Below are positions 1 through 64,000 of a DNA stretch of 64,000 nucleotides, one piece after another; positions within the stretch are counted from its first letter, which is position 1, and each line of letters starts with the position of its first letter. The notes beneath the pieces were generated by a model that worked only from the letters and a program-made list of their open reading frames with translations, had not been told where the DNA came from and did not search any database. Source of the DNA: Pseudopedobacter saltans DSM 12145 (lineage in GTDB: Bacteria > Bacteroidota > Bacteroidia > Sphingobacteriales > Sphingobacteriaceae). Both the position numbers and the translations under genes were made by a program. Where the stretch lies: contig NC_015177.1 of assembly GCF_000190735.1 (NCBI RefSeq), forward strand, positions 4,340,001-4,404,000, in the 5' to 3' direction.

Positions 1-1
1 A

Positions 2-949
2 ACAGTTGAGATTCTGGATGTGACGCAAATAGAGCCAAAGCTCAAACATCCAACTATTTTCAAACACTTTGATGAGCTTGATGCGGGCGAAAGTTTCATT
101 ATAGACAATGACCATGACCCGAAACCTTTGTATTACCAGCTTTTAGGCGAACGTGGAAATATTTTTACATGGGAATACCTGTCTCAAGGGCCAGTTCGCT
201 GGCAGGTAAGGATAGCAAAGCGTACTAAAGAAGATAATGGGGAAACAATAGGCGAGATTGCGGCTAAAGATATGCGGAAAGTTGCCGTGTTTAAAGAAAA
301 AGGTATTGATTATAGCTGCGGAGGTAATAAAACTTTGAAAGAAGTGAGTGCCGAAGTAAATATAGATGAAGAAGAATTGAAACAAGCTTTGGAAGATGCA
401 GTGAACAGACCATTATCAGCTTCTCAGAATTTTAATGATTGGGATCTGGACTTTTTAGCGGATTATATCAGTAAAACTCATCATCGTTATGTAATGGAAA
501 ATCTGGAAATTATTGGCGGATTGGCAGAAAAAGTAGCGCAGCATCACGGAGAACATCATCCTCAGCTGATTCGATTGGAACAATCGGTTAAGCTTTTTCT
601 GCAAAGTCTGACAGTGCATATCAGGAAAGAGGAACAGGCTATTTTTCCGATAATAAAACAATTGGTGGCTAAGGAAATCGATAAATCTGTTCATGTTACA
701 GAACCGGCACTTCTAAAGCAATCAGCTTTATTGTTGGAGAAAGAACATTCTATTTTTGCAGAGGATCTTCAATATTTCAGAAAATTGGCTAACAATTATC
801 AACTACCGGAAGATGCCTGTAATTCGTTCGCCTATTTCTATCATAAATTACAGGAATTGGAAAATGATCTGCAACAGTATATGCATTTAGAAAATAATAT
901 ACTTTTTCCTAAAGTGGTTACTTTAGAACAGGAGGTTTCAGCGTCTTAG
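2..949 (+). CDS. RIC/ScdA-type iron-sulfur repair protein with N-terminal DUF2249 domain (5' partial)
   Basis: Di-iron repair protein of the RIC/ScdA/YtfE type, which restores Fe-S clusters damaged by nitric oxide or oxidants. The frame is open to the window edge, and the residues before the first GTG (position 20; VEILDV) match the usual beginning of a DUF2249 domain, so the true start lies upstream of the window. The order is DUF2249 (to about residue 70, NDHDPKPLYYQL motif), ScdA_N (about 78-125) with DYSCGG, then a hemerythrin-like domain with HHRY, HHGEHH, HIRKEEQ and a final HLENNILFP. The ScdA_N motif has Ser where the second RIC gene (3776) has a first Cys (CCGG). It is followed 23 nt later by a DUF2249 protein, suggesting one transcript. 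Family assignment is firm; the DUF2249 fusion is seen directly. Confidence 0.88.
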   Translation, partial: TVEILDVTQIEPKLKHPTIFKHFDELDAGESFIIDNDHDPKPLYYQLLGERGNIFTWEYLSQGPVRWQVRIAKRTKEDNGETIGEIAAKDMRKVAVFKEKGIDYSCGGNKTLKEVSAEVNIDEEELKQALEDAVNRPLSASQNFNDWDLDFLADYISKTHHRYVMENLEIIGGLAEKVAQHHGEHHPQLIRLEQSVKLFLQSLTVHIRKEEQAIFPIIKQLVAKEIDKSVHVTEPALLKQSALLLEKEHSIFAEDLQYFRKLANNYQLPEDACNSFAYFYHKLQELENDLQQYMHLENNILFPKVVTLEQEVSAS

Positions 950-972
950 ATCGACACTAATTGAATGGCGTT

Positions 973-1800
973 ATGGAAAGTAAAACGAAAATAAATGATA
1001 ATACAAGTATATCCGAGATTATCAAAACCGAAAAGGCAGCAATAGATGCCATTGCTGAAGTTTCTAAACCTTTACAGCGTTTGAAAATCCCAGTACTCAG
1101 AAAGGTTATGGCTTCAAGGGTTACTATTGCAGAAGCTGCAAAAATGGGCAGGACGACTGTTGCCGATATTGTTAAAGCTTTGGAACCATTAGGTTTTGAA
1201 TACGAAGCGGTTGATCAGGAAAGAGAATCAAATGATTTAAAACCCCAATGGTTAAATGCTGCAGATCGGGAGGCTATTAAATGGTTTGATGTTCGTTCTA
1301 TTATAGAATCAGGAACCGATCCTCTAAAGGAAATACTTGGTGTTTTTAAAGAGATAAAGCCCGGTAATATTCTGTGTATTATTAATAATTTTGTTCCTAC
1401 ACCTTTAATTCATTTGCTGAAACAGGAAAAGGCCGAAGCAAGTTTTGTTGATACCATGAGTGATACTGAGTACCATACTTATTTTCTGAAAAAAGCCGAA
1501 TCTCAATTGGATAAGAAAAGAAGCAATGATAAGATAATTATGGATGATGCCGATTCCTTTAATCGTATTTGTCAAAGCTTTGCAAAGGAAAAAGTCAGGG
1601 AAATTGACGTTCGGGAATTGGAAATGCCTTTGCCTATGCAAACTATTTTAAGTAATCTGGAAGATTTAGCTAAACGCGAAGTATTATTTGTACATCACAA
1701 ACGGGTACCGGTATACCTTTTAGAAGAATTGGCAGACAGAGATTTGGAAATCCATATTTATAATGTGGAAGAAGGAAATGTGAAGATGCTTTTATTTTAA
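973..1800 (+). CDS. DUF1858-DUF2249-DUF2249 protein
   Basis: Cytoplasmic protein without signal peptide. Residues about 10-75 look like DUF1858 (KIPVLRKVMASRVTIAEAA...), followed by a DUF2249 unit (about 95-180, starting WFDVRSI) and a second DUF2249 unit at the C-terminus (about 200-275, starting REIDVREL). The same DUF2249 fold is fused to the RIC protein just upstream. These domains are common beside denitrification and NO-stress genes but their biochemical role is unsettled; a sulfur-carrier or redox-partner role by analogy with TusA-like folds is only inference. I start at the ATG at 973 and not at the TTG four codons upstream. Confidence 0.75.
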   Translation: MESKTKINDNTSISEIIKTEKAAIDAIAEVSKPLQRLKIPVLRKVMASRVTIAEAAKMGRTTVADIVKALEPLGFEYEAVDQERESNDLKPQWLNAADREAIKWFDVRSIIESGTDPLKEILGVFKEIKPGNILCIINNFVPTPLIHLLKQEKAEASFVDTMSDTEYHTYFLKKAESQLDKKRSNDKIIMDDADSFNRICQSFAKEKVREIDVRELEMPLPMQTILSNLEDLAKREVLFVHHKRVPVYLLEELADRDLEIHIYNVEEGNVKMLLF

Positions 1801-1805
1801 ATGTC

Positions 1806-1855
1806 GTTATTCGTCTATCGTCTATCAAATAACGAGTATCGAAAAACGAACAACC
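1806..1855 (+). repeat. Intergenic leader repeat, copy A
   Basis: AT-rich sequence with TATCGTCTATC, AATAACGA and ATCGAAAAACGA directly upstream of the gene at 1865. The same words in the same order occur in the same orientation just upstream of the truncated globin gene (8018-8112). No promoter is obvious in it. Confidence 0.6.
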
Positions 1856-1864
1856 AGTAATTAA

Positions 1865-3133
1865 ATGTCAGATATAGATATAGGAAAAACGGTAGATGGG
1901 AGCGTAGTGCTTCCGTTTTATGCAACGGCTTCCGTAGTTTTTTGTGTGCTTTGCCTGCTGTTATTCATTGGAGCAGATAGTCTGTCTACTCATTATTTTA
2001 ATCCACATTTGTTAACCATTGTGCATACTGCTGCATTAGGTTGGGGTACCATGATTATTTTTGGTGCAGCTTATCAACTTCTGCCCGTAGTTAGCGAACG
2101 TAATTTATTCAGTCCAAAAATTGCAATTTTAAGTTGGTATATGCTGTTGTTTGGTACAGTGCTATTGGTTGCTTCTTTCTGGAATTTTAGAACAGGTTGG
2201 ATGATGATTAGTGGAGGAATATTAATCTGGGTCTCGGCAGCTTGTTTTTTAATAAATACATGGTTTACAGGCAAACATCAGTTACACCGTTCAACCATAC
2301 AACTTTTTATCCTGAGTTCTGCGCTTTGGCTGTTATTTACAGTAACCGTTGGATTATTATTGGCTATTAATTTACAATATCCATTTTTTAGCAGAAATCA
2401 TCTGGAGATACTCAAATTACATGCACATGCTGGTCTTGCGGGGTGGTTTTTACAATTGATAGTAGGAATAAGCAGTAAGTTAGTTCCTATGTTTCTACTT
2501 GGTAAATCAAAAAAAGAAAGCAGGCTAAAATATGCTTTTATATTACAAAATGCAGGCTTGATACTATTCCTGTGCGATGGATATTTTTTGGGTATAGCAG
2601 CAACAAGAGTAACGTTTTACATGGCGATAGTAGTAGTTGGAATTTTGTTATGGTTATCCTATTTATATGATGCCTTTAAAAGCAGAATACGTAAAAAAAT
2701 AGATATACAGATGAAGCAAAGTTTCTCCTCGTTCGTATTCCTGATTATTGCTGTTTTGATGATACCAGTCATAAACTTTATACAAGGTAACCAATGGACG
2801 GTATTGTACGGAACATTGTTGTTTATGGGCTGGATAACCGGATTGATTTTAGGAAAGACTTTTAAAACTTTACCTTTTATTGTATGGAATGAACATTATA
2901 AAAAACTGTCAGGAAAGGTAAGAATACCATTGCCAAAAGATCTTTATAGCGAGAAATTAATACTGTGGCAAGTTTATTTATTCATTCCTGCTATATTATT
3001 AATAATTGCAGGAGTTGCATTAGCCAACGTTTGGATCATTCGTTTTTCAGCACTGATATGGTTGGCTTTATCGGTACTATATGCTTTTAATGTGATGAAG
3101 GTGCTATTTCATAAAACACGAATATTATCATGA
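1865..3133 (+). CDS. Polytopic membrane protein, heme-copper oxidase subunit I-like / NnrS-like
   Basis: Protein of 422 residues with about a dozen hydrophobic segments and His residues inside membrane helices (HTAALGWG near residue 55; HAHAGLAGWF near 185), the pattern of the cbb3/NOR subunit I and NnrS superfamilies that bind heme or copper in the membrane. It lacks a recognisable full set of catalytic ligands, so a role in NO handling or cytochrome assembly is inferred from context and not shown. It overlaps the next gene by 4 nt (ATGA), so the two are translationally coupled. A second protein of this sort (5779) lies behind the Crp/Fnr gene. Confidence 0.65.
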   Translation: MSDIDIGKTVDGSVVLPFYATASVVFCVLCLLLFIGADSLSTHYFNPHLLTIVHTAALGWGTMIIFGAAYQLLPVVSERNLFSPKIAILSWYMLLFGTVLLVASFWNFRTGWMMISGGILIWVSAACFLINTWFTGKHQLHRSTIQLFILSSALWLLFTVTVGLLLAINLQYPFFSRNHLEILKLHAHAGLAGWFLQLIVGISSKLVPMFLLGKSKKESRLKYAFILQNAGLILFLCDGYFLGIAATRVTFYMAIVVVGILLWLSYLYDAFKSRIRKKIDIQMKQSFSSFVFLIIAVLMIPVINFIQGNQWTVLYGTLLFMGWITGLILGKTFKTLPFIVWNEHYKKLSGKVRIPLPKDLYSEKLILWQVYLFIPAILLIIAGVALANVWIIRFSALIWLALSVLYAFNVMKVLFHKTRILS

Positions 3134-3456
3134 TTGTATCTTTAACAGATCCTTATTCAGCAGAAAAAATTAAAGCACAACAAGCTTTATTTAAAGTGAT
3201 AGACCCCGAACTGTTTGTTAATGTGGTAGATTTAGGTTTGATATACAATGTAGCTTTTGATAAAGATGATCTTATTGAAGTTACGATGACACTTTCTACA
3301 CCGCATTGTCCAATGGGAGAAGCCATAACCAATGGAGTACATAATGCGTTAGAGGCTGTTTTTCCTGACAGAAAAGTAGTGATTGATTTGGTATTTGATC
3401 CGCCGTGGGGTTATGATATGCTGACACCTGAAGGTAAAGAGCAATTGGGGGTATGA
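3130..3456 (+). CDS. MIP18/DUF59-family metal-sulfur cluster assembly factor
   Basis: Small protein of 108 residues. VIDPELFVNVVDLGLIYNV and TLSTPHCPMGEAI are the hallmarks of the DUF59/MIP18/PaaD group (SufT-like) that helps mature Fe-S proteins; the conserved Cys is in PHCPMG (about residue 59) and the C-terminal DPPWG motif is present. It is coupled to the membrane protein upstream by a 4-nt overlap. Together with two RIC proteins it points to repair of Fe-S clusters under NO exposure. Confidence 0.85.
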   Translation: MIVSLTDPYSAEKIKAQQALFKVIDPELFVNVVDLGLIYNVAFDKDDLIEVTMTLSTPHCPMGEAITNGVHNALEAVFPDRKVVIDLVFDPPWGYDMLTPEGKEQLGV

Positions 3457-3515
3457 GTGTTGGAGAATGTATTTATTAATCAATAAAAGCTTTAGATATC
3501 CCTCACAAATCCTCG

Positions 3516-3558
3516 TGACAAAGGTCATTTTTATAAACTAAAAACAATAATACCTTTA
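3516..3558 (+). promoter_or_regulatory. Crp/Fnr-type box plus TAnnTTTG-like element upstream of RIC gene
   Basis: In the 319-nt gap 3457-3775 there is a perfect inverted repeat TGAC-AAAG-GTCA (3516-3527). Exactly 23 nt further comes TACCTTTA (3551-3558), a one-mismatch form of the Bacteroidota -7 element TAnnTTTG. The box centre would lie near -41, a class II activator position. The nos operon has the same box type with the same spacing. The implied leader to the ATG at 3776 is about 210 nt. I see no ORF or RNA gene in the rest of the gap. Confidence 0.6.
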
Positions 3559-3775
3559 TAGCAGCACAGACATACAAAAATAACGACAATATAAAGGATG
3601 TTTTTATCTTTTATTAAAGAGGCTTTACTAACTTTATAACTTGGAAAGAAAAGTATAAGGTTATTTATTTGAAATTAAACAGGTTGATTAATTCAAAGTA
3701 CACAAAGACTAATAAAGAAAGATTTTAAGCTTTCAGAACTTCGTGTCCTTTGCGGTTTTACAAAATAAAAATTGA

Positions 3776-4498
3776 ATGATGACACTTTCTAAAGAACAAA
3801 CCATTGGCGAGGTGGTTGCACAAGATTTTCGCACAGCCCCGGTATTTGAAAAATATGGCCTCGATTTCTGTTGCGGAGGCAATCAATCTATAGAGTCGGC
3901 TTGTGATGCATCTGGTGTAGATGTAGAGTCTTTACTAACAGCTTTGAAACAAATAGAAAGAGAAAATAAATCCAATATTGATTATAACGCATGGCCAATA
4001 GATCTTTTGGCTGATTATATAGAGAAAACCCATCACCGTTATGTCTCACAACAAATCCCTTTATTAAAAGCTTATCTTGAAAAAATAAGTAACGTACATG
4101 GTGACAGACATCCTGAACTTTTAGAAATCAAAGAACTTTTTGACGGATGTGCTGAAGAACTTACCTCGCACATGCAAAAAGAAGAAAAGGTATTGTTCCC
4201 TTTTGTGCGTAAAATGGTTTCGGCCAAGCAATCTGCTGAGGCTGAGCTTGCCATTCCTTTCGGAACAGTGCAGAACCCCATCAGCATGATGATGCATGAA
4301 CATGACGCGGAGGGAGAGCGTTTCCGGAAAATAGCCCAGCTTTCCAATCAATACGCACTTCCTGCAGATGGATGTAGTACTTATAAAGTAGCTATGGATG
4401 CTTTAAAGGCTTTTGAGAATGATTTACACATACATATTCATTTAGAAAATAACATACTTTTCCCTAAGGCTATAGCTTTAGAAGAAGACTTAGTTTAA
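3776..4498 (+). CDS. ric: RIC/ScdA family iron-sulfur cluster repair di-iron protein
   Basis: Full-length RIC protein of 240 residues. The ScdA_N domain is at about 5-60 with GLDFCCGGN, and the hemerythrin-like di-iron domain follows (HHRY near 87, HGDRHPE, HMQKEEK, MMHEHD, HIHLENNILFP at the C-terminus), giving the His and Glu ligands of the family. It repairs NO- or peroxide-damaged Fe-S clusters. It differs from the upstream copy (2-949) by lacking DUF2249 and keeping CC in the N-terminal motif. The start ATGATGACA is the only sensible one, and the gene has its own candidate Crp/Fnr-controlled promoter. Confidence 0.92.
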   Translation: MMTLSKEQTIGEVVAQDFRTAPVFEKYGLDFCCGGNQSIESACDASGVDVESLLTALKQIERENKSNIDYNAWPIDLLADYIEKTHHRYVSQQIPLLKAYLEKISNVHGDRHPELLEIKELFDGCAEELTSHMQKEEKVLFPFVRKMVSAKQSAEAELAIPFGTVQNPISMMMHEHDAEGERFRKIAQLSNQYALPADGCSTYKVAMDALKAFENDLHIHIHLENNILFPKAIALEEDLV

Positions 4499-4622
4499 TT
4501 GGTCCATAGTCCATAGTCCATAGCTTTACTTAAGATATTTAAAGCTAAAGAGACAATAGGAATTTGAACCAGCTACTAATTCAACTAACAAACTAAAAAG
4601 AAAACAACTAAATAATAACACA

Positions 4623-5138
4623 ATGAAAAAAACAAGTATTTTATTAAGCACTGCAATGATGATGCTAGTAGCAGCATGCGGTAACAATTCTAACCAGCAA
4701 CAGAATGATAATGCTACGGAAAGCACCACTGCGACTACTCAGGAAACAGGAGAACCATCATCCAAAGAAGCAATAATTACCTTAAATGCAGGTGACGACA
4801 TGAAATTCGATCAGACTTTATTGAATGTAAAAGAAGGTCAAACCATAAAATTGACACTCAACCATATTGGTAAAATGGCGAAAGACGTAATGGGACATAA
4901 TTTTGTACTGTTGGTAGCTGGAGTTTCAGCGACAGATTTTGCGATGAAAGTTATTGGTGATAAAGCTACTGACTATATACCAGCGGATACAAAAGATATT
5001 ATTGCGCACACGAAGTTATTATCAGGGGGCGAGTCTGACACTATTGAATTCCCTGCGCCTGCTAAAGGTACATATGAATTCTTATGTTCTTTCCCCGGAC
5101 ACGTAGGACTGATGAAAGGTACACTAATTGTAGAATAA
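4623..5138 (+). CDS. Azurin-like blue copper lipoprotein
   Basis: Lipoprotein of 171 residues with lipobox LVAAC (Cys19) and a low-complexity Asn/Gln/Thr linker, followed by an azurin/cupredoxin domain. The type 1 copper ligands are visible: His92 (GHNF), Cys155, His160 (CSFPGH) and Met164. Such proteins carry electrons in the periplasm; beside RIC, Crp/Fnr and nos genes it is a plausible donor to a copper reductase, possibly NosZ, but the partner is inferred. The gap before it contains a triple GTCCATA repeat (about 4501-4522). Confidence 0.88.
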   Translation: MKKTSILLSTAMMMLVAACGNNSNQQQNDNATESTTATTQETGEPSSKEAIITLNAGDDMKFDQTLLNVKEGQTIKLTLNHIGKMAKDVMGHNFVLLVAGVSATDFAMKVIGDKATDYIPADTKDIIAHTKLLSGGESDTIEFPAPAKGTYEFLCSFPGHVGLMKGTLIVE

Positions 5139-5182
5139 TTCAGTAACATCATTTGTGTTTTGAATTTAAGCTTTTATGGTAA

Positions 5183-5770
5183 ATGCAAATAGATCATAAC
5201 ATACTAATAGCTTACGGAGGTGTATCAAAGAGAGTTTCCAAAGGTTCTTTCATTTTTATGGAAGGCGACACTCCCCGGTTTTTCTTTCAACTGGTTGAAG
5301 GTGAGGTGAAGATGTTTTCAACCAATATAGAAGGGAAAGAATTTATTCAGGGTGTTTTTACCGGAGGAAACAGCTTTGGTGAACCTCCGTTATTCGAATC
5401 AAAATGTTATCCCAGTACTGCACAGGCAAGTACAGACAGCGTAATCGTTAAAATATCAAAAGATAAGTTTATAAACATATTGCAGGATTACCCCAGTACA
5501 GCTTTAAGTTTACTGAATACTTTTGCTCATAGGCTTTACAATAAGGCTACTTCTGCACAAATATTGATTGGCCGTACACCCGAAGAAAAAATATTGGGCT
5601 TTTTTAATAAAATCAGGGTTATGGATGGTAATGAAAAAACACTAATTCCGTATACCCGTCAGGAAATAGCAGATTATACCAATTTACGTGTAGAGACGGT
5701 TATAAGAGCCCTTTTAAAAATGCATGAAGAAGGGAAAGTGTTAATTAAAGATCACAAGGTTTATTGTTAG
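5183..5770 (+). CDS. Crp/Fnr family transcriptional regulator
   Basis: Protein of 195 residues: cyclic-nucleotide-binding-like beta-roll (about 10-105), dimer helix, then a winged HTH (about 157-190). The recognition helix reads RVETVIRALL; its E171 and R175 match the E and R of the FNR helix (VETISR), consistent with reading TGA half-sites. There is no N-terminal Cys cluster (only Cys75 and the last residue), so it is not an Fe-S FNR; a heme/NO-sensing DNR-like or ligand-free mode is possible. It is the natural candidate for the TGAY-N4-RTCA boxes at 3516 and 14893. Confidence 0.88.
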   Translation: MQIDHNILIAYGGVSKRVSKGSFIFMEGDTPRFFFQLVEGEVKMFSTNIEGKEFIQGVFTGGNSFGEPPLFESKCYPSTAQASTDSVIVKISKDKFINILQDYPSTALSLLNTFAHRLYNKATSAQILIGRTPEEKILGFFNKIRVMDGNEKTLIPYTRQEIADYTNLRVETVIRALLKMHEEGKVLIKDHKVYC

Positions 5771-5778
5771 CTGGTAAA

Positions 5779-6996
5779 ATGAGAGATAATACTATAGGTA
5801 ACTGGTGTAAAATTGCATTGTTCAATTTAACACTTGTAGCATTATATGGCGTATTAATGCGTTACAAAATTGCCTTTGATTTTCCTTTATTTGAACAAAA
5901 GAACCTACTGCATGCACACTCTCATTTTGCGTTTAGCGGTTGGATAAATCATTTACTATATTTTGGGCTTTTTCTGATTATTAAAGATCGGACAGACGTA
6001 ATTAAGCAAAAAAAATATAAACTAATTATAGCTGCTAATTTAGTTTCTGCTTTTGGTATGCTGATTTTCTTTACCAGGCAAGCATACGGCAATATTTCTA
6101 TTGTTTTCTCAACACTTTCAATCATCATAGCCCTAGTATATGCCTGGTTGTTTATCAGAGATACCCAAACACTATCTTCTCAATTACCAGCGAGGGCATG
6201 GGCAGTAGCCGGATTACTGTTGAATATCGTTTCAGCTGTTGGTCCCCTTTCGTTGGGATACATGATGGCTACAAAGCATATCCAACAGGATATTTACCTG
6301 GCTTCGGTATATTACTATCTGCATTTTCAGTATAATGGCTGGTTTTTCTTTGGGTTAATGGCTTTAGTTATTCATAGTCTGCCAAAAATTGATACAGCTT
6401 TCCAACGATATTTTCGTTGGTTTTTAATGACCATTATCCCTACATTTCTACTTTCTGTACTTTGGGTAAAATTGCCTGTGTGGCTTTATTCGATAGCTGT
6501 TTTTGCGGCACTGGCTCAATTGATTGTTTGGCTGGTAATGTTGGCTAAAATTAATTGCATTTTTGGAGAAAAGCGTACCAATGTTCCTAAACCAGTAGTA
6601 TTGTTGTTTTATATTTCGGCAATTGCTATTACTCTCAAGTTTGTGCTCCAGACGATTTCAGTTGTTCCTCAGCTTAGCCATTTTGTTTTTGGGATGCGAT
6701 CTATAGTTATTGCGTATTTGCATCTGGTGTTACTAGGTGGTTTTTCCCTGTTTTTTATAGGCTATATGTTTGCCAATAAGTGGATGTATTTGAATAAAAT
6801 AGCTAAAGTCACCATCTGTTTATTTGTAATTGGAGTTATTGCCAACGAAGTTTTCTTAGGAATACAAAGTGTTGCATCTTTCTTCCTGGTGTTGATCCCC
6901 TATATAAACGAATCGCTTTTTGCAACTGCTATAATATTGTTTGGCGGAGCTTTAGGAATGTTTCTTTCGCAAATATTATCAGAATCACAGATTTAA
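5779..6996 (+). CDS. Polytopic membrane protein, NnrS/heme-copper oxidase subunit I-like
   Basis: Protein of about 405 residues with about 12 hydrophobic segments. His-rich helices (LLHAHSHFAFSGWINH near 40; YLHFQYNGWFFFG; YLHLVLLGGFSLFF) resemble the heme- and copper-ligating helices of NOR/cbb3 subunit I and NnrS proteins. It overlaps or abuts the Crp/Fnr gene; I use the ATG at 5779, because the TTG at 5764 lies inside crp. Its last codons run into the first repeat flanking the GxxExxY gene, so the C-terminus may have been altered by that repeat. The function in NO response is inferred from context. Confidence 0.6.
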   Translation: MRDNTIGNWCKIALFNLTLVALYGVLMRYKIAFDFPLFEQKNLLHAHSHFAFSGWINHLLYFGLFLIIKDRTDVIKQKKYKLIIAANLVSAFGMLIFFTRQAYGNISIVFSTLSIIIALVYAWLFIRDTQTLSSQLPARAWAVAGLLLNIVSAVGPLSLGYMMATKHIQQDIYLASVYYYLHFQYNGWFFFGLMALVIHSLPKIDTAFQRYFRWFLMTIIPTFLLSVLWVKLPVWLYSIAVFAALAQLIVWLVMLAKINCIFGEKRTNVPKPVVLLFYISAIAITLKFVLQTISVVPQLSHFVFGMRSIVIAYLHLVLLGGFSLFFIGYMFANKWMYLNKIAKVTICLFVIGVIANEVFLGIQSVASFFLVLIPYINESLFATAIILFGGALGMFLSQILSESQI

Positions 6997-7097
6997 AAAG
7001 GATTGCCTGATTACACAGATTTGCCTTACGTGATGGTTTCTATAATGGATACCAGTTTCCGTGTAATCATTTAATCTGTATCATCCGTGATTTAGAC
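6982..7097 (+). repeat. Flanking repeat, left copy, of the GxxExxY cassette
   Basis: Begins GAATCACAGATTTAAAAA and ends CATCCGTGATTTAGAC. The same roughly 110-nt sequence recurs in direct orientation at 7537-7648. Within each copy the two ends form an inverted repeat (AATCACGGAT / ATCCGTGATT in the right copy). It overlaps the stop codon of the preceding membrane-protein gene. Confidence 0.75.
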
Positions 7098-7149
7098 GAA
7101 TAAAAAAGATTAACTTTAATATTGTAAGGTAGGTTTTTTTACTTTTTGC

Positions 7150-7530
7150 ATGACTATCAATTTAAAATATAAAGATATAACAGAAAAAATTATTGGAGCT
7201 TCTTTTGAAGTTCATAAGTTTCTGGGAAACGGTTTTCAGGAAGTAATCTATCAGCGAGCATTGACTTATGAAATGCATAAGATAGGTTTAGAGTTCGCAA
7301 GAGAAGTAGACCAATATATTTACTATAAAGAATTGGAAGAACCTATAGGTACCCGAAGAGCGGACTTTGTCGTATGCGGAAAAGTACTAGTAGAATTGAA
7401 GGCAATTATACAATTAGAGGATGTACATTTAGCTCAAATCCTAAATTATTTAAAAGCTTATAAATTAGAAGTAGGGCTGCTTGTCAACTTTGGAAGTAAA
7501 AGTTTAACTTTTAAAAGAGTAGTGTTGTAG
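7150..7530 (+). CDS. GxxExxY family protein
   Basis: Protein of 126 residues with the family motif G-x-x-E-x-x-Y (GFQEVIY, about residues 28-34). RRADFVV...VLVELKAI resembles the D-ExK core of PD-(D/E)XK nuclease folds. The family (TIGR04256) is widespread, often multicopy, and of unknown function. Here it stands alone between two near-identical repeats inside a nitrogen-oxide gene region to which it has no obvious link, which looks like insertion of a small cassette. Confidence 0.85.
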   Translation: MTINLKYKDITEKIIGASFEVHKFLGNGFQEVIYQRALTYEMHKIGLEFAREVDQYIYYKELEEPIGTRRADFVVCGKVLVELKAIIQLEDVHLAQILNYLKAYKLEVGLLVNFGSKSLTFKRVVL

Positions 7531-7536
7531 TCGTTG

Positions 7537-7648
7537 GAATCACGGATTTAAAAAGATTATCGGATTACTCAGATTTTGATTGGCATAGTGTTTTGCTATG
7601 CAGGTTTCCGTGAAATCATTTAATCAGCCTGTCATCCGTGATTCAGAC
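7537..7648 (+). repeat. Flanking repeat, right copy, of the GxxExxY cassette
   Basis: Begins GAATCACGGATTTAAAAA and ends CATCCGTGATTCAGAC, with internal GTTTCCGTGAAATCATTTAATC-like sequence shared with the left copy. The outer ends are perfect inverted repeats of 10 nt. It overlaps the end of the truncated globin gene on the other strand. Confidence 0.75.
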
Positions 7649-8017
7649 ATTTCCCTTTTTCAACTGTTCTTGCATAACTGATGCAATGCCTTTGGCGTGT
7701 GTTTTCATTTTTTCTGCATTTGCTCCTTTATAATGTTTATCTATGGTTTGGTAGAAAATCTTCAGCCATCTTTCAAAATGTACCAATTCTGTTTTTTGTT
7801 TCTGATAAATACCTTTATGTGTTTCGAGAGGATTACCTTCATAATCACCCGTAAAGAAAAGCACATTCTCCCAAAAATCAGCCATGGCAATCAAATGCTT
7901 TGGCCAGTCTACCTGTATTACTTCTGTAAAAAAAAAACTAAGTGTTTTGTCAGTTTTAATTTTATCGTAAAATAGGTTGATAACATTTTCTATATCTTGT
8001 CTGCTCCTGATATCCAT
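7643..8017 (-). CDS. Group III truncated hemoglobin
   Basis: Globin of 124 residues, the typical size of truncated hemoglobins. FYDKIKTDKTLSFFF, WPKHLIAMADFWENVLF and VHFERWLKIF match the group III family, with His80 (HFERWL) as the likely proximal heme ligand. Group III members have been linked to NO and peroxide chemistry; the nearby RIC, Crp/Fnr and nos genes make NO detoxification likely. Its stop codon lies within the GxxExxY flanking repeat, and its start directly follows leader repeat copy B. Confidence 0.9.
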   Translation of the reverse strand: MDIRSRQDIENVINLFYDKIKTDKTLSFFFTEVIQVDWPKHLIAMADFWENVLFFTGDYEGNPLETHKGIYQKQKTELVHFERWLKIFYQTIDKHYKGANAEKMKTHAKGIASVMQEQLKKGNV

Positions 8018-8112
8018 TGTTATTCGTTATTCGAAGTTCGTTGCTCGTTTTTCGATAGTTGTTGTTTGTTATTCGATAGACGATAAACGACAAACAATAA
8101 ACGAAGAACGAC
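8018..8112 (-). repeat. Intergenic leader repeat, copy B
   Basis: On the minus strand, directly upstream of the globin start, it reads TATCGTCTATCGAATAAC and then TATCGAAAAACGAGCAAC, matching copy A at 1806-1855 in sequence and orientation relative to the downstream gene. It contains an 8-nt inverted repeat TTGTTTGT/ACAAACAA. Confidence 0.6.
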
Positions 8113-8120
8113 ACGAGTGA

Positions 8121-8888
8121 TTAAAGATCTTTTTTCTGGAACTTTCTGGTCGAAAACCATAATGGAACAATAACCCATAATGCTAAAACTATAAAAGTAA
8201 TGATGCTTCCAGCAGCTCCGGCAAAGCTTTGTTTAAAGACAGCGCTTGTAGCACCCATTAAAGCAGAAATATCCATTTTTAAAAGCGTGACAATTCTTGC
8301 CAGATCAATAGGATTTAAGATGCTAAGTGCTACAATCAGTTTCTCTAATGGGTATTCCAGTAATTGAAATAACAAGAAAAGGACTAATCCATCGAACAAT
8401 ATAGAGAAATACATCCAGATCATCAGCGATACACCAATTCCTTTAGCTTTATCTTTGATATAAACAGAAGATAATAAGGCTATGGAAACAAAGATTACTG
8501 AAAGGAATAGTCCGGTAATTAACAAAGTGATTCCGGTAGTATTGAAAGCAAAAATGAGAATAGGAATTCCACAACCTATACCGAATGCCAATATGAATGC
8601 CGATGCAAGACCAAAAAAGATACTTAGCCACAGTGTTTTTCTTTTTATAGGTTGTGCAGAAAGTAATTCTATAAATTCCGTTGCATTATAAACGTAAATG
8701 GTAGAAAAAATAATACTGATGATAGGTACTATAATTAGATTTAAGGTTAGTAAACTGGCCATACTTTTTTCAACTACATTTTCCATCATAAATAAACCCA
8801 TGGAAAAGCAGAAAAGAAAAAGAGTATAGGCAATAATTATTTTGCTGTTTAAAATATCCAGCATCACGTATTTAATTACTTTTTTCAT
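8121..8888 (-). CDS. nosY: ABC transporter permease NosY
   Basis: Membrane protein of 255 residues with six or so hydrophobic segments, of the ABC-2/NosY permease type. NosDFY is the ABC system needed to build the CuZ centre of nitrous oxide reductase. I start at MKKVIKYV (ATG at 8886-8888); the 13 upstream residues have no support. It is the last gene of the nos cluster, about 150 nt behind nosF; that gap has no ORF. Confidence 0.85.
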   Translation of the reverse strand: MKKVIKYVMLDILNSKIIIAYTLFLFCFSMGLFMMENVVEKSMASLLTLNLIIVPIISIIFSTIYVYNATEFIELLSAQPIKRKTLWLSIFFGLASAFILAFGIGCGIPILIFAFNTTGITLLITGLFLSVIFVSIALLSSVYIKDKAKGIGVSLMIWMYFSILFDGLVLFLLFQLLEYPLEKLIVALSILNPIDLARIVTLLKMDISALMGATSAVFKQSFAGAAGSIITFIVLALWVIVPLWFSTRKFQKKDL

Positions 8889-9041
8889 CTGTTTATTTAT
8901 TTTAAAGTATAAGATGTTTAGTATCAATAAACTGACTTAGTTAGTTCAGTATGTCACTTTAGATTTTAGCTCCTCGCTTTCGTTCTTGTGCTTCTGCCAC
9001 TTCATTAAACATTATTTTTTTAAACTCTGTGGTTAGCTAAC

Positions 9042-9761
9042 TTATGCTTTCTCTAATTTTAATTTCATTAAATGCGGAATGGCCTCAGACAGCCGGGATT
9101 TTTGTGTGTCTTCTTTCAATTGATGGATAGACTTATCAAAAATGACTTCTCCTTCTTCCATATAAATAATCTGACTAACGATATCGTCCAGTTCACTTAG
9201 GATGTGTGAAGTAATCAATATCAATTTTCCCTTTTCCTTTTCGGTCCGTATCTTTTCTTTTAATAAAAAGGATGATAGAGGATCTAATCCGGCTGTGGGT
9301 TCATCCAGAATCAAAATAGGTGAGTTAAACAGAAATGCAAGATGAGCACTTACTTTTTGTCTTGTGCCTCCCGACAGTGTTCCCATTTTCTTGTCTAGGA
9401 TATCTTTTAGCTTGAAACCTTCATATAACTCTTCATCCATATTTTGGGTCTCACTGCCTCTTAAGTCAGTTATCATTTCCAATACCTGACCAACCCTCAT
9501 ATTTTCAGGATAGCGACCTATTTGAGGCATATATCCAATTAGCTTTCTGTATTGCCACTGGTTACTGATTTCAATCCCATTTATCGAAATTTTACCAGAG
9601 TCGGGAATAACCATTCCCAATATGGTTTTAATTAATGTAGTTTTACCACACGCGTTAGCTCCTATCAGAGCGATAATATTGTCACCTCCGAGATCAAGAT
9701 TTATATTCTTGAGGACCTCAAATTTTCCAAATGCTTTGTTGATGCCTTCTATTCCTATCAT
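9042..9761 (-). CDS. nosF: ABC transporter ATP-binding protein NosF
   Basis: ATPase of 239 residues with Walker A GANACGKTT (34-42), signature LSGGT, Walker B LILDEPTAGLDP and the switch His (LITSHIL). It powers the NosDFY transporter that supports copper-sulfur cluster assembly in NosZ. It lies between nosD and nosY on the same strand. The identification rests on family motifs plus the gene order nosZ-nosL-nosD-nosF-nosY. Confidence 0.9.
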   Translation of the reverse strand: MIGIEGINKAFGKFEVLKNINLDLGGDNIIALIGANACGKTTLIKTILGMVIPDSGKISINGIEISNQWQYRKLIGYMPQIGRYPENMRVGQVLEMITDLRGSETQNMDEELYEGFKLKDILDKKMGTLSGGTRQKVSAHLAFLFNSPILILDEPTAGLDPLSSFLLKEKIRTEKEKGKLILITSHILSELDDIVSQIIYMEEGEVIFDKSIHQLKEDTQKSRLSEAIPHLMKLKLEKA

Positions 9762-9835
9762 TTTTTATTTAGTTGTTAGGTGGTTAGTTAGTGCTTTTAA
9801 CTTTCTACTCTTAATCTCAACCTTAATCTTTCCAC

Positions 9836-11086
9836 TCAACCTATTTTTCCCATTCTTGGTTTATTATCTTTTAGACTTTCGGGAGTTAAATTAGGAAACA
9901 TGGTCTCCGCCTTATCCATCAGTTTGACAAAAAAACTTCGGAATAACATTAAAGCACCGGGGTTCCTTTGAATAATCATCGAATAAAATGTGGCCGGTCT
10001 GTGTGGTATATCGCCATATCCATCTCTGTCCAGGTCATAACCTTCATATTTATCCCAATAGTTCTCGTCAAAATACTTCATCACCAGATTACCATTAGTA
10101 GCTACATCAAAAGTATTACCTATAAAATTGTTCAGGCTGATGTATGCATCGCTGCAACTGGTTTGTATTTGTAAGGCCCATCCGTTTTTTTCGAACCTAT
10201 TTTTGATCATTTTAATACGATTTGCTCCTTCAGCAAAAACAGCTATGGTATTGTTTTGGAATATATTATTCTCAATATGGCTGTCCATGATTTCTTTCAA
10301 CAAGAGGCCATATGCTGCATTCCCCCAATTTTCGGCAAAGGTGTTATTATACATCTTTACCCGTTTGCTGTACATAACGGCTACACCAGCACCATTTTTT
10401 TTGATAATATTATGGTTGTAGATATCATCATGAGAAAACATAAAATGTAATCCATAGCGTTTATTGCCAATGCTTTGATTATTCTCTATTTTAGATTTTG
10501 TGACAAACTCGAAATAAATACCATCCCTATGTCCTGATACATGATTATTAGCGATTTTGAGGTGATTGCTTTTCCAACAATGTATGCCATTTGCAGCAGG
10601 TTTACCTTTAATATTTCCCGATTGAAGTTGATTATTCTCGAAGGTGCAAAAGCTGGAATTCATGCAATGTATGCCGAAAAAATTATCCTGAAAACGGCAA
10701 TTACGTACAATAACGTTTTTTGAATTCTGGATTTTTAATGCAGCCACATCCATGTAACTGGAACTTCCCGAATTTTTAAATAAAATACCATCTATCAATA
10801 CCGCATCACTTTCTATCAATAAATTTTCATACTTATTTTCACCATCAATAACTGGAAGGGATTCTCCGATAAGTACAATCTTTTTATTGATTTTCAGATT
10901 GCCTTCGCGGTATACACCTGTTTTTATTAAAATGGTATCTCCATCTTGTGCCTCTTGTAAAGCCTTGGTTATACTCTTAAACCCCGATTGACTGGATACA
11001 ATCAGTTTCCGCGCTTTTACATCTTCTGTAAAACAGAGGACTAAAAAAATAATAATTAATGATGCTGTGCTAAATAATCGTCCCAT
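9836..11086 (-). CDS. nosD: Nitrous oxide reductase maturation protein NosD
   Basis: Periplasmic protein of 416 residues with an N-terminal signal peptide (about 1-25) followed by a right-handed beta-helix with many N-N and I-x-x-N-x repeats (CASH/NosD domain), ending in the typical DENYWDKYEGYDLDRDGYGDIPHRP segment. NosD works with NosF and NosY and with NosL in delivering copper or sulfur for the CuZ site. Its start overlaps the end of nosL by about 31 nt, indicating coupled translation. Confidence 0.93.
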   Translation of the reverse strand: MGRLFSTASLIIIFLVLCFTEDVKARKLIVSSQSGFKSITKALQEAQDGDTILIKTGVYREGNLKINKKIVLIGESLPVIDGENKYENLLIESDAVLIDGILFKNSGSSSYMDVAALKIQNSKNVIVRNCRFQDNFFGIHCMNSSFCTFENNQLQSGNIKGKPAANGIHCWKSNHLKIANNHVSGHRDGIYFEFVTKSKIENNQSIGNKRYGLHFMFSHDDIYNHNIIKKNGAGVAVMYSKRVKMYNNTFAENWGNAAYGLLLKEIMDSHIENNIFQNNTIAVFAEGANRIKMIKNRFEKNGWALQIQTSCSDAYISLNNFIGNTFDVATNGNLVMKYFDENYWDKYEGYDLDRDGYGDIPHRPATFYSMIIQRNPGALMLFRSFFVKLMDKAETMFPNLTPESLKDNKPRMGKIG

Positions 11087-11508
11087 TTCATTTCGGTTCC
11101 TGAATAATTTTCCTGAATTTTTGTTTTTTCCTGAGTATTTTCAAAAGCTGCGATATTAGATCCCATTGGACTTTTTAGCTGTTCCGAGAAAAATAGATAG
11201 CTATGTTTTGCGGGAATCAGCTTTTGGGGATTTGAGAAATCTACAAGCCATAATCCTGCTATATCTTCGTCTTTTACCTGTTCGTTTTCTATAAATCCCT
11301 TGATACAGTGAATGTCATCAAACTTGAAAATCCTACCTTTTTTAGTAACCAGTTCGGCGCCATAGCGTTGATCGCTGATGGTCATTTTACAAAAGTCGCA
11401 ATTGTCTACTCCAAATTGTATTGGCTGCGGTTTTGTACTGCAAGAAGAAAGAACAAATAGTGCCGAAATAAATAGAAAATAACCTGTTTTAAATATGTGC
11501 CTGAACAT
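11056..11508 (-). CDS. nosL: Copper chaperone lipoprotein NosL
   Basis: Lipoprotein of 150 residues with lipobox VLSSC (Cys23) and the NosL copper motif CDFCKM (Cys37, Cys40, Met42). NosL binds Cu(I) and supplies it for NosZ maturation. It overlaps the upstream membrane-protein gene by 20 nt and nosD by about 31 nt, so the maturation genes are tightly packed. Confidence 0.93.
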   Translation of the reverse strand: MFRHIFKTGYFLFISALFVLSSCSTKPQPIQFGVDNCDFCKMTISDQRYGAELVTKKGRIFKFDDIHCIKGFIENEQVKDEDIAGLWLVDFSNPQKLIPAKHSYLFFSEQLKSPMGSNIAAFENTQEKTKIQENYSGTEMKWDDYLAQHH

Positions 11509-12103
11509 TTTTTCCTGAGTTTGTAATTTCCTTGAATAGTAAAAATACCAGAGATAATCCTACACCTAACATAATCCAACCACCTGTACTGGGAATAGAA
11601 AAGGCTTCGAAATTGAGCAATTGCTTAAATCCGATTAAAGGAGGTTGATAGCTCATGCCGGGTACCTGTATTGGTGCCTTTGGATCAAGGTTATGACCAT
11701 AGTCGTATTCCCAGATGTAGAAGTCAACCATCGCAACAATAGCGAAAAGAAAAAATAACGTTGCCCATGATGTAAAGAACCACCTTTTGTTAATTACAGC
11801 TGTCAGCAAACCCAACAAAGAGAATGTGGCGAAAATATAAGGTAGGACGGTAAACTCCACAAAATCATTTGCATGCAAAGTTCGCATGCCTATGTAATGA
11901 TTTAATCCATTGATAATTTCTACATCACCTGATAATTTATTGGCATGGATATGCATTGACAATCCCTCTGGGTATTGCGGGGCTTTTAGCTCGATCTTCC
12001 ATATAGGTACAAAAATGACTATTGCCAGTGCTATTCCACAGATAGCGGAGAGTATTTTTGTGATCTGCAACAGACCCGTTTTTTTCTTTTCTACTTGGTT
12101 CAT
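11489..12103 (-). CDS. Unknown membrane protein in the nos operon
   Basis: Protein of 204 residues, start taken at MNQVEKKK (12101-12103) because the longer frame begins inside a palindromic repeat. Four or so membrane helices (about 12-32, 95-115, 120-140, 178-198) surround a periplasmic loop with YPEGLSMHIHANKLSGDVEIINGLNHYIGMRTLHANDF, rich in His and Met, and a second loop with GHNLDPKAPIQVPGMSYQPPLIGFK. Its position between nosZ and nosL is one I associate with Bacteroidota nos clusters. A copper-related or assembly role is inference only. Confidence 0.7.
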   Translation of the reverse strand: MNQVEKKKTGLLQITKILSAICGIALAIVIFVPIWKIELKAPQYPEGLSMHIHANKLSGDVEIINGLNHYIGMRTLHANDFVEFTVLPYIFATFSLLGLLTAVINKRWFFTSWATLFFLFAIVAMVDFYIWEYDYGHNLDPKAPIQVPGMSYQPPLIGFKQLLNFEAFSIPSTGGWIMLGVGLSLVFLLFKEITNSGKNVQAHI

Positions 12104-12220
12104 TTTCTTTTGCTTATCGGGATTTACATATATCAGAGCTTTGATAGCTGGAGTTTTCTGGAAACCAGGCTGATTTTTGTTTGCTACAATTAACGTGTTG
12201 TTACAAATGTTTGATAATAA

Positions 12221-12286
12221 GATTGCTTCGATTCCTCGCAATGACGAAGCTGTTTGTCATTGCGAGGAGGTACGACGTGGCAATCT
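12221..12286. repeat. REP-like palindromic repeat
   Basis: Two arms, ATTGCTTCG..TTCCTCGCAATGAC and GTCATTGCGAGGAGG..GTGGCAAT, form an imperfect long hairpin. The sequence type is a common dispersed intergenic palindrome of many genomes. It sits in the 241-nt gap between nosZ and the next gene and could act as a processing site or attenuate transcription within the operon. Confidence 0.75.
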
Positions 12287-12344
12287 CTCCAACGTCTTTC
12301 ATATTGTTTGCCCATTGAGTTTGTTGGCTCAATCTGAGTGTTAA

Positions 12345-14312
12345 TCAATTCAGTGGTCCCGGAGCTTTTTCACCCGTACCATATCTTAGCGGAGTATTAC
12401 TTCCGGCAGGAGATACTCTGATATAGCCAGACATTTCCTGATGTAGCGCACTACAAAAGTCGCTACAGTAAAAAGGAGTAATGCCTGTTTTTTTAGGAAT
12501 CCATTTTAAGGTTTGTGTTTCACCCGGCATTACCAATAGTTCGGCATTATTAGCTCCTTTTATGGCAAATCCATGAGGTAAATCCCAGTCTTGTTCTAAA
12601 TTGGTTACGTGAAAATAAACCTCGTCTCCAATTCTGATGCCTTCAATATTATCAGGAGTCAGGTGACTTCTTATCAATGTCATGTAAACATGTACCTTAT
12701 TTCCATCTCTGGTAATTTTAGTCTGATCTTCACCTTTTGCAACATACGGATGTTGATTTTCTTCGATTTTATAGAATTTCAAAGAATTATCCTTGATGAT
12801 ACTTGCAGGAATGATCTGACTATAATGCGGTTCCCCAATGGTAGGAAAGTCTAATAATAGCTGCATTTTGTCTCCTGAAATATCATATAACTGAGCACTT
12901 TGTGTAAGTTCAGGTCCGGTAGGCAAATAGCGGTCTTTGGTAATTTTGTTATAAGCGACTACATATTTTCCATAAGGTTTTTTCGTGTCTCCGCCCGGCA
13001 CAGTTAAGTGTCCGATAGAGTAATAAGTCGGTACTCTGTCCAATATCTGCAATGATTTTACATTCCATTTTACAATTTCAGAAGAAACGAAGAAAGATGT
13101 ATAAGCATTTCCTTTATCGTCAAATTCTGTATGTAAAGGACCCAAACCTGGTTTTTCTACTTCTCCATGTAATACTGATTCGTATTTTAAGACATTAAAT
13201 CCATCGTATTCGCCATCAAAGTCTTTGTTTTCGATAGCTTTTTTGATTTTTGAAAATGCAAATACAGGCAGTAAAGCAGCCAGTTTACCACTTCCAACAA
13301 TAAATTCACCTGATGGATCAACATCTGTCCCATGTGGTGATTTTGGACAAGGGATAAAGTAACACACATCTTTCAATTGGTCTGGAGTAAGTACCAACAC
13401 TTCGTTTTTAATTTCGGATGTTGCAGAATGCTTATGTTCATCCCATTTATTGTGTGCATATTTTACCTGTTTCTTTTTCCCTTTACCAGCTTTAATCATT
13501 TCTTCGGCTTTTTTCCAATTTACAGCCATAATAAAGTCTTTGTCCCTTTGGGAAGCATTGACTTCTAAGAGTGTATAAGCTTTTTCTGTGTTGTAAGTAG
13601 AAAAGAAAAACCATCCACTGCTTGGTCCTTTACCGCTATGACTTAAGTCGAAGTTTAATGCTGGAACCTCCAGTTGAAAAGCAATATTCATATCGCCTTT
13701 ATCTTTATCTACACTAATAAAGCTGATAGTTCCTTTAAAGTTATCTTTATAGGTATGAATAGGGTATTCTACACCATCATCAGGAACACTGAAGCGAGTT
13801 CCTGCAACCACGTATTCTGTGTTTTCAGTTAAGAAAGGGGAAGAGTGGTTGCCAGCACTATTAGGTAGTTCCAGTATCTCAACGGTTTTAAAGGTTTTAA
13901 GATCTAGCCTGGCTACTCTGGGTGTGTTATTTCCATTTACAAATACCCAGCGACCGTCCATTTCACCATTGGTCTGTGAAATCTGTACATGGTGCAAATC
14001 ATCGTAAGGAACAAATCCGTAAGAAGTATTCAGCATAGGAATGGTTTCTTCGCTATATCCGTAACCAGTTTCAGGGTTTTGCGAGAATACAGGAAGTACT
14101 TTTAATAATCTGCCAGAAGGAAAACCGTAAACAGATAATTGACCACTGAATCCTCCAGAAACGAATCCATAGAACTCGTCGTATTGCCCAGGGGCCACAT
14201 AAACTTTAGAGGCGGCATCGCTATTTACTGCATCTCCCGCTCCTTTTGGTTTACATGCTGCCATCAGAAGGAGGACAGACAAGATATAAAGTATTGTTCT
14301 GTTTTTTAACAT
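12345..14312 (-). CDS. nosZ: Nitrous oxide reductase, clade II (Sec-exported)
   Basis: Protein of 655 residues that reduces N2O to N2. The N-terminus (KNRTILYILSVLLLMAAC) is a Sec-type, lipobox-like signal and not the twin-arginine signal of clade I. The beta-propeller carries the CuZ histidine motifs (DDLHHV, GNHSSP, DLSHSG, SPHGTD, GPLHTEF, GEPHYS), and the C-terminal cupredoxin domain carries the CuA ligands His580, Cys616, Cys620, His624 and Met627. No nosR is seen, typical of clade II, so electrons probably come from the cytochrome c encoded just upstream. Confidence 0.96.
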   Translation of the reverse strand: MLKNRTILYILSVLLLMAACKPKGAGDAVNSDAASKVYVAPGQYDEFYGFVSGGFSGQLSVYGFPSGRLLKVLPVFSQNPETGYGYSEETIPMLNTSYGFVPYDDLHHVQISQTNGEMDGRWVFVNGNNTPRVARLDLKTFKTVEILELPNSAGNHSSPFLTENTEYVVAGTRFSVPDDGVEYPIHTYKDNFKGTISFISVDKDKGDMNIAFQLEVPALNFDLSHSGKGPSSGWFFFSTYNTEKAYTLLEVNASQRDKDFIMAVNWKKAEEMIKAGKGKKKQVKYAHNKWDEHKHSATSEIKNEVLVLTPDQLKDVCYFIPCPKSPHGTDVDPSGEFIVGSGKLAALLPVFAFSKIKKAIENKDFDGEYDGFNVLKYESVLHGEVEKPGLGPLHTEFDDKGNAYTSFFVSSEIVKWNVKSLQILDRVPTYYSIGHLTVPGGDTKKPYGKYVVAYNKITKDRYLPTGPELTQSAQLYDISGDKMQLLLDFPTIGEPHYSQIIPASIIKDNSLKFYKIEENQHPYVAKGEDQTKITRDGNKVHVYMTLIRSHLTPDNIEGIRIGDEVYFHVTNLEQDWDLPHGFAIKGANNAELLVMPGETQTLKWIPKKTGITPFYCSDFCSALHQEMSGYIRVSPAGSNTPLRYGTGEKAPGPLN

Positions 14313-14343
14313 TACAGTAAGGTTAAAGGGTTATTCGATACTA

Positions 14344-14832
14344 TTATTTTATACCATCGTTTTGACGCATGTACTCTACTATGCTTCTGGCCTCATCATC
14401 AGACAGATTCTGATTTGGCATACGTACCAGACATATTTCCAGTTGTGCCTGTAGTTCAGGATCTTTATCTATCATCTGATCAGGATTGGTAATAAAGTTC
14501 ATGATCCATGGCAGACTTCTGCGTTCGGTAACACCTTTCCAGCCTGGTCCAACCAGTTTTTCCCCAGTTTGTTTATGGCAGGAGTTGCATTTGGTGGCAG
14601 CAATAGCTTTTCCCCGAGCCGCCAAAGTAGCGTCTAGTGGTCCGGCTTTCACGTTGGAATCATTAAACTTTCCTTCTCCTCTGGAAGGATCGTAATCAGG
14701 TTTACCCGTTGTAGATGTAGCTTGTTCAGCCACGGTGTTTTTTGATTCCGAGGTAGTATTGCCCCCGCCACAAGAACCAATTAATAAAACAGTAGCCAAC
14801 AAAATAGCGGTTGTGATAATTGTCCTGTTCAT
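14344..14832 (-). CDS. Lipoprotein cytochrome c, first gene of nos operon
   Basis: Protein of 162 residues with lipobox LIGSC (Cys21), a flexible linker, and one class I cytochrome c domain with CNSCH (Cys82, Cys85, His86) and a likely distal Met in RMPNQNLSD near residue 137. Only 31 nt separate it from nosZ. It is the probable electron donor to NosZ (NosC-like); this is inferred from position. The gene has its own promoter with a Crp/Fnr-type box. Confidence 0.9.
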   Translation of the reverse strand: MNRTIITTAILLATVLLIGSCGGGNTTSESKNTVAEQATSTTGKPDYDPSRGEGKFNDSNVKAGPLDATLAARGKAIAATKCNSCHKQTGEKLVGPGWKGVTERRSLPWIMNFITNPDQMIDKDPELQAQLEICLVRMPNQNLSDDEARSIVEYMRQNDGIK

Positions 14833-14861
14833 TATTATATCAATTAAATTAAATTATGACT

Positions 14862-14904
14862 CAAATGTACTGGAGATATTTTCTTTGGTTTATGATTGTA
14901 ATCA
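14862..14904 (-). promoter_or_regulatory. Crp/Fnr-type box and perfect TAnnTTTG promoter of the nos operon
   Basis: On the minus strand a perfect inverted repeat TGAT-TACA-ATCA (14904-14893) is followed after exactly 23 nt by TACATTTG (14869-14862), a perfect Bacteroidota -7 element, giving a start near 14855 and a leader of about 22 nt. The box centre is near -43, suited to activation. The RIC gene at 3776 has the same arrangement with the same spacing. The FNR consensus is TTGAT-N4-ATCAA. Confidence 0.72.
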
Positions 14905-15012
14905 CAACAACTAATGAAAGCTTTTGTTTGTGTAGTATTTATTTTTTGGAAATTTTATAATTAATTAGTTTTAAATCTGTCTTTTTTAATTAATGTGAAG
15001 TGTGGACAAAAG

Positions 15013-16353
15013 TTATTCTATCTCATCAACACTTTTATTGGAGTGATGTCTCAATCTTTGATGTTTGGCTTCTCCAATCCGTTGCCTGGTATAAATGCTG
15101 TTATGACCAGAAAGCAGATAGGAAACTACACAAGCAATAGCAACGTAAATTCCACATTCTACTCCAAATAGTTCTATCCCCATTAGCATACACGCCAAAG
15201 GAGTGTTGGTGGCACCAGCGAAAACAGCAACAAAACCCATTCCTGCCAATAAACTAAACGGAAGTGGTAAAAAGAAGGAAAGAGCGCTACCTAAAGTTGC
15301 ACCGATAAAGAAAAGAGGAGTTACCTCGCCTCCCTTAAAACCGGCGGAAAGGGTAACAATAGTGAATGCCATTTTTAGTGCAAAGTCAGATAACGGAGCT
15401 TGTTGTTCAAAAGATTCTAAAATAACAGGAATGCCTAAACCAATATATCGGGTTGTTCCTAAAGCTAGGACTGCCAGTGCGACAATAAAACCACCAAGTA
15501 CAGGTCGGAGAGGAGCGTATTTGATTTTTGTTTTAAATAAAGCGCTGGCCCAATGTATTGTTTTACTAAAAGTAGCCGCACATATACCAAATGCGATTCC
15601 AGCTATGATACTATATACTATTGGCAGTAATTCTATTTTTGGAACAATAGATATATGGTAATGCGTATGTTCAACATTCCAAATATTGGTAGCCCAGTCA
15701 GCAAGAATTGCCGCCGCAAATGCAGGGAAAATAGCATTATAACGTATGCGCCCTATTAGAAAAACCTCAAGTCCGAAAACTGCTCCGGCCAGCGGTGTTC
15801 CAAAAACAGATCCGAAACCTGCCGAAATTGCGGCTATCAGCAATATTTTTCGGTCTTCGGAATTTAGTTTTAAAGGCTTGCTAAACTGGTCAGCAATAGA
15901 ACCAGCCATCTGTATGGCAGTCCCCTCCCGACCAGCCGATCCTCCGAAAAAGTGAGTAGCTATAGTTCCCAAATAAACTAAAGGAGCCATTCGGAAGGGA
16001 ATAATCTTATCAGGATTATGTATATTGTCTATCAACAGGTTGTTGCCGGCTTCTACATTTTTACCAAAATAATGGTATAGTAAACCACTAAAGAAACCAC
16101 TTACAGGTAATAAGGCTATGATCCATTTGTGAGATTCTCTAAACTCAGTTACCCAATTTAAAGACTTAAGAAATAATGCAGAAGCTGTCCCTATACATAG
16201 GCCAATAATCAGGCTTATCAATAACCATTTAAATATGTAAGGTACGCCTGGGAATTTTCTAAAGAAGCTTCTGAGTTTTATTCCAGTTTTTTGGCTTAAT
16301 GTTCTTTTGCTAGTTGACATAACTATCCTGACTAATATATTTATATTTTTCAT
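15013..16353 (-). CDS. CLC-type anion transporter, fluoride-exporting CLC^F (EriC^F) subtype
   Basis: Membrane protein of 446 residues with the CLC fold (about 10-12 membrane segments). Its selectivity motifs differ from chloride CLCs: GNNLLID in place of GSGIP, GREGT in place of GREGP (gating Glu retained), and GGEVTPLFFIGA in place of GGxFxP. These changes mark the fluoride/proton antiporters, and the fluoride riboswitch immediately upstream agrees. It exports toxic fluoride. The ATG (16351-16353) directly follows the riboswitch; the next Met is 11 codons in. Confidence 0.88.
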   Translation of the reverse strand: MKNINILVRIVMSTSKRTLSQKTGIKLRSFFRKFPGVPYIFKWLLISLIIGLCIGTASALFLKSLNWVTEFRESHKWIIALLPVSGFFSGLLYHYFGKNVEAGNNLLIDNIHNPDKIIPFRMAPLVYLGTIATHFFGGSAGREGTAIQMAGSIADQFSKPLKLNSEDRKILLIAAISAGFGSVFGTPLAGAVFGLEVFLIGRIRYNAIFPAFAAAILADWATNIWNVEHTHYHISIVPKIELLPIVYSIIAGIAFGICAATFSKTIHWASALFKTKIKYAPLRPVLGGFIVALAVLALGTTRYIGLGIPVILESFEQQAPLSDFALKMAFTIVTLSAGFKGGEVTPLFFIGATLGSALSFFLPLPFSLLAGMGFVAVFAGATNTPLACMLMGIELFGVECGIYVAIACVVSYLLSGHNSIYTRQRIGEAKHQRLRHHSNKSVDEIE

Positions 16354-16356
16354 TAA

Positions 16357-16408
16357 TCAGGCGTCATCAGCTTAAAAAGCGGTTGGGTAAGGAAGAACAC
16401 CATTTCCT
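16357..16408 (-). ncRNA. Fluoride riboswitch (crcB motif)
   Basis: Read on the minus strand: GGAAATGGTGTTCTTCC, then ACCCAACCGC, TTTTTAA, GCTGATGACGCCTGA, and the ATG 3 nt later. This matches the conserved features of the fluoride (crcB) riboswitch: the GG..ATGG..TTC..CC hairpin, AACCGC and GCTGATGACGCCT. Ending right at the start codon of a CLC^F gene suggests control of translation initiation. The upstream end is only about 10 nt from the tRNA-Ser 3' end. Confidence 0.9.
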
Positions 16409-16418
16409 TTTGATTATG

Positions 16419-16505
16419 CAGAGAGGAAGGGATTCGAACCCTCGATACGGTTACCCGTATACTACCTTTCCAGGGTAGCTCCTTCAACCACTCGGACACC
16501 TCTCT
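16419..16505 (-). tRNA. tRNA-Ser (anticodon GGA)
   Basis: An 87-nt cloverleaf: acceptor AGAGAGG/CCTCTCT, anticodon stem CTACC/GGTAG with loop CTGGAAA (anticodon GGA), a long variable arm (TACGGGTAACCGTA) typical of Ser, T-arm with TTCGAAT, discriminator G. The 3' CCA is not encoded. No terminator follows; the fluoride riboswitch begins about 10 nt downstream on the same strand. Confidence 0.97.
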
Positions 16506-16518
16506 GTTTGCTGGGCTG

Positions 16519-16526
16519 CAAATGTA
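16519..16526 (-). promoter_or_regulatory. TAnnTTTG promoter element of tRNA-Ser
   Basis: TACATTTG on the minus strand, 13 nt upstream of the tRNA 5' end, a perfect -7 element. No comparable element fits in the 10-nt gap between tRNA and riboswitch, so this promoter probably also drives the CLC^F gene. Confidence 0.6.
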
Positions 16527-16613
16527 ATTATAATTGCACTAAAAAAAAATCGATATTAATTTTTAAAACATTTTTATTAAATAGCACTTATTTAGTGAAC
16601 TGAAATAAAGCTT

Positions 16614-17678
16614 ATGGATACTTCTATGAAACAACCGCCCTTTTATCAAAAATTGGCAATGGTACTTGTGGCATTAATAGCGTTGGTGTACATTGCGGTT
16701 CTGGGAAAGGAAGTACTATCACCTTTAATTTTTTCCTTCCTGTTTGCTATACTTCTTTATCCACTGTGCAGGTTTTTCGAAAAAAGATGCAAGCTTCCTA
16801 GAGGACTGGCCAGCATTTTATCCGTAATCGTCTTTCTAGGGATTATTTTGGGAATATTTTATTTGCTGGGAACTCAATTCAGATCTTTAAGCGAAGATTG
16901 GCCGCAATTTAAGGAGCAGGTAATTTATGCTATTGACAGTTCGCAGGACTGGGTAGCAAAGACTTTCAATATCGACAGATCCCATCAGCTTAATTACTTA
17001 ACAGATGCTGCGAAGAAATTATTGTCATCATCGACGGTGGTTATTGGTGCAACGGTACTTTCTATATCATCAATATTGTTGTTTTTAGTTTTTACTTTTA
17101 TCTATACTTTTTTTATTCTATTGTACAGAACACTTATTGTTGATTTCCTTACAGCAGTTTTTAAAGAAAAACATCTAAATATAGTTCATGAAGTTTTAGA
17201 GCAAGTTCAGTATATTATCCGTAAATACCTGATAGGTTTAATGATTCAGATAGTAATCGTTAGTACGATTACCTGTTTGGTGCTGTGGCTTATCGGAATT
17301 AAATATGCTTTTTTATTGGGGCTTTTAACCGGTATAATAAATATCATACCGTATATTGGTATTTTTACTGCTATGTTGTTAAGTGCATTGATCACTTTCG
17401 CTACAACGGCTACTTTCTCAAAAGCGCTGATAGTTATAGTTGCTTTAATAGGTATCCATGCTTTAGACAGTAATATTCTCTTGCCAACAGTAGTAGGGTC
17501 GAAGGTGAAAATAAATGCTTTCGTAACTGTCTTAGGTGTTTTTATTGGTGAAATGATTTGGGGAATTCCGGGTATGTTTTTGTCTATTCCGATAATTGCT
17601 GTAATGAAGATAGTCTTTGATAGGGTAGACGAACTGAAGCCATGGGGAATGCTACTTGGTGAAGAAACGAAGAAGTAA
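16614..17678 (+). CDS. AI-2E family transporter (PerM/TqsA-like)
   Basis: Membrane protein of 354 residues with about seven or eight hydrophobic segments. The layout is typical of the AI-2E/DUF20 family: two N-terminal helix pairs, an extramembrane stretch around 85-140 (LSEDWPQFKEQV...), and a C-terminal half with GLLTGIINIIPYIG and DSNILLPTVVGSKVKINAFVTVLGVFIGE...GIPGMFLSIPIIA. Members export autoinducer-2 or act as Na+/H+ antiporters; the substrate cannot be told here. It is transcribed divergently from tRNA-Ser. Confidence 0.88.
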   Translation: MDTSMKQPPFYQKLAMVLVALIALVYIAVLGKEVLSPLIFSFLFAILLYPLCRFFEKRCKLPRGLASILSVIVFLGIILGIFYLLGTQFRSLSEDWPQFKEQVIYAIDSSQDWVAKTFNIDRSHQLNYLTDAAKKLLSSSTVVIGATVLSISSILLFLVFTFIYTFFILLYRTLIVDFLTAVFKEKHLNIVHEVLEQVQYIIRKYLIGLMIQIVIVSTITCLVLWLIGIKYAFLLGLLTGIINIIPYIGIFTAMLLSALITFATTATFSKALIVIVALIGIHALDSNILLPTVVGSKVKINAFVTVLGVFIGEMIWGIPGMFLSIPIIAVMKIVFDRVDELKPWGMLLGEETKK

Positions 17679-17878
17679 TAAAAGAGTATTGAAAATAAAA
17701 ATTGAAATTTTATAAATAATCCAAACTTCGGTCTTCTATCTTTCGACTTGACATCTTGGTACCTAATCAATGTTGAATGTTCGATTTTTAATGTTGAATG
17801 AAGTTATATACCTGGAGGTTATCCATTATTTGTTGAGCAGTTAACAAGGCATAGCCACCGAGTCTTGATACTTTATGC

Positions 17879-17886
17879 TACATTTG
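17879..17886 (+). promoter_or_regulatory. TAnnTTTG promoter element of the HAD gene
   Basis: TACATTTG lies 29 nt upstream of the ATG at 17916. The rest of the 237-nt gap holds short near-repeats of ATGTTGAATG and no ORF. Confidence 0.45.
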
Positions 17887-17915
17887 AGTCTTGATTCTTT
17901 GGAAACCCTTATAAA

Positions 17916-18563
17916 ATGAAATACGAAGCTTATTTATTTGATTTAAACGGAACAATTATTGACGACATGCATTTTCATGCAAGAGCATGGGAAAGTATTT
18001 TAAATAAAGATTTGGGCGCAAATCTGACATATGATGAAGTAGTGTTACAGATGTACGGTAAAAATGCAGAACTTTTGGAGAGGGTATTTGGAAAAGGCCA
18101 TTTCACTCAGGAAGAAATGGACCGTATTTCTTTGGATAAAGAAAAAAGATATCAGGACGAATTTCGCCCCCATCTGAAATTGATAGATGGATTGGATATG
18201 TTTCTGGAGAAAGCATATCAGGCCGGAATAAAAATGGCAATTGGGTCAGCAGCCATCCCCTTTAATATAGATTTTGTTCTGGATAATTTGAATTTAAGGA
18301 AGTATTTTGGTGCCATAGTAAGTGCAGATGACGTACATAAAAGTAAACCAGATCCCGAAACTTTTACCAAAGCCGCAGAACAATTAGATATCCCATTCGA
18401 AAGGTGTTTGGTATTTGAAGATGCACCAAAAGGGATTGAAGCAGCTCAAAATGCAACAATGGATGCCTTGTGTATCACTACATTACATCCTGAAGAAGAT
18501 TTTAAGCAATACAACAATGTTGTGAAGTTTATTGCAGATTATCGAGGTTTACCACTTTTGTAG
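17916..18563 (+). CDS. HAD-superfamily phosphatase, beta-phosphoglucomutase-like, with DxN active site
   Basis: Protein of 215 residues of HAD subclass IA with a helical cap (about 16-85). The nucleophile Asp9 is in FDLNGT; the usual second Asp of the DxD motif is Asn11. The later motifs are standard: motif II Ser (AIGSAA), motif III Lys (KSKPDPETF) and motif IV acidic pair (VFEDAPKG). It looks like sugar-phosphate phosphatases or beta-phosphoglucomutase, which use the second Asp as general acid/base, so the Asn is notable. It is followed by a strong terminator. Confidence 0.85.
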   Translation: MKYEAYLFDLNGTIIDDMHFHARAWESILNKDLGANLTYDEVVLQMYGKNAELLERVFGKGHFTQEEMDRISLDKEKRYQDEFRPHLKLIDGLDMFLEKAYQAGIKMAIGSAAIPFNIDFVLDNLNLRKYFGAIVSADDVHKSKPDPETFTKAAEQLDIPFERCLVFEDAPKGIEAAQNATMDALCITTLHPEEDFKQYNNVVKFIADYRGLPLL

Positions 18564-18591
18564 ACTAAATTAACTGCGTAAATATCAATTT

Positions 18592-18621
18592 AAACGGCTT
18601 TTCTACTCAGAAAAGCCGTTT
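18592..18621 (+). terminator. Rho-independent terminator after the HAD gene
   Basis: Perfect stem AAACGGCTTTTC / GAAAAGCCGTTT with loop TACTCA, followed by TGTGTTT. Confidence 0.85.
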
Positions 18622-18689
18622 GTGTTTATAATGAATTTTGTCATTCAAATGTATTTGTTTATTCTTTTATATGTAAATATGATAATATG

Positions 18690-18703
18690 TTCATATATTT
18701 GAA
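18690..18703 (+). promoter_or_regulatory. Candidate ArsR operator overlapping -7 element
   Basis: TTCATATATTTGAA is an imperfect palindrome (TTCA-N6-TGAA) ending one base before the arsR ATG at 18705. It contains TATATTTG (18694-18701), a perfect -7 element. The overlap would allow autorepression; the predicted start of transcription falls at or next to the ATG, giving a leaderless or nearly leaderless mRNA. Confidence 0.5.
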
Positions 18704-18704
18704 T

Positions 18705-19004
18705 ATGGAAATTAAATTATCCCCGGAAAAATTAGAGAAAGCTGCTTTTATCTTAAAAACCGTAGCCCATCCGATCAGGCTTAAGGTGATAGAATTATTG
18801 TCTGGAACTACGAAGATGAGCGTTAATGAACTTTGTGTCGCTCTGGATTGTGAGCAATCTTTGGTTTCCCATCATTTAAATAATATGAGGCTGAAAGGTT
18901 TATTGTCTGCGGAAAAACAAGGTGTACAGGTGTTTTATTCTTTGAAAGAAAAGGAGCTTGTCGGCTTATTAGAATGTATAGAGAAATGTAATTGTAATAT
19001 GTAG
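18705..19004 (+). CDS. ArsR/SmtB family regulator, probably sulfide/persulfide responsive
   Basis: Protein of 99 residues with a winged HTH (AHPIRLKVIELLSG, SVNELCVALDCEQSLVSHHLNNMRLKGLL). I start at 18705 because the ATG at 18687 lies before the palindromic operator. Cysteines are at 44, 49, 91, 95 and 97. The ELCV position matches the first Cys of the ArsR metal motif but the CxC pair is missing, while a helix Cys plus C-terminal Cys recalls the thiol-persulfide sensors BigR/SqrR. The operon that follows (TauE, persulfide dioxygenase, rhodanese, YeeE) supports a sulfur signal. Confidence 0.82.
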   Translation: MEIKLSPEKLEKAAFILKTVAHPIRLKVIELLSGTTKMSVNELCVALDCEQSLVSHHLNNMRLKGLLSAEKQGVQVFYSLKEKELVGLLECIEKCNCNM

Positions 19005-19009
19005 TTGCT

Positions 19010-19807
19010 GTGGAAAATGAGTTGTTGACATATGGTTTAGCACTGTTGGTGGGTTTGTTTTTAGGGCTAACAGGAGGGGGAGGTTCTATCTTAACAGTTC
19101 CAATTCTGGTTTATATCGCAAAAATAGAACCCGTTTCGGCTACAGGATATTCCTTATTTATTGTAGGGGTAACTTCGTTGATAGGTATGCTTAGCTATTT
19201 CAAAGAAAAGTTGGTAGATATTAAGCTTGCGGTGTTATTTGCAGTGCCATCTATGATAAGCGTTTGGCTTGTGAGACATTTTGTAATACATAATTTACCA
19301 GATACGATATTGTCGATAGGAGGATGGAGTCTAAGTAAAGATACTGCAATCATGTTTTTCTTTGCTGTTGTTATGATTTTGAGCTCGATTAAAATGATGT
19401 TTTTTAAAGAACAAACGCAAGGGCATATCCAATATATAGATCCCAATTTTAAAGCCGCGGTAATCGGAGGGATTATTGTAGGGGTATTATCGGGATTAAT
19501 AGGAGCAGGAGGAGGTTTTCTGATCGTACCCGCAATTACGTTGTTTATGGGAGTTCCTGTTCACTTAGCTGTTGGTACATCTTTATTGATTATCGCTTTA
19601 AACTCGCTCGTTGGTTTTACGGGAGACTTTTCTCACCTGTCAGAAATCAATTGGTCTTACTTACTGGAGTTCTCATTATTTTCAAGTGTAGGAGTTTTGG
19701 TAGGCGTATATCTGGGGAAAAAGTTAAATCCAAAAAGGCTAAAATCGGTATTTGCATGGTTTGTAATGGCTGTGGCAGTAGTAATAATGTTTGATTTCTT
19801 TAATTAA
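19010..19807 (+). CDS. TauE/SafE family sulfite/sulfur anion permease
   Basis: Membrane protein of 265 residues with about eight helices and the two family repeats, each starting with a glycine-rich motif (GLFLGLTGGGGSILTVPIL and GVLSGLIGAGGGFLIVPAI). It probably exports sulfite or related anions formed by the persulfide dioxygenase encoded next. The start is a GTG 5 nt after the arsR stop, so the two genes are co-transcribed; no upstream ATG is in frame. Confidence 0.88.
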   Translation: MENELLTYGLALLVGLFLGLTGGGGSILTVPILVYIAKIEPVSATGYSLFIVGVTSLIGMLSYFKEKLVDIKLAVLFAVPSMISVWLVRHFVIHNLPDTILSIGGWSLSKDTAIMFFFAVVMILSSIKMMFFKEQTQGHIQYIDPNFKAAVIGGIIVGVLSGLIGAGGGFLIVPAITLFMGVPVHLAVGTSLLIIALNSLVGFTGDFSHLSEINWSYLLEFSLFSSVGVLVGVYLGKKLNPKRLKSVFAWFVMAVAVVIMFDFFN

Positions 19808-20040
19808 AAAAGAATTAATACGAAGAGAATGTTTAGTGTTTGGTTTTTAATGTTGAAAGATGTCCGAAGTCGCGGGATAGCAGACTGGTTGTCGATAGAC
19901 GATGATCGATAGTCTCTAAAATGTCTGAATGGCTGCTCCTGGCACATAGTAAATCTACTAATGATACCAATGAACTAATAACTACCAGGACAGATATTTG
20001 CCGAAGGCGTCAAAAAAACTAACTAATAAAAATAAAAGAG

Positions 20041-21453
20041 ATGAAAGTAGAGCAATTATATACAGGATGTTTGGCAGAAGCTGCCTATTATATCGAGAGT
20101 AATGGAGAAGTAGCTATTATTGACCCATTAAGGGAGACAGCTCCGTATATTAAAAAAGCAGAGGCTGCCGGAGCAAGGATAAAATATGTTTTTGAGACGC
20201 ATTTTCATGCCGATTTTGTGTCGGGTCATGTTGATCTGGCCAAAAGAACAGGCGCAACAATAGTCTACGGGCCAACAGCGTCACCATCGTTTGACGCATA
20301 TATTGCGAAAGATGGAGAAGAGTTTAGGTTGGGAAACATTACGATAAAAGCTTTGCATACACCTGGACATACCCCGGAATCCACTTGTTATTTGTGTTTG
20401 GATGAAAACGGAGAGCAATATTGTGTCTTTACCGGAGATACACTTTTTATAGGTGATGTTGGCCGTCCAGATCTAGCGCAGAAATCTGCAAATAAAACAG
20501 AAGAGGAAATGGCAGGAGATCTGTATGATTCTTTAAGAACTAAAATAATTCCCTTGAATGATAATGTGCTGGTTTATCCTGCTCATGGTGCAGGTTCTGC
20601 ATGCGGAAAGAATATGAGTAAAGAGACTTTTGATACATTGGCAAATCAGAAGAAAAGTAATTATGCGCTAAGTAATATCTCAAAAGAGGCATTTGTTAAG
20701 GAGCTTACCACGGGAATTTTACCGCCACCACAGTATTTCTCGAAAAATGCGCAGATGAATAAAGAAGGTATCGATTCTATTGATGCTGTGTTTGAAAGAG
20801 GGTTACACGCTTTGGATGCCGAGCAATTTGAACAAGCCGCTAACGAAACTGGAGCCTTGATCCTTGATGTAAGATCAGCGGAGGAATTTGCAAAAGGATT
20901 TATTCCAAACGCCATTTTTATTGGACTAGACGGACAATTTGCTCCTTGGGTAGGGGCTTTAATTACCGATTTACACCAGCCAATTTTGTTGGTGACTCCT
21001 GAAGGCAGGGAGGAAGAAACAGTAAAAAGATTGGCCAGGGTTGGATACGATTATACTATAGGCTATTTAAAAGGCGGATTTGCTACCTGGTTGGCTTCAC
21101 GAAAAGAAGCTGATAAAGTAGATGAGGTAGAGGCACAGAAGTTTGGCGCATTGGCAAAAGAAAGCGAGCTGAATGTAATTGACGTTAGGAAGCCGGGAGA
21201 ATATGAGGCTGAACATGTGGAAGGAGTAGGCAATAAGCCGCTTGATTTCATTAATGATTGGATGGGAGATATTAACAAAAATAACAGGTATTATCTGCAT
21301 TGTGCCGGTGGATATAGATCGATGATTACTGCTTCGATTTTAAAAGCCAGAGGTTTTGACGATGTCGTGAATATTAAAGGAGGATATTCCGCTATCAAAA
21401 ATGAATCAGGATTAAAAACTACTGATTTCTCGTGTCCATCAAAGAGAAACTAA
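20041..21453 (+). CDS. MBL-fold persulfide dioxygenase with two C-terminal rhodanese domains (CstB/ETHE1-like)
   Basis: Protein of 470 residues. The metallo-beta-lactamase domain (1-about 235) has THFHADFVSGH (His54, His56, Asp58, His63), GHTPES and FTGDTLFIGDVGRPDL, the ETHE1 Fe(II) persulfide dioxygenase pattern. Rhodanese 1 (about 270-360) lacks a catalytic Cys (LLVTPEGREE), while rhodanese 2 (about 375-460) has an active loop with Cys421 (HCAGGYRS). It oxidises glutathione-type persulfide to sulfite and may transfer sulfane sulfur. The 233-nt gap upstream holds inverted repeats (TCGATAGACGATGATCGATAG, TCCTGG/CCAGGA) and no ORF. Confidence 0.92.
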   Translation: MKVEQLYTGCLAEAAYYIESNGEVAIIDPLRETAPYIKKAEAAGARIKYVFETHFHADFVSGHVDLAKRTGATIVYGPTASPSFDAYIAKDGEEFRLGNITIKALHTPGHTPESTCYLCLDENGEQYCVFTGDTLFIGDVGRPDLAQKSANKTEEEMAGDLYDSLRTKIIPLNDNVLVYPAHGAGSACGKNMSKETFDTLANQKKSNYALSNISKEAFVKELTTGILPPPQYFSKNAQMNKEGIDSIDAVFERGLHALDAEQFEQAANETGALILDVRSAEEFAKGFIPNAIFIGLDGQFAPWVGALITDLHQPILLVTPEGREEETVKRLARVGYDYTIGYLKGGFATWLASRKEADKVDEVEAQKFGALAKESELNVIDVRKPGEYEAEHVEGVGNKPLDFINDWMGDINKNNRYYLHCAGGYRSMITASILKARGFDDVVNIKGGYSAIKNESGLKTTDFSCPSKRN

Positions 21454-21455
21454 AT

Positions 21456-22163
21456 ATGAAAAATATAATTGTAATATTCATCTCTTTGCTATTATGCAAA
21501 GTTTCAATAAGCAATGCGGAAGAGATTTTAGTGCCCCTTCCACTAGATTTAACAACATTTGAGAATGCTTTGGAAAGCGATTCATTTGTTGTACTTGATA
21601 CAAGATCGGCTAAAGAATTTGCAGAAGGACATATCAGAAAATCTGTCTTTTTAGGGATTGATGGTTCTTTTGACACGTGGTTGTCTACTGCTATTCCTGA
21701 TAAAAATCAATTCTTATTGGTTATTGCCAATGAAGGAAAAGAAAAAGAGATTCTACAAAAACTCGGAAAAAGCGGATATTTCCATGTTAAAGGGTTTCTG
21801 AAAGGAGGGATTGATACCTGGATTAAAGCGGGAAAAAAGCTTGATAAAGTAAAAGAAGCCGGAGCAGGAGATCTGGAAAAAGTAATCTCTCGTAAAAATA
21901 AACGGATAATTGATGTGAGAAAACCAGATGAATATCAACAAGGACATTTGATAACAGCTTTAAATAATCCTTTATCGGATCTTCCAGTTTGGGAGACGGA
22001 AATACACAATAAAAATACATTCTATGTCTACTGTGCTTCTGGATACAGATCCATGATTGCCGTCTCGTTATTGCAGCTGAAGGGTGCTAAAAATGTAGTA
22101 AATGTAAAAGGTGGTTATAAGGCTATCCAAGCAAATAAAAATTTAAAAATAGAAAGTAAATGA
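21456..22163 (+). CDS. Exported tandem rhodanese protein
   Basis: Protein of 235 residues, start at the ATG 2 nt after the previous stop. It has a signal peptide (MKNIIVIFISLLLCKVSISNA) and two rhodanese domains. The first lacks the catalytic Cys (LLVIANEGKEKE); the second has Cys193 (YCASGYRSM). Domain order, the inactive/active pattern and many residues (DxRSAxEFAxGxI, FLGIDGxF, GFLKGGIDTW, VNVKGGYKAI) match the C-terminal half of the cytoplasmic dioxygenase just upstream, so it looks like a duplicate retargeted to the periplasm. It overlaps the YeeE gene by 4 nt. Confidence 0.88.
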   Translation: MKNIIVIFISLLLCKVSISNAEEILVPLPLDLTTFENALESDSFVVLDTRSAKEFAEGHIRKSVFLGIDGSFDTWLSTAIPDKNQFLLVIANEGKEKEILQKLGKSGYFHVKGFLKGGIDTWIKAGKKLDKVKEAGAGDLEKVISRKNKRIIDVRKPDEYQQGHLITALNNPLSDLPVWETEIHNKNTFYVYCASGYRSMIAVSLLQLKGAKNVVNVKGGYKAIQANKNLKIESK

Positions 22164-22726
22164 TAGAGTTTTTAAGTAGGCCATGGCCATGGTATGTTGG
22201 TGGGGCCTTGGTAGGATTGGTTGTCCCTGCCTTATTATTAATGGGGAACAGATTCTTCGGAATATCGTCTTCTTTAAGACATATGTGCGCCGCTTGTATG
22301 CCGGCTAAAATTCCTTTTTTTCAATATAACTGGAAGAAGGAAAGCTGGAATCTGTTTTTTGTTTTTGGTATTTTTCTGGGAGGTATAATTACCGCTTTAT
22401 TCTTTAAAAATCCTGAACCTGTGCAAATATCAGAAAGTACAAAAGCATATCTCATAGGATTGGGAATAAAAAACTTCAGTGGGATTCTTCCTGAAGATAT
22501 TTTTGGTGTCGATCAAATATTTACATTAAAGGGACTGATATTTTTAGTTATCGGAGGTTTTATGGTTGGCTTTGGTACAAGATATGCCGGGGGCTGTACG
22601 AGCGGACATTCTATTATGGGAATTGCCAATATGCAGTGGCCTTCTTTGGTAGCTACCATTGCTTTTATGGTGGGCGGGATCATCTCCACTTGGTTTATTA
22701 TTCCACAGATTTTTAAACTATTTTAA
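22160..22726 (+). CDS. YeeE/YedE-type sulfur transporter, first half
   Basis: Membrane protein of 188 residues with four or so helices. GGFMVGFGTRYAGGCTSGHSIMGIANMQWPSLVATIAFMVGG is the conserved YeeE/YedE (DUF395) segment, with the Cys thought to hand thiosulfate along the channel. A second cysteine pair (HMCAACMP, about 47-52) lies nearer the N-terminus. The next gene gives the second half, so the transporter is split in two. Likely substrate: thiosulfate or other sulfane sulfur. Confidence 0.87.
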   Translation: MIEFLSRPWPWYVGGALVGLVVPALLLMGNRFFGISSSLRHMCAACMPAKIPFFQYNWKKESWNLFFVFGIFLGGIITALFFKNPEPVQISESTKAYLIGLGIKNFSGILPEDIFGVDQIFTLKGLIFLVIGGFMVGFGTRYAGGCTSGHSIMGIANMQWPSLVATIAFMVGGIISTWFIIPQIFKLF

Positions 22727-22727
22727 A

Positions 22728-23195
22728 ATGGGAACGAAAGAGATAGAAAAAGCAAATCCGGAAACAGGAGACAAAGTGTCTTTTACTGCTAATTTCAAAT
22801 ATCTGGTGTTAGGTGTCTTTTTTGGAATTGTATTTATCAAAACCGAAGTTGTTTCCTGGTTTAGAATTCAGGAAATGTTTAGATTCGAATCATTTCATAT
22901 GTTTGGAGTGATTGGAACAGCAATAGCTGTAGCTGCAATATCGTTGTTTATTATCAAGAAGTTTAAGGTGAAAACTTTTAGCGGAGACGATATTATTCTA
23001 CATCCCAAAAAATTTAATAAAGGACAGATTTACGGAGGTTTGATATTTGGTTTGGGATGGGCAATCACCGGAGCGTGTCCGGGGCCAATCTTCGCACAGT
23101 TTGGCTATGGATATTTAGCTGTGGGTATTACCTTTTTAAGTGCTGTGGCGGGAACGTGGTTTTATGGATTTTTAAGAGATAAACTTCCGCTATAA
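22728..23195 (+). CDS. YeeE/YedE-type sulfur transporter, second half (DUF6691-like)
   Basis: Membrane protein of 155 residues with four hydrophobic segments. GLIFGLGWAITGACPGPIFAQFGYG is the second conserved Cys-containing motif of the family. The start is the ATG at 22728, immediately after the stop of the first half. It probably pairs with the preceding protein to make one transporter. Confidence 0.87.
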   Translation: MGTKEIEKANPETGDKVSFTANFKYLVLGVFFGIVFIKTEVVSWFRIQEMFRFESFHMFGVIGTAIAVAAISLFIIKKFKVKTFSGDDIILHPKKFNKGQIYGGLIFGLGWAITGACPGPIFAQFGYGYLAVGITFLSAVAGTWFYGFLRDKLPL

Positions 23196-23213
23196 AATGT
23201 ATTTTTGATATAC

Positions 23214-23384
23214 ATGACCAGGTTTAAATTATACAGGCATTTCATTGCTATAGCACTTTTATTGATAGCAGGTTTCAGATTTGGGAAGACCAGAGGAATG
23301 TTATTAGTGATTGTAATTTATTTGGCATTAAATGTGGGTTCTATTGTAACGTTGATAAGGAAAATAAAATATGGGAAATTTTAA
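23214..23384 (+). CDS. Small membrane protein (56 residues) in the sulfur operon
   Basis: [20 protein letters not shown]...[27 protein letters not shown]: two predicted membrane helices (about 9-21 and 29-48) with basic ends. It starts 18 nt after the YeeE half and overlaps the thioredoxin gene by 14 nt, so it sits exactly in the operon with coupled spacing. I do not recognise the family. It may be a small subunit of the YeeE transporter; this is inference. Confidence 0.6.
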
Positions 23385-23667
23385 AGAAATTATAAATTCC
23401 GGAAAACCGGTTTTAGTGGATTTTTTTGCAGAATGGTGTGGTCCCTGTAAAGCGATGGCTCCTATTCTTGATGGTTTAAAAAAAGAAGTTGGAGAAGATG
23501 CTACAATTATTAAGATCGATATAGATAAGAATCAACAGGCGGCAAATGCTTTAAATGTTATGGCGGTTCCGACGTTGATTTTATTTAAAGATGGAGAAGT
23601 GAAATGGCGGCAAAGTGGAGTAGTGCCGGCGGGGGAGTTGAAGAGGGTTATTGATGCGAATAAATAA
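23371..23667 (+). CDS. trxA: Thioredoxin
   Basis: Protein of 98 residues with the classical WCGPC active site (Cys23, Cys26), [16 protein letters not shown], the cis-Pro motif [13 protein letters not shown], and no signal peptide, so it is cytoplasmic. It ends the persulfide operon and could reduce rhodanese persulfides. It is followed by a perfect hairpin terminator. Confidence 0.93.
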
Positions 23668-23698
23668 TCATAAAAGGGACGTTTGGTCCCTTTTATGA
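23668..23698. terminator. Bidirectional terminator between sulfur operon and blaR1-like gene
   Basis: Perfect 13-bp stem TCATAAAAGGGAC / GTCCCTTTTATGA with loop GTTTG. It lies between convergent genes and ends one base before the stop of the minus-strand gene. Confidence 0.88.
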
Positions 23699-23699
23699 T

Positions 23700-25043
23700 T
23701 TAATTTCTTGTTCCAAATTGAAAAGGTATTGTAATACTCATTTTCTCGGGTTTGTCATTAACCGTTCCAGGGATCCATTTGGGGGATAATGCCATTACCC
23801 GTAAAGTTTCCTGATCTAAACTTTCCTCAAGTCCTTTCATTACCTTCAAATCTTTTATAGTACCATCTTCTTCAATATTAAATGAAACTACAACTTTTCC
23901 ATTGATATTCTTTTGTCTGGCTTCTTCCGGGTATTTTAAATTTTCGAAAAGGAACTTGTATAAAGCATTAGCACCTCCGGGAAAAGCTGGGTCCGTTTTC
24001 TTCACAGTACCTGGCGTTAATGTGTCTACATTAATTAATTCCTCATTACTCTCCGGTCTTGATTTGATAGAGTTGCCAGGTAATTTTGACTCTCTGTTAT
24101 TTAATTCATCGGGTTTTCGGTCGTTATTGTCTAACAGAATGTTTTTTTTAGTTTCCAAAAGTTGATTTAAAACCGCCGGTTCTATTTTTTTCATCACTTG
24201 CTTAACCGTATTATTTCTGCCAAGTACTGATGAAGATAACATTAACGCTACTATAAAAAGTGGCGTAGAAAGACCATATTTCAATATGGCCACTCTTTTT
24301 GATTTTTGCTTTTGTAACATCATAATTCTTTTTTTTAATAGTGATTGGTTAAAAAATGTATTGATTAGATTGTTATGATAAGGCATGAAAGTTTTCTCAA
24401 AGAGTAGTTTGGCATAATCGTCTTTGGCGATTCCATTAAGAATCATCTCCCGGTCGGCAATAAATTCATGCACTTCTTTAATCTGATTTTTGTATGAATA
24501 AACGATCGGGTTAAACCAGTTGAAAATCCTTAATAGTTCAAATAGAATTACATCAAGAGAATGTAATTGTCTGACGTGAACCATTTCGTGTGCGGTAATA
24601 ATTTCCTTTTTATCATCTAATGAATCAGAAATCTGTATAAGCTTGAAGAAGGAAAATGCTCCAGGTATATTGCTGGCTTTTAATGTAAATAAGATCTTAG
24701 CCAGGTTCCAAACAAATCGGACGAAAAGGAAACCAGTAACAATAATATAAATTCCCAGCATGTAATCTCCAAGCTGCATTCCTGTAGATTGAGATTTTAA
24801 TTGCAGACTATTATTAATTTGAAGTTCGATTTCAGCTAAACCATTATCTACATTGCTAGATCCAAAAAATGAATATATCCAATCTAACTTTATAAATGGA
24901 ATTATAAAACTGGACACAGCTGCACTTAACAAATAAAATCTATTAAGTTGAAAAAAGGTCTCCTGTTTAAGTGCAATGATATAAAATACATAGAATATAG
25001 TAAGATAAACATTACTGAGTAGTATATAATTGGTTATACTCAT
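23700..25043 (-). CDS. BlaR1-like M56 peptidase with C-terminal TonB domain
   Basis: Membrane protein of 447 residues. N-terminal helices are followed by an M56 metallopeptidase domain with HEMVH (zinc His and Glu, about residue 147) and EFIADRE, then a membrane helix near 255-275 and, after a linker, a TonB C-terminal domain (about 350-445: FPGGANALYKFLFENLKYPEEARQ...GKVVVSFNIEEDG). The architecture is common in Bacteroidota beside a BlaI repressor, found next at 25045; the pair is a signal-transducing protease and its repressor. The signal and target genes are not evident. Confidence 0.9.
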   Translation of the reverse strand: MSITNYILLSNVYLTIFYVFYIIALKQETFFQLNRFYLLSAAVSSFIIPFIKLDWIYSFFGSSNVDNGLAEIELQINNSLQLKSQSTGMQLGDYMLGIYIIVTGFLFVRFVWNLAKILFTLKASNIPGAFSFFKLIQISDSLDDKKEIITAHEMVHVRQLHSLDVILFELLRIFNWFNPIVYSYKNQIKEVHEFIADREMILNGIAKDDYAKLLFEKTFMPYHNNLINTFFNQSLLKKRIMMLQKQKSKRVAILKYGLSTPLFIVALMLSSSVLGRNNTVKQVMKKIEPAVLNQLLETKKNILLDNNDRKPDELNNRESKLPGNSIKSRPESNEELINVDTLTPGTVKKTDPAFPGGANALYKFLFENLKYPEEARQKNINGKVVVSFNIEEDGTIKDLKVMKGLEESLDQETLRVMALSPKWIPGTVNDKPEKMSITIPFQFGTRN

Positions 25044-25044
25044 G

Positions 25045-25416
25045 TTATTTTTCTTTTAGTTTTTCAATCAATTTTAGGATTTCATCTGCTTCCTTTATAT
25101 CGATTTTCTGTTTTTTTACAAAGAATGAGAAAAGACTTTCTACAGAATTATTGAAATAATTGCTTAGCAGTTTTTCAGAGGCGAAGCTTTTATAAGCCTC
25201 TTCGCTAATAATTGGATAATATTCATGCGTCTTCCCATAGCTTTTATGTGAAAGAAAGCCTTTGGTCTCTAAAATCCTGATAATAGTAGATACGGTATTA
25301 TATGCGGGTTTCGGTTCTGGTAATTCTTCTATTACATCTTTTACGAATCCTTTATCAATTTTCCAGATCACCTGCATAATCTGTTCTTCGGCTTTTGTTA
25401 ACTCTTTGATGTCCAT
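25045..25416 (-). CDS. BlaI/MecI/CopY family transcriptional repressor
   Basis: Protein of 123 residues with the BlaI winged HTH (LTKAEEQIMQVIWKIDKGFVKDVIEEL, YNTVSTIIRILETKGFLSHKSYGKTHEYYPIIS) and a C-terminal dimer region. It is one nucleotide upstream of the M56 partner gene. Repressors of this family are cut by their BlaR1-type partner. A candidate operator lies 34 nt upstream of its start. Confidence 0.92.
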   Translation of the reverse strand: MDIKELTKAEEQIMQVIWKIDKGFVKDVIEELPEPKPAYNTVSTIIRILETKGFLSHKSYGKTHEYYPIISEEAYKSFASEKLLSNYFNNSVESLFSFFVKKQKIDIKEADEILKLIEKLKEK

Positions 25417-25449
25417 AGTTTATTAGTTATATCTCTTATATAAAGTTAA

Positions 25450-25465
25450 AACTAATTATTTAGTT
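25450..25465. promoter_or_regulatory. Candidate BlaI operator
   Basis: Perfect inverted repeat AACTAA-TTAT-TTAGTT in the 248-nt gap upstream of the blaI-like gene. TTAGTT also recurs near 25423. The rest of this gap shows no ORF. Confidence 0.4.
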
Positions 25466-25664
25466 GATTTAAATTATGATTTGTTAATTGGTTAAGAAAT
25501 CAAACTTTATGTGGAAAAGACCTATATGCTGATGGTTTTTGTCGTTTTTATAATAAATTCTTAAATTGAGCTATTAGCTAAATATGAATAGTAGTTTCTT
25601 ATAGACGGAAATTGTAGAGTTATAGCGGCTACAGATAGTGTTTTATAACTTAATTATTTTTGAA

Positions 25665-26060
25665 ATGAAAAATATCATTATTACTACTTTGGCAATTTGT
25701 ATTGGCTTGTTTATTAGTTGTGATAAATCAGACAACCTTGTAGAAAATTGTTATAAAGCCAGATTAATAAGCAATAACAGTACTTGTGGTACAGTTGTTC
25801 AAATTGTTGCTGGTAATCCGGTTCTACCACAATCTTTCTGGATGGAGGGAAATGGTATAAAGTATGAACAGGCTTATAGTACGAATATTATGTCTGAGGA
25901 ATATAAAAATGGCAGCACTTTTTTTCTAAAAGTGAGTAATGTATCTAAGCCCGACCCTCAAATTATGCCAGCTGTTTGTGGTCCCTTACCCCAATATGCG
26001 ATTGTTTTTGATTTAGTAGATGAAAATTGTTCTTTGCTGAAAAGTTCGAAGAGTGATTAA
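25665..26060 (+). CDS. Hypothetical lipoprotein
   Basis: Protein of 131 residues with start at MKNIIITTLAICIGLFISC; lipobox LFISC gives a lipidated Cys at 19. The mature part carries several Cys (ENCYKARL, STCGTVV, AVCGPLPQ, ENCSLL), which could form disulfides in the periplasm. No family recognised. It stands alone. Confidence 0.65.
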   Translation: MKNIIITTLAICIGLFISCDKSDNLVENCYKARLISNNSTCGTVVQIVAGNPVLPQSFWMEGNGIKYEQAYSTNIMSEEYKNGSTFFLKVSNVSKPDPQIMPAVCGPLPQYAIVFDLVDENCSLLKSSKSD

Positions 26061-26172
26061 ATATTAAGTCTTTAAACACTTTATTGCTGATTGTGTCTTG
26101 AAGGAGTTGTGAGAAAGGTTCACCTAGTGAATTATAAAATGGACTTGAAACCTCCTGTTTATTAATTAATCC

Positions 26173-26254
26173 GGAGTGACGCTATCGCTGAATACTTTGG
26201 ACAGTTAGTGGCAGTGCCCTGTCAGCGATAAAATGCCATATGCGTTGTCACTCC
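26173..26254. repeat. Nested palindromic element in a 332-nt gap
   Basis: Outer arms GGAGTGAC (26173) / GTCACTCC (26247) enclose inner arms TATCGCTGA (26183) / TCAGCGATA (26222), so the RNA or DNA could fold into a two-tier hairpin. The rest of the gap 26061-26392 holds no convincing ORF, promoter or RNA gene. Confidence 0.6.
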
Positions 26255-26392
26255 TGTTGGGCGGAACAAGCTCTGAAGTTTTTCTATGGTCATTTGCAGA
26301 TGCTTCGACAAGTTGGGAAGCCGGATAAAATATGGTTGACACGGCACAGTTTTTTTATGATTTGATACCAATATAAGCCGTCAAAAAGAAGA

Positions 26393-27505
26393 TTAACGTA
26401 CTGACTGGTAATTTATATTATAACACTGTTTGGTTAATACAATTTGCCACAGATGATTTTTTCCACTTCTAAAAGAAGCCGCACAAATGTTTAGATAATA
26501 TTCCCACATGCGATAAAACTGATCATCATATTGATTTTTTATGGCGGGCCAGGCTATTTTAAACTTTCTTAACCATTCCATTAAAGTGTCGTCATAATAA
26601 TGGCCGAAGTTGTGCCAATCCTGCAAAGTAAATTGTTTTTCGAATGCGGCGGATACCTGACTTGGGGATGGGATTACGCTGTTTGGAAATATGTACCGAT
26701 CAATCCAGGGATCAGTTGTAATCCGATTTTCATTACCTCCAATCGAATGCAATAAGAAAATACCATCATTTTTTAGGTTACGGTGTACTACATCCATAAA
26801 TACCGGATAATTTTTAGTCCCCACATGTTCAAACATCCCAATAGAAACTATTCGATCAAATTTTTCAGCGATATCCCGATAATCTTTTAGTTTAATTTCG
26901 ACAGGGAGATTGGCACAACGCTTACTCGCTAATTCCGCTTGATTGGATGAGATGGTAACACCAGTAACTTGTACGCCATAATTTTGAGCAGCAAATTGAG
27001 CAAAGCCACCCCAGCCGCAGCCAATATCAAGCACTTTATGGCCGGGAGAAAGTTTTAGTTTTCGACATATTAAATCAAGTTTATTTTCCTGCGCCTGATC
27101 CAGATCTGAAGCTTTATTCCAATAAGCGCATGAGTACATCATATATTTATCAAGTATGTGCTCAAAAAGATTATTACCCAAATTGTAATGCTTTCTGGCT
27201 ACTTTAGTTGCTCTTTTTAGTGATTGCCGGTTAAATAATTTTGCAGCAAGCACCAGACATATGGAATTAATGTTGGTTTTAACTTTCTTTTCTCCGCCGA
27301 ACTGAATAATTCGATATAAAAAATCATCCAGAGCCCGGCAATCCCACCAGCCTTCCATATAAGATTCACCCAAGCCCAAAGAACCGTCTTTTAAAACTCT
27401 CTTGTAAAATCGATTGTCATTAATCTGAATATCAAATGGGTTTTCTCCATTGACGGTAATTCCGGCTTCGGTTAATGTTTGTTCAATAAATGACTGACTA
27501 TTCAT
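26393..27505 (-). CDS. cfa: Cyclopropane-fatty-acyl-phospholipid synthase family methyltransferase
   Basis: Protein of 370 residues, start at MNSQSF (ATG 27503-27505; the longer frame begins with TTG). SAM-binding motif VLDIGCGWGGFAQFAA near 155-170, with CfaS features MYSCAYW, YRDI, GMFEHVG and the C-terminal W-F-Y-x-W-x-RKF region. It makes cyclopropane fatty acids in membrane phospholipids from SAM. Convergent or unrelated neighbours suggest a single-gene unit; the 311-nt region upstream holds 11-bp tandem repeats. Confidence 0.9.
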   Translation of the reverse strand: MNSQSFIEQTLTEAGITVNGENPFDIQINDNRFYKRVLKDGSLGLGESYMEGWWDCRALDDFLYRIIQFGGEKKVKTNINSICLVLAAKLFNRQSLKRATKVARKHYNLGNNLFEHILDKYMMYSCAYWNKASDLDQAQENKLDLICRKLKLSPGHKVLDIGCGWGGFAQFAAQNYGVQVTGVTISSNQAELASKRCANLPVEIKLKDYRDIAEKFDRIVSIGMFEHVGTKNYPVFMDVVHRNLKNDGIFLLHSIGGNENRITTDPWIDRYIFPNSVIPSPSQVSAAFEKQFTLQDWHNFGHYYDDTLMEWLRKFKIAWPAIKNQYDDQFYRMWEYYLNICAASFRSGKNHLWQIVLTKQCYNINYQSVR

Positions 27506-27640
27506 GGTAGATTTATAAAACAATAGGTAATAGGTAAAAGTTTGACTTCAATTTGTATTTTAGACTATCGGCATATATCATAATTGTAAGCACCTTAACA
27601 CTTATCAGTTTATATGAGATATGCCTAAGTGCAAGTAAGG

Positions 27641-27684
27641 TGGGAGTATACTGGGAGTAAAGTGCTGGTATAGTGGGAGTAGCA
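27641..27684 (+). repeat. Four 11-bp tandem repeats upstream of cfa
   Basis: TGGGAGTATAC, TGGGAGTAAAG, TGCTGGTATAG, TGGGAGTAGCA in exact 11-nt register (27641, 27652, 27663, 27674). One helical turn per unit puts all copies on the same DNA face. They lie about 135-180 nt upstream of the cfa start. Confidence 0.7.
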
Positions 27685-27748
27685 ATATAGTATGTCTTAC
27701 CAGAAAAAGGCTATAAAGAGTTTATTTTAATTATAGGTTTGAGACTAA

Positions 27749-27782
27749 AAAGGGCACAAAGTTTTTATACTCTGTGCCCTTT
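27749..27782 (-). terminator. Terminator after trhO
   Basis: Stem AAAGGGCACA / TGTGCCCTTT with an approximately 14-nt loop, downstream of the minus-strand gene ending at 27817. Confidence 0.75.
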
Positions 27783-27816
27783 GTGTATTTTTATTGCTCT
27801 TTGTGGTTAAACCACT

Positions 27817-28764
27817 TTAAGCTAAAGTGATATCTTTCTTATTCACCGGCATAGGAACTTTTACATAATAACCTGTTCCGTCGTAAGGTCTTTTACGAGG
27901 GTGTTCTTTACAAGAATCAGAACAACAGCCATCCATTTTCCATCCGCATTCCTCGCATTGGGTAAAATGTTCATTACATTCCGGATTCGCACAGTTGATC
28001 ATTTTTGTAGTTTTAGTGCCGCAGTTATAGCAAACGGAAACAACTTCTGGATTAACCGAGTTTACATCTACCGCGATTCTATTGTCAAAAACATAGCATT
28101 TTCCATCAAAATCTTTCCCGCCAGTCTCTTTTCCATATTTGATGATACCTCCATGTAGTTGATATACATCTTTAAATCCTTCATGTAACAATAGTGCGGA
28201 AGCTTTTTCGCATTTGATACCCCCAGTACAATAAGTCAATATCTTTTTGTCTTTATATTGCGCCAATTGGTTAATCATAGCTGGGAAATCCCGAAAATTG
28301 TCAATATCTAAAGTTACCGCATTTTTGAACTTGCCCATCTTGTGCTCGTAGTTAGATCTTACATCTAAAATTACTACATCGTCACGATCCTTCATTTCCA
28401 TAAACTCAACTGGTTCCAAATGTTTTCCAGTTTTCTTTGTAGGATTTATAATATTTGGATCTCGCAGACCTGAGTGTACAATTTCTGCTTTGTATCTGCA
28501 ATGCATTTTCATGAAAGAAGGTTCGTCTACTTCATCTATTTTAAATTCGGTAGCATTAAAGCGTCCGTCCGCATAGATATAGTCCATGTATTTCTGGCAT
28601 TGGTCTACTGTGCCTGAAACAGTTCCGTTTAAGCCTTCGTCGGCAATAATAATTCTTCCGGTTAAACCTAAGTTTTTACAAAATTTAAGATGATCTGCAG
28701 CGTACTGTTCCGCATCCTCGATGTGGCTATAACAGTAATATAAGAGTGTTTGGTAAGCTTTCAT
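27817..28764 (-). CDS. trhO: tRNA uridine(34) hydroxylase TrhO (rhodanese family)
   Basis: Protein of 315 residues with an N-terminal acylphosphatase-like domain (LLYYCYSHIEDA...LTGRIIIADEGLNGTVSG), a central rhodanese domain (about 125-220; active-site YCTGGIKCEKA), and a Cys-rich C-terminus (CYNCGTK, NCANPECNEHFTQCEECGWKMDGCCSDSC). This matches TrhO/YceA, which makes 5-hydroxyuridine at position 34 of tRNAs. It has no link with the persulfide rhodaneses except fold. Confidence 0.93.
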   Translation of the reverse strand: MKAYQTLLYYCYSHIEDAEQYAADHLKFCKNLGLTGRIIIADEGLNGTVSGTVDQCQKYMDYIYADGRFNATEFKIDEVDEPSFMKMHCRYKAEIVHSGLRDPNIINPTKKTGKHLEPVEFMEMKDRDDVVILDVRSNYEHKMGKFKNAVTLDIDNFRDFPAMINQLAQYKDKKILTYCTGGIKCEKASALLLHEGFKDVYQLHGGIIKYGKETGGKDFDGKCYVFDNRIAVDVNSVNPEVVSVCYNCGTKTTKMINCANPECNEHFTQCEECGWKMDGCCSDSCKEHPRKRPYDGTGYYVKVPMPVNKKDITLA

Positions 28765-28835
28765 AAACCATTGATACTGCTGTAAACAGTGTTAAATGAG
28801 TTGCAAAAGTATCAAAAATCAGCTTAATGCTAAAA

Positions 28836-29579
28836 TCACGAAGTATGATTTACGTCACTTTTTTGCTTCTCTTTCAATGTTTTCTCATCGGTAAGGTCCA
28901 GTCGCAAAGGAGTTATAGAAACAAAATTATTTTCTACAGCCCATCTATCTGTTCCTGGTTCTGCAGCCTCTAAAGGGATTACGGTAAACCAATAGTGCTT
29001 TCTTGCCATTGGGTCTTGTCCCGGAACAATTCTTCCATCATATAAACGTACAGATTGCTTAGTCCACATAATATCTATAGGATTAGAAGGAAAGTTTACA
29101 TTATATAGTGCCAGCTCATTTGTATGCAGAAGCATTTCTAATGTTTTTTTGACATATGGGGCAAGTGCTTTAAAATCAGGTTCAGTCTTTCCTACAGGAG
29201 TACTCATCGCAATTCCTTTTATTCCAAAAAGAACTGCCTGTCTTGCCGCTGCCAGCGTTCCTGAGTGCCACATTGAATTTCCTAAATTAGGCCCCATATT
29301 TATTCCCGAAAGTACTACATCAACATGGTTCCATAAATGTGTTCCCATGGCTACACAATCCGCCGGAGTACCATTTACCCTGTAAGCTTCGACTGTTTTA
29401 AATTCGATCGGTGATTTCTTTACAGATAAAGGTCGGCTATGTGTTACTGCGTGTCCCATAGAAGATTGTTCTACATCGGGCGCTACCACTTTTACCTCGC
29501 CAAATTCCCGCGCTATTTCAGCTAAAGCATTAATTCCCGGGCTATATATACCATCATCGTTTGTGACTAAAATTCTCAT
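28836..29579 (-). CDS. surE: 5'-nucleotidase SurE
   Basis: Protein of 247 residues with the SurE N-terminus MRILVTNDDGIYSPGI (metal-binding Asp pair), SSMGHAVT and SGINMGPNLGNSMWHSGTLAAARQA. It dephosphorylates nucleoside 5'-monophosphates and related substrates. Start at the ATG 29577-29579; the extension of two residues uses TTG. It stands alone, divergent from the lipid kinase gene. Confidence 0.95.
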   Translation of the reverse strand: MRILVTNDDGIYSPGINALAEIAREFGEVKVVAPDVEQSSMGHAVTHSRPLSVKKSPIEFKTVEAYRVNGTPADCVAMGTHLWNHVDVVLSGINMGPNLGNSMWHSGTLAAARQAVLFGIKGIAMSTPVGKTEPDFKALAPYVKKTLEMLLHTNELALYNVNFPSNPIDIMWTKQSVRLYDGRIVPGQDPMARKHYWFTVIPLEAAEPGTDRWAVENNFVSITPLRLDLTDEKTLKEKQKSDVNHTS

Positions 29580-29761
29580 AAGCAAGTAAAAAGTAATAAA
29601 ATGTCGTTGTTAACAGAACAAGAATTAATCCAAAGTGTTATAGCTGAAAATTTATCTTAAGAAACCAGCGTGTTTAAAATGATAAAGTACGGTTAATAGC
29701 TGTTTTAAATATCAAGGGTTCGCCCGATAAATTGGGAATATTTAATATAAAAAAAGAATAC

Positions 29762-30667
29762 ATGAAACTAGCTATGTTATTGCATAATCCCAAAGCCGGA
29801 GATGAAAACCATTTAGCACAGGATATTCAGCATTTGATAGAAGATTCGGGATATGAATGTGAGTATTACTCAATCAAAGAAGAGGGTTGGAAAAAGGCGA
29901 TGGATAAAGCAGATCTGATAGTGGTTGCTGGTGGAGACGGGAGTGTCCGTACGATTGCAAAGGAAATGATCACTCGTGGTGATAATGCAAAAAGGAGCCC
30001 TTTGGCTATTCTTCCAATGGGAACCGCTAACAATCTTTTTAGAACCCTGGGTGTAGGAAAGAGAAGAAAGGATGTGATGGAATTGGTGAGAGGTTGGAAT
30101 TTTAGCGATAAAAAATCTTTAGATATCGGCCTGATTAAAATGGGAGATACCGAAGATTTCTTTATTGAAGGTGCGGGATTTGGTGTGTTTCCTAAATTGA
30201 TAGATGCCATGCGGCATCTGGATAAACAAGCAAGTTCCACGAAAGACGGCGAAGTTAAATTGGCTTTGAGCAAACTGATTGAGATAGTCAAGACGCATCC
30301 AATAAATCATTTCCAGATAGAAACTAAAGAAGGGCAAGTGAAAGAGATTGAGTGTTTTTTGCTCGAGGTTATGAATATCAAATCTGTTGGTCCAAATTTA
30401 TATTTGGCACCTAATTTATCCATATCCAATGGTTATTTTGATGTTGTTTATATTACCCAGGCGGAGCGGCAGAGATTTATTGTTTATCTGCAATCACTAT
30501 TGGAAGGGCAACCTTTTGTTTATCCATTTAACAGCATAAGAACTTCGGAACTGACTATCAGAACAAAGGCAGACCAAATGATGCATGTTGACGACGAGTT
30601 AGTGAAAAAAGGCAGTGCCGAAATAACGTTTATGTCTAAGCGGGGATTTTTGGAATTTTTGCCTTAA
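29762..30667 (+). CDS. Diacylglycerol/lipid kinase family protein (YegS-like)
   Basis: Protein of 301 residues, start at MKLAMLLHNPKAG (ATG 29762). The catalytic-domain nucleotide motif GGDGS (57-61), PMGTANNLFRTLG and the two-domain layout with C-terminal beta sandwich (HVDDE) match the DAGK catalytic/YegS family. It phosphorylates a lipid; the substrate is unknown. Confidence 0.88.
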   Translation: MKLAMLLHNPKAGDENHLAQDIQHLIEDSGYECEYYSIKEEGWKKAMDKADLIVVAGGDGSVRTIAKEMITRGDNAKRSPLAILPMGTANNLFRTLGVGKRRKDVMELVRGWNFSDKKSLDIGLIKMGDTEDFFIEGAGFGVFPKLIDAMRHLDKQASSTKDGEVKLALSKLIEIVKTHPINHFQIETKEGQVKEIECFLLEVMNIKSVGPNLYLAPNLSISNGYFDVVYITQAERQRFIVYLQSLLEGQPFVYPFNSIRTSELTIRTKADQMMHVDDELVKKGSAEITFMSKRGFLEFLP

Positions 30668-30714
30668 TCTAATCTTGTGTAATTAGATATATGTTATACT
30701 CTTTATTACGCTGT

Positions 30715-32931
30715 TTAATAATGATCTAATTTTTTAAATGGGTTTTGTAATTTGAAAGAGAACTTAAAGCCATGGTTCAGAAAACCATCATTGTCAAAAG
30801 AAAAGGCGTAATCTAATCTGGCACCCATTCTTTTTATACCTAAATAAAGTTCGTAATAAATGCCTTTATAAGGCTGGGTTAAAAATGCAGCGCCAGTTAA
30901 TTCCTGGAGTTTTAATTTTCTGATCAAAGGGATACTTCCTAAGAATTTTGCATTATAATCGTGTTCCCAATGTCCTTCAATAAACTCTCTTTCTGTACTG
31001 TATGCATAATAATCCAGTAAGTGGAAGTTCTTTAAGCCTGGATTAAAGATTAAAGCCATGTTACCACCAAAATGTTTCCAGTCTGGGAAGTAGTTCACTT
31101 TTTGATTGAAGAACTTACCCGTTGATATAGAAAAGGAAGAATACCCCCAGAGTCCTAAGTTTAGTTTTTCTTGTTGAGCCTCAAATTCTATGTAGTCCCA
31201 CTTTGTTTCGGAACCCAGAAAATTTGGAATTCCCTTTTTATAACTTAAAATCAAGCGGGGTGCCCGGGGAAGTTCATACATTTTAATTCCTTCGTTGGTA
31301 ATATAGCTATGATTGAATGTGTAGACCAGTGTTCCTGAAAGCCTGAAAGTCGTATGGTCGGGAAAAAGTTTACCATTATCGTCTTTATCAAAAGGGTTAT
31401 TGGATGTGAAATTTCTGTTTCTGATATTCCTTAAGCTATAATCAAACATGTTTGAAACGGAAATATTTCTGGAAAGTTCCAAACCACCCGAAAAGTATAG
31501 TCCATTTGAAAGTTCGCGACCCGAAGAAAAGCTCACATATTGTTTGCGGAACAGTTTCATGAAGTTCTGTTCAAATAGTAAAGTATTTAAGGAGTTGTTT
31601 ACCGAGCTTAGTGACCCGTTGGGGTTAAGATCCCGATAGGTGCTGCCCAAACTTATATTGATAATTCCTCGCTTAAAGGGGCTGTAAAGCCAATTGAAGG
31701 CAAGGTCGGAATTGAACTCCTTGTTTTTAAAACCGTACCTGATTTCAGGTCTTATACTGTAATAGCTTCCATCTACGTCCTTATACTTGGTAAAACGAAC
31801 TCCGTATGCAATACCCGGACCTTCTACCGTGTTATAAAAAAGTGCAGGAGCTATCGGATCAAAAGAAAGTGTATATTCTCTATAAGAGTTTTGAATTTTG
31901 AAGCTATTGAAAAGCAAAGGATATAATCTTTGGCTGATATTGAGTTTATCCAAGGAATCCAGATACTTTTTCTCGCCTTGTTTTTCTTTTAAGCTATCCT
32001 GATAGTGATAAGCTTCTGCTTCTAATGAAGTTAGGTATAAAGTACGTTTAGACTCTAATATTTTGTCTGATTTTCTATTCGGCTTTTCTATTATCAGAAC
32101 CTCATGTTTTTTGAAAATATCATCCTCTGCAGCATTTTTAGAAAAATAACTGTAAGTGGCCATACAGGTACCACTGTATGCAAAGCCAAAATTCTTACCA
32201 TAATAATGTATGGTAGTTTTAGATGGATAATAAAAGCTGTCTATCTTGATTAGATTCTGGCTTATTGTCAGAGAGTTAATCAAGCTTATTCCGCCGTTAT
32301 CTCCCAGATTAAGAGATAAACTGCTGATTTGCATCGTAGAGGAATTGATATAGAGATATCCATAAAATCCCGGTTCAATGAAACTACGTGGAAAGATTCT
32401 AATTACATAAAAATTATTGCCGTTTTCGTCGTCGAAACTACGTTCGTAAATAAACTTATAATACTTTAGGGCATTTTTAGCAATTGGCGAAACATATTTT
32501 TTAGCACTAAATCCTTCCAGTTCTATATAATCTTTATTGAAATCTAAAAGCAAATCAGCAGCTCGGTTAAATTGCCATGCTTTTTTATAAGGTCCATAAT
32601 TTTTGTAAGACTTTATCTCTTCTTTTATAGTAGAAGAACCATAAAAATAAATGTCGGAAATTGCTTCGTGTAAATACAGGACCTGTTTGTTTGAAGATCT
32701 TAATTTTAAAAGCTCTCTTACGTTTTTTCCAAGAAACCTTTTTGGTGCTCTATCCAGAATTAATGAGTTTTTCAAATAGGCACTTGCTTTTAAATCTAAA
32801 TTTCTATGATAGTTGTTTTTTGCAATGGCTTGTCTGATGATACTGTCGCCTAATTCAGATTCACTTGTTCCCCATTCAGCAAGGGACTGAAGAGAAGAGA
32901 ACAGTAAAAACAGCATGCACAATACTCTCAT
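30715..32931 (-). CDS. DUF5686 family outer-membrane protein
   Basis: Protein of 738 residues with a signal peptide (MRVLCMLFLLFSSLQSLA), a long alpha/beta N-terminal half with the DUF5686 segments (YGPYKKAWQFNRAADLLLDFN, FYGYLYINSSTMQISSLSLNLGDN) and a beta-rich C-terminal half with many aromatic-ended strands, ending FKFSFKLQNPFKKLDHY, as in an outer-membrane barrel. Most relatives have an N-terminal carboxypeptidase-regulatory-like beta sandwich; that domain is missing here. The function of the family is unknown. Confidence 0.8.
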   Translation of the reverse strand: MRVLCMLFLLFSSLQSLAEWGTSESELGDSIIRQAIAKNNYHRNLDLKASAYLKNSLILDRAPKRFLGKNVRELLKLRSSNKQVLYLHEAISDIYFYGSSTIKEEIKSYKNYGPYKKAWQFNRAADLLLDFNKDYIELEGFSAKKYVSPIAKNALKYYKFIYERSFDDENGNNFYVIRIFPRSFIEPGFYGYLYINSSTMQISSLSLNLGDNGGISLINSLTISQNLIKIDSFYYPSKTTIHYYGKNFGFAYSGTCMATYSYFSKNAAEDDIFKKHEVLIIEKPNRKSDKILESKRTLYLTSLEAEAYHYQDSLKEKQGEKKYLDSLDKLNISQRLYPLLFNSFKIQNSYREYTLSFDPIAPALFYNTVEGPGIAYGVRFTKYKDVDGSYYSIRPEIRYGFKNKEFNSDLAFNWLYSPFKRGIINISLGSTYRDLNPNGSLSSVNNSLNTLLFEQNFMKLFRKQYVSFSSGRELSNGLYFSGGLELSRNISVSNMFDYSLRNIRNRNFTSNNPFDKDDNGKLFPDHTTFRLSGTLVYTFNHSYITNEGIKMYELPRAPRLILSYKKGIPNFLGSETKWDYIEFEAQQEKLNLGLWGYSSFSISTGKFFNQKVNYFPDWKHFGGNMALIFNPGLKNFHLLDYYAYSTEREFIEGHWEHDYNAKFLGSIPLIRKLKLQELTGAAFLTQPYKGIYYELYLGIKRMGARLDYAFSFDNDGFLNHGFKFSFKLQNPFKKLDHY

Positions 32932-33080
32932 ATCAAACGCAAATACATAAAGATAATAAACGCTTTTTCAAGATATGTATTTCTCTCTTAACGCTAAAAC
33001 TAAAATGATTTTTAAAATTACAATTCGCACTTATTGTAAAATTCAAAACTAATAAGCCCGCTAATTGCTTTGTTTTTTCT

Positions 33081-33088
33081 TAAATTTG
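33081..33088 (+). promoter_or_regulatory. TAnnTTTG promoter element of pheS
   Basis: TAAATTTG 6 nt upstream of the pheS ATG at 33095, which would give a leaderless or very short leader mRNA and supports this start over the upstream TTG. Confidence 0.5.
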
Positions 33089-33094
33089 CATGTT

Positions 33095-34129
33095 ATGCAA
33101 TCTAAGATCGACTTATACACAACAGAAATACAGGGCTTTGAACCTAATACGGCAGATGAATTAGAAAGTTTCAGAATTAAGTTTTTAGGAACTAAGGGAA
33201 TTATCAAAGATTTATTTGATGAATTTAAAGCTGTTTCACCGGAAGAAAAACGTGTTTTAGGAAAAGTTCTTAATCAGTTTAAGCAATTTGCAGAACAAAA
33301 GTACAACGATTTAAAAAGTACTTTTAGTGCAGAAGATGAAAACACGGGTTCTGATCAGGACTTAACGCTTCCTGGAGCAGGAATAGAACTGGGCGGCCGT
33401 CATCCCTTATCTTTAGTAAGAAAAGAGATCTTAGAAATATTCAAACGTTTAGGTTTTGTTGTTGCAGAAGGTCCGGAGATTGAAGACGATTGGCATAATT
33501 TCTCTGCGTTAAATTTCCCGGAAGAACATCCGGCAAGAGATATGCAGGATACCTTCTTTATTAAAAAGAATAGTGGTAGAGATGATATTGCATTACGTAC
33601 GCATACTTCTTCCGTTCAGGTGAGATTAATGGAAGCGGGAAAACCGCCGTTCAGAGCGCTGATGCCGGGAAGGGTTTATCGTAATGAGGCTATTTCCGCA
33701 AGAGCACACTGTTTCTTCCATCAGATAGAGGGTTTGTATGTAGATGAACATGTTTCGTTTGCTGATTTAAAGCAGACTTTATATTATTTCGTACAGGAAT
33801 TATACGGAGAAGGAACTAAAGTTCGTTTCAGACCTTCATTTTTTCCTTTTACAGAACCTTCGGCAGAAATGGATATTTCATGTACAATTTGTAAAGGAGA
33901 AGGCTGTCAGATGTGTAAACATAGTGGCTGGGTGGAAATTCTTGGTTGCGGAATGATAGATCCCAACGTATTAGAGAATGTAGGGATCGATAGTAAGAAA
34001 TATTCGGGTTTTGCGTTTGGTATGGGAATAGAAAGGATTACGAATTTAAAATACCAGATAAAAGACCTAAGATTGTTTTCTGAAAACGATGTTCGTTTCT
34101 TAAAGCAATTTCAAACTGAGCTGATATAA
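33095..34129 (+). CDS. pheS: Phenylalanine--tRNA ligase alpha subunit
   Basis: Protein of 344 residues, typical for PheS. The N-terminal coiled coil (1-about 85) is followed by a class II catalytic core with HPLSLVRKEI, DDWHNFSALNFPEEHPARDMQDTFF, RTHTSSVQVR (motif 2 region), FRPSFFPFTEPSAE and GFAFGMGIERI (motif 3). A four-Cys cluster (CTICKGEGCQMCKHSGW) seen in many bacterial PheS proteins is present. It charges tRNA-Phe together with PheT, which is not in this window. Confidence 0.96.
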   Translation: MQSKIDLYTTEIQGFEPNTADELESFRIKFLGTKGIIKDLFDEFKAVSPEEKRVLGKVLNQFKQFAEQKYNDLKSTFSAEDENTGSDQDLTLPGAGIELGGRHPLSLVRKEILEIFKRLGFVVAEGPEIEDDWHNFSALNFPEEHPARDMQDTFFIKKNSGRDDIALRTHTSSVQVRLMEAGKPPFRALMPGRVYRNEAISARAHCFFHQIEGLYVDEHVSFADLKQTLYYFVQELYGEGTKVRFRPSFFPFTEPSAEMDISCTICKGEGCQMCKHSGWVEILGCGMIDPNVLENVGIDSKKYSGFAFGMGIERITNLKYQIKDLRLFSENDVRFLKQFQTELI

Positions 34130-34131
34130 CA

Positions 34132-34554
34132 ATGATGAGATATAAGGTACTACTGTTTATAACAGGTATTGTCTTGCTTTCTTGTGGAAAGGCGGATAAT
34201 AGATGGTTTCCTTATGCATCTATAAATTTACAAATACCCATTAATGATCCTAGAATTCAAGGTATAAAGACTCCTGGAAATGGAATAGAAATAGGCGGAG
34301 GCGTTGGAGGGATTATCCTTTATAGAAAGTTAAGTGGCAATCGTGTGGTAGCATACGATAAGAGAAGCCCGGCAAGTTTGGATAAAGGATGTGATGTCAG
34401 AATTCAGGAGCCTTCTATAATAGCTATTGATCCTTGTGCAAATGTGACTTTTTCATTAGAAAACGACGGGACAGTTATTAAAGGAAATTACGCAAGGCCA
34501 TTACAGCAATATAGCGTTTCAGAAGGTAACGGGTTAATTATGATTTACAATTAA
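34132..34554 (+). CDS. Lipoprotein with degenerate Rieske-like domain
   Basis: Protein of 140 residues with lipobox VLLSC (Cys18). The C-terminal half (VAYDKRSPASLDKGCDVRI...IDPCANVTFSLENDGTVIKGNYARPLQQYSV...LIMIYN) follows the layout of Bacteroidota lipoproteins with a Rieske 2Fe-2S fold, but the CxH and CxxH ligand pairs are not present; only single Cys remain. It probably keeps the fold without the cluster. Function unknown. It is linked to the TetR gene by a one-base stop/start overlap. Confidence 0.6.
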   Translation: MMRYKVLLFITGIVLLSCGKADNRWFPYASINLQIPINDPRIQGIKTPGNGIEIGGGVGGIILYRKLSGNRVVAYDKRSPASLDKGCDVRIQEPSIIAIDPCANVTFSLENDGTVIKGNYARPLQQYSVSEGNGLIMIYN

Positions 34555-35129
34555 TGGAAGTAGATAAGATAAAAGAAAGTATTAAAAGGTCTGCTACCGA
34601 GCTTTTTAGAAAATACGGGTATCATAAGACCAGTGTAAATGAGATTGCAAAGCGGGCGAAAATTGCGAAGGCAACTATTTACAAGTATTTCGAAAGTAAA
34701 GAGTTGGTTTTGCATGCAATCCTAATGGATTATTTGCAGGTCAGCGTAAGTGAGTTGCTTCATAAAAATGTTGCCGAAACATCGAAGGAAGAGTATCTGA
34801 AAAGGTTGATATTAAGAGTAAGTAAATTGTCCTATACCATTTGTAATGAGTTTATAGGCTGGGACTTCATCAGAGAGTCTACCAATTCTCAGGAATTCCT
34901 GAAAAAGCTTTCCGATGAGCTGGAGCATTTGTTATATTCCGAATTTATGGCGGTAGAGGAACTTAATGATGATGAAACTTTTCCGGAAAGATTAAGTTTC
35001 CTAATTAAAGCCAGTAAAAGTATAATATTTTCGTTTGCATTTACTTCTGTAAGTGATGCTGACGTAAGAAAGAATTTTGTGTCTTTTCAAAAGGAAATTT
35101 TGCCTTATTTAGTAAAGGCAGCCTTATAA
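34554..35129 (+). CDS. TetR/AcrR family transcriptional regulator
   Basis: Protein of 191 residues with the TetR N-terminal HTH (IKRSATELFRKYGYHKTSVNEIAKRAKIAKATIYKYFESKELVLHAIL, about 9-56) and an all-helical ligand/dimer domain. The ATG overlaps the previous stop by one base. The target and ligand cannot be told; the lipoprotein upstream is a candidate. Confidence 0.92.
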   Translation: MEVDKIKESIKRSATELFRKYGYHKTSVNEIAKRAKIAKATIYKYFESKELVLHAILMDYLQVSVSELLHKNVAETSKEEYLKRLILRVSKLSYTICNEFIGWDFIRESTNSQEFLKKLSDELEHLLYSEFMAVEELNDDETFPERLSFLIKASKSIIFSFAFTSVSDADVRKNFVSFQKEILPYLVKAAL

Positions 35130-35210
35130 ACCAAACTGGGAATAAAATGACAGATTTTATTTGTCGTTTATTTTGTTCTTTGGTAGTTTTACCACAATTC
35201 ATAAGTGTCT

Positions 35211-36047
35211 ATGTCGGACATTTTGAATCCAAATACGATGAAAGAATTCTATAAATATATATTCGATAAACATGCGAAAACAGAGCTTGTTCCTTCGAAT
35301 GTAGATATCGCAAAATGGGCTATCAGACTAATCCGATTGATATTCCCCGAGCAAGCCGTAAATCCAATAAAATCATTCGACGAGGTAGAAAATGCATTTG
35401 AGCAGATACGCAAAGACCTACTTTTCCTGCTTGACAATACACATGCTTGCAAAGATTGCGACCATAATTTGATTGCTGATGAATTTATGGACTTTATTCC
35501 CGAATTGCACAGACTATTGAAAACGGATATTGCTGCTATGCTATTAGGCGATCCTGCTGCAAATAGCGAGTTTGAGATCATTCGGTCTTATCCTGGATTT
35601 TATGCAATATCTTTTTATAGAATAGCCAATAAATTATTCAGATTAAAAACACCGGTTATTCCAAGAATCCTAACCGAATATGCGCATTCAAAAACAGGAA
35701 TTGACATTCACCCGGGAGCAACTATAGGAGAGAACCTTTATATTGATCATGGGACTGGTCTGGTTATTGGAGAATCAGCTCATATCGGAAATAATGTAAA
35801 GTTATATCAGGGAATTACACTAGGTGCATTAAGTGTAGAAAAAGATATGGCTGGTACAAAAAGACATCCCACGGTAGAAGATAATGTAGTTATTTATTCC
35901 GGTGCAACAATTTTGGGGGGTGAAACGGTTATCGGTAAAAACAGTATTATTGGTGGAAACGTTTGGTTAACTAAAAGCGTACCTGCAGATTCCATTGTTT
36001 ATCATTTGTCGTCAGTGCAGGTGGCAGAAAAAAATAAAAAGCAATAA
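35211..36047 (+). CDS. cysE: Serine O-acetyltransferase (CysE/EpsC type)
   Basis: Protein of 278 residues with an N-terminal helical region and a left-handed beta-helix with hexapeptide repeats (GIDIHPGATIGENLYIDHGTGLVIGESAHIGNNVKLYQGITLGAL...RHPTVEDNVVIYSGATILGG). His in DHGTG is catalytic in the family. It acetylates serine for cysteine synthesis and is followed 2 nt later by cysteine synthase. Start taken at ATG 35211, not the GTG two codons earlier. Confidence 0.92.
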   Translation: MSDILNPNTMKEFYKYIFDKHAKTELVPSNVDIAKWAIRLIRLIFPEQAVNPIKSFDEVENAFEQIRKDLLFLLDNTHACKDCDHNLIADEFMDFIPELHRLLKTDIAAMLLGDPAANSEFEIIRSYPGFYAISFYRIANKLFRLKTPVIPRILTEYAHSKTGIDIHPGATIGENLYIDHGTGLVIGESAHIGNNVKLYQGITLGALSVEKDMAGTKRHPTVEDNVVIYSGATILGGETVIGKNSIIGGNVWLTKSVPADSIVYHLSSVQVAEKNKKQ

Positions 36048-36049
36048 GT

Positions 36050-36922
36050 ATGGCTGGAATAATAGATGTTTTAGGTAACACGCCTTTAGTAGAATTACAA
36101 AGGTTAAATCCGAATCCTAATGTTAAAGTATATGTAAAGCTGGAAGGTAATAATCCTGGCGGAAGCGTGAAGGATAGGGCAGCTTTAAATATGATTAAAA
36201 GTGCTTTGGATAGAGGAGATATAAAACCTGGAATGAAATTGATAGAAGCAACCAGTGGTAATACTGGAATTGCTTTGGCAATGATAGCCCGCCTTTTTGA
36301 TCTTGAGATAGAATTGGTGTTACCTTCAAACTCCACAAGAGAAAGAACCCTGACAATGGAAGCTTTTGGAGCAAAGGTTATTTTACTCGATGGCATCGAA
36401 AAGTGTAGAGATTATGCGGAAGAAAAAGCAGCTAATGGCGAATATTATTTGCTAAATCAATTTGCAAATCCGGATAATTATCTGGCGCATTATAAAACTA
36501 CAGGCCCCGAAATCTGGAAAGACACAGATAAAAAGATTACGCATTTTGTTAGTTCTATGGGAACAACCGGAACCATTATGGGAACCTCTATGTTTCTGAA
36601 AGAACAAAATCCTGATATACAAATTATAGGTTGCCAACCAACGGAAGATGCCTCTATCCCGGGAATAAGACGATGGCCAAAGGAATATTTACCTAAAATA
36701 TTCGATCCGTCCAGAGTTGATAGAGTGATAGATATTTCTCAGGAAGCGGCTGTTCAAACCACGCGAGACCTGGTTAAATATGAGGGCGTATTTGCAGGAA
36801 TGAGCTCCGGGGGAGCTTGTTATGCAGCATTGCAAGTGGCTAGGGAACTTGAATCCGGCGTTATCGTTTTTGTTGCCTGTGATCGTGGAGACCGTTATTT
36901 AAGCAGCGACTTATTTGGTTAA
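36050..36922 (+). CDS. cysM: Cysteine synthase (CysM/CysK type)
   Basis: PLP enzyme of 290 residues that makes cysteine from O-acetylserine and sulfide. The Schiff-base Lys41 is in NPGGSVKDRAA, the substrate loop is EATSGNTGIALAM, and the phosphate-binding loop is GTTGTIMGTS. The RRWPKEYLPKIFDPSRVD segment is closer to CysM than CysK. It forms a two-gene unit with cysE. Confidence 0.93.
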   Translation: MAGIIDVLGNTPLVELQRLNPNPNVKVYVKLEGNNPGGSVKDRAALNMIKSALDRGDIKPGMKLIEATSGNTGIALAMIARLFDLEIELVLPSNSTRERTLTMEAFGAKVILLDGIEKCRDYAEEKAANGEYYLLNQFANPDNYLAHYKTTGPEIWKDTDKKITHFVSSMGTTGTIMGTSMFLKEQNPDIQIIGCQPTEDASIPGIRRWPKEYLPKIFDPSRVDRVIDISQEAAVQTTRDLVKYEGVFAGMSSGGACYAALQVARELESGVIVFVACDRGDRYLSSDLFG

Positions 36923-37011
36923 CAAAAGCATAAACAAAGCTTAAAGATAAAATAATATACCGATTTGGTTTTTGGTATATTTTGTGCTAAATTTAGATAA
37001 AATAAAAGGTT

Positions 37012-37119
37012 ATGAATCGAGGTTTAGCACATTTCTCTGAATTGGTGGACAAACAATTTAAGGTAGAAGACCGTCCGATAAATAAATTCTTTGCCTATAT
37101 ATTGAGTTTGTTTATCTGA
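37012..37119 (+). CDS. Possible 35-residue small ORF
   Basis: MNRGLAHFSELVDKQFK...FAYILSLFI in the 374-nt gap 36923-37296. A TAnnTTTG-like TAAATTTA precedes it. The last 10 residues are hydrophobic. It could be a small protein or the remnant of a longer gene; no family recognised. The rest of the gap holds only the rlmD promoter candidate TAAATTTG at 37270-37277. Confidence 0.25.
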   Translation: MNRGLAHFSELVDKQFKVEDRPINKFFAYILSLFI

Positions 37120-37296
37120 TTTCCTAATTATTCATTTCATTTTAATGATATAAGGGGGAATTTTGCCTGTTTTTTTGAATCTTCTATCTGCAACTCCTTT
37201 CTAAATCCAACCTTACCTTCAAATTCTAAAATCTTATTGTCCTTTCTACGGTCTGTGGCTAAAAAAGCTTAAATTTGTGCCTTAAATTTTAAAGCA

Positions 37297-38693
37297 TTGA
37301 CCAATCAAAAAATTTTAGGAAAACTGCAGGTTTTTGATATAGCCGAAGAAGGAAAAGGGGTTGCCAGACATGATGATTTAGTGGTATTTATAGAAAAAGC
37401 AATTCCCGGAGATGTTGTGGATGCTGCGGTTTATAAAAAGAAGAAAAAATTTGCCGAAGCGAAGATTGAAACTTTACTTCAACAATCTGAAGATAGAGTT
37501 GAGCCTTTCTGTGTTCATTTTGGTACTTGTGGAGGTTGTAAATGGCAACATATGGATTACAAAGCTCAGCTGAAATATAAACAAAAATCAGTTGTGGATG
37601 CTTTGCAACGACTGGGAGGAGTAGAGGTTGAGCATGCGGAAGATATTTTACCTTCAAACGAAACGGTTTATTACAGAAATAAACTGGAATATACTTTTTC
37701 TAATAAGCGTTGGTTAACAAATGAAGATATTGCAAGTGGTTTAGATAAAGAAATGAACGCTTTAGGATTTCATGTTCCGCTTCGGTTTGATAAGATTTTA
37801 GATGTGGAGCATTGCTATTTACAGGCTGATCCGTCAAACGATATCAGGAATTCAATCCGTGTATTCGCTCTTGAAAATGATATATCATTTTATGATTTAA
37901 GAGCTCATGAAGGGGCTTTAAGAAATCTGATTATCCGGACGTCTTCTACCGGAGAATCAATGGTGATTGTTGTTTTTGCATATCCGGAAGAAGGTGAGAT
38001 TAATCTGCTGATGGATTATGTAGATAAGACATTTCCTCAGATTACCTCTTTGTTATACATTGTCAATCAGAAAAAGAACGATACCATATTTGATCAGGAT
38101 GTAATTACTTATAGAGGGAATCCATTTATCTATGAAGAGATGGAGGGGTTGAAGTTCCGGGTTGGACCAAAGTCATTTTATCAAACAAATTCCCTGCAAG
38201 CTTATGAGCTGTACAAAATTACCCGAGAGTTTGCTGGCTTAAGTGGAAATGAGTTGGTATATGATTTGTATACCGGTACTGGGACCATCGCTAATTTTGT
38301 GGCAAGACAAGCGAGAGAAGTAGTGGGAGTTGAATATGTGCCAAGTGCTATTGAAGATGCTAAAGTAAACTCGGCGATAAACAATATACCGAATACAAAA
38401 TTCTATGCCGGCGATATGAAAGATGTGTTGAGTGCAGAATTTATTGCTGAACATGGCAAACCGGATGTTGTAATAACCGATCCTCCGAGGGCAGGAATGC
38501 ATGCGGACGTTGTAGCTCGTCTAATGGATATGGAAGCCGAAAAAGTTGTTTATGTAAGCTGTAACGCAGCTACTCAGGCTCGTGATTTAGCGATATTGAA
38601 AGACAAATATGATGTGGCAAGGATTAAGCCGGTAGATATGTTCCCTCATACGCAGCATGTAGAAAACGTGGTTTTATTAAAACTTAGAAAGTA

Positions 38694-38694
<1 letters not shown>
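37297..38694 (+). CDS. rlmD: 23S rRNA (uracil-5-)-methyltransferase RlmD/RumA type
   Basis: Protein of 465 residues: TRAM domain (about 5-60), Fe-S cluster cysteines C72, C78 and C81 (FCVHFGTCGGCKWQHM), then a SAM-dependent RNA m5U methyltransferase domain with VYDLYTGTGTIANF and the catalytic Cys in VVYVSCNAATQARDL, ending HTQHVENVVLLKL. The start is a TTG behind a TAAATTTG promoter element. It overlaps the next gene by one base. Confidence 0.92.
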
Positions 38695-39156
<462 letters not shown>

Positions 39157-39288
39157 CCAAAGGGATGCTCCTTATAGATAGATTTTTGCGATTAAGGGAT
39201 ACTAAATATAGAAAAGTGCCTGTTTGATAATAAGGTTTCATTTTAAATTGAATTATTGGGATAGAAGTTTTAATTTCAGCCCGTTAAC

Positions 39289-39807
39289 ATGTTGTTTATG
39301 CCGTCTAAAAGAGTACTTATTTTAAATCACAATCAGATACAACAAAAGATAAACCGTATTGCTTATCAGATATTAGAAGATAATATCGACGAGCAGGAGG
39401 TTATTCTTGCGGGAATTGTTTCCAGAGGCTACCGCTTGGCATTGCGATTACAAAAAGTGCTGAAGAAAATCAGTCACTTTAAAATTCGTATCATAGAGGT
39501 AGAATTGAATAAGGATAGTTCCAAGTTGGAATCCTCTATAGATACGCCGTTGAAAGAATGTGAAAATAAAGTAATTATTTTGGTAGATGATGTTCTGAAT
39601 AGCGGAAGAACCATTGCCTATGGCTTAGGCGTCTTCCTGAACATTCCTTTGAAGAGATTAAGATCTGTTGTCCTGATTGACAGAAGCCATAAGCTTTTTC
39701 CTGTTTCTGCAGATTTTGTAGGTTTGGAATTATCTACTGTTCTTAAAGAACATGTTTCTGTTGTGTTAGATGAAAATGGCGAGGAGGATGGAGTTTATCT
39801 CGAATAG
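39289..39807 (+). CDS. PyrR-like phosphoribosyltransferase
   Basis: Protein of 172 residues (a second Met lies three codons in). The PRPP-binding motif VIILVDDVLNSGRT (95-108) and RGYRLALRL and ELSTVLKEHVSVVL match type I PRTases close to PyrR, which regulates pyrimidine genes and has uracil PRTase activity. Its last codons are inside a hairpin shared with aroK. Confidence 0.85.
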   Translation: MLFMPSKRVLILNHNQIQQKINRIAYQILEDNIDEQEVILAGIVSRGYRLALRLQKVLKKISHFKIRIIEVELNKDSSKLESSIDTPLKECENKVIILVDDVLNSGRTIAYGLGVFLNIPLKRLRSVVLIDRSHKLFPVSADFVGLELSTVLKEHVSVVLDENGEEDGVYLE

Positions 39808-39819
39808 CTAATATTCGAG
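39799..39819. terminator. Hairpin containing both stop codons of convergent genes
   Basis: Perfect stem CTCGAATA / TATTCGAG with loop GCTAA, followed on the plus strand by GTTTTCTTTTT. The stops of the phosphoribosyltransferase (39805-39807) and aroK (39808-39810) abut inside the element. It probably terminates the plus-strand transcript. Confidence 0.75.
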
Positions 39820-40323
39820 GTTTTCTTTTTCTATAGCTTCTACCACTTCTTCAACTGTTAAATCTACACCTTTCAAGGCTATTTTAGCTTGTTCATAAAA
39901 AAATCTGCGTTCAGCAAGTTTTTCGTGTATAAAAGCTAAAAGCTCATCGTAAGATTTTCCTTTAATTAAAGGCCTTTCTGCCTTTGCATTGATCAATCTA
40001 TCAGCCAATACTTTTTCGGGTGGATCTATGAAAATAGTTAAGCCATTTTTATTCATCCATTCCATATTATCGAAAAAACAAGGAGCACCGCCGCCTGTTG
40101 ATACGATGGTATTATTAGCGATTGCAGATTTCTGTAATGTATCCCGTTCTATTTCTCTGAATCCATTTTCCCCTCTGGCAGCAAATATTTCCGGAATGGT
40201 AGCCTGGTGCTTGGTTTGTATAAGTTCGTCCAAATCTATAAACGGTCTTTCCAGTTTAGATGCTAGTTTTTTCCCCATACGGCTTTTGCCGCAGCCCATA
40301 TATCCGACTAAGAATATTTTCAT
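39808..40323 (-). CDS. aroK: Shikimate kinase
   Basis: Protein of 171 residues with Walker A GYMGCGKS (7-14), the substrate-binding FIDLDELI, FREIE and TGGGAP motifs, and the lid RPLIKG. It phosphorylates shikimate in aromatic amino-acid synthesis. Convergent with the preceding gene, with no spacer. Confidence 0.95.
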   Translation of the reverse strand: MKIFLVGYMGCGKSRMGKKLASKLERPFIDLDELIQTKHQATIPEIFAARGENGFREIERDTLQKSAIANNTIVSTGGGAPCFFDNMEWMNKNGLTIFIDPPEKVLADRLINAKAERPLIKGKSYDELLAFIHEKLAERRFFYEQAKIALKGVDLTVEEVVEAIEKENLEY

Positions 40324-40343
40324 AAATCTGTAGGTTTATACGT

Positions 40344-41516
40344 TTAGTTTTTACTAAAATAGGTTCTTTCTAATTCCTCGTAATCAGGTAACCGACTTGC
40401 TGGCCATTTCTTAATGACCACACCATTTTTCATTAGAATAAGACCCGGATTAGATCTCACCATACTTTTTAACGGCACTGCATCAGCATAAAAAACTTCA
40501 AGTAGTAGCTTTTCATCTTTTGATAAATTTTCTGCGTCCTGTGCCGAATTGGAAGTCAATAAGACAGAACGCGTTCTATAGTTATTAGCTGCATTTAGTG
40601 CGATCAGGTTGATTTTTTTCAATGCTTCCAGGTCACTGTTATCCAGTTTCCAGGCAACAGCAATTAAGTTATAATATGGGTTTTCAATAATCTCTTCTGT
40701 AAAGCTAACACCCTGTGAGTCGAAAATATTAAGGTCTTTGATTTTAGGCTGGTAACCGGCTTTAATCAATTTCGGATCCGAAGAAGATATAAATTCCCAA
40801 TTAGGGTCCTCGTATATTTTTGTTGCCAGGTATTCTTTATCATTCATTTTCTTCTCTTCACCAGTATTTTTATTTTTTAGGGTGTAGATAATTTCATATT
40901 CATCTTTAGGCGCTCCCTCAGGAATTTTCATAGCCTCAGGGATATTTACACCTTCTTTATAAGGAAGAAAATCTATAATAGGTAACGTATTATAAGTATA
41001 TAAACCGAAAGCAAGAGGGACAAGCAAGGCTGCCCAGATAAAGATGTTCTTTGCTGATTTATTATTTGTACAGGCATTAATCTTATTTTGATTAAAAAAG
41101 ATATAAAGAATAAGAATTAATAAGATTAAATCCTTACCAAAAGACTGCCACGGAGTTAATGGGATAGCATCACCAAAACATCCACAACTTTTAACCACAT
41201 CAAATGCGGCGGAATAAAAAGTTAGAAAGGTGAAAAATAAGATTAATACAATTAAGCCCACATTCACAGTTTTCTTAGCAATTCCGGTTAGTACCAGAAC
41301 ACCTAAAAAGACTTCCAGCGTACAAATTGCAATAGAGAAAAATACAGCGAATGGGCTTAAAAAGGTCATGTGGAATACTTCGAAATATTCCTCCAGTTTA
41401 TAAGAAAATCCCAGCGGGTCATTCAGCTTGATTAATCCCGAAAAGATAAATAGTAAACCTACGAATATCCTTACTATCCATAAAAGTGTAGTAGATGTTG
41501 TTTTGTTCGAAACCAT
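40344..41516 (-). CDS. BT_3928-type membrane protein: DoxX/MauE-like domain plus periplasmic thioredoxin-like part
   Basis: Protein of 390 residues. The first about 150 residues have four or five helices with GLLFIFSGLIKLNDPLGFSYKLEEYFEVF and SCGCFGDAIPLTPWQSFGKD, the DoxX/MauE-like signature with a redox-type CxC pair. The C-terminal half is soluble and ends in a thioredoxin-like segment (VFYADAVPLKSMVRSNPGLILMKNGVVIKKWPASRLP). The pairing with the DUF1599 gene (2-nt gap) recurs in Bacteroidota. A redox role in membrane or periplasm is inferred. Confidence 0.82.
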   Translation of the reverse strand: MVSNKTTSTTLLWIVRIFVGLLFIFSGLIKLNDPLGFSYKLEEYFEVFHMTFLSPFAVFFSIAICTLEVFLGVLVLTGIAKKTVNVGLIVLILFFTFLTFYSAAFDVVKSCGCFGDAIPLTPWQSFGKDLILLILILYIFFNQNKINACTNNKSAKNIFIWAALLVPLAFGLYTYNTLPIIDFLPYKEGVNIPEAMKIPEGAPKDEYEIIYTLKNKNTGEEKKMNDKEYLATKIYEDPNWEFISSSDPKLIKAGYQPKIKDLNIFDSQGVSFTEEIIENPYYNLIAVAWKLDNSDLEALKKINLIALNAANNYRTRSVLLTSNSAQDAENLSKDEKLLLEVFYADAVPLKSMVRSNPGLILMKNGVVIKKWPASRLPDYEELERTYFSKN

Positions 41517-41518
41517 AG

Positions 41519-42064
41519 TTAATCCGCTAATCCTAATTTAATTAAAGCAAAAACAGCATAGTTTAACATATCCTGATAGTTAGCCTTTATTCCCTCGGAA
41601 GCTATTGTTTGTCCCTCGTTATCTTCAATTTGCTTCACTCTGAATATTTTCTGTAAAATCAGATCAGTCAGCGAGCTGATTCGCATATCCCTCCAAGCCT
41701 CACCATAATCGTGGTTTTTAGCAAACATCAGATCCTTGGTTTCCTGAACGCGCTGGCTATAATGTGCATCAACAAAAGCTGGCTCCAGTTCAATGCCAAC
41801 CTGCTCATCCAATTCCAACTGCATAATGCCTATAACGCAATAATTTACAATAGCGATATATTCGTCGGTAATGTCGTCTCCAACCTTATTTACTTTTTTT
41901 TCTTCGATGGTTCTAATACGTTGCGCTTTAATAAAAAGCTGATCTGTTATAGATTTTGGACGAAGAATACGCCAAGCGGTCCCATAATCTCTAGTTTTCT
42001 TCAAAAACAGATCTTTGCAGATCTTAATAATAGCGTCGTATTGAGTAGAAGTATCGAAAGCCAA
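41519..42064 (-). CDS. DUF1599 domain protein (tandem repeats)
   Basis: Protein of 181 residues with two DUF1599 units, each with the pattern KKTRDYGTAWRILRPKSITDQLFIKAQRIRTIE / AKNHDYGEAWRDMRISSLTDLILQKIFRVKQIE. The family is thought to act on nucleotides or modified bases; exact activity is unknown to me. It is divergent from folP and followed by the BT_3928-type gene. Confidence 0.85.
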   Translation of the reverse strand: MAFDTSTQYDAIIKICKDLFLKKTRDYGTAWRILRPKSITDQLFIKAQRIRTIEEKKVNKVGDDITDEYIAIVNYCVIGIMQLELDEQVGIELEPAFVDAHYSQRVQETKDLMFAKNHDYGEAWRDMRISSLTDLILQKIFRVKQIEDNEGQTIASEGIKANYQDMLNYAVFALIKLGLAD

Positions 42065-42100
42065 ACCTTAAATATTTTAATGTTTCCAATGAACTAATCG

Positions 42101-42108
42101 TATTTTTG
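42101..42108 (+). promoter_or_regulatory. TAnnTTTG promoter element of folP
   Basis: TATTTTTG 12 nt upstream of the ATG at 42121. It contains the alternative TTG start at 42106, which argues for the ATG as the true start. Confidence 0.55.
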
Positions 42109-42120
42109 AATAATACAATT

Positions 42121-42981
42121 ATGATGGATAAAGATACGTTTTTTCGGATAAAGACAACCTTAAATGTGGGCGGCAGGATATTAGATTTATCGAAGCCACA
42201 GGTAATGGGAATTTTAAATATTACACCTGATTCTTTTTTTTCGGGAAGCAGATTTAATGATGAAAAAGAAATAGAAGAGCGTGTGGCAAAATTGCTGAGT
42301 GAAGGTGCTTCAATAATCGACGTAGGCGCTTATTCGTCGAGACCGGGAGCTGAAGATGTTAGCGAAGAAGAAGAATTGCAGCGTTTAATTCCTGTTGTCA
42401 GGCTCCTGAAATCAAAATTTCCGAATATTATACTTTCTATAGATACATTCAGATCTAAAGTAGCCGAAGAAGCAATTAAATCGGGAGCTCACATCATCAA
42501 TGATATTTCCGGTGGTGAATTGGATAAAAATATGTTTGCAACAGTAGGCAAGCTTTCTGTTCCATATATTTTGATGCATATGAGAGGGAATCCCAAAACA
42601 ATGACTTCTTTAACTGATTATAATGATTTGCTGTTGGATATTGTTTTGTATTTCTCCGAAAAAATTAATCGATTAAAATCGCTTGGTGTAAAAGATATAA
42701 TTCTTGATCCCGGTTTTGGCTTTGCTAAGAATGCAGGGCAGAATTATCGCTTGCTGAAAGATATGGATAATCTCAGGGTTTTTGGTCTTCCCATTTTGGC
42801 CGGATTATCAAGAAAAACGATGATATGGAAAACGCTGCATATAAAACCAGAGGAGGCCCTAAACGGGACTTCAGTTTTAAATGTTCTGGCTTTACAGAAA
42901 GGAGCTTCTATTTTACGCGTCCATGATGTTTTAGAAGCAAAACAATGTATCGAATTAATGGAAGTGTACAATAAATCCTGA
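42121..42981 (+). CDS. folP: Dihydropteroate synthase
   Basis: TIM-barrel enzyme of about 286 residues; MGILNITPDSFFSGS, IDVGAYSSRPGA, SIDTFRSKVA, HIINDISGG, LMHMRG, ILDPGFGFAKN and AGLSRKTMI are the DHPS signature segments. It joins dihydropterin pyrophosphate and p-aminobenzoate in folate synthesis. It is followed by cdaA, a common pairing in Bacteroidota. Confidence 0.96.
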   Translation: MMDKDTFFRIKTTLNVGGRILDLSKPQVMGILNITPDSFFSGSRFNDEKEIEERVAKLLSEGASIIDVGAYSSRPGAEDVSEEEELQRLIPVVRLLKSKFPNIILSIDTFRSKVAEEAIKSGAHIINDISGGELDKNMFATVGKLSVPYILMHMRGNPKTMTSLTDYNDLLLDIVLYFSEKINRLKSLGVKDIILDPGFGFAKNAGQNYRLLKDMDNLRVFGLPILAGLSRKTMIWKTLHIKPEEALNGTSVLNVLALQKGASILRVHDVLEAKQCIELMEVYNKS

Positions 42982-43024
42982 TTTTTTCATAAATTAAAGA
43001 CGATAAAATAATAATCTCTCCTGA

Positions 43025-43813
43025 ATGGACTTTCTAGATTTTAGTTTCTTAAAGCTTACAGTTATAGACGTTATAGATATTCTGCTGGTAGCGGTAATTA
43101 TCTATTATATCTATAATTTGATAAGAGGAACGATAGCTGTAAATATTTTTATAGGTTTTATAATAATCTATGTTCTTTATATTGTTACTACCGCTTTGCA
43201 CATGAAGTTGCTGTCCGGTATTTTAAGCAGTTTCGTAAGTGTTGGTTTAATAGCATTAATTATTGTGTTCCAGCAGGAGTTCAGGCGCTTTTTGTTAACG
43301 ATAGGAAAGAATATTTCTTTGCGTAATAAGCTTTGGATGAAGCTTGTTTTTGGTAAAGAAGAAGTGGAGAAAAATAATATGGCAAAAATTAAACCTATAA
43401 TTGATGCCTGTAAGAGTATGAAACAATCCAGAACAGGTGCATTAATCGTGTTCGCCAAGTATTTTGATCAGGATGTATTCGGTAATACAGGAGAAATTGT
43501 TGATGCAAAAATCTCTAAACGTTTAATTGAAAGCATTTTTCAAAAACATAGTCCAATTCATGATGGTGCTGTTGTTATTGCTGAAAACCGAATAAAAATT
43601 GCGGGGGGAATTTTACCACTGACGGAGAATGATAAGCTGCCTCCACAATTTGGGTTGCGACATAGGGCAGGGATTGGTATTACAGAGACCAGTGAATGTA
43701 CCGCACTGGTTGTTTCGGAGGAAACTGGTGAAATATCTTACGCTCAACAAGGAAAAGTAAAAATGAATATTAGCTTTACGGAACTGGAGCGTTTGTTAAA
43801 CCGAGATTTTTAA
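43025..43813 (+). CDS. cdaA: Diadenylate cyclase CdaA
   Basis: Membrane protein of 262 residues: three N-terminal helices (about 15-80), a short coiled part, then the DisA_N domain with DGA (180-182) and RHR (212-214) motifs that build c-di-AMP from two ATP. The gene follows folP by 43 nt on the same strand. Confidence 0.95.
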   Translation: MDFLDFSFLKLTVIDVIDILLVAVIIYYIYNLIRGTIAVNIFIGFIIIYVLYIVTTALHMKLLSGILSSFVSVGLIALIIVFQQEFRRFLLTIGKNISLRNKLWMKLVFGKEEVEKNNMAKIKPIIDACKSMKQSRTGALIVFAKYFDQDVFGNTGEIVDAKISKRLIESIFQKHSPIHDGAVVIAENRIKIAGGILPLTENDKLPPQFGLRHRAGIGITETSECTALVVSEETGEISYAQQGKVKMNISFTELERLLNRDF

Positions 43814-43884
43814 GGTCAAATTAACACAAATGTTTTAGCCAAATGTTATCGTTGTGTAGTGGATCTAATTTTAATTTCAAAAAG

Positions 43885-44148
43885 ATGAGTAAGTTTTGTA
43901 TTCCTGAACATGTGATTTATATCTGTACAGGAAGTAAGTGCAGTAAAAGAGGAGGCAAGGAGTGTTATAAAACACTTAAATCTTTTTTGAAAGATAGTAA
44001 GTTGAGAGATAAGATTGAGCTTGTACGTATAGAATGTACAGATAGATGTAAGTTTGCTCCCGTTCTTAATTTTCAGCCTGATAATATTTGGTTAAAAGAG
44101 TATTCGGAAAAAGAAGTGCTTACGGTTTTAAGTGATATTGCAAAATAA
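43885..44148 (+). CDS. Thioredoxin-like [2Fe-2S] ferredoxin
   Basis: Protein of 87 residues with start at MSKFCIPEH (the longer frame adds 14 residues with no support). Four Cys in the pattern CTGSKC...RIECTDRCKFAPVL (about residues 17-60) match the TRX-fold 2Fe-2S ferredoxins (as in NuoE C-termini). Its partner is unknown. A strong terminator follows. Confidence 0.85.
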   Translation: MSKFCIPEHVIYICTGSKCSKRGGKECYKTLKSFLKDSKLRDKIELVRIECTDRCKFAPVLNFQPDNIWLKEYSEKEVLTVLSDIAK

Positions 44149-44173
44149 ATTGGACAGAGATTCTTTCATCAAT

Positions 44174-44203
44174 AAAAAATCCCCTATATCAGGGGATTTT
44201 TTA
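44174..44203. terminator. Bidirectional terminator between ferredoxin and ferritin genes
   Basis: Stem AAAAAATCCCC / GGGGATTTTTT with loop TATATCA, T-rich on both strands, between convergent genes. Confidence 0.92.
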
Positions 44204-44205
44204 TT

Positions 44206-44745
44206 TTATTCACCAGCGCTGTCTCCGCTGTATGATATTTTTTGAACATGCTTGTCGATTTCCCAACGGCCTGTTCCTTCTTCTCCAATTAAATCAAATA
44301 ACTCCAGAGCTCTTCTGGCTTTGTATTCTTCTTCTCTTTGTTCTTTAAAGAACCAGTTCAAGAATTCTAAAGTTACATAGTCCTGCTCCTTATGGCATCT
44401 TGCTGCAATGTTTTTGAATGACTGCGTAATAGCGATTTCAGCATCTAACGCATCTTCAAAAACCTCTCTGAATGAAGAGAATTCTATTTTAACATTATTT
44501 GTATCCGGAGATATTGCTGTTCCCCCCATGTCACATACATAGTGGAATATTTTTAGTTGATGTTGTCTTTCTTCATCAGACTGTTTATAGAAATACTCGG
44601 CAGAATTGTCAAATCCGTTTCTATCGCACCATGATGCCATAGATAAATATAATGCAGCTGAATGAGCTTCTTTTTTTATTTGTTGATTGAGTAGATTTTC
44701 GATGTCTGCCGAAATTAAACTCTTGATACGAACTAGATCTTTCAT
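44206..44745 (-). CDS. ftnA: Ferritin
   Basis: Protein of 179 residues of the bacterial non-heme ferritin family. Ferroxidase ligands are visible: Glu26 (KKEAHSA), Glu59 and His62 (DEERQHQ), plus Glu in EIAITQSF and EQREEEYKA. It stores iron. The promoter TATATTTG (44772-44765) and an SD-like GGAG precede it. Confidence 0.94.
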   Translation of the reverse strand: MKDLVRIKSLISADIENLLNQQIKKEAHSAALYLSMASWCDRNGFDNSAEYFYKQSDEERQHQLKIFHYVCDMGGTAISPDTNNVKIEFSSFREVFEDALDAEIAITQSFKNIAARCHKEQDYVTLEFLNWFFKEQREEEYKARRALELFDLIGEEGTGRWEIDKHVQKISYSGDSAGE

Positions 44746-44764
44746 AATAGTGCTCCTTTATACA

Positions 44765-44772
44765 CAAATATA
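44765..44772 (-). promoter_or_regulatory. TAnnTTTG promoter element of ferritin
   Basis: Perfect -7 element TATATTTG on the minus strand, 19 nt upstream of the ferritin ATG. Confidence 0.6.
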
Positions 44773-44832
44773 AGTGTTAGGGCACCAGTTTCCTTAAAAA
44801 GAAAGTAATTTGGAGTTAATCTAAGTATAGTG

Positions 44833-45195
44833 CTAGATAATGATTCTATTTAGCCTGTCAGTAATAATACTGTTCAGCTCGAACATAGCAAAAGTGCCAT
44901 TAAGAAGCTCTCTAAGGTTGATAATTTCGTGGATATCTAAAACAAAACACTCTTCAGCACCACAAAGGAATATGATTTCAATCCCAGGATGGTCTACATC
45001 AGTCATTCTGGCCAAATCGATATTATCGATGACCCTTTTTAGACGCTGAAGACAAGCTAATTTATATTGAGCTTTTCTACCCGAGAAATTTAAATAAATA
45101 CGGTTTTCTTTATCAGACTGGTAAACTGATCCATAAAGTGTTGAGAATACTTCCACTAAATCTGTTGCTGCTAAAGCTAAACTGCTATTTTTCAT
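44833..45195 (-). CDS. Conserved hypothetical protein
   Basis: Cytoplasmic protein of 120 residues: KNRIYLNFSGRKAQYKLACLQRLKRVIDNIDLARM ... GIEIIFLCGAEECFVLDIHEIINLRELLNGTFAMFELNSIITDRL. No known domain recognised. Upstream there is GATGCA-AATA-TGCATC (45200-45215), a perfect palindrome that overlaps the likely -7 region. Confidence 0.65.
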   Translation of the reverse strand: MKNSSLALAATDLVEVFSTLYGSVYQSDKENRIYLNFSGRKAQYKLACLQRLKRVIDNIDLARMTDVDHPGIEIIFLCGAEECFVLDIHEIINLRELLNGTFAMFELNSIITDRLNRIII

Positions 45196-45236
45196 TTCCG
45201 ATGCAAATATGCATCTTGTTTAGAAATAATCCAAAT

Positions 45237-45273
45237 AAAAGGCGCTCTTTTCAAAAATTAAAAAAAGCGCCTT
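45237..45273 (-). terminator. Terminator after the PfkB kinase gene
   Basis: Stem AAAGGCGCT / AGCGCCTTT with an AT-rich loop, directly downstream of the minus-strand gene ending at 45296. Confidence 0.82.
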
Positions 45274-45295
45274 TCAACAAAATACGAATAATGGT

Positions 45296-46213
45296 TTATT
45301 GGATGTTAAAACTGCTTAAGCTTACAAATTGTTGAACTCTTGCTGCAATCTCTTCCTGACTTAAGTTTTTAATTTTTTCTGTGCCGAATTTCTCCACGCA
45401 GAAAGAGGCTAAAGCAGAACCAAAAATAATTGCATTTTTCATGTTATTAAAGTTGATCGTATCCACTTGAGCCAAATAACCTATAAAACCTCCGGCAAAT
45501 GTATCTCCAGCTCCTGTTGGGTCAAAAACGTCTGCTAATGGCAAAGCAGGCGCAGAGAAAACCTTATCTTCATGGAATAGTAAAGCACCATGTTCACCTT
45601 TTTTAATAATAAGGTATTTTGGACCCATTTGAAGGATTTTGTTGGCTGCCTTAACCAAAGAATACTCGCCTGACAATTGGCGGGCTTCAGAATCATTTAT
45701 GGTTAAAACATCCACAAGTTTTATTGTATCTAAAAGATCGTTTAAGGCAATGTCCATCCAGAAGTTCATTGTGTCTAAAACGATGAGTTTAGGACGGTTC
45801 CTTAAACGTTCAATTACTGTTTTTTGAATATTAGGTGTAAGATTGCCCAACATTAAATATTCGCAATCCTGATAAGATTCCGGAATGATGGGATCGAAAT
45901 CAGCCAATACATTTAATTCTGTAACTAAAGTATCTCGGCTGTTCATGTCGTTATGGTATCTTCCGGACCAAAAGAATGATTTTTCTCCGTTTTTTATCTG
46001 TAAACCTTCAACATCAATTCCTCTTTTTTTTAAATCCTCGATATCTTCTTTCGGAAAATCATCACCGACTACAGCAACAATTTTAGCATTTTTATAAAAA
46101 TAGGAAGCTGCTAAAGTAGCGTAAGTTGCTGCACCTCCGACAATTCTATCAGTTTTACCAAAAGGTGTCTCTATGGCGTCGAAAGCAACAGTTCCTATGA
46201 CAACTAAACTCAT
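45296..46213 (-). CDS. PfkB family carbohydrate/nucleoside kinase
   Basis: Protein of 305 residues with the ribokinase-fold signatures GGAATYATLAASYF (first PfkB motif) and DPTGAGDTFAGGFIGYL (second, with the catalytic Asp and anion hole) near residue 240. The substrate cannot be told from the sequence; the lack of transport or catabolic neighbours suggests a housekeeping sugar or nucleoside kinase. Confidence 0.88.
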   Translation of the reverse strand: MSLVVIGTVAFDAIETPFGKTDRIVGGAATYATLAASYFYKNAKIVAVVGDDFPKEDIEDLKKRGIDVEGLQIKNGEKSFFWSGRYHNDMNSRDTLVTELNVLADFDPIIPESYQDCEYLMLGNLTPNIQKTVIERLRNRPKLIVLDTMNFWMDIALNDLLDTIKLVDVLTINDSEARQLSGEYSLVKAANKILQMGPKYLIIKKGEHGALLFHEDKVFSAPALPLADVFDPTGAGDTFAGGFIGYLAQVDTINFNNMKNAIIFGSALASFCVEKFGTEKIKNLSQEEIAARVQQFVSLSSFNIQ

Positions 46214-46320
46214 AATTTTTTATTTGAATTTTTTTTCTGCAAATATTGCATAATTAATTTAAAATCCCGAATATTGCAGTCCCTTAACCAGAGGGACGTT
46301 TTTAAACGTTAGGAATAAAA

Positions 46321-46394
46321 TCCCGAATAGCTCAGCTGGTTAGAGCATCTGACTGTTAATCAGAGGGTCGCTGGTTCGAGCCCAGCTTCGGGAG
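46321..46394 (+). tRNA. tRNA-Asn (anticodon GTT)
   Basis: A 74-nt cloverleaf: acceptor TCCCGAA/TTCGGGA, D-arm AGCTCAGCTGGTTAGAGC, anticodon stem TCTGA/TCAGA with loop CTGTTAA, T-arm GCTGG/CCAGC, discriminator G, no encoded CCA. Confidence 0.98.
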
Positions 46395-46398
46395 CTTC

Positions 46399-46435
46399 AA
46401 AAGCCGATAAGTTTGTTTACTTGTTGGCTTTTTTT
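46399..46435 (+). terminator. Terminator after tRNA-Asn
   Basis: AAAGCCGATAAG / CTTGTTGGCTTT stem with two mismatches followed by TTTTTGTTTTT. Confidence 0.75.
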
Positions 46436-46624
46436 GTTTTTAGGCCTTCCTATTTCTTTTGCAAGTTTATGGTATCGACATCTGGAAATTTTATATTTAT
46501 ATTGTGCTGTTCAATTCTTACTTTTTCACTCAAATAATGAAAAGATTTATTTTTAAAGGCTTTTCAAAAATGCTTCTAATTAGTTTATAGTAGTATATAT
46601 AGCCCGGAAAATTTTGAGGAATAT

Positions 46625-46662
46625 CAAGAAGGGTGATCGTTTTTTCATGATCCCCCTTCTTG
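46625..46662. terminator. Long hairpin in the 395-nt gap after tRNA-Asn
   Basis: CAAGAAGGGTGATC / GATCCCCCTTCTTG, a 14-bp stem with one mismatch, downstream of the minus-strand porP-like gene (ends 46790). It probably ends the surface-protein operon. Elsewhere in 46395-46789 I see no gene apart from the in-frame coding-like stretch after the porP stops (see findings). Confidence 0.65.
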
Positions 46663-46789
46663 CGTTATTAATAAAACCTAAATTTAGTAGCTTTAACCTT
46701 CTTTGTTATTAATAACGATATCCTTTCGCTTCCATATAACCTGGAACGTCTGACAGTTGATTTTGTGCAGCATCTTCTGGATCCCCCTA

Positions 46790-47764
46790 TCAAAAATAGC
46801 ATCCATATTGAGTTCCCTTTTTGTCAGATCCTCCAAAATAAATACCTATTGAAATTTCATGAGTGCCGTTATTAAAATTCCTTAATTTGTTTAACGAGTA
46901 ATCGAAGGAGTAGCCAACCCGAAGTTTTTGTGTAGGGAAAAACTCCAAAAGAGCGCCTGTAGAACTACTTTTAGAAAGACCCTGCTGTAAATGAGGTTTG
47001 TCATAAAGTTTAACCGCTGTTCTGTACATGGCGCCAATCCAGACTTTTTCCTGTAGCAGGATAAAGCCGTTTATGTCCAGATTAGTAGGTCCTCCAAAAT
47101 CATCTTTCAATAAAAACATAGGTTTAAAAATTAAATCATCTGAAAGAGGTAAAATAAGGCCGCCTAAAAAGTATAAATGCGGTTTCAATCCAACATACCA
47201 GTCACTCTTTTTCTTGCCAATAGATAGGTTTGAGATAGCATTGCTTGCCGAAATTCCAGTAAAAAAGTGTTCTGTAGAAAATAAAACACCTAATTTGGCA
47301 TCAGGAAGTATATTAGAATCGTTTGTTATGGGGATAAAAGTGTCTCCATCTTCATTGGGAACGAAGCTGGCACCATTGATTGAAGTTTGAAGTAAACCAA
47401 CATTTAATCCAAATGATAGCCGCGTATTTTGTTCGCCTATTTTAACATGGTATGCATAGCCTCCGTATATGCCCAAACTTTTTTGAACACCAATTTTATC
47501 GCTACTTATCATTAGTGATAGACCCACTTTTTTATTTGCTAGCAATGCATCTGCTGCCAATGAGAATGACTTAGGTGCGCCATCAACACCGTTCCATTGT
47601 TGTCTGTAAGTACTTTGGATATATAAGTTGTTTTTATAACCAGCATAAGCAGGATTTACATGCAGTGTATTAAATACATATTGAGTAAAGTTTGCATCCT
47701 GTTGAGCCATACCTGTCATCGGAAGTATGAGCAAATACCAAATTAATTTTAATCTCTTCATCAC
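46790..47764 (-). CDS. PorP/SprF family T9SS membrane protein (second copy)
   Basis: Protein of 324 residues with a signal peptide (about 1-20, ending GMAQQ) and the family start DANFTQYVFNTLHVNPAYAGYKNNLYIQSTYRQQWNGVDGAPKSFSLAAD, followed by beta strands of an outer-membrane barrel. PorP/SprF proteins help export or anchor T9SS adhesins. It follows the CHU_C-domain protein by 3 nt. The end reads GCYF then TGA TAG. Confidence 0.88.
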   Translation of the reverse strand: MMKRLKLIWYLLILPMTGMAQQDANFTQYVFNTLHVNPAYAGYKNNLYIQSTYRQQWNGVDGAPKSFSLAADALLANKKVGLSLMISSDKIGVQKSLGIYGGYAYHVKIGEQNTRLSFGLNVGLLQTSINGASFVPNEDGDTFIPITNDSNILPDAKLGVLFSTEHFFTGISASNAISNLSIGKKKSDWYVGLKPHLYFLGGLILPLSDDLIFKPMFLLKDDFGGPTNLDINGFILLQEKVWIGAMYRTAVKLYDKPHLQQGLSKSSSTGALLEFFPTQKLRVGYSFDYSLNKLRNFNNGTHEISIGIYFGGSDKKGTQYGCYF

Positions 47765-47767
47765 CTT

Positions 47768-48727
47768 TTATTTTTTCTTATCCCGTATTAATGTGATGTA
47801 TCCTTTAAAAATATCTCGCTTACCGGCTTGATTAATCGTGAGTACATAGAAGTATGTTCCTTCATTAAGCCTTTCGCCTGTCCATTTCCCTGCATATGGT
47901 TTTTGTTCAAAAACATGATTTCCCCATCTATTCAGGATGGTTATTTCATTATCAGGATAGTTCTCTAATCCCGGTATTTCGAAATAGTCATTTTTGCCGT
48001 CGAAATTTGGAGTAAATACATTAGGTATTTTTATACCATAAACGTCTGCTAACGCACTGTCGATATTATCTTTAGGATTCGGATCTGTTTCCATCGATTT
48101 TACGAAAGCCGTATTTTCTATCTTTCCAACAGACTTAATTTTTGCTATAAGTTTCAAATCTAAGGCCTCGTCTTTTTTTAACGTACTGATTTCCCATGTG
48201 GCAGTGTTTGTACTTGTATTATATGAACTTTTTACTCCGCTAATAGCCGGAATCTGAACGAACTCCAATTGAATTGGAAAGGGGTCCTGTACGACTACAT
48301 TATTGGCCATATCAGGACCTTTATTATTTACGGTAAGCGTATAAGTAATTTCATCGTTTAGTTTGATGCTTTGGCTTTCAAGCCTTTTTGAAATATTCAG
48401 ATCAGCTATTTTGTTTAGCTTTGGCTCAACGATTATAATCACCGGGTCCGAGAGGTTAGAAGTACAGCTTGCGGAATTAAAAGCCATTACAGTATAAGAA
48501 CCGGATTGACTGGGTGCATACTGTTCGGAAATAGCATCGGTTATTATACTTCCATCTCTAAACCATTGAAAATATTGTGCATTGCTGGAATTGGCCCTTA
48601 GTGTAATTGTCGTTCCCTCTGCTATTTTAATTGTTTGAACCGGAGTAACTAATTGCGTAAATCCTGTTAGCGGTAAAAGTAACAGGGTAATTATGTATAG
48701 ATATTTTACGCAATTCAAATAAACCAT
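47768..48727 (-). CDS. Secreted protein with Ig-like and DUF11 domains and T9SS type B C-terminal domain
   Basis: Protein of 319 residues: signal peptide (about 1-25), an Ig-like domain (about 30-105; YFQWFRDGS...YTVMAFNSASC), one DUF11 repeat (about 115-225), and a gliding-motility C-terminal domain (CHU_C, about 230-319: IPNVFTPNFDGKNDYFEI...ITILNRWGNHVFE...GEYFY-like GTYFYVLTI...GYITLIRD) that directs type IX secretion. It is the third of three tandem secreted genes (3-12 nt gaps), the only one with a sorting domain. Confidence 0.87.
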   Translation of the reverse strand: MVYLNCVKYLYIITLLLLPLTGFTQLVTPVQTIKIAEGTTITLRANSSNAQYFQWFRDGSIITDAISEQYAPSQSGSYTVMAFNSASCTSNLSDPVIIIVEPKLNKIADLNISKRLESQSIKLNDEITYTLTVNNKGPDMANNVVVQDPFPIQLEFVQIPAISGVKSSYNTSTNTATWEISTLKKDEALDLKLIAKIKSVGKIENTAFVKSMETDPNPKDNIDSALADVYGIKIPNVFTPNFDGKNDYFEIPGLENYPDNEITILNRWGNHVFEQKPYAGKWTGERLNEGTYFYVLTINQAGKRDIFKGYITLIRDKKK

Positions 48728-48730
48728 GGT

Positions 48731-49414
48731 TTACCAGGTATCAGGAACGTTTGAAACAGAAATTGTAGGAGTTGTAGGTTTAGCTAGTATTTCGATAGCT
48801 TTGTCTGCAGTGGTAGAACAATATTTGCCACTATTTATTAAATACCCAACTTTTAATTTGTAGGTATAAGTACCGGCTGATAAAGGTGCAGGTATTGTAT
48901 AAGTACTATTAGTCGCGCCCGAAATGGCTGTTTCTGTACCTGAAGCTACTGTATACCATTGATAGGCTAATGAAATACCAGTCGTTGAAGCTTCCGGATT
49001 GGTGATATTTCCGGTTAACAGTGCCTTTGTTCCTCCCAAATCTTCGATACAAAGACTATTGTTTGCAGCATCAATAGTAGCTATAAGGGGTTTTAATACA
49101 TAGACCGGAATTTCTTGCCATTCAGAAATACAGCCCGTAGTTGTATTCTTTGTCGCGAAATAATAATATCCTGTTCCTTTTTCTGCAAAAGAGGTGTTTG
49201 TGGCACCTACGGATGCTGTTGTAATACCGTCATTAGGAGTAGTGGTCTGTGAAGCACTGTAAGCAATTTCATAAGCTGTTCCAACAGGAGCATTTGGAAC
49301 AGTAATAGTGCCGCCAGAACAAACCAAGATTGTGCCGTTTGCAGTTGGATCTACTGCTGCTTTCACCGTAATTAGGGTTAAGCACAAGGCTAATAGAGAT
49401 AGAATTTTTTTCAT
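48731..49414 (-). CDS. Secreted Ig-like domain protein without sorting domain
   Basis: Protein of 227 residues with a signal peptide (MKKILSLLALCLTLITVKA) and two Ig/PKD-like domains (YYYFATKNTTTGCISEWQEIPVYV; ISLAYQWYTVASGTETAISGATNSTYTIPAPLSAGTYTYKL). It stops abruptly after PTTPTISVSNVPDTW where another Ig domain would be expected. It lacks a CHU_C domain, unlike the next protein. It reads like the middle part of a divided adhesin. Confidence 0.78.
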   Translation of the reverse strand: MKKILSLLALCLTLITVKAAVDPTANGTILVCSGGTITVPNAPVGTAYEIAYSASQTTTPNDGITTASVGATNTSFAEKGTGYYYFATKNTTTGCISEWQEIPVYVLKPLIATIDAANNSLCIEDLGGTKALLTGNITNPEASTTGISLAYQWYTVASGTETAISGATNSTYTIPAPLSAGTYTYKLKVGYLINSGKYCSTTADKAIEILAKPTTPTISVSNVPDTW

Positions 49415-49426
49415 GATTTTTATTAT

Positions 49427-51118
49427 TTAGTTTGTATAATTAGAATTTGTCGTTAATTGTATATTAGGAATAGGAGGCTTTTTGTCTATTTTGATTTGTA
49501 TGTTTTGTGAGGTGCTTTCACAGCCATTATTGTTTTTTACTTTGATACTTCCGGAATAAATTCCAGATGCAATAGCCGTTGTAGTTATATTAATTTCTGG
49601 TGGTGATAGGCTTGCCTCAGAAACGTTTGAGAACCCGGCACTCAATGCGGTATTGTCCCATAGAATAGAATAGGTAGTGGGATTATTTACAACTGCATTG
49701 ATAATAAGTGATGTCGTATTGCTCCCTTCACATATTTCTGGCATAGGTCCCAAAGAAATTTCAGGTAAAGGAGATATAACTACAGGTACCGGCACAACTA
49801 CAGATGCATTACTACAGGTATTTGTTCTGATAGCTCTTACATAATATGTTTTATTAGCATGAAGCACCGGAGTGACAAATGTTGTGCCTGGTGAACTGAC
49901 ATTTACTCTGGTGAGTAAAGTAGCGTCTTCAAACCATTCATATCCGGTGCAATTTTGAGGATTAGCAATAGTTAAAGTAGCCTTATTTCCTGCACAGATA
50001 ATAGGGGGAGTATTCACGTCCACCGTATTAATCAATGCTGTAGGTGGGGCTATTATACGTCTAACTTCATAAACTTTAAGTTTCGATAATAATCCTGCGG
50101 TTGCAAGTCCACCCATACTGAGTTCTATCCTGTCGAAAGCCTGGTCAATAGTTGCGGTAAGCTTATATTTGTCATTTGTTCCGCCCGATAGTAATTGCAG
50201 ATTTAGTAAATTGGAAGAACTACTGACTGTTTTTACTAATGAGGAACCATTGTAGGCATTAATAGTAAAGCCATTAATAAGGTCCAGATCCAGTACACCG
50301 CCATTTTCTTTTTGCAGAATAAGTTCAACCTGATCGCCGCCAATAGATGTTGTTTTGAAAATTGTAGTTAAGTAGACATTGCTTAATACTTGTACGCCAA
50401 GATCCAGAGTAGCAAAGCTAGAGTCATCATTGTCTATTACATTTCTGGGAAAAGTAACGCTTCCCGTAGCGTTGGCTATTCCACCTACCACTGTTCCGGC
50501 TTTAACTCCTGAAAGTACATCTATTGGCGAATTGCAATCAACAGATGGTGCTTGGTCTGTCTCTTCAATGTAAACCTCATGGATATCTGCACTTAATGCT
50601 ACTCCCAAAACAGAACCTAGGTTTATCCAAATCCCCTGATAATTGGTAAAAGGGGTGATTGTAATTTCTACTTCTCCCTTGGCACTTATCAAATTGGCAA
50701 CAGTTGCCAATGTATAAGAAGAGCCGGCTGCTGTAGCTGTCCATGGAGCTATTATCGAAGGTTTATTCAACCCGGTGAAAGGCTGTATTGTCAAGTTATC
50801 AAGTACGCCTAATAATGAAGCAGGTAATCCCATTTTAATGGTTACAGGTGTGTTGGCTGGAATTGTTTTGACATTTCCATTATCTCTAAATTCAACAAAC
50901 TGCTTTGCATTAATTAAGTTTAATGCGCCGATAACGACCGACAGATGAGAATATGTTGATAGATTTGCATCAACAGCATTTTCCTGATTACCTACTGTTC
51001 CAAGTCCGGCTGTTTCCTGCCTGGCCGCATATACCCTTTTCTTCACAAGAGGACATTGCGAAAAAGACGGGTAATGGAATACCAGCAACACTAAAAGTAC
51101 ATAGTGAAGGGGTCTCAT
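49427..51118 (-). CDS. Secreted adhesin-like N-terminal protein (two discoidin-like modules, Ig domains)
   Basis: Protein of 563 residues; start at MRPLHYVL (ATG 51118; the longer frame begins with TTG). Signal peptide to about 20. Two modules (about 25-190 and 195-360) each begin with an NAVDANLSTYSHL / NVIDNDDSSFATL motif, resembling discoidin (F5/8-like) starts, then two Ig-like domains (about 365-455, 460-550). The whole N-terminal 360 residues are paralogous to those of the 1993-residue adhesin. It ends NIQLTTNSNYTN without a sorting domain. Confidence 0.78.
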   Translation of the reverse strand: MRPLHYVLLVLLVFHYPSFSQCPLVKKRVYAARQETAGLGTVGNQENAVDANLSTYSHLSVVIGALNLINAKQFVEFRDNGNVKTIPANTPVTIKMGLPASLLGVLDNLTIQPFTGLNKPSIIAPWTATAAGSSYTLATVANLISAKGEVEITITPFTNYQGIWINLGSVLGVALSADIHEVYIEETDQAPSVDCNSPIDVLSGVKAGTVVGGIANATGSVTFPRNVIDNDDSSFATLDLGVQVLSNVYLTTIFKTTSIGGDQVELILQKENGGVLDLDLINGFTINAYNGSSLVKTVSSSSNLLNLQLLSGGTNDKYKLTATIDQAFDRIELSMGGLATAGLLSKLKVYEVRRIIAPPTALINTVDVNTPPIICAGNKATLTIANPQNCTGYEWFEDATLLTRVNVSSPGTTFVTPVLHANKTYYVRAIRTNTCSNASVVVPVPVVISPLPEISLGPMPEICEGSNTTSLIINAVVNNPTTYSILWDNTALSAGFSNVSEASLSPPEINITTTAIASGIYSGSIKVKNNNGCESTSQNIQIKIDKKPPIPNIQLTTNSNYTN

Positions 51119-51280
51119 ACGCAACAGCTAAAATGGTTTATTAAAAAGTTAGATTGTTTTAAATAACCAGTAGCATACAGAGATAAGCACTACATAGTCC
51201 ATGATAACTACAGCCCATTCTGTATCCCACTGGGTATATCTTGTGACAAATTTCACCAGTCGAAATATTGACACGTTGGT

Positions 51281-53281
51281 TTATTTTTTAATAACCTTGA
51301 ATTCTGTTCGTCTGTTTAACGCCCGTCCCTCAGGATTATCTTTACCATTTATGGTATTTGGAGCTATTGGCATACTTTTACCATAACCTTTTGCTTGTAT
51401 TTTACCAGCGCTTATTCCTTTGGCTATTAAATAGTCAACGCAGGATTGCGCCCTTCTTTGCGACAAGTCTAAATTATAAGCGTCGCTGCCAATTCCATCA
51501 GTATGGGAACTCAGTTCTATCGTGATTTTAGGATTGTCCATCATAATGTCTGCTAAAATATCCAGCGCCTGTGCAGACATAGGAGTAAGCTCTGCCTTAT
51601 TGAACTCATAATAGATATCTTTTAATACTATTGGCTTGTCTATAACCAAAGGAGTTAGGCAAAGATTCGGATTTAATAAAGTATCGGCTTTAGCCAGGTC
51701 TTGTCTGGAAAATCTGATGGTTTTAGAAAAATACCCTTCTTTTTCTACCGTGATTTTTATTGGACGTGGTACGTCTATTTTAAACGAATACATACCATCA
51801 GAAGCTAAGGTTAGTTCTTTGGAAGTGTTGTTTAAAGAATCCGTTAAAATTACTTTGGCTTTTTCGATAGGTTTTCCGCTTTCACAATCCAGTAAAGTTC
51901 CTTTCAGGTTGATGAATTCTCTTTGTACCTGAAATAATTCAAGACAACATACAGATTCCCTGTCCGAACTGATATAGCCTTTATTGCCGTCGGTATCTAT
52001 TGCAGCGAAATAAATATCGTCTTTAGATGAATTAAATGGAAAACCCAGATTCTCTGGAGAAGACCATGAAGAAAAATCACCATTTGCTTCATAAAAATCA
52101 AAACCTCCGAGGCCAACACGCCCATTACTGCTGTAAAGTAAAGTCTTATTTTTTGAGTTGTAATATGGAGCCTGATCATCACCCGCAGAGTTTATTTCTG
52201 TTCCCATGTTGATGGATTGCCCTAAAGTGCCGTCATTTCGTAGTGGAGCAAACCACAGATCATATTTGCCCTGTCCACCTGGTCTGTCAGATGAGAATAA
52301 CAAATACTTTCCATCCGTGGTAACAAAAGGTTGTATAGAATTATAGCCCTTAATGTTTATCTGGATACCAACAGATTCGGGCTGCGACCACTTATCTCCA
52401 ATTTTTTTGGCTGTATAAATATTTTTAGTATTCTCTTTAGCGTCCCATTTTGTAAAGAATGCTCGCGTTCCGTCTGGAGATAAAGCTATTGCTGCATTTT
52501 CTGAGGAACTGAACCCCAGCTCAACTTTATTGATCGTTGTGTTAGCTCCGGATTGGATGTAGGCTCTTTCAATACTATAAATAGCGTTTATATAAGGCGA
52601 CTCTTTTTTCTTTATTTTAGAATTTCCAGATCCCAGAATTTCTGTCTTACCCGAGGTATTAATAGGTCTCGAAGAAGTAAAATACATCATGTTGTTTTGA
52701 ACAAGAGGAGCGTAATTGGACCCTTTTGCATTGACGGGGGCACTTAGTTGTTTAAGTGAAACCAAACGGGGATACCTCATTTCATTAAGGGCAAAATTAC
52801 AGCTTGCAATCTCCTGTTCTGCCTGTTTAACATAAGCTTGTTCGCCTTTATATTTCTTAATGAAGTTTTCGAAAGCATTAATAGCTTCGTCATATTTATT
52901 GTTCGCTCTAAGCGATACAGCATACCAATAAGGACTTAAAGCATATTTTTCATCGCTGAAGTCCTTTGCAATACTATACCACTTTTCGGCGTTTTGGAAA
53001 TCTTTATAAATCCGGTAGCTTTCGGCTAAATTGAATACCATTTGTTCTATATCAGCATTTTGTTTTTTCGATTTAACCTTGTTTTCAGCAATGTAAGGAA
53101 GTGTCAGCCCACTAACAGAATCGTTAGATAAATTGAGTGCTTTCTTGTAATATTCTGAAGCTGCATAGTATTCGTGATTCTGAAAATATACATCCGCTAC
53201 TCTTTTGTAATCCGGTACAAACTGGGCGGAAGCTTTAATTATAATAAAGCTAAATATGATGGTTAATTTTAAATTTTTCAT
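51281..53281 (-). CDS. OmpA family protein with TPR, PD40 propeller and carboxypeptidase-regulatory domains
   Basis: Protein of 666 residues: signal peptide (1-19), TPR-like helices (about 25-170), a WD40-like PD40 beta propeller (about 190-450; ALSPDGTRAFFTKWD, YLLFSSDRPGGQGKYDLWFA), a carboxypeptidase-D regulatory-like sandwich (about 460-540), and a C-terminal OmpA domain (about 560-665: TIELSSHTDGIGSDAYNLDLSQRRAQSCVDYLI) for peptidoglycan binding. This protein type accompanies PorP and T9SS adhesins in Bacteroidota. It is 18 nt behind the first porP. Confidence 0.92.
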   Translation of the reverse strand: MKNLKLTIIFSFIIIKASAQFVPDYKRVADVYFQNHEYYAASEYYKKALNLSNDSVSGLTLPYIAENKVKSKKQNADIEQMVFNLAESYRIYKDFQNAEKWYSIAKDFSDEKYALSPYWYAVSLRANNKYDEAINAFENFIKKYKGEQAYVKQAEQEIASCNFALNEMRYPRLVSLKQLSAPVNAKGSNYAPLVQNNMMYFTSSRPINTSGKTEILGSGNSKIKKKESPYINAIYSIERAYIQSGANTTINKVELGFSSSENAAIALSPDGTRAFFTKWDAKENTKNIYTAKKIGDKWSQPESVGIQINIKGYNSIQPFVTTDGKYLLFSSDRPGGQGKYDLWFAPLRNDGTLGQSINMGTEINSAGDDQAPYYNSKNKTLLYSSNGRVGLGGFDFYEANGDFSSWSSPENLGFPFNSSKDDIYFAAIDTDGNKGYISSDRESVCCLELFQVQREFINLKGTLLDCESGKPIEKAKVILTDSLNNTSKELTLASDGMYSFKIDVPRPIKITVEKEGYFSKTIRFSRQDLAKADTLLNPNLCLTPLVIDKPIVLKDIYYEFNKAELTPMSAQALDILADIMMDNPKITIELSSHTDGIGSDAYNLDLSQRRAQSCVDYLIAKGISAGKIQAKGYGKSMPIAPNTINGKDNPEGRALNRRTEFKVIKK

Positions 53282-53299
53282 GAGAGGGATTTTAGATGA

Positions 53300-54289
53300 T
53301 TAAAGTCTGGGACAAAAAAAGTTGGGGCCAATAATTCCCTTTCTACTGGTAAAAGAGAGAGAAAGTTCTAACCCCCCGTTGGTTCTGGAAATATTGGTGA
53401 CATGGGAAGTATTCATATCATAACTTAAACCAAGCACCAGGTTTTTAATCTGTAAGCCCAAAAATGCAATAGCCGAGCTTTCAACCCTGTAGTTTCCTCC
53501 GACTAGTAAACCAGTTTCAGGATTAATCATAAACTCCGCGTAAGCTCCGGCTAAAGTTTCATGTGCGTTTCCCTGCGACATATATAAAGCATTTGGGGTT
53601 ATCGCTATTAAATCCGATACTTTAACCCTGGCTCCGCCATGAACGGTGTATCTCATAGGGATACGTTCTTTATTCCCTAAAAATTTATCTACCGGACGTG
53701 TTAAGTGGGCTATGCTTCCTCCAGCGAAAACATTTACGCTTCTGTTAGGAGTTCCATCGAAATACATAAGTCCCGCATTCACGTCCGGAGAGAAAGAAGA
53801 GTTTGATGCTATATTCTCATAGCTTGGCAAGTTTCCATTATAACCGGAATTTGGATCATATTGGTTTCCTGTTCTCACTTTTGAAGCATCAAAGCTTTTA
53901 TTTATAATTCCAGCCTGTAAACCAAAATTCAATATTTGGTTACCGTCAGATCCCAATCTAACGCGATAAGCCGCGGATGCAAGGGCAGTGAGATAATTAA
54001 AATCTACCTCGCCAGCTTTCTGATTCATCACTGTAGCGCCAAAAGCTAGATTCTTGGTGGGCGCCATATCGAAAGAAGCTGCTCCTGTATAGTAGGCATT
54101 GTTTAGCGAGCCCCATTGCTGTCTCGCATTTATAGATACACGGTAATCGCCATCAACTACTCCTGTTAGTGCTGGGTTAAGCAATAAGGGATAAGCGTAA
54201 TACTGCGAAAAATGAGGGTCTATCTGAGCTTTAACCATTTGGCAAAGACAGATAAAAGATATGATTAATGTTATTCTAAGCTTTCTCAT
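53300..54289 (-). CDS. PorP/SprF family T9SS membrane protein (first copy)
   Basis: Protein of 329 residues with a signal peptide (1-21) and the family start QIDPHFSQYYAYPLLLNPALTGVVDGDYRVSINARQQWGSL. The beta-barrel strands end in the typical FFCPRL. It probably works with the giant adhesin encoded 49 nt upstream, as SprF does with SprB. Confidence 0.92.
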   Translation of the reverse strand: MRKLRITLIISFICLCQMVKAQIDPHFSQYYAYPLLLNPALTGVVDGDYRVSINARQQWGSLNNAYYTGAASFDMAPTKNLAFGATVMNQKAGEVDFNYLTALASAAYRVRLGSDGNQILNFGLQAGIINKSFDASKVRTGNQYDPNSGYNGNLPSYENIASNSSFSPDVNAGLMYFDGTPNRSVNVFAGGSIAHLTRPVDKFLGNKERIPMRYTVHGGARVKVSDLIAITPNALYMSQGNAHETLAGAYAEFMINPETGLLVGGNYRVESSAIAFLGLQIKNLVLGLSYDMNTSHVTNISRTNGGLELSLSFTSRKGIIGPNFFCPRL

Positions 54290-54338
54290 GTTACTTGTTT
54301 TTAAGTGTTCAAATAAAACCGGTAATCCGGACTTTGAT

Positions 54339-57300
54339 CTATCTGATCAAAGTCACGGTACCTTTTTTAGTTTCTCTGTTTCCGTCGTTGAAAGTAACTT
54401 CTATATGGTAGACATACACTCCGGACGGTTGGGCCTTGCCTTGATAATTTCCGTCCCAACCAATTGTTGGTTGATTAGATTGGAATATAAGCTGTCCCCA
54501 TTGGTTAAACACTCTCATAGTCATAGAGCTTATAGTATTACTGTAAATCAGAAACTGATCATTTTGTCCATCATTATTAGGAGTGAAGGTGTTTGGAATA
54601 AATACTCCGTTACCAAAAGGATTCTCGCTCTCTATAGTTAATAAGGACGAACCTGCACTGGTTTGACATTCGGTAGTACCTTTAGCTCTTACAGATAAGG
54701 AAACCTGTTGTGCTGGTTTTAGGTTGTCAAATGTATGTGTAGTTCCCGTAACTCCCGAACTTGGTGCAGACCATGTTTGGCCATTAATGGAAATCTCATA
54801 TCCTTTCGCATTAGTAACTGGGCTCCAGCTAAAAGTAATGCTGTTCGTGGTTTTGCTTTGAACCGAAACAGAAGGAATAGCTAAAACAGGAAGTACATCG
54901 ACATTTACCATAGCTCTTCCCGAACTAGCACAAGAATTAGCGTTTACTGCTTCCACATAAAATGTACTGTTGGTTGTTAAGGCTCCGGTAGTAAATCTAT
55001 CACCTTCTCCTAATACTGTACCTCCGGTTAAATTAGTGTACCACTTGTAAGTAATTCCAGCTACAGGATTCTCTACATAAAGACTTGCCGTAGAGCCTGA
55101 GCATATTATATTATTTGTTGCTTTCGCCGAAGCAGGTGTAACAGGTATCGGCAGAACTGTAACGTTTACACGGGTTCTTGTCGAACTGATACATAAGTTA
55201 GCGTTTCTGGCTTCCACAAACACAATAGTGCTGGCTTGTAGATTTAGCATTGGATATGTTCCTCCAGTGTGAAGCGGACTGCCTCCAGTTTCGCTTGAAT
55301 ACCAATTGTAAGTAGTACCGGCAACAGGGTTATCTACAGAAAGCGTAGCGGAAGCTCCGGCACAAATTGCTTTGTTATCAATGCTAACCGAAGCTGGTGC
55401 CATCGGCTTGTCAAAAACTTTAATAGTAACCTTAGTTCTGTTAGAACTTACACAAGAGTTACTGTTTGCCGCTTCAATAAATAATGTGAGGTCACTGTTT
55501 AAAATGCCGGTAGCATAGTTTATACCTTCATGTATTGGTGCTCCGTTAAATTCCGTATTATACCACTTATAGGTAATTCCCGAAGTAGGGTTTTTAACTG
55601 ATAAAGATGCTATGGAGCCTGAGCAGATGGATGGTCCATTCACAATGTCCACGTCGGCAGGAGCAACCGGAATACTTAAAACTGTTATGTCTACTTTTGT
55701 TCGTGTTGCGCTCACACAAGAATTTGTATTGATGGCTTCAACGTACAATGTTGTGTTTCCGGTAAGATTGTTTGTGGTGATAATATCTCCTTCATATAAA
55801 TAACTACCGCCACTTAAGCTACTGTACCATCTATATGTAAGTCCGTTAACCGGATTATCTACAGAAAGTTTAGCGGGTGATCCAGCACACAATTGAGTAT
55901 TGGCTATGCTTATAGAAGCAGGAGCCGCCGGTGCAGGTAATATGTTAACATTTATGGCAGTTCTACTGGCGCTTGTGCAGCTGGCATTAGATGCTTCTAC
56001 ATAGAATATCGTATTCGCTGCAATAGCAGTTGTTTCATATGATGTTCCGCTGCCTAGTAAAACGCCGCCAATAGGTTGATTATACCAATTGTAAGTTATA
56101 CCGTTTTCAGGGTTCGATATACTTAATGTAGCCTTTGTTGATGGGCAAACTTCAATGTTGGTTGATGTTACTGAAGGGGTGTTCGGTAAATTGCTAACAG
56201 AGAATGTTGTTTTTTTTCTGTCTCCCAGAAGAGTCTCGCAGTAACCGTCTGCACTAGCACCGCCATAGTAATTGTATGTTTGTCCGGCAGTAGCATTTAC
56301 TGTAAATATACCGGTAGTATTGCTGGTAATAAATGCATGGTTTTCATCATATAAATAAAATATAGGGTTTAATAATGACGGATCTGCGGTTATTGTAACA
56401 GTTGTTGTGCTGCTGTTGTTTAAGCAAATCATATTACCATTTGCTGATATTGATGCAATTTGAGCTGTTTGTGGACATGAAACTGCTATACTTGCATAAG
56501 TTGTTTTAGAAACGGCGTTCGCTGTTACAATTGCATAATTAGATATTGTATTAATCAGGCCTACGTTATTATTCACTTTTACTGTGAAAGAAACGGATTC
56601 AGTAGCCCCAACTGCTATTGCCGGGATGTCCAATGTTATTTTCCCGGTATTCGGATCAAAGTTTCCTCCGGTTAGATAAGTAGTATACGCAGGCAATGGA
56701 TTCTCAATTGTCACATTAGATAAAGCAATATTTCCTGTGTTTTCTACATTAATTGTGATCGTAAGTTCTGCTCCTGGGGTAGCGGTAGCACCGCTTGAAG
56801 AAGACACACTGCTCGTTACCTGAAAGCTCGCGTTTTGCTCAGTATCATAATCTGGTGTGCTTACGGTTTTTGGATTATTTTCCGTAGGGTCTGTCGGGTT
56901 AGTGTCATCCTCAACTGTGGCTGTGTTTTTTATGGATGCAATTCCTGATAGGTCATTGTTCACCTTAACTTTGAATTCCGCGTTCAGAGTTGTTCCAACA
57001 GGAACGTTTACATTCCATTTCAAAGTGTTACCTACGTTATCATAAGTTGCACCATTGGAAGCACTTCCTGCTATGTAGGTTGTACCGTTAGGCACCAGGT
57101 CTTCAATAGAGATGTTGTCCAGTAAAACATTTCCTTTGTTTTCAATAGCAATAACGTAAGTTAACTCAGCTCCCGGTTCTATTTTCTGACTGCTATTTAA
57201 GCCGGAAGTCAGGGTTTTTGTGGCTGCATAACTAACAATTTGTTTCGTGTTTGTGCCCGGAGTTTCTGGGTTTTGCGGGTTCTGCGGATCTTCAGGATCA

Positions 57301-60300
57301 GTAACAGTAGCTTTGTTTTTTATTATAGATACACCCGTCAGGTCATCTTTTACTTTTACTTTAAAAGTAACCAATGTTGTGCCTCCAACAGGTATAGACA
57401 AGTTTGCCCATTCCAGTATATTCGAGGAAAAAACACCATTATGACTTGCTGAGTTAGCTATATAAGTTGTTCCGGCAGGAATAGGATCTAGAATGGCTAT
57501 ATTGTTAATAGCAATATTTCCCTGGTTCTCCAGTTTAATAGTATAGGTAATTTCATCACCGGCCTGTACAGGATTTACTGTGTTATCAAGTTTTTCTGAA
57601 ATAAATTTCCTGATTTGATGGGTTGGTGTAGGCCCCACTTTTGCTTCAACTGTACCACCAGGACCTTCAATTCTGGCAATGTTTTCTATATTTGGTACAT
57701 TTGTCAGATCGTTATTAACAAGAGCTTTGAAAGAAACTGTTTTAGTTTCACCTACATTGAGGTTAATCGACCATGTAATTTCGCCACCGTTTTCTTGTCC
57801 CCCATTGTCTGCACTATTTGCTTGATAGCTAGTGCCATTAGGAACGATATCTTTTACACTAATACCGGATAGTGTCATGTTTCCTTCGTTTTTAACCTGT
57901 ATGGAGTAGGTTATTATCGATCCGGCTTCTATCTGGTTGTTGGTATTTAAGTTATTTACTGTTTTTTGTGCAGAATATTTAAAAGTTTGTTCAGTATTTA
58001 CTGGAGGAATTTCTGGATTCTGGTCCGGCTGACCAGGCACCGTAATGGTAGCTTTATTACCTATGGCACCTATTGTGGTTAAATCGTCCGCCACTTTTAC
58101 GATCATACTTACCGTTAAGCTGCTATTTGCAGTCACGGTAAGGTTATTCCATTGGACTATATTGTTGGTTAGTGTGCCACTGTTGCTGGCACTTACGAAA
58201 GTAGTACCCAGTGGTAGCGGATCTGTTATAGTTATATTTGTTAGATCGCTGGAGCCTGGATTGCTTACAGTAATTTTGTAAGTTAGATTTGATCCGGATT
58301 CTATTTTCCCATTTGCATTTAATCCTTCAACTGTTTTTGTGCTTCCAAATCCCCCAACTTGCAGGTTTACCGCAGTGCTAGCTATAGAACTACAACCGCC
58401 TAATCCGTAGGCTATAACCGTGTAAGATCCTGCGTCGTTAGAGGAGGCATTGTTTATCGTATAAGTAGAGTTTGTTGCTCCAGGAATTTGATTTGAATCT
58501 TTAAACCATTGATAAGATACAGCTCCTGTTGCAGATGCTGTAAATGTTATTGATCCCTGAGCACCAATAGTTTGGTTACCTGCTAAATCAATAACTGGTA
58601 GAGATACATTGTTTATTGTAGCAGTAACTTGTTTTAGTGCTCCTGCTGGATTTTCGCAGGTGCCGGTACCGCTTACACTGATGTAATAATTACGAGTGGC
58701 GGTAAGTCCGGTAATTCTTAGGGATCCATCAGGATTTAATTTGTAGGTAGAACCATTAGAAACTATTCCATCTGTAATCGCCTGAGTTTTATTGGCGTCA
58801 AAATACCAGGTAAATATCGGGTTGGAAATTGCACTTCCTGCGGTTAAGGAAGGTGCCGCCAGTAGAATTGGTGACCCTAAACAGACTTGCGAGTTAGAAG
58901 CAGTAATGTCTGCAGCACGGGCTCCGGGAGTAACAATAATCGTGATTTTTGTTCTTTCAGATATGGGATCGGAGCAACCAAAGCGGTATAGTGCTACTTG
59001 CAGTTCATGAGTGCCTGGACTGAGTCCTGTCAGGTTTATATTAGCACCATTGTTTGTTATACCAGTAGTTATTTCATTATTTGAAGTATCGAACCATCTA
59101 TACGTCGAGCCGGATTCCGGAGATGAGATACTTAAATTTACCGGAATGCCTTCACAAACAATTAATGAACCATTGTTTAACCCAGGACTTTGTATGATAG
59201 GTAATGGTGCTATCCGGCCGATTTCATGTATATACAATCCTCCCAGGGCCATTGCTGCTCCATCTCCAATAGAGATTTGAATTCTATTAAAAGGGACAGA
59301 AGTAGGAAAGGTTAGGACTTGTAAGTTGTTGGAGCCTCCAAGAAGGTTCAGTTTTAAAAGTGCAGAATTAAGCGTAAGGTCTTCTGCACTTTGGTTATCA
59401 TTATAAGTTCGTATTCTAAGGTTTTGAGATAATAAATTTAAGTCCAGTAATCCGGTGTTTTGATTCTTTAAAATTAATCGGATAGAATCTCCGCTCCTGC
59501 TAAGTGCAGGATATATAGCCGTAAGGTAAGTTTGGTTTAACGCTCCAACATTTGCTCTAAGCAAAGCTGCGGTAGAAGGGTTTCTGTCAATAGCTCTTTC
59601 TGGATTTTCTACTGCATTTAAACCGCCCGCCAGTATACCAGTATTGCCATATAATACATCTATTGGTGTTTCGCACACAATATTGCTGACCTGCTTTGTG
59701 AAATAGGCATGATAAATTTTAGCAGTGGCTAAGGCACCAATAGAAAGTAAACTGTTTTCCGGTACTCCTAATTTTATCCGTACGCCGTCATAATCTACCT
59801 GAGGAATAAAGGTAAATTCGACTACCTGATCGCCTTTTAAAACAGTAAGGAGACTTGTTCCAGAAATTTCATTACCCACTGGTACACCATTTTTTGTAGC
59901 CTGGACATGCAGGCCGTTTAATACGGAAAGTAGGTTATTTCCCAGCCCCAGTTTAACAGTAACGGGAGTTTGCTGGGTTGGCTTTTCGTTCTCAAACTTG
60001 AGGTTTACCCATGCTTCAGCACCAAGAGTGAGCTTGAGTACTAAAGGTACACTCAAATCAACAACAGTTGAATTAAGTGTGGCGTAGTTAGAGACGTTCC
60101 CGTCTATGGCATTGTTCTCATTGTTAACATAACCGGATTTTATAAGACCTAAAAGATAGGCGTCTGCGCTTTTTTGCACACTATTGGCGTATACTCTTTG
60201 ACGCGGATGTTGTGCATAAGAGGTCGATAAAGAAACCAGTACCATAACCATCACCATCAGCGCTCTTAATAGGTTCAAGGTAAGGTAATGGGGTTTCTTT

Positions 60301-60320
60301 TGAGTAAATAATAATTTCAT
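54339..60320 (-). CDS. Giant T9SS surface adhesin (1993 residues)
   Basis: Signal peptide (to about 37); two discoidin-like modules (about 40-205 and 215-370; NAIDGNVSNYATL, RAIDRNPSTAALL); three Ig-like domains (about 375-660); five DUF11 repeats (about 665-1270; each ITYTIKLENQGNIAINNIAILDPIPAGTTY-like); a Cys-containing spacer; five near-identical Ig-like repeats of about 84 residues (about 1400-1815; xICxGxxAxLxVxNPVxGxTYxWY); one fibronectin III-like domain; and a CHU_C type B sorting domain (about 1905-1993). It is exported by type IX secretion and probably mediates adhesion or gliding. The gene heads the operon and faces a STAND regulator. Confidence 0.92.
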   Translation of the reverse strand: MKLLFTQKKPHYLTLNLLRALMVMVMVLVSLSTSYAQHPRQRVYANSVQKSADAYLLGLIKSGYVNNENNAIDGNVSNYATLNSTVVDLSVPLVLKLTLGAEAWVNLKFENEKPTQQTPVTVKLGLGNNLLSVLNGLHVQATKNGVPVGNEISGTSLLTVLKGDQVVEFTFIPQVDYDGVRIKLGVPENSLLSIGALATAKIYHAYFTKQVSNIVCETPIDVLYGNTGILAGGLNAVENPERAIDRNPSTAALLRANVGALNQTYLTAIYPALSRSGDSIRLILKNQNTGLLDLNLLSQNLRIRTYNDNQSAEDLTLNSALLKLNLLGGSNNLQVLTFPTSVPFNRIQISIGDGAAMALGGLYIHEIGRIAPLPIIQSPGLNNGSLIVCEGIPVNLSISSPESGSTYRWFDTSNNEITTGITNNGANINLTGLSPGTHELQVALYRFGCSDPISERTKITIIVTPGARAADITASNSQVCLGSPILLAAPSLTAGSAISNPIFTWYFDANKTQAITDGIVSNGSTYKLNPDGSLRITGLTATRNYYISVSGTGTCENPAGALKQVTATINNVSLPVIDLAGNQTIGAQGSITFTASATGAVSYQWFKDSNQIPGATNSTYTINNASSNDAGSYTVIAYGLGGCSSIASTAVNLQVGGFGSTKTVEGLNANGKIESGSNLTYKITVSNPGSSDLTNITITDPLPLGTTFVSASNSGTLTNNIVQWNNLTVTANSSLTVSMIVKVADDLTTIGAIGNKATITVPGQPDQNPEIPPVNTEQTFKYSAQKTVNNLNTNNQIEAGSIITYSIQVKNEGNMTLSGISVKDIVPNGTSYQANSADNGGQENGGEITWSINLNVGETKTVSFKALVNNDLTNVPNIENIARIEGPGGTVEAKVGPTPTHQIRKFISEKLDNTVNPVQAGDEITYTIKLENQGNIAINNIAILDPIPAGTTYIANSASHNGVFSSNILEWANLSIPVGGTTLVTFKVKVKDDLTGVSIIKNKATVTDPEDPQNPQNPETPGTNTKQIVSYAATKTLTSGLNSSQKIEPGAELTYVIAIENKGNVLLDNISIEDLVPNGTTYIAGSASNGATYDNVGNTLKWNVNVPVGTTLNAEFKVKVNNDLSGIASIKNTATVEDDTNPTDPTENNPKTVSTPDYDTEQNASFQVTSSVSSSSGATATPGAELTITINVENTGNIALSNVTIENPLPAYTTYLTGGNFDPNTGKITLDIPAIAVGATESVSFTVKVNNNVGLINTISNYAIVTANAVSKTTYASIAVSCPQTAQIASISANGNMICLNNSSTTTVTITADPSLLNPIFYLYDENHAFITSNTTGIFTVNATAGQTYNYYGGASADGYCETLLGDRKKTTFSVSNLPNTPSVTSTNIEVCPSTKATLSISNPENGITYNWYNQPIGGVLLGSGTSYETTAIAANTIFYVEASNASCTSASRTAINVNILPAPAAPASISIANTQLCAGSPAKLSVDNPVNGLTYRWYSSLSGGSYLYEGDIITTNNLTGNTTLYVEAINTNSCVSATRTKVDITVLSIPVAPADVDIVNGPSICSGSIASLSVKNPTSGITYKWYNTEFNGAPIHEGINYATGILNSDLTLFIEAANSNSCVSSNRTKVTIKVFDKPMAPASVSIDNKAICAGASATLSVDNPVAGTTYNWYSSETGGSPLHTGGTYPMLNLQASTIVFVEARNANLCISSTRTRVNVTVLPIPVTPASAKATNNIICSGSTASLYVENPVAGITYKWYTNLTGGTVLGEGDRFTTGALTTNSTFYVEAVNANSCASSGRAMVNVDVLPVLAIPSVSVQSKTTNSITFSWSPVTNAKGYEISINGQTWSAPSSGVTGTTHTFDNLKPAQQVSLSVRAKGTTECQTSAGSSLLTIESENPFGNGVFIPNTFTPNNDGQNDQFLIYSNTISSMTMRVFNQWGQLIFQSNQPTIGWDGNYQGKAQPSGVYVYHIEVTFNDGNRETKKGTVTLIR

Positions 60321-60323
60321 AAG

Positions 60324-60364
60324 CGGTTGTTTTGTGATAATTATTTTTTCAATTCTAACAACCG
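60324..60364 (-). other. 5' leader hairpin of the giant adhesin
   Basis: CGGTTGTT / AACAACCG inverted repeat with a 25-nt loop directly before the adhesin start codon (60320). If transcribed it would fold just upstream of the initiation site and could affect translation. Confidence 0.45.
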
Positions 60365-60417
60365 TTTTTGAAAAAAGTCTAATTCATTTCATTCAATTTT
60401 TTTTCTGAATTCATTCA

Positions 60418-60571
60418 TTTTGTTCGTTTTGTTCAATGTGTCGATTTCTTGAAGGTTAATGTAACCTTTGGTGTGTTTAAAAGGTATAAAGTTTAGTAGT
60501 TTGTATTGGTTTTATTAATAACGAGAGTAGGCTTTTTGATTATTTTGTTCATGAACAATCTGTGAACAAAA
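60418..60571. promoter_or_regulatory. Array of five TTTTGTTCA-type half-sites in the divergent intergenic region
   Basis: TTTTGTTCG (60418-60426) and TTTTGTTCA (60427-60435) in tandem; then TTTTGTTCA (60543-60551), TGAACAA (60552-60558) and TGAACAAAA (60563-60571), forming the perfect 14-nt palindrome TTGTTCATGAACAA (60545-60558) and a wider inverted repeat. Between the groups is AAGGTTA-ATG-TAACCTT (60452-60468). The 293-nt region has no ORF. Confidence 0.6.
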
Positions 60572-60613
60572 GTTTAGTTTTATCGTTAAATATGTTTTCT
60601 TTTTAGTTTTTAA

Positions 60614-63160
60614 ATGGATCGAGATTTACTTTTGCTTAAGAAACAAATATTAGAAAAATCTTCAATCACAGTCCCTACTCCGGCAGATTGTAAGAGAATT
60701 GCTTATTTAATCAGCCAGGCTGTTAATAAAAATATAAGCGAAACCACCATCAAAAGGCTTTTTGGTTTTGCTAAAACCACACATAATTTTTCGAAGTACA
60801 CTTTAACTGCACTTCAGGAATTTATTGGGGAGACTCGTTTTTACCATTTGGAAGAGGAAAGTGAGGGGCTGAATATTGATAAGAAAATCAAATTACTAAA
60901 AACTGAGTCGGAAAACCTCACTCTCAAGACACTCAATAACATAAAAAGTAAGAGTACTATCAAATATAGTTATACTACCAGGCGAGAATTTTGTGAAAGA
61001 GAGTTTAACTATTTTTATAAAAAAGATTACTTTTTTTGTTCTTATGTAGCACAGGCGGGTTACGGTAAATCTATCATGTTGGCCAATCTGGTCGAGAATT
61101 TTTTTCTGAAAGAGGATGCTGTTTTTAAAGATGATATGCTATGGTTCTTCAATCCACATATGTTGCTTGACCTGGAAAGTCATGAATATAATATAGATTC
61201 CTGGCTGAATGCGCATATAAAGCAAATCGTACCTGAAGGCTTCATTAGTTTCTGCGATCAGTCAGCGGAATTGTTAAATGGTAAAGTTGTATTTATTATA
61301 GATGGCCTGGACGATGTAACGTTAAAAAAAGACAGTTTCAATAAACTGATAAATTCTCTCGCAGATTTTATTTTCTCTAATTCCAGGCATACCTGGCTGA
61401 AAGTTGTCATTAGTATGCGAAATATTGGATGGTTAAATTTCTATGAAAAAATAAGACATTCCGCTTATATCAAGTCTAAATGGTATTCCGGCAATTATAG
61501 TTCAGGAGAAGAGTTTACAAACATGCCTCCGTTGACAGATAAGGAGATAGATAATGTTATCAGTAATTTTTCAATAGATGCAAGTAGTATCAATCCCAAA
61601 ACAAAACTGCAGCTTAGAACTCCCTTTTATCTGCGCTTTTTTCATGAATTATTAGGAACTGAAAATGACGAAACTTATTTTACCGATCTTACCTATTACG
61701 AGCTGATATCTAAATATGTCCATTTAAAAATTAATCTTTCCGCACACTATACAGAGAAGATTATTCTGTTAAAAAAACTTATTGCTGTAGCAACTAAAGC
61801 TCAGAAAGGTAATGCGGTAGAAAAAACAGAATTGCTTACCGATATTGTAACCTTTAAAGATGCTTATGAAGAATTACTATTGCATGGTGTTCTTGTAGAA
61901 GAAAAGCATTACGGAGGTGTTTTGCCAGTAGAGATTATCCGGTTTCAGCAAGTACATGTTTTTGAATACTTTCTATTTATAGAAACTTTGGATAAGCATC
62001 AGAGACAGGTAGATAGTACTTATTTGAAATATATTGATGATCACTATGAAAATTCGCCTCTGGGTTTAAAATTATTGCAATGGACAGTGCGTTATGTGGT
62101 GATTAATGATCAGTCAGAGTCGCTAACTAAGCTAATTCGTCATGAAATTCCAATAGCCGAAAAAAAATATTTTCTGTTTTTCATTGCAGAAATGCTGGAA
62201 AGTCGAGAAAAGAACAGGCAGCTTTTCTATTCCGATTTTAACCATAAGGAAGTTCATGCAGCTTTTCTTTCTCAACTTTTAGGTTTTGATTTTACCGATT
62301 TCTATTATAAAAATACACTGAAGAGTCTTTTTAAGACAACCCAGTCGGTAGAACAGCGGTTTTTATACCAGTCACTTTTAGGCTATGTTTATTTCTTCGA
62401 GTTAAAGATAGATCAGCTTAAGGCGGTGGTTGACGAATTAAATGCTTTGATTAATCACAATGATATCTTTGAAAATAAGCAAATCGAGACGTTTGAACTG
62501 ATGCTTGATTATCTAAGCGGGAATACAGAAAATGCAGAACGTATTATTGATTTTGTTGCCGATAAGGCTGTTTTAGACCATGTTAAGCCGGGTTCTTTGG
62601 ATACCAAAGCTGTGTTGTCTTATTTTTGTTATTGTATGGTGGCTATTTTATATGGCAGAAATGATGCCTTTGTTAAGGCTTCTGAGATTATCTACGCCAA
62701 ACATCCGGCTATCTTCAAACGCAGATCAGGGTTATCGTTATATCTGCTGATTATATCTGCTTTTGTTCATCTTAATGATGATTTAAAACTGGTAGAGCGC
62801 ATAGTCCGCCATATTACTTTAGTAAAGAATAGTGTAGGAGATAACTTCCATTCCTTTTTCTATCTCATGCTTTGTTTTTTAATGATACTCATGAATCTTT
62901 CCAAGTCAAATATACCAAAGACGATTATTTATCTGGAGGAGGGCTTAAGTATAGCTGAACTCAAGAAGGTGCATTATTTTGAAAAGTTGTTTCTGTTGAT
63001 ATCGGTAAACATTTATAATCACGTAGGCGACTTCGAGAAGTCGGAGAAAAACTCTTATACCTTGCATTGTCTGGTTGATGATATGAAGATTTCGACCAAG
63101 AATGTGCTTAAATTTTTACGTGGAATAGGCGCAAACGCTCCCGATCTATTTTCAAAATAG
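60614..63160 (+). CDS. STAND/NACHT-type ATPase with N-terminal HTH-like region
   Basis: Protein of 848 residues. Residues about 22-75 (TPADCKRIAYLISQAVNKNISETTIKRLFGFAKTT..SKYTLTALQEFIG) look like a small helical DNA-binding unit. The ATPase core has Walker A AQAGYGKS (146-153) and Walker B VVFIIDGLDDV (225-235), with LKVVISMRN as sensor-like strand. The C-terminal half (about 440-848) is all helical, TPR/HEAT-like, and may sense a ligand or partner. Such proteins act as signal-dependent regulators (MalT-like) or as defence ATPases. The divergent position beside the adhesin favours regulation. Confidence 0.75.
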   Translation: MDRDLLLLKKQILEKSSITVPTPADCKRIAYLISQAVNKNISETTIKRLFGFAKTTHNFSKYTLTALQEFIGETRFYHLEEESEGLNIDKKIKLLKTESENLTLKTLNNIKSKSTIKYSYTTRREFCEREFNYFYKKDYFFCSYVAQAGYGKSIMLANLVENFFLKEDAVFKDDMLWFFNPHMLLDLESHEYNIDSWLNAHIKQIVPEGFISFCDQSAELLNGKVVFIIDGLDDVTLKKDSFNKLINSLADFIFSNSRHTWLKVVISMRNIGWLNFYEKIRHSAYIKSKWYSGNYSSGEEFTNMPPLTDKEIDNVISNFSIDASSINPKTKLQLRTPFYLRFFHELLGTENDETYFTDLTYYELISKYVHLKINLSAHYTEKIILLKKLIAVATKAQKGNAVEKTELLTDIVTFKDAYEELLLHGVLVEEKHYGGVLPVEIIRFQQVHVFEYFLFIETLDKHQRQVDSTYLKYIDDHYENSPLGLKLLQWTVRYVVINDQSESLTKLIRHEIPIAEKKYFLFFIAEMLESREKNRQLFYSDFNHKEVHAAFLSQLLGFDFTDFYYKNTLKSLFKTTQSVEQRFLYQSLLGYVYFFELKIDQLKAVVDELNALINHNDIFENKQIETFELMLDYLSGNTENAERIIDFVADKAVLDHVKPGSLDTKAVLSYFCYCMVAILYGRNDAFVKASEIIYAKHPAIFKRRSGLSLYLLIISAFVHLNDDLKLVERIVRHITLVKNSVGDNFHSFFYLMLCFLMILMNLSKSNIPKTIIYLEEGLSIAELKKVHYFEKLFLLISVNIYNHVGDFEKSEKNSYTLHCLVDDMKISTKNVLKFLRGIGANAPDLFSK

Positions 63161-63240
63161 GTATATTTGGACATTTTAAGAAAGTTTACAACCATTTTGG
63201 TTCTCTATTGTTTAATGTTTTTTGAGAATACTCATTAGTT

Positions 63241-63870
63241 ATGCAGCCAGAACAAATTAAGAATAAGGGACAAGCCAGATTGTTTGAAAATCCATTCCTG
63301 GAAAGTCTGACAAAAACAAGACCATGGGTAATTTATGTATTGTATATTCCTGTCTGTATGTATATGTTATACTATTCCTACGGTACGTTGGGCTTTTCCA
63401 TAGGCAGAGTATTGGGAGTATTCTTTTTTGCTTTTTTCTTTTGGACTTTGTTTGAATATTTTGCACATCGGTATCTGTTCCATTATGAGCCTAAAAGTAA
63501 AATTGGACAACGTATTGTTTATATATTTCATGGTAACCATCACGAATATCCCAGGGACAAAATGAGGCTATTTATGCCCCCTGTACCTAGTATAATTTTG
63601 GCCTCGGTTATTTTTGCAATTATCTGGTTTAGTCTTGCCGGGGTAATTGGAGATCCAAATTATACATTTATGTTCTTCCCCGGTTTTATGATCGGATATT
63701 TGGCTTATGTGTCTATGCATTATGCCATTCATGCATTTGCACCGCCAAAGTACTTAAAAGCATTGTGGAGAAATCACCATTTACATCACTATAAATATCC
63801 TGAAAAAGGTTTTGGTGTGAGTTCGACTTTTTGGGACATGATTTTCCGCACTGTGCCCGAAAAAAAATAA
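63241..63870 (+). CDS. Fatty acid hydroxylase / sterol desaturase family protein
   Basis: Membrane protein of 209 residues with four helices and the di-iron His clusters of the family: HRYLFH (about 77-82), HGNHHEYP (about 97-104), HYAIH (about 162-166) and HHLHHY (about 179-184). It resembles fatty acid 2-hydroxylases, which in Sphingobacteriaceae could act on sphingolipid acyl chains; that substrate is inferred. Confidence 0.9.
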   Translation: MQPEQIKNKGQARLFENPFLESLTKTRPWVIYVLYIPVCMYMLYYSYGTLGFSIGRVLGVFFFAFFFWTLFEYFAHRYLFHYEPKSKIGQRIVYIFHGNHHEYPRDKMRLFMPPVPSIILASVIFAIIWFSLAGVIGDPNYTFMFFPGFMIGYLAYVSMHYAIHAFAPPKYLKALWRNHHLHHYKYPEKGFGVSSTFWDMIFRTVPEKK

Positions 63871-63879
63871 TATACTGAT

Positions 63880-64000
63880 ATGAGCAATAGCCCCAAAAAG
63901 ATAATTATAGTAGGTGGAGGGTTTGCGGGCATTAACCTGGTTAGGAAGCTGGCAAAGTCGAATCTGTTTGATATTACTCTGGTAGATAAGAATAATTATA
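63880..64000 (+). CDS. NAD(P)/FAD-dependent oxidoreductase, NDH-2-like (3' partial)
   Basis: Starts MSNSPKKIIIVGGGFAGIN 9 nt after the hydroxylase stop. The Rossmann FAD motif GGGFAGINLVRKL and DITLVDKNNY are typical of type II NADH dehydrogenases and related flavoproteins. Only 40 residues lie inside the window, so the exact subfamily is open. Confidence 0.8.
   Translation, partial: MSNSPKKIIIVGGGFAGINLVRKLAKSNLFDITLVDKNNY

Follow-up and report, generated by a model that had tools for sequence, protein, structure and literature searches.

In the tRNA-tufB operon of Escherichia coli, tRNA and mRNA are made as one precursor, and bacterial tRNA-mRNA polycistrons of this kind are split by tRNA maturation enzymes. 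A further tRNA-mRNA precursor of E. coli, secG leuU, is named in a title cited in PMC3985628. Fluoride riboswitches located upstream of exporters are well known, too (excerpts of PMC7266159). Here, we describe a locus of Pseudopedobacter saltans DSM 12145 in which both elements seem to be joined. Similar to the tRNA-mRNA polycistrons, tRNA and mRNA would share one precursor that is separated by tRNA maturation; in contrast to the E. coli transcripts, the tRNA lies upstream of a ligand-controlled leader, and a riboswitch would receive its 5′ end from tRNA processing. The locus resembles other fluoride riboswitches of family RF01734 in that an aptamer scoring above the gathering score precedes a fluoride exporter, but no promoter of its own can be recognised, and its 5′ side is a tRNA gene. 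Among the matches listed in a literature search, and within the parts of those texts that were accessible, no fluoride riboswitch co-transcribed with a tRNA is described. Both components are known separately, and their joining can be regarded as new among these matches. With a probability of about 0.78, the CLC-F exporter and its riboswitch form the second cistron of a tRNA-Ser(GGA) unit. The anatomy of this locus is solid, and the mechanism is what we infer from it.

Architecture of the locus

The locus was found in a 64-kb stretch of the P. saltans genome (hereafter the window, to which all coordinates refer). On the minus strand it reads, in this order, the promoter element TACATTTG, tRNA-Ser(GGA), the fluoride aptamer and the CLC gene. 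The tRNA-Ser(GGA) gene (16418..16505, minus strand) was identified with ARAGORN and scores 56.1 bits with Rfam. The aptamer, a crcB motif at 16351..16416 (minus strand), matches the covariance model of RF01734 with 51.3 bits (E 2.6e-11), above the gathering score of 34, and is the sole RF01734 match in the genome (one contig, 4,635,236 bases). Its pseudoknot strands GGUGU and ACGCC are complementary, and GGTG and CGCC are invariant in 19/19 aligned rows. A tRNA-Ser followed by a crcB-type riboswitch on the same strand had already been proposed in an earlier, sequence-only reading of this DNA, and ARAGORN as well as the covariance model confirm both elements. The spacer of about 10 nt given there is correct for helix P1, which starts at 16407: the junction (16408..16418, minus strand) counts 11 nt from the discriminator base (16419) to P1, and the Rfam aptamer model itself starts already 1-2 nt past the tRNA 3′ end. 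In the window a single match to this tRNA-riboswitch pattern is present, whereas 100 shuffles yielded none.

The third element is the CLC gene (15013..16320, minus strand), to which we assign the ATG at 16318-16320 (MSTSK...) based on a start conserved in relatives and on protein matches. The protein matches PF00654; its best PDB match is the CLC-type fluoride/proton antiporter 6d0j (E 7.8e-61), and the best other CLC in the PDB, 1kpl, follows with E 8.4e-12. It is hence closer to the solved CLC-F than to the chloride CLCs, and by these matches the gene is a CLC-type fluoride exporter. tRNA-Ser and the CLC cassette lie on the same strand with neither a terminator nor a known promoter motif between the genes. 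Downstream of CLC, and also on the minus strand, genes for a cytochrome c and a Sec-dependent nitrous-oxide reductase (TIGR04246, 921.1 bits) are present at 12345-14832.

Promoter and terminator of the tRNA-Ser unit

The -7 element of Bacteroidota sigma-ABfr promoters has the consensus TAHHTTTG, with the G at position -5 (excerpts of PMC6847099). TACATTTG agrees with this consensus and was located at 16519..16526 (minus strand), i.e., where a perfect promoter element had been claimed 13 nt upstream of the tRNA; from its position, transcription is predicted to start near 16514 (minus strand). A DNA search of the genome gave one tRNA-Ser gene with GGA and one with GCU anticodon, whereby such a search could miss a second GGA gene of strongly deviating sequence. 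As one GGA copy was located in the genome, the promoter in front of it should be active.

Scanning for a hairpin followed by a T-run revealed no intrinsic terminator from 16418 to 16300, and a wider scan agrees. The same scan detects an intrinsic terminator at the tRNA-Asn of the window and, in the congeners, after tRNA-Ser(GGA) in 12/15 loci; the three loci without a call are L056, L057, and L058, the last of which is cut by a contig end. These congener genes are probably orthologues of the P. saltans gene, since a gene resembling the HAD-family gene at 17916 adjoins tRNA-Ser(GGA) in 9/15 loci.

Among 55 other riboswitch loci of the family, 44 carry a perfect TAnnTTTG no more than 40 nt from P1, ending 6-19 nt before the helix, against a background of 900/31,842 48-nt windows (2.8%). 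For this count L009 was dropped, as its 23.5 bits lie below the gathering score, as well as L079 and L098, which are exact duplicates; the loci include close relatives, so that the counts are not independent events, and L010-L039 were taken as the 30 top-scoring loci of the family rather than drawn at random. In P. saltans the TAnnTTTG nearest to P1 lies 111 nt upstream and is the promoter of the tRNA itself, and these 111 nt contain neither TAnnTTTG nor the relaxed form that was tested. The absence of this motif near P1 is no proof that a promoter is absent, as no perfect TAnnTTTG is present over this 40-nt distance in 11/55 relatives either. Nevertheless, the earlier claims that tRNA and riboswitch are separated by neither a terminator nor a TAnnTTTG motif both hold, and the claim built on them, a tRNA promoter driving a riboswitch-controlled mRNA, is well supported: because a terminator and a nearer TAnnTTTG are absent, and the sole GGA tRNA found must be expressed, the tRNA-Ser promoter probably produces the CLC mRNA as well, which means that one tRNA-riboswitch-CLC precursor would be made from TACATTTG.

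Occurrence in Bacteroidota and other phyla

Whether the synteny is kept in related genomes had been left as a question, and the answer is negative for the congeners and the family loci. No tRNA is present at any of the 38 other riboswitch loci of the genus and family (L002-L039, about 3 kb each) or at the 18 closest CLC-F cassettes (L080-L097), and the tRNA-riboswitch arrangement occurs in 0/17 congeners. A pattern search of 395 Bacteroidota genomes returned P. saltans alone. This pattern, like the one used globally, undercounts, since 2/5 fusions of other phyla were recovered and L103, L162, and L180 were missed.

Tight fusions do occur in two other phyla. The global pattern search of an 84,980-species collection, which may omit genomes very near P. 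saltans, gave 10 stretches with two true fusions: L100 (also L040) from an Omnitrophota MAG, where the aptamer model overlaps the end of a tRNA-Gln and crcB follows, and L099 (also L047) from Elusimicrobia GWA2_56_46, with tRNA-Val, 10 nt and crcB. The other eight stretches contain no tRNA according to ARAGORN, and three of them hold a riboswitch alone. Family searches around both fusions yielded 43 Elusimicrobiota and 35 Omnitrophota loci, a few of them below cut-off, all of which were scanned for tRNAs; three further Omnitrophota matches had no locus and hence no tRNA scan. In total, 3/43 Elusimicrobiota loci are tight fusions with tRNA-Val (L099, L103, L162) and 2/35 Omnitrophota loci are tight fusions with tRNA-Gln (L100, L180). 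The gene after the fusion is crcB-like in L099, L100, L103, and L180 and enolase-like in L162, with Pfam run on L099 and L100 and the other three judged by eye.

As in P. saltans, a tRNA, an aptamer model (here at 0-24 nt) and a gene, in these cases crcB or enolase, lie on one strand, but the fusions differ in the tRNAs and the genes. Moreover, CCA is encoded after the tRNA in L099 and L103, so that RNase Z may not be the nuclease there. By eye, no promoter is apparent in the gaps of L103, L162, and L180, and the platform of L162, possibly also that of L180, is terminator-like; therefore, translational control is no rule of such fusions. As tRNA and phylum differ each time, we assume three independent origins of the tRNA-riboswitch fusion, counted from tRNA and phylum and not from a tree.

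Several loci in which a tRNA is near but not adjacent were not counted as fusions, i.e., L110 (30 nt), L150 (47 nt), L151 (52 nt), and L182 (71 nt, below cut-off), as well as L143 and L147 (more than 280 nt), L102 and L158. The gap of L110 contains a T-run and the promoter-like TTGTTATAAT (by eye). In the Elusimicrobiota loci L102 and L158 the last 20 nt of tRNA-Val are repeated 158-159 nt after the first copy and before the riboswitch, and P1 starts 117 and 22 nt, respectively, after this repeat. It looks as if a fusion had been split here by a small mobile or tRNA-derived element. Three further observations concern the neighbourhood of fluoride riboswitches. In L162 (Elusimicrobiota G777) tRNA-Val(CAC) and the riboswitch precede the enolase-like gene, whose place at such a junction is taken by a crcB-like gene in related genomes. 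In L110 (Elusimicrobiota G356) a riboswitch match of 53.1 bits lies before the start of a type IV pilin-like gene (by eye), which is an odd partner for fluoride. In L171 and L159 (G772:C82), two fluoride riboswitches are placed back to back, one on each strand, with a gap of about 50 nt.

Origin of the arrangement in P. saltans

The CLC protein of P. saltans is 61.6-69.7% identical to the L080-L097 proteins from other genera of the family, compared to 43-46% for the riboswitch-linked CLCs of six congeners and 52% for the best congener CLCs among the matches listed (G004, G005, G008). In a CLC tree it falls into a clade with the 18 rows of the other genera (support 98/88), and branches of 100/100 separate it from the six congeners, although this tree has long branches and the closest congener CLCs (G004, G005, G008) were left out. 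Vertical descent from the riboswitch cassette of the congeners is not favoured by identity and tree. The L080-L097 cassettes have a near-identical aptamer and the same platform and start position, with a protein about 62-70% identical, but differ in having TAnnTTTG right before the aptamer in 12/18 cases and a tRNA in none. Since the exporter groups with other genera, and a terminator as well as a recognisable promoter of its own are missing, a promoterless cassette probably landed behind tRNA-Ser. A transfer or rearrangement to the tRNA 3′ end, in which the cassette lost its promoter and the tRNA its terminator, would fit best, and the present locus would be a derived state in which the cassette type of other genera replaced the tRNA terminator. 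Differential loss of CLC paralogues is a possible alternative origin. Integration at a tRNA with a repeated 3′ end was rejected, since no second copy of the last 23 bases of the tRNA was found in the window at up to 3 mismatches.

It could also be that the juxtaposition is accidental and functionless, i.e., that an indel removed terminator and promoter and left behind an exporter which is tRNA-driven and poorly regulated. A frequency of 1/395 in Bacteroidota and 0/17 among the congeners would fit such an accident, but aptamer, platform and start are all intact, and tight fusions occur repeatedly in two other phyla, with tRNA-Val in three genomes and tRNA-Gln in two, which makes an accident unlikely.

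5′ end of the CLC mRNA

Most of the CLC mRNA could also stem from an additional non-consensus promoter located within the tRNA gene, with read-through from the tRNA being minor. The 11 relatives that lack a perfect TAnnTTTG near P1 are presumably still transcribed, and in other phyla the gaps of L110, L150, and L151 contain promoter-like sequence (by eye), but in P. saltans the 111 nt before P1, free of TAnnTTTG and its relaxed form, are mostly constrained tRNA sequence, and with no terminator found the tRNA promoter should read through anyway. We therefore consider a major internal promoter improbable, more so than an accidental juxtaposition.

If the mRNA is derived from the tRNA promoter, the 5′ end of the riboswitch would be generated by removal of the tRNA, most likely by RNase Z. 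This enzyme is encoded in the genome (300.8 bits, cut-off 292.95), and a cut after discriminator base 16419 would give a product with the predicted 5′ end at 16418 (minus strand), leaving 11 nt before P1. When the G of TAnnTTTG is set at -5, the predicted leader before P1 is 2-15 nt long, with a median of 8, in the 44 relatives that have this motif, and likewise 2-15 nt in the 12 of these loci within the closest clade. As 11 nt falls within this range, tRNA processing would restore a leader of normal length, and the processed mRNA would begin near the predicted start of those transcripts that relatives make from their own promoters. The proposal that tRNA 3′ processing creates the riboswitch 5′ end is thus plausible and gains from the presence of RNase Z and from the leader length, which is an argument from spacing.

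Start codon and expression platform

The sequence-only reading had let the aptamer end 3 nt from the ATG, and this geometry is probably wrong. It refers to an upstream in-frame ATG (16351..16353, minus strand), which lies within the 5′ arm of the platform hairpin, at its end, and was rejected as start codon by comparison with relatives. The CLC start codon is probably 16320, 30 nt past the end of the aptamer model. A hairpin of the form CCUG(A/G)U.../...UCAGG (UCAGC in L084) and the aptamer are common to P. saltans and the 18 closest cassettes, and in all 19 an ATG, 16320 in P. saltans, follows 5-7 nt after the CAGG (18) or CAGC (1) arm, whereby the spacing is partly by construction, as the 19 leader segments were cut with a pattern requiring such an ATG. 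In an independent test, the long CLC frame of 17/18 relatives starts with an ATG that lies 5-7 nt downstream of the pseudoknot strand's complement, with L084 as the exception.

In P. saltans the predicted hairpin (16327..16361, minus strand) pairs CCUGAUUAAU (16352-16361) with AUUAGUCAGG (16327-16336), and the CC at its base is also part of a pseudoknot strand. Standard pairs make up 90.5% of the platform pairs, compared to 23.7-46.6% when the arms are slid. In 39/55 loci (L009 left out here as well) the pseudoknot strand has a complement 1-7 nt upstream of an ATG that opens a long frame, versus a shuffled mean of 3.7%; this complement is missing in L006, L084, and 14 loci of the L010 type. 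The platform forms CCUAC/GUAGG (or GUGGG) and CCUG(A/G)/UCAGG change together across loci. Covariation in the 19 closest leaders is not above that of shuffles, with 451/500 shuffles at least equal for pairs changed on both sides and 427/500 at least as high in covariation score; hence, support for the platform comes from conservation and from the change between subfamilies. In loci of the L010-L013 type (genus g14) GCCUGUU, located just over the start codon, is a potential pairing partner of the aptamer sequence AACAGGC (by eye), which is perhaps a second kind of start-blocking platform.

The ligand-free fold additionally predicts an outer pairing of UGACG (16362-16366) with UGUCA (16315-16319) across the start codon (16315..16366, minus strand). 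When the pseudoknot strands were blocked in a crude fold, the open probability rose from 0.14 to 0.48 for the U and from 0.10 to 0.42 for the G of the AUG and hardly changed in the wider region (0.33 to 0.37), so that the start is opened partly. In the proposed mechanism the mRNA would be made constantly, and fluoride would act after transcription. In the absence of fluoride, the aptamer 3′ strand (UGACGCCUGAUUAAU) would pair with bases before and over start codon 16320, whereas in its presence the GGUGU-ACGCC pseudoknot would take up part of this strand and the start would open. Such a start-codon-blocking switch agrees with Flavobacterium johnsoniae, where Shine-Dalgarno sequences are lacking and structures close to the start tune initiation (excerpts of PMC6847099). 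Since a terminator is absent and a conserved stem adjoins the start codon in relatives, control by fluoride is likely translational, via a pairing whose exact form is a prediction; the proposal that all control falls on translation is supported to that extent and had to be corrected in its geometry. Control of CLC transcription through a fluoride-dependent terminator, as in the Bacillus cereus type, is very improbable, since no T-run hairpin separates the aptamer from the CLC start and AUAGUUAUG instead of a U-run follows the platform hairpin, even though platforms of the tRNA-linked L162, L150, L151, and L182 look terminator-like by eye.

Implications of a tRNA-linked fluoride riboswitch

We tentatively suggest, as a reading that may well turn out otherwise, that these fusions represent a recurrent design with at least three origins (tRNA-Ser in Bacteroidota, tRNA-Gln in Omnitrophota, tRNA-Val in Elusimicrobiota), in which the tRNA promoter would give a constant and growth-linked supply of mRNA, tRNA 3′ maturation would set the aptamer 5′ end, and fluoride would decide on translation or termination. 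As only a few bases separate the start of the aptamer from the position of tRNA cleavage, aptamer folding might feed back on how the sole tRNA-Ser(GGA) is matured. The recurrence across three phyla makes the fusion design searchable. The 5′ end of a riboswitch is usually thought to be the transcription start, whereas in P. saltans it would come from tRNA maturation, and the sole regulated step would follow transcription. The apparent promoter swap, in which terminator and promoter were lost and the platform was kept, would be a natural test of a riboswitch behind a constitutive tRNA promoter. For P. saltans this would mean that mRNA and tRNA supply are not independently settable at this locus.
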